Part shown: one piece after another, positions 1 to 34,725 of the stretch
How positions within the stretch are numbered: position 1 is the stretch's first letter
Layout: every line of letters begins with the position of its first letter
Source: Candidatus Latescibacterota bacterium
GTDB lineage: Bacteria > JAAXHH01 > JACQVL01
Assembly: GCA_016209865.1 (NCBI GenBank)
Contig: JACQVL010000249.1
Span: forward strand, 1-34,725
Direction: 5' to 3'
Length of the DNA: 34,725 bases
Notes under the pieces: generated by a model
What the model saw: the letters and a program-made list of their open reading frames with translations, nothing else
Told to the model about the DNA's origin: nothing
The model's database searches: none
Made by a program: the position numbers and the translations under genes

Positions 1-949
1 CCGGCACCTTCGTCCGCACTTCATCGGCAATATCACGCTTCGCCTTGCAGAAGGCGTGATGATCGAGATTACCGATGAGCACGAGTGCCCGGCCATACCG
101 CCGTCGGAGGTTCAGCGCATCAACCCCCGCTCCTGCCTCCAACAGGTACGCCCCGTTCATCCCACTCTCAACCCAGAGATCGAGCAGGCCGTCAAGCTGC
201 CCGTTACTCTCGACAAAGATCGTTCGTACCCCATGGTCATGGAACAGTTCGCAGATAGACTCATAGGCGGCGATCAATCGGGTTCTCATCGTATGGCTGT
301 TGAGCAACGAAGCCGTCTTGTAGGCCATCTCCTCTCGAATGACGGCGAAATCGACATCAACATCCGTCACCGCACGGGTCATCGCCAGGATGATGAATTC
401 CGTATAATACTCGATCATCTCCTCGATAAATGCCCAGTCCTGCACGAGCAACGCGGTGAGTTGGCACAGTCCCAGCCATTCTCGGAGCACGCTGAGGGGG
501 CCGTTGACGCAGACCCCGACCGGGTAGTCGCGTTCCCTGAGACATCGTGTGTAATCATCCCAGAACCGGGGATACCGGGCGGGTGAGGCAGCGTTGAGTA
601 ACCGCTGCATCGTCGTCCAGTCCTGTCGCGACCGGATGGGAAATTCTTCTTCGACCGCGTCGAGTTCATTCACGATCTTGCGGCGGAACTCCCGGTCGAG
701 GCCGAGCCGCCACTCCTCGATCTCCTCCAGTTCCTCGCGCTCGAAATGAGGAAGCGGACCGGCGTGGATGGGGAGGAGCTCCATCCGGTCGAACCCGAAG
801 TGGGCGGCGAGATGGGCGTCCTTCGGAAGCCCGTCCCGCTCCCACCGCTTGATCGTCTCCCGCCCGAAACACTGGAACAACGTCGGCAGCGGGAGACGAT
901 CCGGCGTCTCGAACCGCGTCACCGCCAGGAACCGTTCGCGCGGAGTCAT
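1..949 (-). CDS. URO-D superfamily methyltransferase-like protein A (3' end outside window)
   Basis: The minus-strand frame is open from ATG at 949 to the window edge, about 316 codons, beginning MTPRERFLAVTRFETPDRLP. The start follows GGAGGTG at good spacing. The N-terminus 'TPRERF..V..F..PDRLP' is typical of the URO-D superfamily, and the SNGQLDGLLDLWVESG and 'LIGNLD' segments correspond to the core TIM-barrel strands. It belongs to the divergent branch that includes corrinoid-dependent methyltransferases (MtaA/MtbA-like) rather than haem-biosynthetic HemE; context favours methyl transfer, but the substrate is unknown. It is the last visible gene of the leftward operon, separated from the preceding URO-D gene by an inverted-repeat spacer. 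Family assignment is firm and function is inferred. Confidence 0.85.
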   Translation of the reverse strand, partial: MTPRERFLAVTRFETPDRLPLPTLFQCFGRETIKRWERDGLPKDAHLAAHFGFDRMELLPIHAGPLPHFEREELEEIEEWRLGLDREFRRKIVNELDAVEEEFPIRSRQDWTTMQRLLNAASPARYPRFWDDYTRCLRERDYPVGVCVNGPLSVLREWLGLCQLTALLVQDWAFIEEMIEYYTEFIILAMTRAVTDVDVDFAVIREEMAYKTASLLNSHTMRTRLIAAYESICELFHDHGVRTIFVESNGQLDGLLDLWVESGMNGAYLLEAGAGVDALNLRRRYGRALVLIGNLDHHAFCKAKRDIADEVRTKVP

Positions 950-985
950 AGTCACACCTCCAATCTGCCTAACCCCCACACCCCT

Positions 986-1080
986 CCCCACCGGGCAGAT
1001 GGGCAGTAGGCAGATGGGCAATAGACGGGGGAACGGCTTCTACTGCCCACTGCCCATTGCCTACCTGCCCAGTGGGGGGG
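986..1080. repeat. Imperfect long inverted repeat between two URO-D genes
   Basis: The left arm (about 986-1023) is built from GGGCAGATGGGCAGTAGGCA-like units. The right arm (about 1040-1078) is its imperfect reverse complement, with units such as TACTGCCCACTGCCCATTGC. The loop is about 16 nt. The RNA could fold into a hairpin of more than 30 bp between the two URO-D genes. No T-tract follows on the minus strand, so it is not a classical terminator. It may stabilise upstream mRNA or be an interspersed repeat. Confidence 0.7.
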
Positions 1081-1088
1081 ATAGGGGG

Positions 1089-2186
1089 TCAGGTATTCAC
1101 ATACTGTTCCGGGTTGCTCGCTACCGCTTTCACCAGGTCCCAGTAGAATGTAAAATTCTCCAGAGAGACGTCGGGCGGCACCGCGTGGTCGACGAAGACG
1201 GTGTACCCGCCCTGGAGGATCAGCCACGGCACCTTCGACAACACCTCCCGCTCGATCTCCGCTTTTCCCCGCGCGAGGACCCGCTTATCGATGCCGCCGA
1301 TGAACGTGAACCTCGTACCGAGCTGCTTCCGCAGCGCGATGGTGTCCGTCTCCGCCGCGACTTCCTGGGGGTAGATGCCCGTCACGCCCCCCTCCATGAA
1401 CAGCGGGATGATCGAGTCGTTGTTGCCGTCGCTGTCGACGAGCCGGACTGTGACTCCGTGCGTGTCGAGGAACTCGCACACTCGCTGGTAGCAGGGGAGC
1501 ATGAACTCCCGGAATTGGGCGGGCGAGCAGAGCGGTCCGGTCTTCATCGCCATGTCTTCCCAGAACAGGGCGAAATCCGGTTTGATGTCGACGACGGCGC
1601 GCTGGATCGTCTCGATGATAAAATCCGCGACGTGGTTGCAGATATCGTGGACGAGGGCGGGGTCATCGTACATGAGATAGGAGAGATTTTCCATCCCGAT
1701 CCAGTTCCGCGGCCAGCCGTAGTACGACCCGGCCATGATGCCGAGCGGGTAATCCCGGTCGCGCACCGTCCGCACGTAGTCGTCCCACCAGAGCGGGTAG
1801 CGGGCGGGAGAGTGCGGGTTGAGACGGGGTTTGAGGTCCCGCTCCCACGATTCCCGGCCTTTCACCGGGAACTCCAGCCACTGCGGCATACTCATCTCCG
1901 GCCGGCGTTCGAACTCTTTGACGATGCAGCCGTCCGCCCGGCGATGGATGGAGTATTCCGCGTCCTCGTAGTAAATCTCCGGCTCGAACGCGGGCAACAG
2001 GCCGAGGTTGACCGGGATCGTCTGGTAGCGGTCGAACCCGAAGTACTCATCCACGTGGACATCCCGCGGCAGCCCCTCGTTGTGCCATCGCTCGAGCGTC
2101 GATCCCCAGAACCACTGAGGGAGGAAGAAGATTCGGTCTGGGTGACCAAAATTCATCGTCTGAAGGTACCGCTCACGTGTGTTCAT
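1089..2186 (-). CDS. URO-D superfamily methyltransferase-like protein B
   Basis: A complete 365-residue protein starting MNTRERYLQTMNFGHPDRIF. The start overlaps the stop of the beta subunit of the oxidoreductase as ATGA (2183-2186) and is preceded by GGAGGTGG, which implies translational coupling. URO-D superfamily signs are the N-terminal 'RERY...PDRI' segment, a central EDMAMKTGPLCSPAQFREFM, 'VDSDGNNDSIIPLFMEGGV' and 'FIGGIDKRVLARG'. HemE-type proteins carry Arg/Asp substrate contacts in the N-terminal region that are not evident here, and the H-x-C zinc motif of MtaA-type methyltransferases is replaced by V-D-S-D-G. It is probably a methyltransferase or demethylase partner in C1 metabolism, since it is co-transcribed with POR, MTHFR and MeTr. 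Substrate is unknown. Confidence 0.88.
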   Translation of the reverse strand: MNTRERYLQTMNFGHPDRIFFLPQWFWGSTLERWHNEGLPRDVHVDEYFGFDRYQTIPVNLGLLPAFEPEIYYEDAEYSIHRRADGCIVKEFERRPEMSMPQWLEFPVKGRESWERDLKPRLNPHSPARYPLWWDDYVRTVRDRDYPLGIMAGSYYGWPRNWIGMENLSYLMYDDPALVHDICNHVADFIIETIQRAVVDIKPDFALFWEDMAMKTGPLCSPAQFREFMLPCYQRVCEFLDTHGVTVRLVDSDGNNDSIIPLFMEGGVTGIYPQEVAAETDTIALRKQLGTRFTFIGGIDKRVLARGKAEIEREVLSKVPWLILQGGYTVFVDHAVPPDVSLENFTFYWDLVKAVASNPEQYVNT

Positions 2187-3118
2187 TCGACCACCTCCTT
2201 GCTGTCCTCACACTGACGCAGCAGCCCCTCCCACTCCTGATCGACTTCTGCCTGCAATTGGTCGAGCAACGGCTGATTCGCGTCGGTGAAGAGGTGCCTG
2301 AACCGCTCCTGCTTCTCCATCCACTCGCGGAACGGCCGCTTTTCCTTCGGTCTGTATGTCAGACGGTATCGCCCGTCCACCACCTCGTACAGCGGCCAGA
2401 AGCACGTCTCGACCGCCAGACGCGCGATCTCCATCGTCAGCGAGGGATCGAAACCCCATCCTAAGGTACACGGGGAGAGGACGTTGATAAACGCAGGGCC
2501 TGGAGCGTCCAGCCCGCGCTGGACTTTGGTCATGAAATCCTTCCAGAGGGTCGGCACCGCCTGCGCGACGTACGGGATATGATGGGCGATGACACAGTCT
2601 GTCAGGTTTTTGCGGCGTTCCGTCTTGCCCGGCGTCGTCTTCCCCGCCGGACTCGTCGTCGTCTGCGCGCCACGGGGCGTCGCCCCCGACCGCTGGATGC
2701 CGGTGTTCATGTACCCTTCGTTGTCGTAGCAGATGTACAGAAACCGATGCCCCCGCTCGAGCGCGCCCGACAACGACTGCAGGCCGATATCGTACGTCCC
2801 GCCGTCCCCGCCGAACGCGACAAACCGGATGTCACGGTCGAGTTCCCCCCGTTTGCGAAGGGCGCGGTAGGCCGTCTCCACTCCGCTGATCGTCGCGGCC
2901 ACGTTCTCGAACGCGCAGTGGATGTACGGGACCTTCCAGGCGGTAAACGGGAAGATCGTCGTCACCACTTCCAGACAGCTCGTCGCGCAGCCGACCACCA
3001 CCGGATGCTCGGCCGCCATGAGCACCTGGCGGGCGACGACCGGGGCGCTGCAGCCTGCGCACGCCCGGTGCCCTCCGGTGAGTCGTTCAGGCTTCTCTGC
3101 GAGCGTTTTCAGGTTCAT
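2183..3118 (-). CDS. porB: 2-oxoacid (pyruvate):ferredoxin oxidoreductase, beta subunit
   Basis: A 311-residue protein beginning MNLKTLAEKPERLTGGHRAC. The ATG at 3118 is chosen because upstream in-frame sequence is the end of the alpha-subunit gene. The TPP-binding signature GDGGTYDIGLQSL followed by ICYDNEGYMNTGIQRSG is typical of PorB. Cysteines in CAGC, GCATSC and SPCTLGWG match the proximal 4Fe-4S ligands of this subunit. It catalyses oxidative decarboxylation of pyruvate (or a related 2-oxoacid) to the acyl-CoA, or the reverse, with ferredoxin in the cytoplasm. Its start overlaps the alpha gene by 32 bp and its stop overlaps URO-D B by 4 bp, so the set is tightly coupled. Pyruvate specificity is inferred from the sequence pattern. 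Confidence 0.92.
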   Translation of the reverse strand: MNLKTLAEKPERLTGGHRACAGCSAPVVARQVLMAAEHPVVVGCATSCLEVVTTIFPFTAWKVPYIHCAFENVAATISGVETAYRALRKRGELDRDIRFVAFGGDGGTYDIGLQSLSGALERGHRFLYICYDNEGYMNTGIQRSGATPRGAQTTTSPAGKTTPGKTERRKNLTDCVIAHHIPYVAQAVPTLWKDFMTKVQRGLDAPGPAFINVLSPCTLGWGFDPSLTMEIARLAVETCFWPLYEVVDGRYRLTYRPKEKRPFREWMEKQERFRHLFTDANQPLLDQLQAEVDQEWEGLLRQCEDSKEVVE

Positions 3119-4304
3119 GGATCGCTCCCTCCTCCCGTACCCCCAGATACCGGACAGGCTCGCCCCCGTCTTGCCCATCCGCGATACCGTGCAACTCCTC
3201 GCACACCTCGACCAGGTCCTCCACCGTGATCTCCCGCCCGCCAAGCCCGTAGACGTAATCGATGACCGTCGGCCGCTCGGCCAACCCGTAGAGCGCGGCT
3301 TTGATCTCCACTCCGACCGGCCCGCCCCAGCCGGCCATGCCGTCCGACCGGTCCATCACCGCCACAGCATGGACGTGACGCAGTCCGGCGACGATCTGAG
3401 GCAGGGGAAACGGGCGGAACACACGGAGCTTCAGGAGGCCTGCCGCGATGCCGCGCGATCGTGCAGCATCCACCGCTTCCTCCGCCGTCCCGCACGTCGA
3501 CCCGATGGCCACGATCCCGACCGTCGCGTCGTGCAGGCGGTACGGTTCGACGGCATGGTACCGTGAGCCGAACGCCTGCTCGAACTCGCGCGCCACCTGG
3601 TCGATCACCCCGGCCGCGTCCGTGATCGCCGCCGCCTGACTGCGTTTGTGCTCGAAGTAATAATCATGAAAATCGAGTGGGCCGACGGTGATCGGATGAT
3701 CGACGTCGAGCAGCGCGTACCCCGGCCGGTATGGTCCGATGAACGCCCGCACCTGGTCGTCCGGGTAGAGCAAGACTGGCTCCGCTTCATGGCTGGTCAG
3801 GAACCCGTCCGTCATCACCATCACGGGCAGGCAAGCCTGTTCCGCCACGCGCACCGCCTGAATCATGGTATCATACGCTTCCTGGACGTTCGACGAGAAC
3901 AGTTGAACCCACCCGGCGTCGCGCGCGCCCATCGAATCGCTGTGGTCACAGTGGATGTTGATGTTCCCGCTGAGCGCCCGGTTGACAACCGCCATGACGA
4001 TGGGCAGACGGAGACTTGCGGCGATGTAGAGCACCTCCCACATCAGCGCCAGCCCCTGCGAGGAGGTCGCCGTCATCACCCGGCAGCCCGCGGCCGCCGC
4101 CCCGATGCAGGCGCTCATCGCGCTGTGCTCGCTCTCAACCCTGATCAGCTCGGTGTCGACGCGGCCGTCTACGACGTAGCCTGTGAAGAGCTGGATGATC
4201 TCCGTCTGCGGGGTGATCGGATAGGCCGCCACGACATGCGGGTTGATCTGGCGCATCGCCTCCGCTTCCACCTCGTTGCCCGTCAGCACGACCATCCGGT
4301 TCAT
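3087..4304 (-). CDS. porA: 2-oxoacid (pyruvate):ferredoxin oxidoreductase, alpha subunit
   Basis: A 405-residue protein starting MNRMVVLTGNEVEAEAMRQI; the ATG at 4304 overlaps the preceding stop as ATGA and has a GGGAGG ribosome site upstream. Hallmarks of PorA are 'VVAAYPITPQTEIIQ', 'VESEHSAMSACIGAAAAG', 'TATSSQGLALMWE' and 'NIHCDHSDSMGARD'. The alpha subunit carries the pyrimidine-binding domain of TPP and the C-terminal 2-oxoacid oxidoreductase domain II. It forms the catalytic heteromer with the beta and fused gamma-delta subunits encoded on either side. An alternative upstream start in the same frame is rejected because it lies inside the gamma-delta gene. Confidence 0.92.
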   Translation of the reverse strand: MNRMVVLTGNEVEAEAMRQINPHVVAAYPITPQTEIIQLFTGYVVDGRVDTELIRVESEHSAMSACIGAAAAGCRVMTATSSQGLALMWEVLYIAASLRLPIVMAVVNRALSGNINIHCDHSDSMGARDAGWVQLFSSNVQEAYDTMIQAVRVAEQACLPVMVMTDGFLTSHEAEPVLLYPDDQVRAFIGPYRPGYALLDVDHPITVGPLDFHDYYFEHKRSQAAAITDAAGVIDQVAREFEQAFGSRYHAVEPYRLHDATVGIVAIGSTCGTAEEAVDAARSRGIAAGLLKLRVFRPFPLPQIVAGLRHVHAVAVMDRSDGMAGWGGPVGVEIKAALYGLAERPTVIDYVYGLGGREITVEDLVEVCEELHGIADGQDGGEPVRYLGVREEGAIHEPENARREA

Positions 4305-5269
4305 CGGCCGTTCCTCCCGAGCACCGGGGCTGAAACGACGGCTCCCGTCCGCTGCCGGTCCTCCTCGATCATCGTGATCGCCTGATGGCGGGGCGGACAC
4401 ACCTGCGCGCAGATGCCGCAACCCTTACAGTGCCGGACATCGAGGTCGACCACTTTCCCATCTTCCACGATGATCGCCGCGTCCGGGCACATCACCCAGC
4501 AGATCAGGCAGTGGACGCACCGGTCGAAGTCCCAGACTGGCCGTTGCTGTCGCCAGTCGCCCGTCTCGTACGCGGCCGCGCTACCCGGGGTGACGATGAT
4601 CCCGCCGGCGGGGAGGTCTGTCCAGGCCGGCAGCGTGCGTTCCACGTCGCGGGGGGAAGGGAGACGCTCAAGCCGGCTGACCGGAAACCGGCCCTCAACC
4701 TGCACCTCGCCATAGCCGCGCCGGATGGCTTCGATGTTCCCCTCGATCATGCCCGGACGGTCGCGGAATCTCTTCTCCAGTCGTGTGATGGCGTCGGTGA
4801 CGAGCGTATCGAGGCTGATGAGTTCCGTGACCGCGGCGAACGCCCCGAGCATCGGCGCGCTCGGGATCGGCCGTCCGATATGGTCGCGGGCAATCCGGGA
4901 GGCATCGACCGTCGCCACGCGCTGTCCCGCCAGTCTGAGCCGTTCGCGGATGACGAGCGGGGATTCTGGCGAGTTGACGAACACAATCCCGTCCGTCGCC
5001 AGGCCACTGGTCACCGGAACCGTATCGAGCAACGTTTCATCCAACACGATGATGATGTCAGGCTGACGCACCCCGCTGTGGACGCGAATCGCATGGCTCG
5101 CGATGCGATTGAACGCTTGAATCGGAGCACCGCGCCGTTCGGGACCGAACTCCGGGAAGGCCTGCGCAAACTTGCCGTCCCGGAGAGCCGCCTGCGCGAG
5201 CAGGAGCGCGGCAGTCTTCGCGCCCTGACCCGCACGCGCATGCCACCGGATTTCGACTGAGTCAGACAT
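4301..5269 (-). CDS. porCD: 2-oxoacid:ferredoxin oxidoreductase, fused gamma and ferredoxin-like delta subunit
   Basis: A 322-residue protein starting MSDSVEIRWHARAGQGAKTA; AAAGGA lies 6 nt upstream of the ATG at 5269. Residues 1 to about 190 are the gamma domain, with 'WHARAGQGAKTAALLLAQAA' and 'EFGPERRGAP'. After a linker comes a 2x[4Fe-4S] ferredoxin domain: C251-x2-C-x2-C-x3-CP and C281-x2-C-x2-C-x3-CP. Gamma and delta are separate genes in many archaeal and bacterial PORs, so this is a gamma-delta fusion. The delta part passes electrons between the catalytic beta subunit and free ferredoxin. It is first of the por genes, with alpha and beta following by overlaps. The spacer before it contains a GACCACTGACCAC-type repeat. 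Confidence 0.9.
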   Translation of the reverse strand: MSDSVEIRWHARAGQGAKTAALLLAQAALRDGKFAQAFPEFGPERRGAPIQAFNRIASHAIRVHSGVRQPDIIIVLDETLLDTVPVTSGLATDGIVFVNSPESPLVIRERLRLAGQRVATVDASRIARDHIGRPIPSAPMLGAFAAVTELISLDTLVTDAITRLEKRFRDRPGMIEGNIEAIRRGYGEVQVEGRFPVSRLERLPSPRDVERTLPAWTDLPAGGIIVTPGSAAAYETGDWRQQRPVWDFDRCVHCLICWVMCPDAAIIVEDGKVVDLDVRHCKGCGICAQVCPPRHQAITMIEEDRQRTGAVVSAPVLGRNGR

Positions 5270-5305
5270 GAGGTATCCTTTGTATTCAGGTTGTCTTTTG
5301 ATTTT

Positions 5306-5337
5306 ACCGACCACCGACTACTGACCACTGACCACCG
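5306..5337. repeat. Short tandem GACCACTGACCAC-type interspersed repeat, copy 1
   Basis: Seven-base units of the form ACCGACC / ACTGACC are iterated here. Related copies lie at 7749-7778 and 9684-9726. This copy spans the end of the MeTr gene and supplies its last codons (AVVSGQ). Confidence 0.7.
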
Positions 5338-6139
5338 CCTTCTCCGGCTCGAGCCGCCCGCTCTGGTGAGCCTGAAGATACGCCGCGCAGAACTCATCCC
5401 GGCCGAGCAACATCTCTGCAGCGGCCAGGTTCGCCATCAACTGCGAGTCGCACGGGTCGGCGATCACCGTATCCACCCCCCGTCCCATCGCCAGGACGAG
5501 GAACGTCTGGTTGAGCAGCATCCGCGCCGGAAGCCCGAACGACACGTTGCTCAGCCCGCAGATCGTGTGGACGTCAGGGTAGGTCTTGACGACCGTCTCG
5601 ATGGTATCGAGCACCGCGTTGCCGTATTCAGTGTTCGTGCTGACCGGGAATACCGCTGGGTCGACATAGATATCTTGAGGTGGAATGCCGGCCGCCGTCA
5701 ATCGTCGGATGAGGGATGCGGCGATCTTGATCCGGTCGTCCGCCGTGGTCGGGTAGCCCGATTCGGACAGACAGAGCGCGATCACCCGCGCGCCGTATGC
5801 CTGCGCCAGCGGGGCGAGCGCGGAGAAACGGACGGGGTCATCCGTGATCGAGTTGATCATCGGGCGGTACCGGCAGAGGGGGAGCGCCCGGCCTAATGCC
5901 TCCGGGTCGGGGCTGTCCAGACAGAGCGTGATATCGACCACCTTCTGGATGACATCCACCAGCCAGGGCAGGTACTCGACCTCATGCCCGGCGATCCCTC
6001 CGTTCACGTCAAGCATGGCAGCCCCGGCTCTCACCTGCTGAAGCGCCACCTGTTGGATAAACGCTTCATCGCCGTTCGTGACCGCGCGCGCGATCGGCTT
6101 CCGCGTGCAATTAATCCGTTCTCCGATGATCAGCATCAT
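5318..6139 (-). CDS. Pterin-binding methyltransferase, methyl-H4folate:corrinoid type (AcsE/MeTr-like)
   Basis: About 273 residues starting MMLIIGERINCTRKPIARAV. ATG at 6139 or 6136 is possible; GGGAG lies 4-7 nt upstream. The dihydropteroate-synthase-like barrel is recognised by 'IIGERIN', 'GAAMLDVNGG', 'CLDSPDP' and 'TICGLSNVSFGLP', the pattern of 5-methyltetrahydrofolate:corrinoid/iron-sulfur protein methyltransferase and of MtvA/MtgA-type enzymes. It would move a methyl group between methyl-H4folate and a cob(I)amide protein. The gene sits between MTHFR and POR, the expected place for a methyl-branch enzyme, but no corrinoid protein is encoded in this window. Its last codons come from the interspersed repeat at 5306-5337. 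Family call is strong; direction of methyl transfer is inferred. Confidence 0.88.
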   Translation of the reverse strand: MMLIIGERINCTRKPIARAVTNGDEAFIQQVALQQVRAGAAMLDVNGGIAGHEVEYLPWLVDVIQKVVDITLCLDSPDPEALGRALPLCRYRPMINSITDDPVRFSALAPLAQAYGARVIALCLSESGYPTTADDRIKIAASLIRRLTAAGIPPQDIYVDPAVFPVSTNTEYGNAVLDTIETVVKTYPDVHTICGLSNVSFGLPARMLLNQTFLVLAMGRGVDTVIADPCDSQLMANLAAAEMLLGRDEFCAAYLQAHQSGRLEPEKAVVSGQ

Positions 6140-7724
6140 CCGTCTCCCTTGTTTCTTTGCTCTGCTCCTCTCTCTCCGCCGTGGAAGAGGAGCTGGGGGT
6201 GAGGGTCTTCCGACGAGGATAGTTGTCAACTCCGGCGAGCCGGTTGGCTAAGGAATTGGTGCGGTACAGCGACCAGTCCCGCGGCGGGATGAGGGTTCTG
6301 GCGAATTTTCTTGGGTCTTGCATCGCCGCTAAGGTATACTGATACGCCAGGTTCCACACACACGATTGATCCGGTTTGACTTCGCAGGTTCCGTCCACGC
6401 GCGACCCGCCGCACGGTCCGTTCCGGAGCTCTTTGTAACACCGTCCCATCGTACACCCGGCGTACGTCAGATGATCCTGGATGCAGTCCCCGCAGCTCAC
6501 GCAGCCTAAGTACCGCTTCTTGAACTTGCGTGTCCGGCGGAGGAATTCATACCAGAACCCGTGCCGCCAGGCATCCCCCTCTGGCACTGTCCCGTCCATC
6601 CCAAGCCGGGCACGCAGGAACTGCGCCCCAGCCGACTCATCCGAGACGAGCAGTCGGTTGGTGAGCAGGCACACCTGTTGCGGCCACGGCAGGGTCGAGG
6701 CGGCCTGACCGATCTGGTAGGTGCCGCTCCCATCGCTCAGGCCGTTCGCGTCCCGTGAGAAGAGATAGAACTCATCGGGCATCTCGAACATCAGCTCATC
6801 TATCCTGTCCGTCCACGCTCCCCCGATGGCTTCTGCCCGTTCGATGATGTGCGCGACATCCCGGTACGCCAGCCCGAACCCGCCGATGTGGGCGCCCGCG
6901 AACCCTAACCCCTTCGCGGCCGCGACCATCAGCGCAGCCCGTTCGAGCCGCTGCGGCTTCTTCTCCTTGCTGAGCCGGTCGACGAGCCCCTCGGAGACGA
7001 CGCACCCGGCGATCGTCCCGTCCCGCATCATCCGGCCGATCGTGGCGGTGGGGACGTAGACGTTGGCGATGACCGGGATCGTGTCCAGCCCCTCGCGTGT
7101 CATGTATTGCTTCAGTTCATAGAGCTTCCGGATGTTAAACCCGAGCTGGGTAATGATGAACTGCGCGCCGGACGCGATCTTCAGTTCCAGCTTATAGAGT
7201 TGCATCATCTGATCGGGTTCACGGAGCTTGTACGGGTTGACGACCGCGCCCGGGAAGAAATCGAACGGGGTGGTCATCGACTTGCCGTCCGACCCGGAGA
7301 GGCCGGCGCGCAGCGCGGCGATGAGTTGTAGCATGAGGACGGAATCGAGGTCGTAGACCGGTTTAGCCAGTCCCTCGAACCCTTCCCGTGGGGCATCCCC
7401 AGTCAGGGCGAGGATATTCTCGATGCCGGCCCGCGCAAGGCCGTGCAGCCGGCCTTCGAGGAAATTCCGGTTGCCGTCCTTCCCCGTCAGATGGGCGATC
7501 GGAGTGAGGCCTCGTTCACAGATCGAGGTCATCACGAACTCGGGTGGGAGGGCGGGACGGCCGCCCGGCAGGTCGGTCACGCTGACCACGCGCACCCCAT
7601 CCGTCCGCGTCCGGGCGTCCTCAAGAAACTGTTCCATCTCCGGGACGGAGTGATCCCGGCCGAGGACGAGTTCTACCGAGTAGACAAACTGACGCTGAAC
7701 GAGGGCGTGCCTGTAATCGTTCAT
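6111..7724 (-). CDS. metF: Methylenetetrahydrofolate reductase with C-terminal cysteine-rich (MTHFR_C/MetV-like) domain
   Basis: A 537-residue protein starting MNDYRHALVQRQFVYSVELV. ATG 7724 is preferred because GAGG lies 6 nt upstream; ATG 7730 would sit on the Shine-Dalgarno. Residues 1 to about 300 are the FAD-binding MTHFR barrel ('TPIAHLTGKDGNRN', 'NILALTGDAPREG', 'SGAQFIITQLGFN'). Residues about 408-440 carry the cluster C408-x2-C-x2-C, then GCTMGRC and GPCGG, as in the MTHFR_C/MetV partner of acetogen enzymes. It interconverts methylene- and methyl-H4folate. The fusion of both parts and the adjacent GltD-like flavoprotein suggest a non-standard electron input. The last ~35 residues run into an interspersed repeat and overlap the MeTr start by 29 bp; this tail is probably not part of the ancestral fold. 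Confidence 0.92.
   Translation of the reverse strand: MNDYRHALVQRQFVYSVELVLGRDHSVPEMEQFLEDARTRTDGVRVVSVTDLPGGRPALPPEFVMTSICERGLTPIAHLTGKDGNRNFLEGRLHGLARAGIENILALTGDAPREGFEGLAKPVYDLDSVLMLQLIAALRAGLSGSDGKSMTTPFDFFPGAVVNPYKLREPDQMMQLYKLELKIASGAQFIITQLGFNIRKLYELKQYMTREGLDTIPVIANVYVPTATIGRMMRDGTIAGCVVSEGLVDRLSKEKKPQRLERAALMVAAAKGLGFAGAHIGGFGLAYRDVAHIIERAEAIGGAWTDRIDELMFEMPDEFYLFSRDANGLSDGSGTYQIGQAASTLPWPQQVCLLTNRLLVSDESAGAQFLRARLGMDGTVPEGDAWRHGFWYEFLRRTRKFKKRYLGCVSCGDCIQDHLTYAGCTMGRCYKELRNGPCGGSRVDGTCEVKPDQSCVWNLAYQYTLAAMQDPRKFARTLIPPRDWSLYRTNSLANRLAGVDNYPRRKTLTPSSSSTAEREEQSKETRETDDADHRRTD
6163..6193. repeat. REP-like inverted repeat inside the 3' end of metF
   Basis: GCTCCTCT (6164-6171) pairs with AGAGGAGC (6185-6192) around a GC-rich loop, followed by TGGGGGTGAGGG. 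Related palindromic elements occur at 9309-9341, 34462-34492 and 34556-34597. The element is translated as the serine-rich tail of the MTHFR. Confidence 0.65.
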
Positions 7725-9171
7725 AGACATCCTCGTTTTGATCTCTAACGACCAACGACCACTGACCACCGACGACTGTCAGGTATTCATCGATGTGCCG
7801 GGCGGCGTCGAGGCCGTCTTTGAGGGCGGTGACGACGAGGTCCGCCCCGCGGACGATATCCCCGCCCGCGAACACGCCGGGCCGGGTCGTCATCAGAGTG
7901 GCATCCACCTCGTACGACCCGTATTTCGTCCGGCGTAACTGCCCATCACGCTGATCCGGCACCGGAGTCGGGTCGAACCCGAACGCGACGATGGCCGTGT
8001 CCACTTCGACCTCGAAATTACTGGCCGGGATCGCCACCGGCCGTCGTCGTCCGTCCGCACCCGGTTCCCCCAACTCCATCCGGATGCATTCGACGGCCCG
8101 GACATGGCCGCGCTCATCCCCGATAAATTGGACGGGTTGGGTCAGGAAGAGGAATTCGATCCCTTCTTCACGGGCGCTCTTCACCTCCCGCCGGCTCCCC
8201 GGCATGTTCGCCTCGTCCCGCCGGTAGATGCAGCGGACTTCGGACGCGCCCAGCCGGACCGCCGTCCGGACACAGTCCATCGCGGTATCCCCGCCGCCGA
8301 AGACGGCGACCCGCTGGCTCGTCAGGTCATCGTGCCCACGGAGAGTCTCGGGCAGGTCTTCGGCGGGGACGTTGTTGCGGATGAGAAACGGGAGCGCGTC
8401 CTCGATCCCGTCGAGATGAATCCCGGGCGTTTCCGGCCGCTTGGCGTCCGTCGCGCCCGTGCCCAGAAACACCGCGTCGAACCCGATCTCGAACAGCTCG
8501 TCGAGGGTAAGATGGGCGCCAATCCGCGTGTTCGTGACGAACGTGATGCCGAGACGACGGAGCATCTCGACCTCACGGTCGACGACGTCCCGACTCAGCT
8601 TGAACCCCGGGATGCCGTACCGCAACAGTCCGCCTGGCTGGAGCCAGGCGTCATAGACGGTCACCAGGTGCCCGCGCCGGACGAGGGCCGCCGCGCAGGC
8701 CAGGCCGGCCGGTCCCGCGCCGATCACCGCCACCAGTTTGCCAGTCGGCGGCGGAAGCGGCGGGACGGGGAACTCGCCATCGGCGAATGTGAGCTCATTG
8801 ATGTTCCACTCGATCGCCCCGATGGCCACCGGTTCATGCTTGACGCCGACGATGCACACTTCTTCACACAGCCGATCCTGCGGGCAGATCCGGCCGCAGA
8901 TTTCGGGCATCGGGTTGGTCATCCGTGAACACAGCGCCGCCTCGCTCACCCGTCCTTGAGCGGTGAGGACGAGCCAATCTTTGATGTGGTTGCCCAGCGG
9001 GCACGCCTGCATGCACGGCGGGTTCTTGCACTCCACGCACCGCTGGGCTTGAAGGATGAGTGTCTCACGGTCATACGGGCTGGATATGGGGTTGAAATCC
9101 CGAACCCGCTCAGTCGGCGACCGTTTGGGCGGGTCGATACGCGCGAGCGCGAGTCTCTCTCGCTTGTCCAT
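7621..9171 (-). CDS. GltD/NfnB-like FeS flavoprotein NAD(P)H oxidoreductase
   Basis: A 516-residue protein starting MDKRERLALARIDPP. ATG 9171 is chosen since AGAGG lies 8 nt upstream; ATG 9177 is only 2 nt from it. The N-terminal ferredoxin-like half has CVECKNPPCMQACP and CGRICPQDRLCEEVC. This is followed by the FAD Rossmann motif VAVIGAGPAGL, the NAD(P)-site motif VAVFGGGDTAMD and the C-terminal 'GVFAGGDIVRG'. This is the small subunit family of glutamate synthase, NfnB and dihydropyrimidine dehydrogenase; no glutamate synthase large subunit is present. As first gene of the C1 operon it may bring electrons to the MTHFR. The normal domain end is near 'HIDEYL'; the final ~50 residues read through a repeat and 104 bp into metF. 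Confidence 0.9.
   Translation of the reverse strand: MDKRERLALARIDPPKRSPTERVRDFNPISSPYDRETLILQAQRCVECKNPPCMQACPLGNHIKDWLVLTAQGRVSEAALCSRMTNPMPEICGRICPQDRLCEEVCIVGVKHEPVAIGAIEWNINELTFADGEFPVPPLPPPTGKLVAVIGAGPAGLACAAALVRRGHLVTVYDAWLQPGGLLRYGIPGFKLSRDVVDREVEMLRRLGITFVTNTRIGAHLTLDELFEIGFDAVFLGTGATDAKRPETPGIHLDGIEDALPFLIRNNVPAEDLPETLRGHDDLTSQRVAVFGGGDTAMDCVRTAVRLGASEVRCIYRRDEANMPGSRREVKSAREEGIEFLFLTQPVQFIGDERGHVRAVECIRMELGEPGADGRRRPVAIPASNFEVEVDTAIVAFGFDPTPVPDQRDGQLRRTKYGSYEVDATLMTTRPGVFAGGDIVRGADLVVTALKDGLDAARHIDEYLTVVGGQWSLVVRDQNEDVYERLQARPRSASVCLLGRTRPRPGSLRPGDGTVS
7749..7778. repeat. Short tandem GACCACTGACCAC-type interspersed repeat, copy 2
   Basis: This is the same family as 5306-5337, with units CGACCA, ACGACCACTGACC and ACCGACGACTG. 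It lies between the ancestral end of the GltD-like gene and the metF ribosome site and has been incorporated into the GltD-like reading frame (tail residues TVVGGQWSLVV). Confidence 0.7.
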
Positions 9172-9205
9172 CGTCATCACCTCTGAGAAATTTCCTCTAC
9201 GATCG

Positions 9206-9300
9206 TGACAGATTGTCAATCATCCCGATGTCCCGTTCTCCCACCTCTGACATTTTGACGAAATGAACGAAAAACCCTTAGATCACAGCGACAGTTTGTC
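9206..9300 (-). promoter_or_regulatory. Pair of GACA-N3-TGTC palindromes upstream of the C1/POR operon
   Basis: TGACAGATTGTCA (9206-9218) and GACAGTTTGTC (9290-9300) are two near-identical palindromes 83 bp apart centre to centre. A weaker relative, TGACATTTTGAC, starts near 9248. On the minus strand each palindrome reads TTGACAnnCTGTC, so it overlaps a consensus -35 hexamer TTGACA; the -10 boxes are poor. They could be operators or activator sites for the leftward operon, or distant enhancer sites for the rightward sigma-54 promoter at 9592. Symmetry is seen in the sequence; the role is inferred. Confidence 0.45.
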
Positions 9301-9308
9301 AACCGATG

Positions 9309-9341
9309 CCCCCCTTCTCCTGGCAGAACAGGGAGAGGGGT
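9309..9341. repeat. REP-like palindromic element in the divergent intergenic region
   Basis: CCCCCTTCTCCTGG pairs imperfectly with CAGGGAGAGGGG around a short loop. It is related in composition and design to the elements at 6163-6193, 34462-34492 and 34556-34597. Confidence 0.6.
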
Positions 9342-9494
9342 GCCGGCGGCCCGGTTGAGGCTCTCATCCGCTCTGTTGCACATCCAGGGGGATCGGTGCA
9401 TCCGCTGCGTCTCACGTTTCCCGATATTCCCGGCCGCTTCATCCATCAAACGCGCTGTCTATGTAGGGATGGAAGCAACAAACATGCCATAGGA

Positions 9495-9516
9495 GGGGCA
9501 CACGGCCGCGTGCCCC
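9495..9516. repeat. GGGGCAC hairpin, interspersed-repeat type
   Basis: GGGGCAC (9495-9501) pairs with GTGCCCC (9510-9516), loop of 8 nt rich in G and C, followed by TACG. It lies in the 650-bp divergent intergenic region, which otherwise shows no coding signal. It resembles the short GTAGGGGCAC-type intergenic palindromes found in many bacterial genomes; no terminator T-tract follows. Confidence 0.55.
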
Positions 9517-9591
9517 TACGCAGACGACCGCCCGGTTTTGTGTGATCGTCAGCAATCCTCAGGATAGAGGAGACCGAATAGATGGACGACC

Positions 9592-9607
9592 TGGCATCGT
9601 TTTTGCC
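9592..9607 (+). promoter_or_regulatory. Sigma-54 (-24/-12) promoter for the DUF362/URO-D gene set
   Basis: TGGCATCGTTTTTGCC has the invariant GG (9593-9594) and GC (9605-9606) separated by exactly 10 nt, and matches the TGGCAC-N5-TTGC pattern. The predicted start is near 9617, leaving a leader of about 200 nt before the first gene at 9825. A second TTTGCCATAG follows but without correct GG spacing. Sigma-54 control implies an activator protein, for which the upstream palindromes at 9206-9300 are candidate sites. Confidence 0.65.
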
Positions 9608-9683
9608 ATAGTTTGCCATAGAGAGATAGAGAATAGAGGAAGAGAAGAAGGACTCTCCACCGCCTTTTATCGCAGTTGTTGCT

Positions 9684-9726
9684 GATCACCAATCACCGAC
9701 CACTGGCCACTGGTCGTCGACCGACT
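9684..9726. repeat. GACCACTGGCCAC-type interspersed repeat, copy 3
   Basis: It has units ATCACCA, ATCACCG and ACCACTGGCC ending in the palindrome CGACCACTGGCCACTGGTCG. Related to 5306-5337 and 7749-7778, it lies in the leader downstream of the sigma-54 promoter. Confidence 0.65.
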
Positions 9727-9737
9727 CTTCCCCCAGT

Positions 9738-9784
9738 GTTGCAAGTGCAACAGCGATGCAACACAACGTTGTGCAACGTGCAAC
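9738..9784 (+). promoter_or_regulatory. Array of GTTGCA/TGCAAC half-sites ahead of the first rightward gene
   Basis: GTTGCAAGTGCAAC (9738-9751) is a perfect inverted pair. Further TGCAAC copies start at 9757, 9772 and 9779, and CACAACGTTGTG is nested at 9762-9773. Five half-sites in 47 bp is far above chance. As the array lies between the sigma-54 start and the AAGGAGG of the gene at 9825, it could be a protein operator or, in RNA, alternative hairpins near the translation start. Confidence 0.45.
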
Positions 9785-9824
9785 TTTCCGTCCCGATGGA
9801 TGGATCGGCTGAAAGGAGGGTTCT

Positions 9825-10106
9825 ATGACATCTCCGTTCACGCACCCCTGGTTGTTGATCGGCGCGCTGATTGCGGTCGCCGCGCTGTACGTCGTCTTGC
9901 CCGTGGTCATGCAGGCATTCTGGCGCTATCGCCGGCCACGAACGTTCGTCTGTCCCGACACCGGCGGGCAGGTGGAGATCCATCTCGACGCCGCCCATGC
10001 CGCAGTCGGAGCCGCCTACGATCAGCATCCGCACCTGCGAGTCAAGCAGTGTGCGCTCTGGCCTGATCGACGAAATTGCGAGCAGGCATGCCTCAAACAG
10101 GCATGA
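9825..10106 (+). CDS. Small membrane-anchored protein with cysteine-containing soluble part
   Basis: A 93-residue protein beginning MTSPFTHPWLLIGALIAVAA, with a perfect AAGGAGG ribosome site. Residues about 9-32 form one membrane helix. The soluble part has FVCPDTGG near residue 43 and ends CALWPDRRNCEQACLKQA, four cysteines in all, which could bind a metal or haem-like ligand but lack a CxxCH motif. I do not recognise an established family name. It is first behind the sigma-54 promoter and its stop is 21 bp before the DUF362 gene, so it is probably a membrane partner of that exported protein. Function unknown. Confidence 0.8.
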   Translation: MTSPFTHPWLLIGALIAVAALYVVLPVVMQAFWRYRRPRTFVCPDTGGQVEIHLDAAHAAVGAAYDQHPHLRVKQCALWPDRRNCEQACLKQA

Positions 10107-10127
10107 TTGAGGAAGGAGGTCCCTCCT

Positions 10128-11036
10128 ATGGAACCGCGGATGACACGGAGGGAGTTTATCGCGCAGGCCGCCATGGTGGGCGCGGCGGTGTCTGGCGCGA
10201 GTCTGTTCGGGACGCAGGTGTTCGCCGCGCCGGAATCGGTGATCGCTGTCGCCGCCAACGCCGAGCCAGGACTCCTGGCCCGGCAGGCTGTCAAAGCCTT
10301 GGGTGGGATGCGCCTGTTCGTGAAACCCGGACAACGGGTCATCGTGAAGCCGAACGCCTCGTACGCATGCCCGCCAGAACAAGCGGTCACGACCCATCCC
10401 GCGATCGTCGCAGAAGTCATCAAGATGTGCCATGAAGCGGGCGCGGCCGAAGTCATCGTCCTCGATAGCCCGGTCGAACCTGCCCGGAAAGCGTTCGACA
10501 TCAGCGGCATTCGTGAAGCGGCGGAGCAGGAGAAAGCAGGGGTCATGCTGGCGTCGAGCTTCTATCGGCCGTTGGCCGTGCCGCGAGGTCAGGTCTTGAA
10601 TACGATGACCGTTCATGTCGGGAAGGACGTGCTGGAGGCAGACGTCATCATCAGCGTCCCCATCGCCAAGGCTCATGCGGCGACCGGCTATTCACTCGGC
10701 TTAAAGAGCTTGATGGGGCTGGTCCGGAACCGGCAGGCCTGGCATACCAGCGCCAGCCTGGATCAGTGCATCGCGGATTTTGCCACCGCCATCCGTCCGC
10801 GCCTGACGATCCTCGACGCGCACCGGATTCTGCTGACGAACGGCCCGAAAGGTCCCGGCGAGACGAAGGACGTAGGACAGGTGATCGCGGGGACTGACCC
10901 GGTGGCGGTCGATGCCTACGCCGTGACCCTCTTCGGAGCGACTGCCGCTGACGTGCCGCATATCGCCGCCGCCGCCCGGCTCGGTGTCGGCCAGATGGAC
11001 TTGAAGCAGGTGCGGATCAAGAAGACGTCGGTGTGA
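10128..11036 (+). CDS. Tat-exported DUF362 domain protein
   Basis: A 302-residue protein starting MEPRMTRREFIAQAAMVGAA. ATG 10128 has GGAAGGAGGT upstream; the TTG at 10107 is rejected. The twin-arginine motif TRREFI plus a hydrophobic stretch to about residue 32 (cut near VFAAP) predicts Tat export. The body has DUF362 features: 'VIVKPNASYACPPEQAVTTH', 'AHAATGYSLGLKSLMGLV' and 'ILDAHRILLTNGPKGPG', ending 'GTDPVAVDAYAVTLFG'. No C-terminal ferredoxin motif, common in other DUF362 proteins, is present. The biochemical role of the domain is unsettled. It lies between the small membrane protein and two URO-D genes. The ribosome site can pair with the CCTCC just downstream (GGAG/CTCC), which may weaken translation. 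Confidence 0.88.
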   Translation: MEPRMTRREFIAQAAMVGAAVSGASLFGTQVFAAPESVIAVAANAEPGLLARQAVKALGGMRLFVKPGQRVIVKPNASYACPPEQAVTTHPAIVAEVIKMCHEAGAAEVIVLDSPVEPARKAFDISGIREAAEQEKAGVMLASSFYRPLAVPRGQVLNTMTVHVGKDVLEADVIISVPIAKAHAATGYSLGLKSLMGLVRNRQAWHTSASLDQCIADFATAIRPRLTILDAHRILLTNGPKGPGETKDVGQVIAGTDPVAVDAYAVTLFGATAADVPHIAAAARLGVGQMDLKQVRIKKTSV

Positions 11037-11059
11037 AGGGAGGTCATACGAGTGAGGCG

Positions 11060-12166
11060 ATGACACGCAAAGAACTCAACTTAGCCATCTTTGAGGGGAC
11101 CGCTCAGCACGTGCTGTGGCAGCCGCGCCTGGAGACGTGGATCGCTCATCACATGGAGCGCGATACCCTCCCGGAACGCTTCCGTGGGATGAGTCACCTC
11201 GACATCTACGACGCGCTGAGGTGCTCCATTCGCTACGCCGCTTCCGTCGGGATCGAACGGTGGGACGCCCGGTCTGACCTGGTCCGCATCGAGGAACAGC
11301 ATCCCAGCCACACCGTCTCGCGCGTGCGAACCCCGGCGGGAGAGATCAGCACCGTCTACCGGGATATCTGGGAGGAGAACCGGCGGGTGAACCACCGGAT
11401 TGAAGCGTATCCGGTGAAGACCGTCCAGGAGCTTCGGGTGGTCATCGACCTGATCGACCGCCAGCAGTTCCGGACGAACCCCGAGACGTTCCGTCGCGCC
11501 GCAGAGACAGTAGGACACCGTGGCGAACCGACGATGTTCCTGTCGAGCTCAGGCTTTACCGACCTGATCAAAACCTGGTGCGGCCTCCCCGGGACGTACT
11601 ACTTGCTCCAGGATCATCCGGCCGAGGTAGAGATGTACTTAGAGGCGTGCGACCGCCGGGACGACCGTCTCCTCGACGCCGCGCTGCAGCTCCCGTGCCG
11701 GGTCTTCAACTTAGGGGATCACGCGAACAACGAATTCACGCCGCCCCCCATTCTGAAGAAATACCTGTTGCCCAGGTGGCAGCGGATTGCCGATCGGCTG
11801 CACACAGCCGGCCGGTTCGTGCACACCCATTGGGACGGCAACTCGCGACTGATCCTGCCGTTCCTCCGTGAGACCCGTCTGGACGCGGTCGAAGCGCTGA
11901 CTCCCGTCCCGATGTGTGACATGACGCTGGAGGAGATCAAGGAGGCGGTGGGGGATTCGATGGTCGTCCTCGACCTCCTGCGGGCGATCGACTTTTTGCC
12001 CAATTATCCTGTCGAGGCGTTGCTGGACTTCACCCGCCGGGCGATCGATCTGTTCGCGCCACGGCTGATCCTGGGCATCTCGGATGAGATCTCTCAGGTC
12101 GGTCAGATCGAGAAAGTGGAAGCCGTCTCGGAGCTGGTCGATCATATCTGCGGCCTTGCGGCGTAG
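11060..12166 (+). CDS. URO-D superfamily methyltransferase-like protein C
   Basis: About 368 residues starting MTRKELNLAIFEGTAQHVLW. GTG 11033 in the same frame is an alternative start; a GGGAGGT at 11038-11044 lies unusually far from ATG 11060 and GTGAGG lies very near. It is the most divergent of the URO-D set: HTHWDGNSRLILPFLRET is the core barrel segment, and MCDMTLEEIKEAVGDSMVVL and 'LILGISDEIS' end the fold. WDARSDLVRI near residue 75 replaces the usual N-terminal substrate segment. It is followed after 20 bp by URO-D D and lies downstream of DUF362, so these four genes probably form one transcript. Probable corrinoid or folate-linked methyltransferase; substrate unknown. Confidence 0.82.
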   Translation: MTRKELNLAIFEGTAQHVLWQPRLETWIAHHMERDTLPERFRGMSHLDIYDALRCSIRYAASVGIERWDARSDLVRIEEQHPSHTVSRVRTPAGEISTVYRDIWEENRRVNHRIEAYPVKTVQELRVVIDLIDRQQFRTNPETFRRAAETVGHRGEPTMFLSSSGFTDLIKTWCGLPGTYYLLQDHPAEVEMYLEACDRRDDRLLDAALQLPCRVFNLGDHANNEFTPPPILKKYLLPRWQRIADRLHTAGRFVHTHWDGNSRLILPFLRETRLDAVEALTPVPMCDMTLEEIKEAVGDSMVVLDLLRAIDFLPNYPVEALLDFTRRAIDLFAPRLILGISDEISQVGQIEKVEAVSELVDHICGLAA

Positions 12167-12186
12167 TGGTTGAAAAGGGAATCGTT

Positions 12187-13245
12187 ATGACCTCACAAGA
12201 GCGCATCACCCTCGTTCTGTCGCACGGCGTTCCCGACCGGGTGCCGATTCACGACACATACTGGGAGACGACGGTACAGCGGTGGCGGACGGAAGGACTG
12301 CCGGAGGGCGTCTCGCCAGAAGAATATTTTCGGACGGAGATCGTCCGGGTTGCCGGTGATTACACGCTGCAGTTCCCCGTGCGCGTCGTGGAAGAGACCG
12401 ACCGCTACAGGTTGTACTGGGACAGCAACGGGGCGCTGCGCAAAGACCTGCAGACTCCGGACGGATGGACGCCGCAGTGGTTGGATTTTACGATCAAGAG
12501 CAAGGACGATTGGCACATCCATCGCCACCGGATGGGGTTTCACGAGACCCGCATCTCAAGGTCATCCCTCGATGTCTACCACCATGCTCGCCAGCAGGGC
12601 AAGTTCGTCGTCTATTCGGGCCATGCCTGCTTTCACCCGACGTGGGCGAAGATCGGGATGGAGAACGAGCTGATACGGATGATCGAAGACCCCGACTTCA
12701 TCACCGACCTGTTTGCCGCACACACCCAGCTCATGATCGATCTGTACGAGGGAATGCGGCGATTGGGGATGACGTTCGACGCGGCATGGTTCAACGACGA
12801 CTTGGGCTGGACGGTGGCGCCGTTGATCTCCCCCGCCATGTACCGGGAGCTGGTCTTTCCCCATCACAAGCGACTGTGCGACTACTTCGCCGAGCGAGGC
12901 CTCAAGACGATGCTCCACTCTGACGGCAACGTCGGGCCGCTCATTCCCCACTTCCTGGACGCGGGGTTCGTCGCGTTGCACCCGCTCGAAGCGAAGGCCG
13001 GACTGGACGTCCGCGACCTGAAGCGACAGTATGGCGACTGCTTAGTGTTGTTCGGCAACATCGACGTGCGCAGGCTGTCGGGGACGAGAGACGAGATCGA
13101 GGAAGAGATTCGCGCAAAGCTCACCGCCGCCAAAGAGGGCGGAGGCTACATCTATCACTCCGACCATTCCGTCCCGTCCAACGTCTCGTTCGCTGGGTAC
13201 TGTTTTGCCATCGAGATGGTGAAGCAGTATGGAGTCTATGACTAA
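12187..13245 (+). CDS. URO-D superfamily methyltransferase-like protein D
   Basis: A 352-residue protein starting MTSQERITLVLSHGVPDRVP; AAAAGGGA precedes ATG 12187, and an in-frame GTG at 12166 is less likely. Typical URO-D superfamily segments are the N-terminal 'QERI..VL.H..PDRVP', 'FNDDLGWTVAPLISPAMYRE', 'MLHSDGNVGPLIPHFLDAG', 'LFGNIDVRRLSG' and 'YIYHSDHSVPSNVSF'. The H-S-D-G-N motif occupies the position where MtaA-type enzymes have a zinc-binding H-x-C. It resembles URO-D B most closely in layout and length. It is last of the rightward sigma-54 set; an inverted repeat follows before napA. Confidence 0.88.
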   Translation: MTSQERITLVLSHGVPDRVPIHDTYWETTVQRWRTEGLPEGVSPEEYFRTEIVRVAGDYTLQFPVRVVEETDRYRLYWDSNGALRKDLQTPDGWTPQWLDFTIKSKDDWHIHRHRMGFHETRISRSSLDVYHHARQQGKFVVYSGHACFHPTWAKIGMENELIRMIEDPDFITDLFAAHTQLMIDLYEGMRRLGMTFDAAWFNDDLGWTVAPLISPAMYRELVFPHHKRLCDYFAERGLKTMLHSDGNVGPLIPHFLDAGFVALHPLEAKAGLDVRDLKRQYGDCLVLFGNIDVRRLSGTRDEIEEEIRAKLTAAKEGGGYIYHSDHSVPSNVSFAGYCFAIEMVKQYGVYD

Positions 13246-13253
13246 GCCATGTA

Positions 13254-13307
13254 TTTAACCACAAAGAAGCCTAAAAACTCTACCATCCTTTGCGTTCTTT
13301 GCGGTAA
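13254..13307. repeat. TTAACCACAAAG-type inverted repeat between URO-D D and napA
   Basis: TTAACCACAAAGAAGC on the left and GCGTTCTTTGCGGTAA on the right are near-perfect inverted arms about 20 nt apart. It matches the widespread intergenic type 'AACCACAAAGA...'. It fills the 99-bp gap and may act as a boundary between the C1 genes and the nitrate block; no clear promoter is visible in this gap. Confidence 0.65.
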
Positions 13308-13344
13308 AAACATGGCCGTTTCAAGCAGAGTATGAGGAGTTCGC

Positions 13345-15588
13345 ATGGAGCGACGTGATTTCCTGAAAACCGGGTTCTGGAGTTCCATCGGCCTCTATCT
13401 GGCGTCGAGACAGGTTGGGTGTGCGTTCGAGACAGAACCAGACGGCCTGGCCCGCGCCCAATCGTGGCACAAGAGCGTCTGCCGGTTCTGCGGCACGGGC
13501 TGTGGAGTGGTCGTCGGGATGCGGGACGGCAAGATCGTCGCCGTCCGTGGGGACGAACTGGCGCACAACAAAGGCATGATGTGCGTCAAGGGCACGATGC
13601 TCGCCGAACTGCCGAAGCTCGAAGGCCGGCTGCTGTACCCGATGATCCGCAAGGATGGCCGGTTGCAGCGGGCGACCTGGGACGAGGCGATGACGCTCGT
13701 CGCGGACAAATTCCGGGAGACGCTCGACCGGCTCGGCCCGTCTGGTATTGCGTTCTATGGCTCTGGCCAACTCTATACCCAGGAATCCTACACCGCCAAT
13801 AAGCTCTTCAAGGCAGGCCTCAAGAGCAACAACGTGGACGGCAACCCGCGTCTCTGCATGGCGTCTGCCGCGTTCGGGTACGTCCAGAGCTTCGGGAAAG
13901 ATGAACCACCAGGATGCTACGAGGACCTGGATCACGCCGCCTGTTTCTTCATCATCGGCGCGAACCCGTACGAAGCCCATCCCGTGCTGTTCGAGCGGAT
14001 GCGGCTCCGGCAGAAAGCCGACCCGTCCGTGAAGATGATCGTCGTCGATCCCCGCCGAACCCGGACCGCCGAGTACGCCGACCTGCATCTTCCCGTCCTG
14101 CCCGGCACCGATTTGATGCTCCTGAACAGCATGGCGCACGTCATCCTGCGGGACAACTTAGCCGACCTTGAATTCCTGAACGTGCATTGCACCATCCAGG
14201 ACGCAGCAGGGCCAACCACGCTCGACAAGATGCGCGCGTTCTACCGCGAGTACACTCCCGAACGGGCAGCGCGGGAGATGGGCATCTCCGCGAACCTGAT
14301 CGAGACCGCCGCCTATCTGTTCGCCACGTCGCCCGCGACGATGTCCCTCTGGACGATGGGGATCAACCAGCGCGTGCAGGGAGTGTTTCTCAACAACACG
14401 ATCATCACCCTCCATCTGATGACCGGCCAGATCGGCCGGCCGGGCGCGACCCCGTTCTCCCTGACCGGACAGGGCAACGCGTGCGGCGGAGTCCGGGATA
14501 CCGGGAGTCTCTCGCATGCGCTCCCCCTCGGCCACCAGGTGGCCAACCCGGAACACCGCCACACCGTCGAGCGGCTGTGGGGACTTCCCCCGGACACGCT
14601 CAACCCGGAACCCGGTCTCCATACCGTCGACCTGTTCAAAGCGATGAAGGACGGCCGAATCGGCGCGGCGCTCATCATGTGCACCAACCCGGGCCAGACG
14701 CTCCCCAACCTCGACGTGTACCGCCGGCGAGCGGAGGGATGCTTTCTGGTCGTCGCGGATGCTGTCGAGACCCGGACGACCGAACTGGCGGATGTCGTCC
14801 TCCCGGCCGCGCTCTGGCTGGAGAAAGAAGGGGTGTACGGCCAGGCAGAACGCCGGTACCAGTTGCTCCAGAAACTGATCGACCCGCCGGGGGAGGCGCG
14901 GAGCGACCTGGACATCCTGGTCGATCTGGCGAAGCGACTGGGACAGGACAGCCTCATCACGGCCCACGACCCGGAAGCGGTCTGGGATGAGTGGCGACAG
15001 ATGTCCGTTTCGACCAAGTACAACTTCTCCGGCATGACCTACGATCGTCTCAAACGAGAGCGCGGTCTCCAGTGGCCCTGTCCGACGGTCGACCATCCCG
15101 GCACCCGCCGGCGGTACGTGGAGGGGGACGACCCGCTCGTGACTCCTGGCTCGAAGATCGATTTCTACGGGAAGCCAGACCATAAAGCCGTCATTTTCCT
15201 CCGCCCCTATGAACCGTCGCCGGAACGGCCGAGCGAGACGTACCCGTTCCTGCTGACGACGGGACGGGTCATCCAGCAGTGGCACACCGGGACGATCACC
15301 AACCGAATCCCGGCGCTTCGCGACGTGACGCCGCCCGCCTCCCTGGAGATCAACCCGGAAGACGCCCACCGGCTGGGAGTGACGTCAGGAGATGCTGTCA
15401 CGGTCGCTTCCCGGTTCGGGACGATCACCCTGACCGTCGCCGTGTCCCCGGTTCCCCGGACCGGCGTTGTGTTCGCCAGCTTCTACGACGCCGACGTGCT
15501 CATCAACCGGGTCGTGGCGGATTACCTCGACCCCATCTCGAAACAGCCGGACTACAAGACGACCGCCGTGCACATCCGAAAGGCCTGA
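13345..15588 (+). CDS. napA: Periplasmic nitrate reductase catalytic subunit, NapA type
   Basis: A 747-residue protein, start MERRDFLKTGFWSSIGLYLA after GAGGAG. A Tat motif (ERRDFLK) begins the export signal. The N-terminal [4Fe-4S] ligands are C46-x2-C49-x3-C53 and C80. 'NPRLCMASAAFGYVQSFGKD' with Cys171 matches the molybdenum ligand segment of NapA, and 'PFSLTGQGNACGGVRDTGS' plus 'EKEGVYGQAERR' are family signatures. It reduces nitrate to nitrite in the periplasm with Mo-bisPGD. It is shorter than the ~830-residue dimeric enzymes and near the monomeric Desulfovibrio enzyme; no napB is present, in agreement with that form. Electrons would come from the tetrahaem protein 6 bp downstream. A formate dehydrogenase is less likely because the Cys is followed by Met-Ala-Ser, not His. 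Confidence 0.88.
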   Translation: MERRDFLKTGFWSSIGLYLASRQVGCAFETEPDGLARAQSWHKSVCRFCGTGCGVVVGMRDGKIVAVRGDELAHNKGMMCVKGTMLAELPKLEGRLLYPMIRKDGRLQRATWDEAMTLVADKFRETLDRLGPSGIAFYGSGQLYTQESYTANKLFKAGLKSNNVDGNPRLCMASAAFGYVQSFGKDEPPGCYEDLDHAACFFIIGANPYEAHPVLFERMRLRQKADPSVKMIVVDPRRTRTAEYADLHLPVLPGTDLMLLNSMAHVILRDNLADLEFLNVHCTIQDAAGPTTLDKMRAFYREYTPERAAREMGISANLIETAAYLFATSPATMSLWTMGINQRVQGVFLNNTIITLHLMTGQIGRPGATPFSLTGQGNACGGVRDTGSLSHALPLGHQVANPEHRHTVERLWGLPPDTLNPEPGLHTVDLFKAMKDGRIGAALIMCTNPGQTLPNLDVYRRRAEGCFLVVADAVETRTTELADVVLPAALWLEKEGVYGQAERRYQLLQKLIDPPGEARSDLDILVDLAKRLGQDSLITAHDPEAVWDEWRQMSVSTKYNFSGMTYDRLKRERGLQWPCPTVDHPGTRRRYVEGDDPLVTPGSKIDFYGKPDHKAVIFLRPYEPSPERPSETYPFLLTTGRVIQQWHTGTITNRIPALRDVTPPASLEINPEDAHRLGVTSGDAVTVASRFGTITLTVAVSPVPRTGVVFASFYDADVLINRVVADYLDPISKQPDYKTTAVHIRKA

Positions 15589-15594
15589 TGTCCG

Positions 15595-16242
15595 ATGAAC
15601 CCGACCGCCTTCCAGGAAATCAGTCACGCCGGCCCGCAACTCGCCACGATCGTGCGCGTCCTCGGAGTGTTCAGCGCCACCGTCGGACTGATCGGGCTTC
15701 TGGTGTTTGAAGTCCGGTACCGGAGATCGCTGACGACGACAGTGTCCAAGCTGCTGTTGTTCACCCTGCTGTTCGTCATCCCCTTATTCTCGGTCACGAT
15801 GGCGAATTATTTTGTGTTCGAGGATACCCACCGGGTCTCGGCCTGCGCGTCCTGTCATGTGATGCGACCGATCGTCGAGGATATGCAGGACCTCTCCAGT
15901 CAGACACTGGCCGCCCGGCATTTCAAGAACCGGTGGATCGCGGAAGATCAGTGCTACGGCTGTCATAAGGATTACGGGCTGCAAGGGGATTTCAAGGCAA
16001 AGATGGACGGGATGCGTCACCTGCTCAAGTACACCACCCGGACCTATCCCCGCGTCATCGCGTTCCAGAAACCGTTCAACACTCAAAACTGCCTCGGTTG
16101 CCATGCGGGGGTGCTGTCGTTTGAACGGATCGAGAGTCATCAGATGGTACGGCCATTGTTGCAAACGAGTCGGATCTCCTGTCTGAACTGTCACGGCCGG
16201 CCGCATCCCGCCGTCGATCGCACGATAGTCGTCAACGACTGA
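15595..16242 (+). CDS. NapC/NrfH-family membrane tetrahaem cytochrome c
   Basis: A 215-residue protein starting MNPTAFQEISHAGPQLATIV. There are two predicted membrane helices (about 19-39 and 51-71) and four haem motifs: CASCH (84-88), CYGCH (120-124), CLGCH (166-170) and CLNCH (196-200). CASCHVM resembles the first haem site of NapC/NrfH, where Met is a ligand. Four CxxCH in a membrane-anchored protein next to napA indicates a quinol dehydrogenase delivering electrons to the nitrate reductase. It starts 6 bp after napA. Two helices rather than the single helix of NapC is unusual, and spacing between haems is long. napC-like role inferred. Confidence 0.85.
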   Translation: MNPTAFQEISHAGPQLATIVRVLGVFSATVGLIGLLVFEVRYRRSLTTTVSKLLLFTLLFVIPLFSVTMANYFVFEDTHRVSACASCHVMRPIVEDMQDLSSQTLAARHFKNRWIAEDQCYGCHKDYGLQGDFKAKMDGMRHLLKYTTRTYPRVIAFQKPFNTQNCLGCHAGVLSFERIESHQMVRPLLQTSRISCLNCHGRPHPAVDRTIVVND

Positions 16243-16252
16243 GGAGGCTCGT

Positions 16253-16453
16253 GTGGAGACGTATTCACGCACCTTACACCTTGCCGGACTGCTGGTCGCC
16301 CTCAGCCTGATCTGCGACCTGGTGTTCATGCTGGCGACGTCGCCGTATACGATGGTGCTGTTTGTCTTCGTCGGGCAGGCCTGCTTCGTCGTGGGGGCGG
16401 GCCTGTACATCCTGGATGTCCTGCGCGACCTCCGTCGGATGAGGGTCTTGTGA
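16253..16453 (+). CDS. Small two-helix membrane protein, possibly cut short by an internal TGA
   Basis: 66 residues from a GTG start (METYSRTLHLAGLLVALSLI) with GAGGAGG upstream. Two hydrophobic helices, about 8-28 and 33-54, end in RDLRRMRVL. Directly after the TGA at 16451 the same frame continues for 22 codons as KLNEDDLVFMRQFGDVVHAA to a second TGA at 16520-16522, with protein-like composition and no repeats. The ancestral gene may therefore have been 89 codons with a nonsense change, or the TGA could be read through. It sits between the NapC-like cytochrome and a radical SAM gene and is probably an accessory of the membrane complex. Family not recognised. Confidence 0.7.
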   Translation: METYSRTLHLAGLLVALSLICDLVFMLATSPYTMVLFVFVGQACFVVGAGLYILDVLRDLRRMRVL

Positions 16454-16544
16454 AAGCTGAACGAAGACGACCTGGTGTTCATGCGCCAGTTCGGAGATGT
16501 GGTGCACGCCGCCGCCGGATGATGGTTTCGATAGGAGAACGTGT

Positions 16545-17447
16545 ATGACTCTCTCTGGCTTGCACTTGATTTTTACCTACCGGTGCACGCGCGAATGCGA
16601 TCACTGTTTTGTCTGGGGCAGTCCGCGCCAGCACGGCAGGATGACGCTGCCGGCGGTTCTGTATATTCTTCAACAGGCCAAAGACCTGGAGACGATCGAA
16701 TGGATCTACTTCGAGGGTGGAGAGCCTTTTCTCTACAGGACTGTCTTGCTCAAAGGGGTTCAAGTCGCGGCGGGGCTTGGGTTTCACGTGGGGATCGTGT
16801 CAAACAGCTTCTGGGCGAGGGATGTCGAGCACGCGCTCGAATGGCTGAGGCCGTTCGCCGGGTTGATCGAGGACCTGACGGTCAGCAGCGACCGGTATCA
16901 CGAGGACGAGACGCACAGTCAGCATATAAAACACGCCCGCACAGCGGCAGAACAGCTCGGCATCCCCGTCAGCGTGATCAGTATCGTCCAGCCTGAAGCG
17001 ATGAATACAGGAGGGAACGGACAGGTATCCGACAGCGAATCGATCATCATGTATCGTGGTCGGGCTTCAGAAACATTGGTCACACGAGCCATTCAGCGGC
17101 CCTGGGAACGATTTACCACATGCCCCTATGAAAACCTGCGTGAGCCGAAGCGGGTGCACGTGGACCCGTTCGGGAATGTGCACATCTGCCAGGGCGTCTT
17201 GTTGGGCAACATTTTTCAGACGCCGCTGCGGGAGGTCTGCGAGGGGTACGATGCCGACGCGCACCCGATCACAGGCCCACTCCTGCAGGGCGGCCCGGCG
17301 GAGCTGGTACGCCGCTATGACCTGCCCCATGAAGCGACGTATGCCGATGCCTGCCATCTCTGTTATGAGGCTCGCCGGGCGCTGCGCGAACGATTCCCGG
17401 AGATTCTTCAGCCGGACCAGGTATACGGCGTGCTCGAAGCGCGATGA
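16545..17447 (+). CDS. Radical SAM protein with C-terminal cysteine cluster
   Basis: A 300-residue protein starting MTLSGLHLIFTYRCTRECDH; AGGAG lies 9 nt upstream of ATG 16545. The radical SAM [4Fe-4S] motif is C14-x3-C18-x2-C21; YFEGGEPFLY is the GGE-type SAM-binding motif. The C-terminal part has TTCPYENL, VDPFGNVHICQG and CHLCYEARR, a SPASM/twitch-like auxiliary cluster pattern. I do not recognise a specific function. The gene lies between the nitrate reductase module and a URO-D paralogue 24 bp downstream, so it may mature a cofactor or peptide or act with that URO-D protein. Confidence 0.85.
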   Translation: MTLSGLHLIFTYRCTRECDHCFVWGSPRQHGRMTLPAVLYILQQAKDLETIEWIYFEGGEPFLYRTVLLKGVQVAAGLGFHVGIVSNSFWARDVEHALEWLRPFAGLIEDLTVSSDRYHEDETHSQHIKHARTAAEQLGIPVSVISIVQPEAMNTGGNGQVSDSESIIMYRGRASETLVTRAIQRPWERFTTCPYENLREPKRVHVDPFGNVHICQGVLLGNIFQTPLREVCEGYDADAHPITGPLLQGGPAELVRRYDLPHEATYADACHLCYEARRALRERFPEILQPDQVYGVLEAR

Positions 17448-17471
17448 CAGCAACCCTGTCGAGGAGCGCGT

Positions 17472-18512
17472 ATGACCCCCCGTGAACGAGTCCTCCACGC
17501 GATCACCCGACGCCAAACGGACAAAACCCCCAAAGAGGCCGGCTTCACTCCGGCTGCCTTCGAACGATTCCGTGAACACACCGGGAGCGACGACCCTGCG
17601 GCCTACTTCAGGATGGAACCCCGGAGCGTGGGGTTTCATCCACCGGCCGGGTTGAACGATTTCTCCGCCTACCTCCAGCGCCTGCCCGAAGGCGCCCGCA
17701 TCAACAGCGAGTACGGCACGGCGGAAGTGCCGGGCGATTTTTATCATTTCACCCACCGTGTCTTTCCTCTACAGACTGCGAACACGGTCACGGAGATCGA
17801 AGCGTACCCGTGGCCCGATTTTACCCCATCCTACCGCCATACCCATCTTGACGCAGAAGTGCAGCGATGGCATGACGCCGGGTATTTCGTCGATGCGTTC
17901 GCCGGCCACATCTTTGAGGTCGCCTGGCAGCTCATCGGGTTCGAGGAGATGTTCGAGAAAATGATCACCAACCCGCCGTTCGTCGAGGCCGTGTTCGAAC
18001 ACATCACGAAGGACAACTGCTTCAAAGCGCGACGGATGGCGGAAGCGGGGATCGACATGCTCCGTTTAGGCGACGACGTCGGGATGCAGGACCGGCTGAT
18101 GATGCAGCCAGACATGTGGCGGCGGTACCTGAAACCCCGGCTGGGACGGGTCATCCAGGCCGCCCGCGATGTGAACCCATCCATTCCGGTGTGGTATCAC
18201 AGCGATGGAGACATCAGTCTGATCATCGACGATCTGATCGAAGTCGGGGTGACCGTCCTCAACCCGGTCCAGCCGGAATGTATGGATGTGTACGCATTGC
18301 AGCGCCAGTACAGCGACCGACTCGCGTTCTGGGGGACGATCGGGACGCAGACGGTGATGCCGTTCGGCACGCCCGATGACGTCCGCCGGACGGTGCGGGA
18401 GATGATCGCCCTCTTCGGCCCCGGCCTCGTCCTCGCGCCCACGCACGTCCTGGAGCCGGAAGTGCCCTGGGAAAACATCGTCGCGTTTTTCGAAGCGGTA
18501 GAAGATCACTAA
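17472..18512 (+). CDS. URO-D superfamily methyltransferase-like protein E
   Basis: A 346-residue protein starting MTPRERVLHAITRRQTDKTP with GAGGAG upstream. 'AGIDMLRLGDDVGMQDRLMM', 'VWYHSDGDISLIIDDLIEVG' and 'NPVQPECMDVYALQRQY' are strong superfamily matches, closer to well-known URO-D-like methyltransferases than members A-D. The N-terminal 'PKEAGFTPAAFERF' replaces the usual PDR-P start, so the haem-enzyme tetrapyrrole site is not conserved. It is the fifth family member in this window and lies inside the nitrate/nitrite block next to a radical SAM gene. It could be a methyltransferase, or less likely act on a tetrapyrrole needed for cytochromes. Confidence 0.88.
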   Translation: MTPRERVLHAITRRQTDKTPKEAGFTPAAFERFREHTGSDDPAAYFRMEPRSVGFHPPAGLNDFSAYLQRLPEGARINSEYGTAEVPGDFYHFTHRVFPLQTANTVTEIEAYPWPDFTPSYRHTHLDAEVQRWHDAGYFVDAFAGHIFEVAWQLIGFEEMFEKMITNPPFVEAVFEHITKDNCFKARRMAEAGIDMLRLGDDVGMQDRLMMQPDMWRRYLKPRLGRVIQAARDVNPSIPVWYHSDGDISLIIDDLIEVGVTVLNPVQPECMDVYALQRQYSDRLAFWGTIGTQTVMPFGTPDDVRRTVREMIALFGPGLVLAPTHVLEPEVPWENIVAFFEAVEDH

Positions 18513-18595
18513 ACGCTTGCCTTAACCGCCATCCTTCGATACTTTATAGAAAACTCACACTCTGAGACGACCCCCAACACGACAACGAGAGACGC

Positions 18596-19045
18596 ATGAA
18601 GTCGAGCATGTTTGCCGGCATCGTCCTCACCGTCACGATCGGGTTCGCTATCGGCATCGGCGGCTATACGTTTCTCTACGCGAAGGGGTACTCGTACCTG
18701 ACCCACGACCCGGCGGCGTGCGCGAACTGTCACGTCATGCGCGAGTATTACGATGAGTGGGTGAAGTCGAGCCATCGTGCCGTCGCGGCCTGCAATGACT
18801 GTCATACTCCGTCGGGCTTCATCCCGAAGTACGTGACTAAAGCGTCCAACGGGTTCTGGCACTCATTCGCGTTCACCTCCGGCCGCTTCCCGGAACCCCT
18901 GCGCATCAAGCCGCACAACCAGGAGGTCACCGAGCGAGCGTGCCGAAGCTGCCATCAGGACATCGTCGAGGCGATCGAAGGGCCGCATCGAGAGAGCGGG
19001 ATGCTGTCGTGCGTGCGTTGTCACGCGACGGCAGGTCATCTATAA
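18596..19045 (+). CDS. nrfH: Cytochrome c nitrite reductase small subunit (tetrahaem quinol dehydrogenase)
   Basis: A 149-residue protein starting MKSSMFAGIVLTVTIGFAIG; one N-terminal helix (about 5-27) and four haem motifs CANCH (42-46), CNDCH (66-70), CRSCH (116-120), CVRCH (139-143). CANCHVM with Met as first-haem ligand, single helix and ~150-residue length are diagnostic of NrfH. It oxidises menaquinol and feeds the pentahaem NrfA. The nrfA gene is not adjacent: a DUF4185 gene lies between. A weak -35/-10-like pair (TTGCCT, TACTTT) is seen about 18517-18545 in the 83-bp gap; not convincing. Confidence 0.92.
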   Translation: MKSSMFAGIVLTVTIGFAIGIGGYTFLYAKGYSYLTHDPAACANCHVMREYYDEWVKSSHRAVAACNDCHTPSGFIPKYVTKASNGFWHSFAFTSGRFPEPLRIKPHNQEVTERACRSCHQDIVEAIEGPHRESGMLSCVRCHATAGHL

Positions 19046-19087
19046 ACAGAGGACGGAGAGCCATTCGACATCTGGAGGAAGACCACG

Positions 19088-20206
19088 ATGATACGCATTC
19101 AAGGCATACAGCGACTTGACGACACCACGATTCGAGCGGGGGGCAACGGCGACAACTGGCACATGACGTGGGCGAACGACGACAAACAGTACGCCGGCCT
19201 CTGCGACGGGAAGGGGTGGTCGACGATACCGGGGTATGACGGGAAGCCCTACAACGCCCGCGTCTATGGGATCAACGGGTCTCCGCCGGGTTTCACCTTT
19301 GAGCACCTGCCGGGCTATCCCGACCTCTACAGTGAGGAGTTTCCGAATTTTTCGCGCTACTACGGTTTCGGTATCCTGGCCGTCGATGGGCTGATCTACC
19401 AGTTCCTGAGCACCCCGAATCATCCGTTTTCTCTCCCCGACCCCCGCTTCGTGGGCGCGAAACTGATCTATTCCCCTGATAACGGTCGGACATGGAGAAA
19501 CCAGGATCGTTCCCCCGTGCGCTGGGAGGGATGGGAGGAGCGGAATCGAGAGAACATGGCCTTCTTCTACGAGCCGGGCGACGCCTTCTCCCTCCTGACC
19601 GCCCTGCAGATGGGGAAGAACTACCAGGGCAACACCGATGGGTTCGTGTATGTCTACGCTCCGAATGGCAACACGGAAGGCACGATGAACCAATTGGTCC
19701 TGTGCCGTATTCCCAAGTCTCACGTCCTGGATCGCTCCGCATACGAGTTCTTCGCGGCTCGCAACTTAGATGGCAGTGCGACCTGGACGAAGGACATCAA
19801 CGCACGCGGGGTCGCCCATACCTTTCCATCGGGCTGGGTGAACACGAAAGTCCATCCGTACGCATGGCATCCCAGCGTCGTCTACAACGCCCCGTTGGGG
19901 GTCTATCTGATGGTGAACTGGGGGATGGGATGCGCCCCCGATGGGATGTGGTTCGGCAAGCCGAGTTACCTGGGTTTCTGGGTCGCGCCACAGCCGTGGG
20001 GACCGTGGACCCAGGTACACGAGGACACCGCATGGACCCCGGCCGGTGACTCCAACGCTCGGGCCTATCAACCTCAGATTGCGCCACGGTGGATGGCCGA
20101 AGACGGAAAATCCTTCTGGCTGGTGTGGACTGATTTTCAAGTGATCGATGGCCAAAGGCCATTCTATTCCTTTAATACGCAGCACGTGAGAATCATCACT
20201 CCATAA
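19088..20206 (+). CDS. DUF4185-like beta-propeller protein inserted between nrfH and nrfA
   Basis: A 372-residue protein starting MIRIQGIQRLDDTTIRAGGN with GGAGG upstream. 'NGDNWHMTWANDDKQYAGLC', 'GAKLIYSPDNGRTWRN', 'VYVYAPNG' and 'LGFWVAPQPWGPWTQV' are features of DUF4185 and of five-bladed glycosidase-like propellers. No signal peptide or haem motif is visible, so it appears cytoplasmic unless exported by another route. The stop codon is 63 bp before nrfA. Nothing in nitrite reduction calls for such a protein; it may be a recent insertion or an unrecognised partner. Catalytic residues cannot be assigned here. Confidence 0.8.
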   Translation: MIRIQGIQRLDDTTIRAGGNGDNWHMTWANDDKQYAGLCDGKGWSTIPGYDGKPYNARVYGINGSPPGFTFEHLPGYPDLYSEEFPNFSRYYGFGILAVDGLIYQFLSTPNHPFSLPDPRFVGAKLIYSPDNGRTWRNQDRSPVRWEGWEERNRENMAFFYEPGDAFSLLTALQMGKNYQGNTDGFVYVYAPNGNTEGTMNQLVLCRIPKSHVLDRSAYEFFAARNLDGSATWTKDINARGVAHTFPSGWVNTKVHPYAWHPSVVYNAPLGVYLMVNWGMGCAPDGMWFGKPSYLGFWVAPQPWGPWTQVHEDTAWTPAGDSNARAYQPQIAPRWMAEDGKSFWLVWTDFQVIDGQRPFYSFNTQHVRIITP

Positions 20207-20269
20207 GCCGCCGAATCCGGCACTGCAGGCCGGCCCACCCCGCGCTCCTGTTCTTTGAGAGGGACTTCC

Positions 20270-21682
20270 ATGCCCGATACCCCGAACCCATCCTCCGCTC
20301 CGACCGGCGGCGGGCGTCGCCGCCATTTTGTCCTCGTCGCCGTCATCGCCGTCTGCGCTGCGCTGGCCGCGGTGGGCGGCGCTGCCCTGCTCGTCAACAT
20401 CATCGAACGAAAACAGGAGGCGAAGAACCCCTTCTATCGGGTCGTGACCCTGACGGATGAGACGGAGGACCCGGCCGTCTGGGGGAAGAACTTCCCGATG
20501 CAGTACGACGGCTACCGCCGCACGGTCGATCAGGTGCGGACGCGGTTCGGGGGGAGCGAGGCGGTGCCGCGGACGCCGACCCAGGCGGACCCCCGTTCGA
20601 TCGTCGCGCAGTCGAAACTCGAAGAAGACCCGCGCCTGAAGACGATGTGGGCGGGCTACGCGTTCGCCCGGGACTTCCGGGAGGAACGGGGGCACGCGTT
20701 CATGCTCGCGGACCAGACGTATACCGAGCGTCAGACCGTCGTGAAACAGCCCGGCACGTGTATGCATTGCCATGCGTCGATTTATGTGCCGTACAAGAAG
20801 CTCGGCAACGGCGACCTCATCAAGGGCTTCGAGCAGATGAACCAGATGTCCTACTTCGAGGCGCGTAATCTGGTGACTCATCCGGTTGCGTGCATCGACT
20901 GCCACGACTCGCAGACGATGCAGCTCCGGGTGACCCGTCCCGGGTTCATCGAGGGGATTCGGGCCCTCAAGACGTCGCAGGGGGTCCCCGATTACGACGT
21001 GAACACGATGGCCACTCGCCAGGAGATGCGGGCGTTCGTCTGCGGCCAGTGCCATGTCGAGTACTACTTTAAAGGGAAAGAAAAACGCCTGGTCTATCCG
21101 TGGGCAAAAGGCCTGAAAGTCGATGAGATTCTGTCGTATTATGACGAGGCACAGTTCAAGGATTGGACTCACAAAGACACCGGCGCGCCGGTGCTCAAGG
21201 CGCAGCACCCAGAGTTTGAGCTGTGGAATCAGGGGATTCACGCGCGTTCTGGCGTGGCGTGCGCCGACTGCCACATGCCCTACATGCGGGTCGGGGCGCT
21301 GAAGATCAGCGACCATCACGTGCGCAGCCCGCTTCTGAACATCAACCGGGCATGCCAGACGTGTCACAAGTGGTCTGAGGAGGAGCTCAAGGCGCGCGTG
21401 GAGACGATCCAGGACCGGACGTTCCGGCTCCGCAATTTAGCGATGGACGCGCTCATCGACCTGATCAGTGACCTCAAGGCGGCGCGCGCGGCGGGGAAGA
21501 CCGACGCCGGGCTGGCGACCGCCCAGGATTTTCAGCGGAAGGCACAATTTTTGCTAGACTTCGTTGAAGCAGAGAACTCGACGGGCTTTCACGCCCCACA
21601 AGAGGCAGCACGGATTTTAGGGGAATCGATCAACTTCTCTCGACAGGGTCAGATTGCGCTGCGGGATAGAAAAAAGGAATGA
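20270..21682 (+). CDS. nrfA: Pentahaem cytochrome c nitrite reductase, ammonia-forming
   Basis: A 470-residue protein; ATG 20270 follows GAGAGG, and an upstream TTG is rejected. N-terminal helix (about 18-44) is an uncleaved anchor or signal. Five haem motifs: CMHCH (164-168), CIDCH (208-212), CGQCH (248-252), CADCH (311-315), CQTCH (342-346). CHVEYYF supplies the active-site Tyr, LKAQHPEFE the Lys and Gln of the calcium site, and KISDHHVRSP the active-site His region. The usual CxxCK of the catalytic haem is CxxCH here, a known minority variant. It reduces nitrite to ammonium with six electrons in the periplasm. Encoded with NrfH, separated by the DUF4185 gene. Confidence 0.92.
   Translation: MPDTPNPSSAPTGGGRRRHFVLVAVIAVCAALAAVGGAALLVNIIERKQEAKNPFYRVVTLTDETEDPAVWGKNFPMQYDGYRRTVDQVRTRFGGSEAVPRTPTQADPRSIVAQSKLEEDPRLKTMWAGYAFARDFREERGHAFMLADQTYTERQTVVKQPGTCMHCHASIYVPYKKLGNGDLIKGFEQMNQMSYFEARNLVTHPVACIDCHDSQTMQLRVTRPGFIEGIRALKTSQGVPDYDVNTMATRQEMRAFVCGQCHVEYYFKGKEKRLVYPWAKGLKVDEILSYYDEAQFKDWTHKDTGAPVLKAQHPEFELWNQGIHARSGVACADCHMPYMRVGALKISDHHVRSPLLNINRACQTCHKWSEEELKARVETIQDRTFRLRNLAMDALIDLISDLKAARAAGKTDAGLATAQDFQRKAQFLLDFVEAENSTGFHAPQEAARILGESINFSRQGQIALRDRKKE
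21540..21555 (+). promoter_or_regulatory. Sigma-54-like element inside the 3' end of nrfA
   Basis: AGGCACAATTTTTGCT carries GG (21541-21542) and GC (21553-21554) at the required 10-nt spacing. Predicted start near 21566, about 120 nt before the radical SAM/SPASM gene. Because it lies in codons for KAQFLLD it may be fortuitous. Confidence 0.35.
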
Positions 21683-21685
21683 CCG

Positions 21686-22819
21686 ATGCGCTTTTCAGGA
21701 GACTTCGCTCAGGCACCCTTCCTGGTCATCTGGGAGGTCACGCGGAGTTGTGCGCTCGCCTGCCGGCACTGCCGCGCCGAGGCGATCGACTGGCGGCATC
21801 CGGATGAGCTCACCCTCGACGAGGGCAGGCGGCTGCTCGACGATGTCGCGCGGATGGGAACGCCCATCGTCATCTTGACGGGCGGAGACCCGCTGCAGCG
21901 CGATGACCTGGAAGGGTTGATCCGGCACGGCAAGCAGGCGGGATTACGGGTGGGGACGATCCCGGCGGCCACTCCTCGTCTGACGCGGGATCGGGTGGAA
22001 TCGCTGAAAGCCGCCCACCTGGATCAGATGGCGTTGAGTCTCGACGGCTGCACTGCGGACAAACACGATGAATTCCGGCGGGTAGAAGGTTCGTTCGCCA
22101 AGACGATGGAAGGGGCGGAATGGGCCAGAGAAGCAGGTCTTCCCTTACAGATCAATACCGTGTTTGGAGCCTGGAATGTCGAAGACTTTGCAACGCTGGC
22201 TGCGCTCGTTGAATCGCTCGGCGTGGTGTTCTGGGAAGTTTTTTTTCTCGTGCCCACCGGTCGCGGTGCGGCCCTGCAAGGCTGTTCGGCTGAACAATGC
22301 GAACAGGTGTTCGACAAACTCTACCAGATGGCTCAACGTGTCCCGTTTGTGATTAAAGTGACGGAAGCGCCCCATTACCGCCGGTTTCTGATGCAGCAAA
22401 CGGGAGCGACGAGTGTACGGCCGCTCCGGCGGCAGGGGATAGGACAACCCTCAGCTTCTCCCCCTGAATCCGGGCACGGGTTAACGATGACCCTGCCGGG
22501 CGTCAACGCCGGCAAGGGGTTCTGTTTCGTCGATCACGTGGGGAACGTCTGTCCCAGCGGGTTTCTGCCGATCCAGGTGGGAAACGTCCGGCAAACGTCC
22601 GTGATCGACCTCTACCGGACTTCCTCTCTCTTTCAGGAGTTGCGAAACCCCGACCTCTTGAAAGGCCGGTGCGGCCGGTGCGAATACCGGACGGTCTGCG
22701 GCGGGTCGCGCGCCCGCGCGTATGCCCTCACGGACGATTACTTAGCGGAAGACCCCGCCTGTCTCTATTCGCCAGCCGGGGTGTTGTCTGAACCGGTCAT
22801 GTCAACGACACCTGACTGA
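21686..22819 (+). CDS. Radical SAM/SPASM protein (haem-synthesis AhbD/NirJ-like or TIGR04053-like)
   Basis: A 377-residue protein starting MRFSGDFAQAPFLVIWEVTR, 3 bp after nrfA. Radical SAM cluster C22-x3-C26-x2-C29 in CALACRHC; ILTGGDPLQRDD is the GGDP-type SAM motif. The C-terminal SPASM region includes CFVDHVGNVCPSG, then CGRCEYRTVCGGSRARAY and a final Cys. The opening 'F..APFLVIWEVTRSCALAC' matches the subgroup that includes AhbD/NirJ-type tetrapyrrole side-chain enzymes. Next to nrf genes it may serve haem supply for the pentahaem enzyme, which is an inference. The gene's stop codon lies in a small hairpin, at the beginning of a long structured untranslated region. Confidence 0.85.
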   Translation: MRFSGDFAQAPFLVIWEVTRSCALACRHCRAEAIDWRHPDELTLDEGRRLLDDVARMGTPIVILTGGDPLQRDDLEGLIRHGKQAGLRVGTIPAATPRLTRDRVESLKAAHLDQMALSLDGCTADKHDEFRRVEGSFAKTMEGAEWAREAGLPLQINTVFGAWNVEDFATLAALVESLGVVFWEVFFLVPTGRGAALQGCSAEQCEQVFDKLYQMAQRVPFVIKVTEAPHYRRFLMQQTGATSVRPLRRQGIGQPSASPPESGHGLTMTLPGVNAGKGFCFVDHVGNVCPSGFLPIQVGNVRQTSVIDLYRTSSLFQELRNPDLLKGRCGRCEYRTVCGGSRARAYALTDDYLAEDPACLYSPAGVLSEPVMSTTPD

Positions 22820-23068
22820 AGTCAGATGCTTGTGACTCACCGCTGAGGCGGTGTCCACGTTCGGCTGGTTGACAGCAGCCCTGTCGGGTGACCCCGACAG
22901 TGAAAGGCACAAGACCGATGTCTTGACGTTGAAGGTTTTACGTCTCAGACGATTCCCTGAGACAACCCCGTATCTTCAGTTCTCAAAGAACCTACGAGCG
23001 GTTGTCTCCCCGTCCGGGGAGTGCCTTGCCCAGAAGATACCGGCAAGCGCGCGCGCTGTCAAGTCAAG
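22812..23068 (+). ncRNA. Highly structured untranslated region, candidate cis-regulatory RNA
   Basis: At least nine perfect stems occur in 257 nt. Stem CTGAC/GTCAG (22812-22825). Closing stem CTTGTG (22829-22834)/CACAAG (22908-22913) encloses three hairpins: CACCGC/GCGGTG (22838-22853), GGCTG/CAGCC (22863-22880) and CTGTCGGG/CCCGACAG (22881-22900). CAAGAC/GTCTTG (22910-22925) competes with the closing stem. GTCTCAG/CTGAGAC (22942-22963) follows. A second closing stem GTATCTTC (22970-22977)/GAAGATAC (23033-23040) holds GTTCT/AGAAC (22979-22991) and CTCCCC/GGGGAG (23006-23021); CTTGCC/GGCAAG (23025-23047) competes with it. Layout of a multi-branch junction with mutually exclusive stems suggests a switch ahead of the histidine kinase gene at 23111. 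No known riboswitch consensus was recognised. Confidence 0.55.
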
Positions 23069-23110
23069 AATGCCTGCATCAATTCAGGGGTTTCCACACG
23101 GAGAAGGTCT

Positions 23111-24313
23111 ATGAAACCCTCGACGGTATGGTTTTCCTTCAAAACCTGGGCCTTGGGCATTCCCGTCCGTATGAAAATTATGGGGATTGCCTTCGGACTC
23201 CTCGTCCTGATGGGGTTTGGCGTGATAATCGAGGCCCGGTGGAGTCTCGCGGCGCTCCTGGACGGGATCGTCACCGGCCGGCCGGCGAGCGTCATGCTCG
23301 TCCCCTCTGATCCGGTCGTTCACCGCAAGACCCTGGAAGAGTTTCGTAAGGACGCCCTCACCACGATCACCTATCATCTTTCAGAGGTGATCGGGATCAT
23401 CGCTCTGGTGGGCATCGGGGTGGCGTATTTCCTGACCGGCCTGATTACAACCCCGATCCGGGAACTGGTAGCCGTGACCGAATCGGTCGGGCGGGGAGAT
23501 TTCCGGAGGAAAGCCCAGGTTCATGCTAACGATGAGGTCGGACAACTCAGCACCGCTTTCAACGCGATGATCGACCGCCTGCGTGATACCCAGGAGGAAC
23601 TGCGGCACAAGGAGCAAATGCGTTCCCAGCTCCTGAGACAAGTGATCTTTGCCCAGGAAGAAGAGCGTCAGCGCATCGCCCGTGAACTGCACGACCAGAT
23701 CGGCCAGACGCTGACATCCATCCTGGTCGGCCTGAAAGTCATCGAGACGACGGATGCTTCGGAGAACGTCCATGCACGGGTCGCGGAACTCCGATCCTTC
23801 GTCACCCAGGCGTTCGATGAAGTCCATAACCTCGCCCTCAACCTGCGTCCGAGCGTTTTAGATGACCTGGGACTTCCGGCGGCGCTCCGACGCTACGTCG
23901 ACGGATTCTCCAGACAGTTTGCCATCCCGGTGGATTATCAGACGATCGGGTTCGATCATGAAGTGCGTTTACCGACGGAGGTGGAGACGACGGTCTACCG
24001 GATCGTCCAGGAAATGCTGACCAACGTCGTCCGCCACGCGAACGCCACGACCGTGAACCTGCTCCTCCAGCATAATCTATCGCGAGTACAGGTCATCGTC
24101 GATGACGATGGCGTGGGCTTCGATGTTTCCGCCGTGTTGAGCGCCCGGGGGCGGCAACACCTCGGATTGTTCGGGATGCAAGAACGAGCGTCGCTCTTCG
24201 GGGGAACACTGACTGTGGAATCAACTCCGGGCTCTGGCACCACTGTCATCGTCGATATTCCGCTCGGCAAAGGAGCGCGAAATGGAACGGATCCGGATTC
24301 TGTTAGCGGATGA
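23111..24313 (+). CDS. NarX-like membrane histidine kinase (HAMP, HisKA_3)
   Basis: A 400-residue protein; ATG 23111 follows GGAGAAGG. An upstream in-frame start at 23021 would lie in the structured RNA and is rejected. Membrane helices about 21-41 and 91-111 frame a short periplasmic loop of ~49 residues; HAMP about 112-165; HisKA_3 box [17 protein letters not shown] with His184; HATPase with '[16 protein letters not shown]', VDDDGVGFD and '[14 protein letters not shown]'. The kinase phosphorylates the response regulator whose gene overlaps its 3' end by 32 bp. Position after the nitrate/nitrite genes suggests sensing of electron acceptor or redox state, but the loop lacks a recognisable NarX P-box. 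Confidence 0.9.
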
Positions 24314-24944
24314 TCATGCCGTCCTCCGGGCTGGACTGCGACTCCTGCTGAACGCCGAGCCGGATATGACGGTCGTCGGTGAAGCGGCCACTGGGGCGGA
24401 AGCTGTTGAGTTGGCGAAGAGTCTGCATCCCGATGTCGTCCTGATGGACCTCAAGATGCCGGGCCTGGGCGGTGTCGAAGCCACCCGGTACCTCAAGCGA
24501 GAAGTGCTCCACGTCAAAGTCCTGATCCTGACGATGCACGATGATGAGGGGTACCTTCGGCAGGCACTCCGGGCCGGCGCTTCCGGGTATGTCCTGAAGA
24601 AGGCGGCAGACACCGATCTGGTCGCCGCTCTCCGAGCGGTCTATCGAGGCGAAACCCCGATCGATCCCTCCATGGCGAAGGTGCTGGTCGAAGAGTACCT
24701 CGAACCGGGCTGTAGGCTGAACGGTCTCACCGAGGCCAAGCGGAAACTGACGGATCGAGAGAGAGAAGTACTGACGATGCTCGCCCAGGGGTTTACGAAC
24801 CGCCAGGTGGCCGACCGGTTGTTCGTGAGCGTGAAGACAATCGAAACCCATCGGGCACGGATCATGGAGAAGTTAGACTTCCGAACCCGTGCCGAGCTGG
24901 TGCAGTACGCCCTCCAGCAGGGATTCCTCGATACGCATTCCTGA
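24282..24944 (+). CDS. NarL/LuxR-family response regulator
   Basis: A 220-residue protein starting [20 protein letters not shown]. Receiver domain has the acidic pair LADDH, phospho-Asp in [10 protein letters not shown], Thr in LILTMHDDE and Lys in GYVLKKA. The C-terminal LuxR-type HTH is [20 protein letters not shown] to '[15 protein letters not shown]'. Translationally coupled to the kinase by a 32-bp overlap, and followed by a rho-independent terminator. Expected targets are the nap/nrf genes. Two further fragments of similar regulators lie at 25309 and 31515. Confidence 0.93.
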
Positions 24945-24969
24945 ATAGCCCCTATCTCCGTATTGACTG

Positions 24970-25001
24970 CCCGGGAGGAGAATTCTTCACCGGGTTTTTT
25001 T
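24970..25001 (+). terminator. Rho-independent terminator after the two-component system
   Basis: CCCGG, GGAG / CTTC, CCGGG hairpin with an AATT loop, followed by TTTTTTT (24995-25001), 26 bp after the response regulator stop. It closes the block running from napA to the regulator. Confidence 0.85.
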
Positions 25002-25055
25002 ATGCGTAGTGGGTTTGACCGACTCCCGATCCCTGCCCACCGGGTGAGCGGGGTC

Positions 25056-25072
25056 TGGTACAGATTTTGCTG
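25056..25072 (+). promoter_or_regulatory. Sigma-54 promoter upstream of the second respiratory operon
   Basis: TGGTACAGATTTTGCTG has GG (25057-25058) and GC (25069-25070) separated by exactly 10 nt. Predicted start about 25082, just downstream of the preceding terminator. No other promoter was identified before the receiver fragment at 25309 or the porin at 25836, so it may drive the whole porin/FeS/NrfD/molybdoenzyme operon. Confidence 0.55.
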
Positions 25073-25082
25073 AGGTTGAGTA

Positions 25083-25135
25083 TCAGGGGATTCGGTCTCC
25101 GTATTAATCCCGGATATCTACGGGTATTCCCCTGA
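25083..25135 (+). other. 5'-terminal stem-loop in the leader of the sigma-54 transcript
   Basis: TCAGGGGA (25083-25090) pairs with TCCCCTGA (25128-25135), with an inner CCCG/CGGG hairpin. It begins within a few nucleotides of the predicted sigma-54 start, as mRNA-stabilising 5' stem-loops do. The rest of the 24945-25308 gap shows no coding signal. Confidence 0.5.
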
Positions 25136-25308
25136 GAGAGGTGATGCCAAAATCCGTAGTTTACCTTCTACCGTTTTCCCTGTGTTCGTCTTATTTTTTG
25201 TGTTGAAGGATGTTGACTTCTGGAAGCCGGTCCCTGTGACGCCATGATGCGATCACGGACGCCCAGAGCACAACGGCTCCACCCGCTGGTGCACCGAAAA
25301 GGGGGGAC

Positions 25309-25679
25309 ATGCTACGATCCGGGTACTGGTGGTGGAGGATCATGCGGGACTGCGAACCGAATTGCGCCTGCTGCTGGAGACAGAGGCGGATATCCAGGTG
25401 GTGGGGGAGGCCGCGACCGGGACCGAGGCCGTGCAATTGGCCAGGGCGCTGCGGCCGGATGTGGTGGTGATCGACCTCACCCTGCCCGGGATGAATAGCC
25501 TGAAGGCGACGACACGCATTACACACGACCTTCCAGGTAGTAAGGTCTTCATGTTGGTCGTGGAGGACGACGAGCAGTACCGATGTCAGATGTTCCGGGC
25601 AGGAGCGGTCGGGTACGTGCTGAAGAAAGCCGTGGACACGACGTTGGTGGCGGCCATCCGGACAGCGGTTCGGGGCTGA
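25309..25679 (+). pseudogene. Truncated response-regulator receiver domain (no output domain, start out of frame)
   Basis: The frame reads IRVLVVEDHAGLRTELRLLL to VGYVLKKAVDTTLVAAIRTA and stops at 25679, about 120 codons. It is a receiver domain most like that of the regulator at 24282. The natural-looking start (GGGGGG then ATG at 25309) is out of frame with the coding sequence by one base; only GTG codons at 25329 and 25332 are in frame. The phospho-Asp (VVVIDLTLPG) is present but the conserved Thr is Val (MLVVEDDE). No HTH follows; instead a repeat begins. It is probably a decaying duplicate, though a stand-alone receiver initiated at GTG cannot be excluded. Confidence 0.75.
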
Positions 25680-25713
25680 AATCACGCGGGCTGGGCGAGT
25701 GATCGGGATGATC

Positions 25714-25773
25714 GTGGTGGGACAGGTCTCGTGCCTGTCCTGCCTGCCCAGGCTGGAAGCCGGGACCACCACC
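25714..25773. repeat. Interspersed inverted repeat following the receiver fragment
   Basis: Outer arms GTGGTGGG and CCACCACCC enclose the hairpin GGACAGG/CCTGTCC (loop TCTCGTG). It lies right after the truncated receiver gene, at the left border of the porin operon, and may mark the site where the regulator lost its 3' half. Confidence 0.6.
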
Positions 25774-25798
25774 CATCATACAACCCAGGGTGTACTGC

Positions 25799-25824
25799 TA
25801 AGACACTCAGATAAGACACTCAGA
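25799..25824 (+). repeat. Tandem 13-bp direct repeat before the porin ribosome site
   Basis: TAAGACACTCAGA occurs twice in direct succession, immediately followed by GAGGAGG and the porin start at 25836. It could be a regulator site or a replication-slippage duplication. Confidence 0.6.
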
Positions 25825-25835
25825 GAGGAGGAATT

Positions 25836-26864
25836 ATGACGAAGTGGTTTCACGGTGTTCTCAGTCTTCTGTTGCTGATCGTTGCGGCGCGGCCCGCAGA
25901 CGCGCAACAGGAAGGGAAGATCTCCGGGTATATGTTCGGGGACTACTATTACGTGGCCGCCGATCATGTCCCGGCATTCGAAAAGCAGAACGGCTTCTGG
26001 TTCCGTCGGGTTTATGTGACGTACGACAAGGGGCTGAGCCCGGAGTTCACGACGCGCTTTCGCATCGAGATGAACAGCCCGGGGGATTTTGGCGCGACAT
26101 CGATCAAGCTGACCCCCATCGTGAAAGATGCCTACGTGAAATGGACCCGAACACGCCAGAACATCCTGTTCGGCATGTCAGCCAGCCCGACGTGGGAAGT
26201 GGTTGAGCGGATCTGGGGCTACCGGTCTGTCGAGAAGACCCCGCTCGACCTCCAGCGGATGGGAGGGTCCCGGGATTTCGGGATCGCGTTCCAGGGGGCG
26301 GTTGACCCGAACAAAAAACTGAATTATCACTTCATGTTCGGGAACGGGTCGGACACCGGGTCGGAGGTGGACAAAGAGAAGAAGGTGTACCTGTCCCTCA
26401 CCGCCGCCCCGGTCAAGGGACTGACCATCGAGGCCTATACCGACTGGGAGGGCCGTCCGGCAGATAAGGATCGGTACGTGTTCCAGGGGTTCATCAGCTA
26501 TGAACGGCCGGATTTCCGGGCGGGCGCACAGATCGCGCAACAGACCCGAAAAAGCGGAACCACCGCGCCCGACACGAAGCTGAGGCTCGCGTCGGTCTTC
26601 GCGGCCGGGAAGCTGGCCCCGAAAGCCTGGGCGCTCGTCCGGTTCGACCGGACGTTCGACCTCAACCCCGACGGGAATAAGATCCCGTACATCCCGTTCG
26701 CCACGAATGCCAAATCGAGCCTGTTCATCGTAGGGCTCGATCTGCTGCCCGTCAAAGACGTCCACATCATCCCGAACATCGAGGCAGTGGTCTACGGCAG
26801 TGCGGTAGGGCCGAAACCGGGGAATGACACCATTCCACGGCTGACGCTCTACTACACGTTCTAA
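25836..26864 (+). CDS. Outer-membrane porin-like beta-barrel protein
   Basis: A 342-residue protein with signal peptide MTKWFHGVLSLLLLIVAARP cut near ADAQ. Mature sequence has alternating strands, many aromatic residues ('YMFGDYYYVAADH', 'FWFRRVYVTYDKGLS') and ends with the terminal Phe (TLYYTF) that is the outer-membrane assembly signal. It resembles phosphate-selective or general porins that accompany respiratory reductase operons. GAGAGGAGG precedes the ATG. First of four genes with the FeS, NrfD and molybdoenzyme subunits (17-bp gap), it likely admits their substrate oxyanion to the periplasm; the anion is unknown. Confidence 0.85.
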   Translation: MTKWFHGVLSLLLLIVAARPADAQQEGKISGYMFGDYYYVAADHVPAFEKQNGFWFRRVYVTYDKGLSPEFTTRFRIEMNSPGDFGATSIKLTPIVKDAYVKWTRTRQNILFGMSASPTWEVVERIWGYRSVEKTPLDLQRMGGSRDFGIAFQGAVDPNKKLNYHFMFGNGSDTGSEVDKEKKVYLSLTAAPVKGLTIEAYTDWEGRPADKDRYVFQGFISYERPDFRAGAQIAQQTRKSGTTAPDTKLRLASVFAAGKLAPKAWALVRFDRTFDLNPDGNKIPYIPFATNAKSSLFIVGLDLLPVKDVHIIPNIEAVVYGSAVGPKPGNDTIPRLTLYYTF

Positions 26865-26881
26865 TCAAAAGGCGGTGAGCT

Positions 26882-27757
26882 ATGGCAGCGATGAATGAAC
26901 TGGCCCAGGTCGTGAAGACTCCGCCGAAGGAACCAAGCGCGATGACACGGCGTGAGTTGATCGGCCGCCTGACGAAGCTGGGGGCCTCGGCGCTGGCGAC
27001 GGCGATAGGTGGCGGCGCGGTGATGGAGGCGCTCTCGCCGGCTCCCGCAGTCGCAGCCCCCCGTACGGGCACGGCTGAGCCAGCGACGACGCGCAAGTTC
27101 TATTACGGCATGGTCATCGACACGAAGCGCTGCGTGGGCTGTAAAGCCTGTGTTGTCGCCTGTAAGGCGGAGAACAAGACACCCCCCGGCGTGGCATACA
27201 CCGTGGTCCTTGACGGCGCGCTCGGCAACAATCCCAACGACAAACCTCTCTTTATGACCAAGCCGTGCTTCCACTGTGAGAACCCGCCCTGTGTGGATGT
27301 CTGTCCGGTCGGGGCGACGTTCAAGCGGAGTCAGGACGGGATCGTGGTGGTGGATTACGACCGGTGCATCGGGTGTCGGTACTGCATCACCGGCTGCCCG
27401 TACGGCGCGCGTTCCTTCGACTTCGGGGAGAACTACCCGGCGGTGGCGGATCACACCCCGTACGCCGCAGTCCCTTCTCCCGAGTACGGACAATACCAGG
27501 TCCGCCGGGAAGACGCGTCCCCCATCGGCAACGTACGCAAATGCACCTTCTGTATTCACCTGCAGGACGCGGATGGGCGCTACGACAGGCAGGCCGGACG
27601 CTGGCCGGCGTGCGCGAAGACCTGCACCGGGCATGCCATTCACTTCGGAGATTTCGCCGATGTCAACAGCGAAGTCTCGCGCCTGCTGCGCGAGCGTCAG
27701 GCCATCCGGCTCAAAGAGGAGCTGGGCACCAACCCCAACGTCTACTACCTGCTGTGA
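26882..27757 (+). CDS. Tat-exported 4x[4Fe-4S] electron-transfer subunit (PsrB/TtrB-like)
   Basis: A 291-residue protein starting MAAMNELAQVVKTPPKEPSA. The twin-arginine motif MTRRELIG begins at residue 21, with a hydrophobic stretch to about 58 and PAVAA before the mature part. Cysteine groups CVGCKACVVAC, CFHCENPPCVDVCP, CIGCRYCITGCPYG and CTFC...CAKTC bind four clusters, as in the DMSO-reductase-family B subunits. A Tat signal on the B subunit itself is found in TtrB-like proteins and shows a periplasmic-side complex. It connects NrfD in the membrane with the catalytic subunit. Start at 26882 fits AAGGCGGTG; later ATGs are possible. Confidence 0.9.
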   Translation: MAAMNELAQVVKTPPKEPSAMTRRELIGRLTKLGASALATAIGGGAVMEALSPAPAVAAPRTGTAEPATTRKFYYGMVIDTKRCVGCKACVVACKAENKTPPGVAYTVVLDGALGNNPNDKPLFMTKPCFHCENPPCVDVCPVGATFKRSQDGIVVVDYDRCIGCRYCITGCPYGARSFDFGENYPAVADHTPYAAVPSPEYGQYQVRREDASPIGNVRKCTFCIHLQDADGRYDRQAGRWPACAKTCTGHAIHFGDFADVNSEVSRLLRERQAIRLKEELGTNPNVYYLL

Positions 27758-27763
27758 GGTGAG

Positions 27764-29008
27764 ATGATGGATCAACGCACTCTGAAACGGCTCTTCTGGA
27801 TCAGCGGGGCGGTCCTCTTCGCGGCCGGCTTCGTCGGCTGGTACGACCGCCTGACGCACGGCCACCTGAACGCCAACTACGGCAGTGTCGTCACGTGGGG
27901 GCTGTGGGTGGCGGCGTACATCTACTTTATCGGGCTGTCGGCCGGGTCGTTCTTGATCTCCTCGCTGGTGTATGTGTTCAACGTGAAGCGCTTCGAACAG
28001 ATCGGGCGTCTGGCGGTGTTCACCGCCGTGGTGACGCTGCTGCTGGCGCTCTTCTCCATCTGGGCGGATCTCGGCCACATGTTCCGCGCCTGGCACGTCA
28101 TGGTCTACCCCAACTTTAAATCCCCCATGGCCTGGATGATCTGGCTCTACTCCGCCTACTTCCTCCTCCTGGTCGTCGAGTTGTGGTTCCTGCTCCGCCG
28201 TGACCTCGTCGCCGGGGCAGATGCGCCGGGCATCAAAGGAATCGTGTACCGTCTGCTCTCGCTGGGAACGCGGGATATCTCAGAAGCCACTGTTGCACGG
28301 GATCGACGGGTGGTGCGGGTTCTGGCGACGATCGGGGTGCCCGTCGCCATCATGTTCCACGGCGGCGTGGGCGCGCTCTTCGGGGTAGTGGCGGCGCGTC
28401 CTCTGTGGCACAGCGGGATGTACCCGATCCTCTTCTTGCTGTCCGCCCTGGTGAGCGGCGGCGCTCTCCTCACCGTCATCGCGGCTATCTTCCAGGACGG
28501 CTGGCATGAAAACCGGGACACCGTGCTGGCACTTGGCCGAATGGTACTGGGTCTTCTGCTGTTGGACGTGCTGTTCCAGGTCTCAGAGATGCTGGTGGGG
28601 TTCTACGGAGAAATCCCCGCTCACATCGAGAGCCTCAAACTGGTGATCAAGGGACCTTTCTGGTGGGTGTTCTGGGGATGGCAGGTTGTCATCGGGACAC
28701 TCATCCCGGTCTTGCTGTTGGCGTTGCCCACGCGGAGGGATCCGCGGTGGGTGACCCTGGCCGGGTTCCTGATCGCAGCCGGGTTCCTCGGGGTGCGGCT
28801 CAACATCGTCATCCCCGGCCTTGCGGCAGAGGAGATTCCTGGCTTCTCAGAAGCCTTCGCGTCTGCACGGATGACGACCAACTACTTCCCGAGCCTCACC
28901 GAATGGCTGCTGACCTTCGGGGTGGTCGGGCTTGGATTGCTGCTCTTCGGCCTCGGCGAACTATTGCTGCCCAGGGAGCAAGAGGAGGACGGCCATGTAC
29001 GTGTTTGA
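27764..29008 (+). CDS. NrfD/PsrC-family membrane quinol-interacting subunit
   Basis: A 414-residue protein starting MMDQRTLKRLFWISGAVLFA with about 8-10 membrane helices. 'WGLWVAAYIYFIGLSAGSFL' and 'DLGHMFRAWHVM' are NrfD-family features, involved in quinone binding in PsrC/TtrC. It anchors the FeS and molybdoenzyme subunits at the periplasmic face. It starts 6 bp after the FeS gene and overlaps the next gene by 14 bp. No haem ligands or CxxCH are seen. Confidence 0.9.
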   Translation: MMDQRTLKRLFWISGAVLFAAGFVGWYDRLTHGHLNANYGSVVTWGLWVAAYIYFIGLSAGSFLISSLVYVFNVKRFEQIGRLAVFTAVVTLLLALFSIWADLGHMFRAWHVMVYPNFKSPMAWMIWLYSAYFLLLVVELWFLLRRDLVAGADAPGIKGIVYRLLSLGTRDISEATVARDRRVVRVLATIGVPVAIMFHGGVGALFGVVAARPLWHSGMYPILFLLSALVSGGALLTVIAAIFQDGWHENRDTVLALGRMVLGLLLLDVLFQVSEMLVGFYGEIPAHIESLKLVIKGPFWWVFWGWQVVIGTLIPVLLLALPTRRDPRWVTLAGFLIAAGFLGVRLNIVIPGLAAEEIPGFSEAFASARMTTNYFPSLTEWLLTFGVVGLGLLLFGLGELLLPREQEEDGHVRV

Positions 29009-31514
29009 CGACAAGATAGGGCGACGCAAGTTCTTGAAGGCGGCGGGCGCCACGGCCGCCGTGGCCGCAGCCGGCGCGGGACTGTCCGGTTGCGCCAGCT
29101 TCGGTTCCAAGGATCGTCGGATGGCGGCGAACGAGGCCGGGGCCAGCCAGTGGGGACGTGAGGCGGGGGAGTGGATCCCCTCCTGCTGCAACATGTGCGG
29201 CGGCCAGTCGGGCATCCTGGCCCACGTCGTCGATGGGGTCGTCGTGAAGATCGAACCGAACCACTGGAACCCCAACAACTACTCGAACATCTCGACCGAC
29301 TTCTTCGAGGGGTACACGGAGGAGTACGGCTGCGCCGAAGGGGGGGCGCTCTGCCCGAAAGGCAACGCGGGTATCATGCAGTTGTACGACCCGGACCGGG
29401 TGAAAAAGCCGCTCAAACGGACCAATCGCGACAAGTCACCGGGCGCAGACCCACAGTGGTCTGAGATCTCGTGGGATCAAGCGCTCGATGAGATCGCCGC
29501 GAAGTTGAAACAGCTCCGCAACGCAGGCGAGGCGCATAAATTACTCTGGATGAGCGAAGACCATTCGTTCACGCACATTCAGAATGACTTCTGCAAGCTC
29601 TACGGGACTCCCAACTATTCGATGCATTCGAACCTCTGCGATGTAGCCCGAAAAGCGTCATTCCGCATGGTCATGGGGGATGATCGCCCGCTCCCGGATA
29701 TGATCCAGTCGAAGTATATCCTGCTCTTTGGATGGAATCCCACGAGCGCGATCAAGTGGGTCTACCTGCCCCGCATCCTGACGCAGGGGATAGAACGCGG
29801 CGCCAAGCTGGTCGTGGTTGACCCGTATCTCTCGGATACGGCCACCAAGGCGAACGAATGGGTAGCCATCCGTCCGGGCACTGATGGGGCGCTGGCGCTG
29901 GCGATGGGGCACGTGATCGTCCGTGACGAGCTGTACGACAAAGACTTCGTCGCCAACTGGGTGAGCGGGTTTGCGGAGTATGCCGCGTACGTGAAAGACA
30001 AAACGCCACAGTGGGCCGAAAAGATCACCAGCATCCCCGCTCGGACGCTCGAGCGGCTGGCGGCCGAAGTCGCCACCACCAAGCCGGCCTGCATCGATGT
30101 ATGGAGTGGTCCGGGACAGCACACCAACGGCGTGCAGGGCGGGCGGGCGATCGCGGCGCTGGCCGCGTTGCTCGGCGGGTATGATCGACCCGGAACCCAG
30201 ATCATTCCGGATAAGCGAGGGAATAAACACGCTGAAGTGAAACCCGACGCGGGAGCCCAGCAGACGCTGAAGAATCCGCGATTCGATCAACTGAAGGAGA
30301 AGTACCCGTTCGGTCACAGTTCAGGGGTGTATACGCAACTCTTCATGAATCTACTCAACGGCGAAGGGCCATATCAACCGAAGATGATGATGTGCGTATT
30401 CCAGAATCCCATGATGGCCGTCCCGGGTGCACAGAACATCGTGAAAGCGCTGGCGAAACTCGAAACGCTCGTCGTGATCGACACGATGTTGAGCGAGACA
30501 GCCATGCTGGCGGACTACGTGTTGCCGGGGACGACGTATCTCGAACGCTACGATCTCAACTCGCACTGGGTCACCTGGTCTGCGCTCGGTCTGCGCCAGC
30601 CGGTCGTCAAGCCGCTGTTCGGCCAGCCCACGGAATACGAGACGGTGGCCGCGCTCGGGCGGCGTCTGGATTTGCGTGAAGAGACGGGCGAGGCCTTCTT
30701 CAGCATCGGCCGTCTCTCAAGGCAGCCGGTCGAGGACCTTACCGCATGGTACGAGGAGTTCCTCTCGAACGAACTCAAGCAGGGCGCGCCTGGCATCACG
30801 CTCGATGAGTTGAAACGCCTGCCCGGGGCTGTCTGGGTGGATCGGAAAGGCACGCGCTACGAGAAGTACGCCGAGCCGCTCTCCCCGGAGAAGCTGAAGA
30901 CCGCGTTCTTCGACGGCAATCCCAGAGCGGAAGGGACGGCGGTCTACGACAAGCCGAAAGATCAAGGCGGCAAACGGATCGGCACGGTCATTGGCGGTCA
31001 GGCGGTGCGCGGGTTCTTCACGCCGAGCGGCAAGGCGGAGTTGTATACCCCGTCGTTCGCGCAGAAGAAGGACGCCAACGGCAATCCGGTCAACCCGTTG
31101 CCGGAGTATAAGCCGCGAGACTGGCAGCCGGATGAACAGTACCCACTCTACCTGATCAACTGGAAGGAGGCCAACCACACGCACACGCGCACCCAGAACA
31201 ACCCGTGGCTGCTGGACATCAAGCCCAACAACCCCTTGCTCATCCATCCTGAAACGGCCGGGAGGCTGGGCATCGCGGAGGGGGATGAGGTTTGGGTGGA
31301 GTCTCCGCACAGCAAGGTGAAGGCGCACGCCCACCTGACACGACGGATGCATCCGGAAGTCGTCGGGGCGCAGCACGGCTTCGGCCATACCGCGCTCGGC
31401 AAGAACGCCAGAGGACGCGGAACGAACTTCGGCGGTCTCAACACGACCAAGTCAGATCCGCTCTCCGGCCAGGCGGTGCACAAGGAGATATGCGTGCGCG
31501 TCCACAGGGCATGA
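28995..31514 (+). CDS. Molybdopterin oxidoreductase catalytic subunit (CISM; Psr/Phs/Ttr/Arr-like), Tat lipoprotein
   Basis: An 839-residue protein starting MYVFDDKIGRRKFLKAAGAT; GAGGAGG precedes ATG 28995. The Tat motif GRRKFLK and a lipobox LSGC33 suggest a Tat-exported lipoprotein. The cluster region reads CCNMCGGQSG (C64, C65, C68, Ser72) with a later CPKG; the third Cys of C-x2-C-x3-C is Ser. The molybdenum ligand is probably Cys215 in SNLCDVARKA. It contains the usual bis-PGD domains ending in 'NNPLLIHPETAGRLGIAEGD'. Subunits alongside are FeS (B) and NrfD (C). Substrate could be polysulfide, thiosulfate, tetrathionate or arsenate; the sequence does not decide, and a reverse (oxidase) role is possible. 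Confidence 0.88.
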   Translation: MYVFDDKIGRRKFLKAAGATAAVAAAGAGLSGCASFGSKDRRMAANEAGASQWGREAGEWIPSCCNMCGGQSGILAHVVDGVVVKIEPNHWNPNNYSNISTDFFEGYTEEYGCAEGGALCPKGNAGIMQLYDPDRVKKPLKRTNRDKSPGADPQWSEISWDQALDEIAAKLKQLRNAGEAHKLLWMSEDHSFTHIQNDFCKLYGTPNYSMHSNLCDVARKASFRMVMGDDRPLPDMIQSKYILLFGWNPTSAIKWVYLPRILTQGIERGAKLVVVDPYLSDTATKANEWVAIRPGTDGALALAMGHVIVRDELYDKDFVANWVSGFAEYAAYVKDKTPQWAEKITSIPARTLERLAAEVATTKPACIDVWSGPGQHTNGVQGGRAIAALAALLGGYDRPGTQIIPDKRGNKHAEVKPDAGAQQTLKNPRFDQLKEKYPFGHSSGVYTQLFMNLLNGEGPYQPKMMMCVFQNPMMAVPGAQNIVKALAKLETLVVIDTMLSETAMLADYVLPGTTYLERYDLNSHWVTWSALGLRQPVVKPLFGQPTEYETVAALGRRLDLREETGEAFFSIGRLSRQPVEDLTAWYEEFLSNELKQGAPGITLDELKRLPGAVWVDRKGTRYEKYAEPLSPEKLKTAFFDGNPRAEGTAVYDKPKDQGGKRIGTVIGGQAVRGFFTPSGKAELYTPSFAQKKDANGNPVNPLPEYKPRDWQPDEQYPLYLINWKEANHTHTRTQNNPWLLDIKPNNPLLIHPETAGRLGIAEGDEVWVESPHSKVKAHAHLTRRMHPEVVGAQHGFGHTALGKNARGRGTNFGGLNTTKSDPLSGQAVHKEICVRVHRA

Positions 31515-31868
31515 AGGCAGAGCCTTCTGAAAAAGACCAGTCTGGATGAACTCATCGGCGCGATTCACGTCGTGTCCCGAGGGGAGGTCTTTCTCACTCC
31601 CTCGATGACGAAAGCCCTGGTGAAGGACTACCTGACACACAGCCAGGACACCGGGGAACACTGGACATACCACAGCCTGACCCCGCGAGAACGTGAAATC
31701 CTCAAGCTCCTCGCGGAGGGGTACACCAACGAGGAGATCGCGGACCTGTTAGCCCGCAGTGTGAAGACGATCGAGACACACCGGGCCCATCTCATGGAGA
31801 AACTCGACCTCCACGACCGCGTCGAACTCGTCCGGTATGCCATTCGGCACGGCCTGATCCAGGCGTAA
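31515..31868 (+). pseudogene. 5'-truncated LuxR-type response regulator (HTH output domain)
   Basis: The frame opens right after the molybdoenzyme stop and reads SLLKKTSLDELIGAIHVVSR then 'GEVFLTPSMTKALVKDYL', LTPREREILKLLAEGYTNEE and [17 protein letters not shown] to the stop at 31868. KKTSLDELIGAIHVVSRGE corresponds to the last receiver helix, so the first ~100 residues are missing. The only good starts inside (GTG 31572, ATG 31604) lack ribosome sites. It resembles the regulator at 24282. The receiver fragment at 25309 overlaps it in family position by ~20 residues, so the two fragments come from different parental genes or a recombination between tandem regulators. Confidence 0.75.
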
Positions 31869-31875
31869 CCGGTGC

Positions 31876-31986
31876 TCATTCCCCCAATGTCCGGCACAGC
31901 GAGGAGAGACCGATGCCGAGCCGTGCTGCGGCTTCCCGCGTGTCGCCTGCGTCTCTATCTCATCGAGAAGGGGAACCAGGCTTAGG
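31876..31986 (-). pseudogene. Remnant of a sigma-54 activator (Fis-type HTH), frameshifted
   Basis: On the minus strand 31956-31876 reads RDAGDTREAAARLGIGLSSL then CRTLGE and a stop, the C-terminal Fis-type HTH of NtrC-family activators. Just upstream in another frame (about 31984-31958) is LVPLLDEIE, the helix that normally precedes it, so a frame change and deletion are evident. No AAA+ domain remains. It points to a lost local activator for the sigma-54 promoters. Confidence 0.6.
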
Positions 31987-32003
31987 ATGAGGAAAAAAAC
32001 ACG

Positions 32004-32228
32004 ATGCCAGTCGAGAGCGTCCAGACTGCTTGCTCATCAGCCACAAGACCGCTGCTGTCCTCGTTCGACATCGAGTGCGATCGACTGGTGGATGAGATCG
32101 CCAGCGCCGCCTGGCGAGAGTTGTTCGACTCCGTCGATGTCACCCTGAACAAGGAGCGCCTGTACCCCATCATCCGGTCGGCTATCGCCTCGGCATTACG
32201 GCGGCATCTTATCCACTACTGCGGGTGA
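32004..32228 (+). CDS. Small hypothetical protein
   Basis: A 74-residue frame starting MPVESVQTACSSATRPLLSS; GAGG lies 11 nt upstream. The second half (about 25-70, CDRLVDEIASAAWRELFDSV and 'RLYPIIRSAIASALRRHL') looks like two amphipathic helices and has natural codon composition. A strong terminator follows 32 bp downstream. I recognise no family. It may be a real small gene between the decayed activator and the kinase. Confidence 0.5.
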   Translation: MPVESVQTACSSATRPLLSSFDIECDRLVDEIASAAWRELFDSVDVTLNKERLYPIIRSAIASALRRHLIHYCG

Positions 32229-32260
32229 AGTCGATCCTTTAGGCACCATCATCGCTGCAT

Positions 32261-32300
32261 GCCGGATTCCGGATTTTTCAACCTGGAATCCGGCTTTTTT
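32261..32300 (+). terminator. Strong rho-independent terminator after the small hypothetical gene
   Basis: GCCGGATTCC (32261-32270) and GGAATCCGGC (32285-32294) form a perfect 10-bp stem followed by TTTTTT (32295-32300). It isolates the kinase transcript downstream. Confidence 0.9.
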
Positions 32301-32360
32301 ATCGTAGGACAAACCCCAAGAAGAAAACCGGACAAGGACCGACAGAGTTCTCCCCTTTTC

Positions 32361-32377
32361 TGGCACTGTTTTTGCTT
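32361..32377 (+). promoter_or_regulatory. Sigma-54 promoter for the hybrid histidine kinase
   Basis: TGGCACTGTTTTTGCTT matches the TGGCAC-N5-TTGCT consensus nearly perfectly, with GG (32362-32363) and GC (32374-32375) 10 nt apart. Predicted start about 32387, 36 nt before the kinase ATG at 32423, which decides for this ATG over an in-frame start at 32372. Confidence 0.75.
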
Positions 32378-32422
32378 GATACTCTTATAGATATCTACTT
32401 CCCTCACGACGAGGGCTCCACC

Positions 32423-34498
32423 ATGAATCCCCCACGATTCGGCTTCCAGTCCGCTCTCGATGCGCGCGGCGTGACCGGATGGTCTCTCGAAAAAAAGCTC
32501 AACGCAGGGTTCGGAGTTGCGTTCGTGCTGTTGTGCGTCATCGGGGTCATCCTGTACTGGGGCCGGATCAGACACGCGGGGACGACTGAGGAAGAGAGAG
32601 GGACGATCGAGATACTCGACAACCTCGACACTCTGACGTTCATGCTCATCCGGCTCGAGACAGAGGAACATGATTATATCACGAGCAGAGGCTCCGCTCT
32701 GGAACAGTCTCAGCCTGCTCGTGCGTCCGTGAATCGCACGTTACAAGGTCTGAGACGTCTCACCGCGAACGATTCTCTCCAACAGAGGCAGCTCGATATC
32801 CTCGAACCCTTGCTTGCCAGAGAATTCGTCATGATCGAGGAGATCGTCGAGGTCAGAAAGAATCAAGGACCTGAGGCCATGTTGCAGGTCTTCCCGAGGA
32901 TTCACGAGGAGATTCACGAGAAGAAAGCCTTCGATGAGATACAAACGGTGATCCGTACGATGGAGCACGAAGCGTATAAAGTGTTAGACCGGCAGCATGA
33001 AAGAATGGAGCGTGATCTCCACCAGACGATGCTGATTACGGCGTCTGGCGGACTTTTAGCCTGTGTGCTCGTCGTCCTGACCGGCTGGATTCTCTCTCGT
33101 GGCCTCACCGAGCGCAAGCGGATGGAGGAGACATTACGCCAGGCGCGCGATGAGTTAGAAGCACGGGTGCAGGAACGGACCGCCGCACTGGCACAGGCCA
33201 ACGAAGAGTTACAGACGAAGATCATCGAACTCCAGAAGACACAGGATGAGCTACGACAGACGCAACAGGCCGCCATTCAACAAGAGCGACTCCGGGCGTT
33301 GGGACAGATGGCCTCCGGCATCGTCCATGACATCAACAACATGCTGACCTCCGTGCTTGGTCACAGCGAACTGCTCCTGATGGAGTCAGGCCTGAACGAT
33401 CAGACCAGACAGTCTCTCCAGAATATCAAACGAGCAGGGGAAGACATCGCCCATACCGTCACACGGATGCGCGAGTTCTACCGGCAGCGCGGGCAGACGG
33501 AAACCCTGGGGCCGGTGAAGCTGAATCCCCTCGTTCAAGAGGTGATCGGCCTGATACGTCCCAAATGGTGGACTCTCCCCCAGGAACACGGCATCGTGAT
33601 CGACATGCAGACCGACCTCCGGGAAGATGTGCCGCTCGTTCCGGGCATTGAGAGCGAAATCCGCGAGGCGTTGACGAACCTCATCTTCAACGCGGTGGAC
33701 GCGATGCCGGAAGGAGGGACGGTCACGGTACGGACGTCTGTGGAAGACAAGCAGGGGGGCAGGGGGGCAGAGGAGCAGAGGGGAGAAAAATCATCGTCCT
33801 CTCATGTCGTCCTTGAAGTCAGCGACACAGGTACAGGGATGGACGAACAGACGAAGCAGCGTTGTCTGGAGCCGTTTTTTGCGACGAAAGGGGAAAAAGG
33901 GACGGGGTTGGGGCTGGCGATGGTGTTCGGGGTCATGCAGCGACACAAGGGGGAGATCGCCATCGAGAGCGAATTGGGGAAGGGGACGACGATGCGATTG
34001 GGGTTTCCCTTATACAGTGAGGAAGCTCAGGAAGTTCGCCCCGAAGCGGAAGGCAGCCGTCCTGGCCGGCCCTTGCGGATTCTGTGCATCGACGACGAGC
34101 TTTCCCCGCTGGGCCTGGTCAAAGAGATGTTGATGAAAGACAGGCACACGGTCGAGGTCGCCAACGGTGGACAGGCGGGGTTAGAGACATTTCACGCCGC
34201 GCAGAACCGGGGTGAGCCGTTTGAGGTCGTCATCACCGGTTTAGGAATGCCGCATGTCGATGGGCTGGCTGTGGCCAGCACGATCAAACAACACTCCCCG
34301 TCCACCCCAGTTGTGCTCCTGACCGGCTGGGATTTAAGCCTGGGAGCAACAAAACGTACCTTTCCGCACATCGATATGGTGATCACGAAACCACCCCATC
34401 TCAACCAGTTGCGCCAGGCACTGGCAAGGGTGACAGAAAGCTCCCCTCACGATCTCCCGGTCCCTTTCTCTCCCACAGGAGGAGAGAAAGGGGAGTAA
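32423..34498 (+). CDS. Hybrid sensor histidine kinase with CHASE3-like sensor and degenerate receiver
   Basis: A 691-residue protein starting MNPPRFGFQSALDARGVTGW. Helix 28-47, a helical periplasmic CHASE3-like domain to about 200, helix 202-225, coiled coil 230-290 (ERTAALAQANEELQTKIIEL), HisKA with His302 in GIVHDINNMLTSVLG, HATPase ('EALTNLIFNAVDAMPEGG', VSDTGTGMD, 'GTGLGLAMVFGV'), then a receiver with LCIDDELS and KPPHL. The receiver motif is VVITGLGMP: the phospho-acceptor Asp is Gly606 (GGT), so it cannot be phosphorylated normally. A low-complexity insert (about 33750-33795) interrupts the HATPase domain, and the C-terminal tail FSPTGGEKGE is encoded by a REP-like hairpin. Its partner regulator is not in view. 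Confidence 0.9.
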   Translation: MNPPRFGFQSALDARGVTGWSLEKKLNAGFGVAFVLLCVIGVILYWGRIRHAGTTEEERGTIEILDNLDTLTFMLIRLETEEHDYITSRGSALEQSQPARASVNRTLQGLRRLTANDSLQQRQLDILEPLLAREFVMIEEIVEVRKNQGPEAMLQVFPRIHEEIHEKKAFDEIQTVIRTMEHEAYKVLDRQHERMERDLHQTMLITASGGLLACVLVVLTGWILSRGLTERKRMEETLRQARDELEARVQERTAALAQANEELQTKIIELQKTQDELRQTQQAAIQQERLRALGQMASGIVHDINNMLTSVLGHSELLLMESGLNDQTRQSLQNIKRAGEDIAHTVTRMREFYRQRGQTETLGPVKLNPLVQEVIGLIRPKWWTLPQEHGIVIDMQTDLREDVPLVPGIESEIREALTNLIFNAVDAMPEGGTVTVRTSVEDKQGGRGAEEQRGEKSSSSHVVLEVSDTGTGMDEQTKQRCLEPFFATKGEKGTGLGLAMVFGVMQRHKGEIAIESELGKGTTMRLGFPLYSEEAQEVRPEAEGSRPGRPLRILCIDDELSPLGLVKEMLMKDRHTVEVANGGQAGLETFHAAQNRGEPFEVVITGLGMPHVDGLAVASTIKQHSPSTPVVLLTGWDLSLGATKRTFPHIDMVITKPPHLNQLRQALARVTESSPHDLPVPFSPTGGEKGE
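34462..34492. repeat. REP-like hairpin at the 3' end of the kinase gene
   Basis: CCCTTTCTCTCC (34462-34473) pairs with GGAGAGAAAGGG (34481-34492) as a perfect 12-bp stem; codons of the kinase end and its stop (34496-34498) lie in and just after it. No T-tract follows directly. Confidence 0.75.
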
Positions 34499-34555
34499 GA
34501 CCGATTCTCTTTTAACGATTATGCACAACAAACCGGTCGCGTCATCCTTGATCTC

Positions 34556-34597
34556 CCCTTCCCCCCGTGTGGGGGAAGGGGCCGGGGGATGAGGGGC
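34556..34597. repeat. REP-like palindrome with GGGGGATGAGGGG tail
   Basis: CCCCTTCCCCC and GGGGGAAGGGG form a stem around CGTGT, followed by CCGGGGGATGAGGGG. It lies between two converging genes and has the same design as the elements at 6163, 9309 and 34462. Confidence 0.75.
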
Positions 34598-34601
34598 AGC
34601 C

Positions 34602-34725
34602 TCACGCCTCCGTCTTATACACCGCCCCGGCGACCGCTCCGGCGATCAGGCCCTCGACAAGAGCCCACACGCCGCTCACCCAGGCCATACGGTACGGGTA
34701 ATTCGCGTACATGAGCGGGGTGAAG
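34602..34725 (-). CDS. Small membrane protein, C-terminal part only (5' end outside window)
   Basis: The minus-strand frame from the window edge reads FTPLMYANYPYRMAWVSGVW then ALVEGLIAGAVAGAVYKTEA and a stop at 34602-34604. The terminal segment is one glycine- and alanine-rich membrane helix of the type found in holin-like or small anchor proteins. Only 40 residues are visible. It converges with the kinase gene; the REP-like palindrome lies between them. Confidence 0.65.
   Translation of the reverse strand, partial: FTPLMYANYPYRMAWVSGVWALVEGLIAGAVAGAVYKTEA

Follow-up and report, generated by a model that had tools for sequence, protein, structure and literature searches.

The DNA analysed here (the window) is a stretch of 34,725 nucleotides from the genome of a Candidatus Latescibacterota bacterium (GenBank assembly GCA_016209865.1, contig JACQVL010000249.1). 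It encodes a radical SAM protein and, downstream on the same strand, a HAMP/HisKA_3/HATPase sensor kinase, whose gene is followed by that of a LuxR-type regulator; the region between the first two genes is rich in potential RNA stems (Table 1). A previous sequence-only reading, which had named both neighbours correctly, took positions 22812-23068 for a new structured RNA with two competing folds, namely a riboswitch ahead of the kinase. Elsewhere in the window, look-alikes of the uroporphyrinogen decarboxylase family were recognised by eye at 1089-2186, 11033-12166, 12166-13245 and 17472-18512, and these neighbour radical SAM, multihaem cytochrome and molybdopterin oxidoreductase genes.

The abundance of stems is genuine. 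The stretch holds nine non-overlapping perfect hairpins (at least 5 bp, loops of 3-12), compared with 2.1 +/- 1.2 and a maximum of six in 300 dinucleotide shuffles, in agreement with the nine or more perfect stems described earlier, and all eight stem words quoted at the time are located at their places in the window. The folding z-scores of the stretch are -3.6 (plus strand) and -4.0 (minus strand), and that of the minus-strand RNA from its predicted start to the element end is -5.2. The earlier reading had recognised no known class, and likewise a search with the Rfam covariance models gave no family at cut-off, either in the window or in the five related loci searched, by which a known RNA class was rejected.

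Table 1. Genes, quoted stems and features of the element in the window (strand - denotes the complement)
Feature	Position	Strand	Remarks
Radical SAM gene	21686..22819	+	last codons (STTPD) and stop supplied by the element's right end
HAMP/HisKA_3/HATPase sensor kinase gene	23111..24313	+	GGAG (23100-23103) before ATG supplied by the element's left end
Quoted closing stem 1	22829 / 22908		CTTGTG / CACAAG
Quoted closing stem 2	22970 / 23033		GTATCTTC / GAAGATAC
Quoted competing hairpin	22910 / 22920		CAAGAC / GTCTTG
Quoted competing hairpin	23025 / 23042		CTTGCC / GGCAAG
Whole element, PATE-like	22801..23110	-	left end 23110, right end 22801; copies, ends common to tnpB elements
Target motif (TAM-like) TTCAT	23111..23115	-	at left end; plus strand gives kinase start ATGAA
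Left-end imperfect palindrome	23073..23088	-	CCTGAA-TTGA-TGCAGG; read from sequence
Predicted promoter TTGACA-17-TATCTT	23034..23062	-	1 found, 0.1 expected; predicted start near 23027
boxA-like motif	22979..22991	-	GTTCTTTGAGAAC
Conserved 56-nt two-helix RNA domain	22926..22981	-	covariation; model R2
P2	22972-22978 with 22930-22936	-	
P3	22957-22963 with 22942-22948	-	
Hairpin CAAGAC-ATCG-GTCTTG	22910..22925	-	stem identical in L002
Hairpin beside scaffold	22881..22900	-	CTGTCGGG-GTCA-CCCGACAG
omegaRNA scaffold	22801..22881	-	R1 E=5.7e-19 (rough); covariation; ISDra2-like architecture
Scaffold stem 1	22876-22880/22863-22867	-	GGCTG/CAGCC
Scaffold pseudoknot	22868-22873 with 22801-22806	-	GTCAAC in stem 1 loop pairs with GTTGAC
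Scaffold stem 3 hairpin	22838-22853	-	
Scaffold stem 4 (right-end hairpin)	22809-22828	-	TTCA loop at -20 to -17
Expected 16-nt guide	22785..22800	-	ATGACCGGTTCAGACA; predicted from TnpB biology; antisense to radical SAM gene end

When the element was searched for at the DNA level in the host genome (a single assembly of 3.75 Mb, 83% complete), five places matched. A second copy on contig C213 (L002) lies between two convergent genes; it is 87% identical over 229 bp and matches once more at the far end. A partial copy on C236 (L003), which precedes a sugar-isomerase-like gene, is 100% identical over 137 bp from the contig edge to window position 23115 and unrelated beyond. On C356 and C175, the match is confined to the last 80-90 bp, i.e. 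the 3' end of a tnpB gene and the right end of its element. Indeed, the termini of the window element resemble those of tnpB elements in the same genome, with left-end and right-end hairpins common to L007 and L009; in L002 and L009 the left-end palindrome has 8 bp and a TTCA loop. The target motif is TTCAT in the window, L003 and L009/L024, and CTCAT in L002, and no direct repeat was found flanking the element, i.e. there is no target duplication. The element encodes no protein; all that is left of tnpB is a decayed remnant of the 3' end of the gene, about 40 C-terminal codons. Judged by these sequence features, 22801-23110 of the minus strand is a dispersed 310-bp element of the IS200/IS605 type without tnpA and tnpB (a PATE, see below), and it almost certainly carries an omegaRNA scaffold. 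The extent of the unit is thereby corrected to these limits plus the target motif to 23115. No PF01797 match, which would indicate the Y1 transposase TnpA, was found in the 83% complete host assembly, nor did PF12323 match in this genome. A DNA search of 16 genomes of the phylum found copies in the host genome only and right-end remnants in G011, while the exact interior pattern gave one chance 20-bp match, to a Roseitalea sequence, in genome contigs, and interior patterns gave none in viral contigs.

The element has inserted beside a TTCAT motif, at what was probably a start-stop overlap of the radical SAM and kinase genes. When the flanks are joined without it, they read CCG GTC ATA TGA AAC (...V I stop) with a plausible ATGA overlap, in which the stop of the upstream gene would have overlapped the ATG of the kinase. 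With the element in place, the radical SAM gene takes a new stop from the right end, and the kinase a GGAG from the left end. In an occupied-versus-empty comparison, the radical SAM/kinase pair was not adjacent in the relatives examined.

The right end of the element contains a complete omegaRNA scaffold. We have built a covariance model, R1, from 14 sequences comprising whole or partial tnpB genes and two tnpB remnants of G011, with the two gene-less copies left out; its single match in the window, 22801-22881 of the minus strand, scores 81.9 bits. Genome-wide, R1 matched above 20 bits four tnpB elements, two copies and one solo scaffold on C19, and nothing else. The solo scaffold (L056 948-1039, G000:C19; 49.9 bits) abuts the start of a neighbouring gene, and no TnpB or left-end palindrome was recognised at it. 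The same architecture is common to the right ends of related tnpB elements from the host genome, G011, G025, G075, G223 and G346 and from plasmids of Rhodovastum, Parageobacillus, Methanohalobium and Rhodothermus; an automatic pseudoknot-architecture scan missed or misread loci (L026, L011, L013 and L023 among them), which were read by eye instead. In ISDra2, the last bases of the element pair with the stem 1 loop, and the stem 4 tetraloop lies at -20 to -17 (PMC10097598). The window scaffold shares with this omegaRNA (reRNA) a stem 1 loop that pairs with the final bases at the right end, as well as stems 2-4, the tetraloop at -20 to -17 and the predicted flank-derived guide (PMC8612924, PMC10097598); unlike it, the window element has no overlapping or adjoining tnpB gene, a predicted promoter of its own and an extra 5' domain of about 145 nt.

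Covariation supports the scaffold. In an alignment of 16 sequences, the same from which the stems were drawn, 93.2% of cells pair, compared with 72.4% when shuffled and at most 48% when slid; two-sided changes occur at 18 of the 24 pairs, pseudoknot included, and the covariation score is 0.57 vs 0.16. Adjoining the scaffold, the hairpin CTGTCGGG/CCCGACAG has in L002 the counterpart CTGTCAGA/TCTGACAG, with two compensatory changes and no broken pair. Compensatory changes in homologues, which the sequence-only reading had proposed to look for, are thus present, both in the scaffold and in the 5' domain described below. Furthermore, the scaffold helices contain 23 G.U cells vs two A.C cells, so the minus strand is the RNA.

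The predicted promoter on this strand is kept in L002 as TTGACA-17-TATCGT, and the start of tnpB in L007 carries TTGACA-17-TATATT. We infer that the element RNA is transcribed. The promoter would give a minus-strand RNA of about 227 nt containing, in this order, the boxA-like motif, the P2/P3 domain, linking hairpins and the full omegaRNA scaffold. Since it is directed through the RNA into the flank, and the scaffold ends exactly at the right end, transcription running on would add a terminal guide copied from the insertion site. At 23025-23047 of the minus strand, and likewise in L002 and L007, an inverted repeat of varying sequence (CTTGCC/GGCAAG, GCTTC/GAAGC and TTCTCAAT/ATTGAGAA) encloses or overlaps the -10 box, and may be an operator.

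These observations bear directly on the possibility that a plus-strand riboswitch or attenuator controls the kinase, as had been suggested by the location before the kinase gene, the numerous stems and the absence of an Rfam match. The G.U bias and the promoter, however, both belong to the minus strand, and the promoter faces away from the kinase. Moreover, the sequence is flanked by convergent genes in L002, where it leads no gene, and stands before a sugar-isomerase-like gene in L003, so that a position upstream of a regulated gene is not conserved, and the orthologous radical SAM genes examined have no adjoining kinase. Neither of the two quoted closing stems is conserved in L002: CTTGTG/CACAAG retains just four Watson-Crick pairs, and GTATCTTC/GAAGATAC, which amounts to the -10 box pairing with a strand of another helix, is broken. 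A riboswitch or kinase leader was therefore rejected by reason of strand, differing contexts and unconserved closing stems, and we regard it as extremely improbable. What holds of the proposed new structured RNA is that it is structured, covarying and without an Rfam match; it is the minus-strand RNA of a mobile element rather than a kinase leader. A match to a mobile element, which had been named in advance as speaking against the earlier reading, was found in the dispersed copies and the omegaRNA-type right end.

Upstream of the scaffold, the RNA has a 5' domain with the consensus AACUGAA..U...GGUU-[P3]-GUAAAA..UUCA, in which GGUU and GUAAAA are invariant. We came upon this domain by two routes. 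Searches of other genomes with R1 pointed to scaffolds without TnpB in G075 and G216, and the non-coding 5' part of these has motifs in common with the window; independently, a plasmid search with the window element led to Peribacillus asahii and Bacillus arachidis, and thence to Brevibacillus halotolerans, so that three Bacillota plasmids also carry it. P3 pairs throughout (100%) in a set of nine sequences, and two-sided changes are seen at 7 of its 7 pairs. On 15 sequences, including loci found by the model only and being those from which the stems were read, 94.3% of the P2/P3 cells pair vs 63% when shuffled and at most 49% when slid, 70 cells show two-sided changes, and the covariation score is 0.89 vs 0.24 in shuffles. 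Most members carry one mismatch in P2, and in the minimum-energy fold of the window RNA a GACAACC-GGUUGUC pairing replaces the complete P2/P3 domain. The boxA-like motif, judged by eye, is good and directly precedes the core in six members (window, L002, L119, L120, L121 and L128), is weaker in L127/L134/L129/L130, and is absent from the G075/G216 type. Two TnpB-less scaffolds in G025 (L099 and L103) are possibly a second class: a clear GGTCTTTGAACAACTGAATAG of the boxA-like kind stands ahead of them, together with a long 5' region that is different and has no P2/P3 core.

The covariance model of the domain, R2, scores 77.2 bits in the window and found the domain in 7 of the 384 genomes searched. 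Among 51 sources, it matched the window and TnpB-less loci only, and none of the tnpB-carrying loci; tblastn found no TnpB in the newly found P2/P3 loci, and the domain had no match in Rfam 15 (window and five related loci). The domain might be a tracrRNA-like guide-RNA extension for a particular TnpB/Cas12f-like protein rather than a transcription element: wherever the 3' side is readable, it precedes a scaffold or right end, and processed omegaRNAs can be long (PMC10278001). We nevertheless think this unlikely, given that right ends from more than one TnpB clade carry this same domain and that it is missing from the tnpB-linked elements. In G216, the scaffolds of the TnpB-less L118 and the tnpB-linked L087 differ at 1 of 90 positions, and in G075 the end GTAGCTTAC of L116/L117 is also found in the tnpB-linked L097. 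In the Bacillota members, the 3' part is similar to a right end from a different TnpB clade (that of Peptoclostridium tnpB), to which type of right end R1 gave no match. With the same 5' domain on right ends of different clades, the domain looks modular.

Potential protein partners are encoded in the host genome. The tnpB genes on C356 and C175 were confirmed by PF07282, the C175 protein also by Pfam, and the C175 gene is uninterrupted. The right end closest to that of the window element belongs to the C356 tnpB (L024/L009), which has lost its N-terminal part, the left end of the element being fused to about codon 81.

PATEs are the palindrome-associated transposable elements of Haloquadratum walsbyi (PMC3119063), and were described before TnpB guide RNAs were known. 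Like them, the window element has no transposase gene, near-terminal palindromes related to those of the IS605 type and no target duplication, and like HqIRS71 it retains part of the tnpB C-terminal coding region (PMC3119063); unlike them, it keeps a complete omegaRNA scaffold, together with a predicted promoter and a 5' RNA domain that is conserved. Four loci of G011, a genome of the same order (L105, L106, L110 and L112), are deletion derivatives of about 300 bp that share with it the left end, a promoter-like sequence, the omegaRNA right end and the want of a full tnpB. They differ in that the tnpB start is fused in place to its end and the P2/P3 domain is absent, which points to a separate origin. 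In G011 as a whole there are 21 occurrences of the R1 scaffold, many of them at contig ends. As with boxA, the antitermination motif of rRNA operons and CRISPR leaders, a GTTCTTTGARAAC-like motif lies near the start of an untranslated RNA (PMC7862264); unlike known boxA, this putative motif stands directly before P2/P3, and some members of the family do not have it. PATEs as a transposon type and omegaRNAs as a scaffold type are already known. Their combination with a conserved 5' domain, in distant bacteria and in gene-less elements only, was not found in the literature searched; a search for guide-RNA-only TnpB elements returned nothing beyond PATEs. PATE-like elements beside TnpB loci and standalone omegaRNAs of IscB have reportedly been described, and could hold parts of the combination.

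What is observed is the element with its ends and copies, the scaffold with its pseudoknot, the covariation, and a 5' domain that recurs in TnpB-less elements. As the best explanation of these features we consider, with good confidence, a gene-less PATE that would make a guide RNA from its own promoter, with the 5' domain fused to the omegaRNA scaffold. Since the guide RNA of TnpB normally comes from the TnpB mRNA (PMC10278001), an element without the gene needs a promoter of its own. The RNA would be loaded by a TnpB encoded elsewhere, e.g. on C175, and we judge it somewhat more probable than otherwise that it works in trans as a guide RNA. A 'peel, paste and copy' route has been proposed for tnpB elements, in which the cut site is repaired and the element restored (PMC8612924). 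Here, similarly, the guide would match the element-free site beside TTCAT, a TnpB acting in trans would cut that site, repair would copy the element back, and an outside TnpA would move it.

The alternative is a passive PATE, i.e. a tnpB element that lost its gene and persists only as a substrate of TnpA, the RNA parts being functionless left-overs. Terminal-only PATEs and PATEs with tnpB remnants are known (PMC3119063), G011 has derivatives formed by simple deletion, in which the start of tnpB is joined to its end, and the decayed tnpB 3' end is still recognisable in the window element. Of a left-over, however, one would not expect compensatory changes between two copies in one host, a conserved promoter and G.U bias, or P2/P3 kept across distant genomes, and we hold this alternative to be improbable.

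The weakest step of the guide-RNA mechanism is the role of boxA and P2/P3. These parts would keep RNA polymerase going through an untranslated, hairpin-rich RNA or, alternatively, would free expression from its dependence on tnpB mRNA. Untranslated RNA is exposed to Rho. In addition, synthetic CRISPR arrays are boosted by a boxA close to their start (PMC7862264). For both reasons a role in transcription or maturation is the one we favour, although we put it at slightly short of an even chance.

Cas12 descends from TnpB, whose guide RNA is normally excised from the TnpB mRNA itself. It is about an even question whether there is a widespread class of minimal transposons in which a long guide RNA is the sole product, a modular 5' domain sits on scaffolds of various TnpB clades, and the TnpB and TnpA of others are used. 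If so, such elements would be guide-RNA parasites or partners of RNA-guided nucleases, retained via the TnpB of others; they would show a guide RNA becoming a separate gene, a step towards CRISPR-like systems, and would make the exploitation of TnpB in trans by nuclease-less transposons testable. P2/P3 is in addition a covariation-supported RNA motif without a match in Rfam 15 as far as tested.

Related sequences were also noticed outside chromosomes. A gene-free stretch in Bacillus phage SIOphi (L122 1501-1582) and in phages KKP_4047 to KKP_4050 matches the 3' half of the Peribacillus element, and by its sequence looks like a TnpB-less right end. In addition, the right-end part of L121 (Brevibacillus) has 36-47 bp in common with 39 Enterococcus plasmid records, those compared being Enterococcus faecium plasmids.
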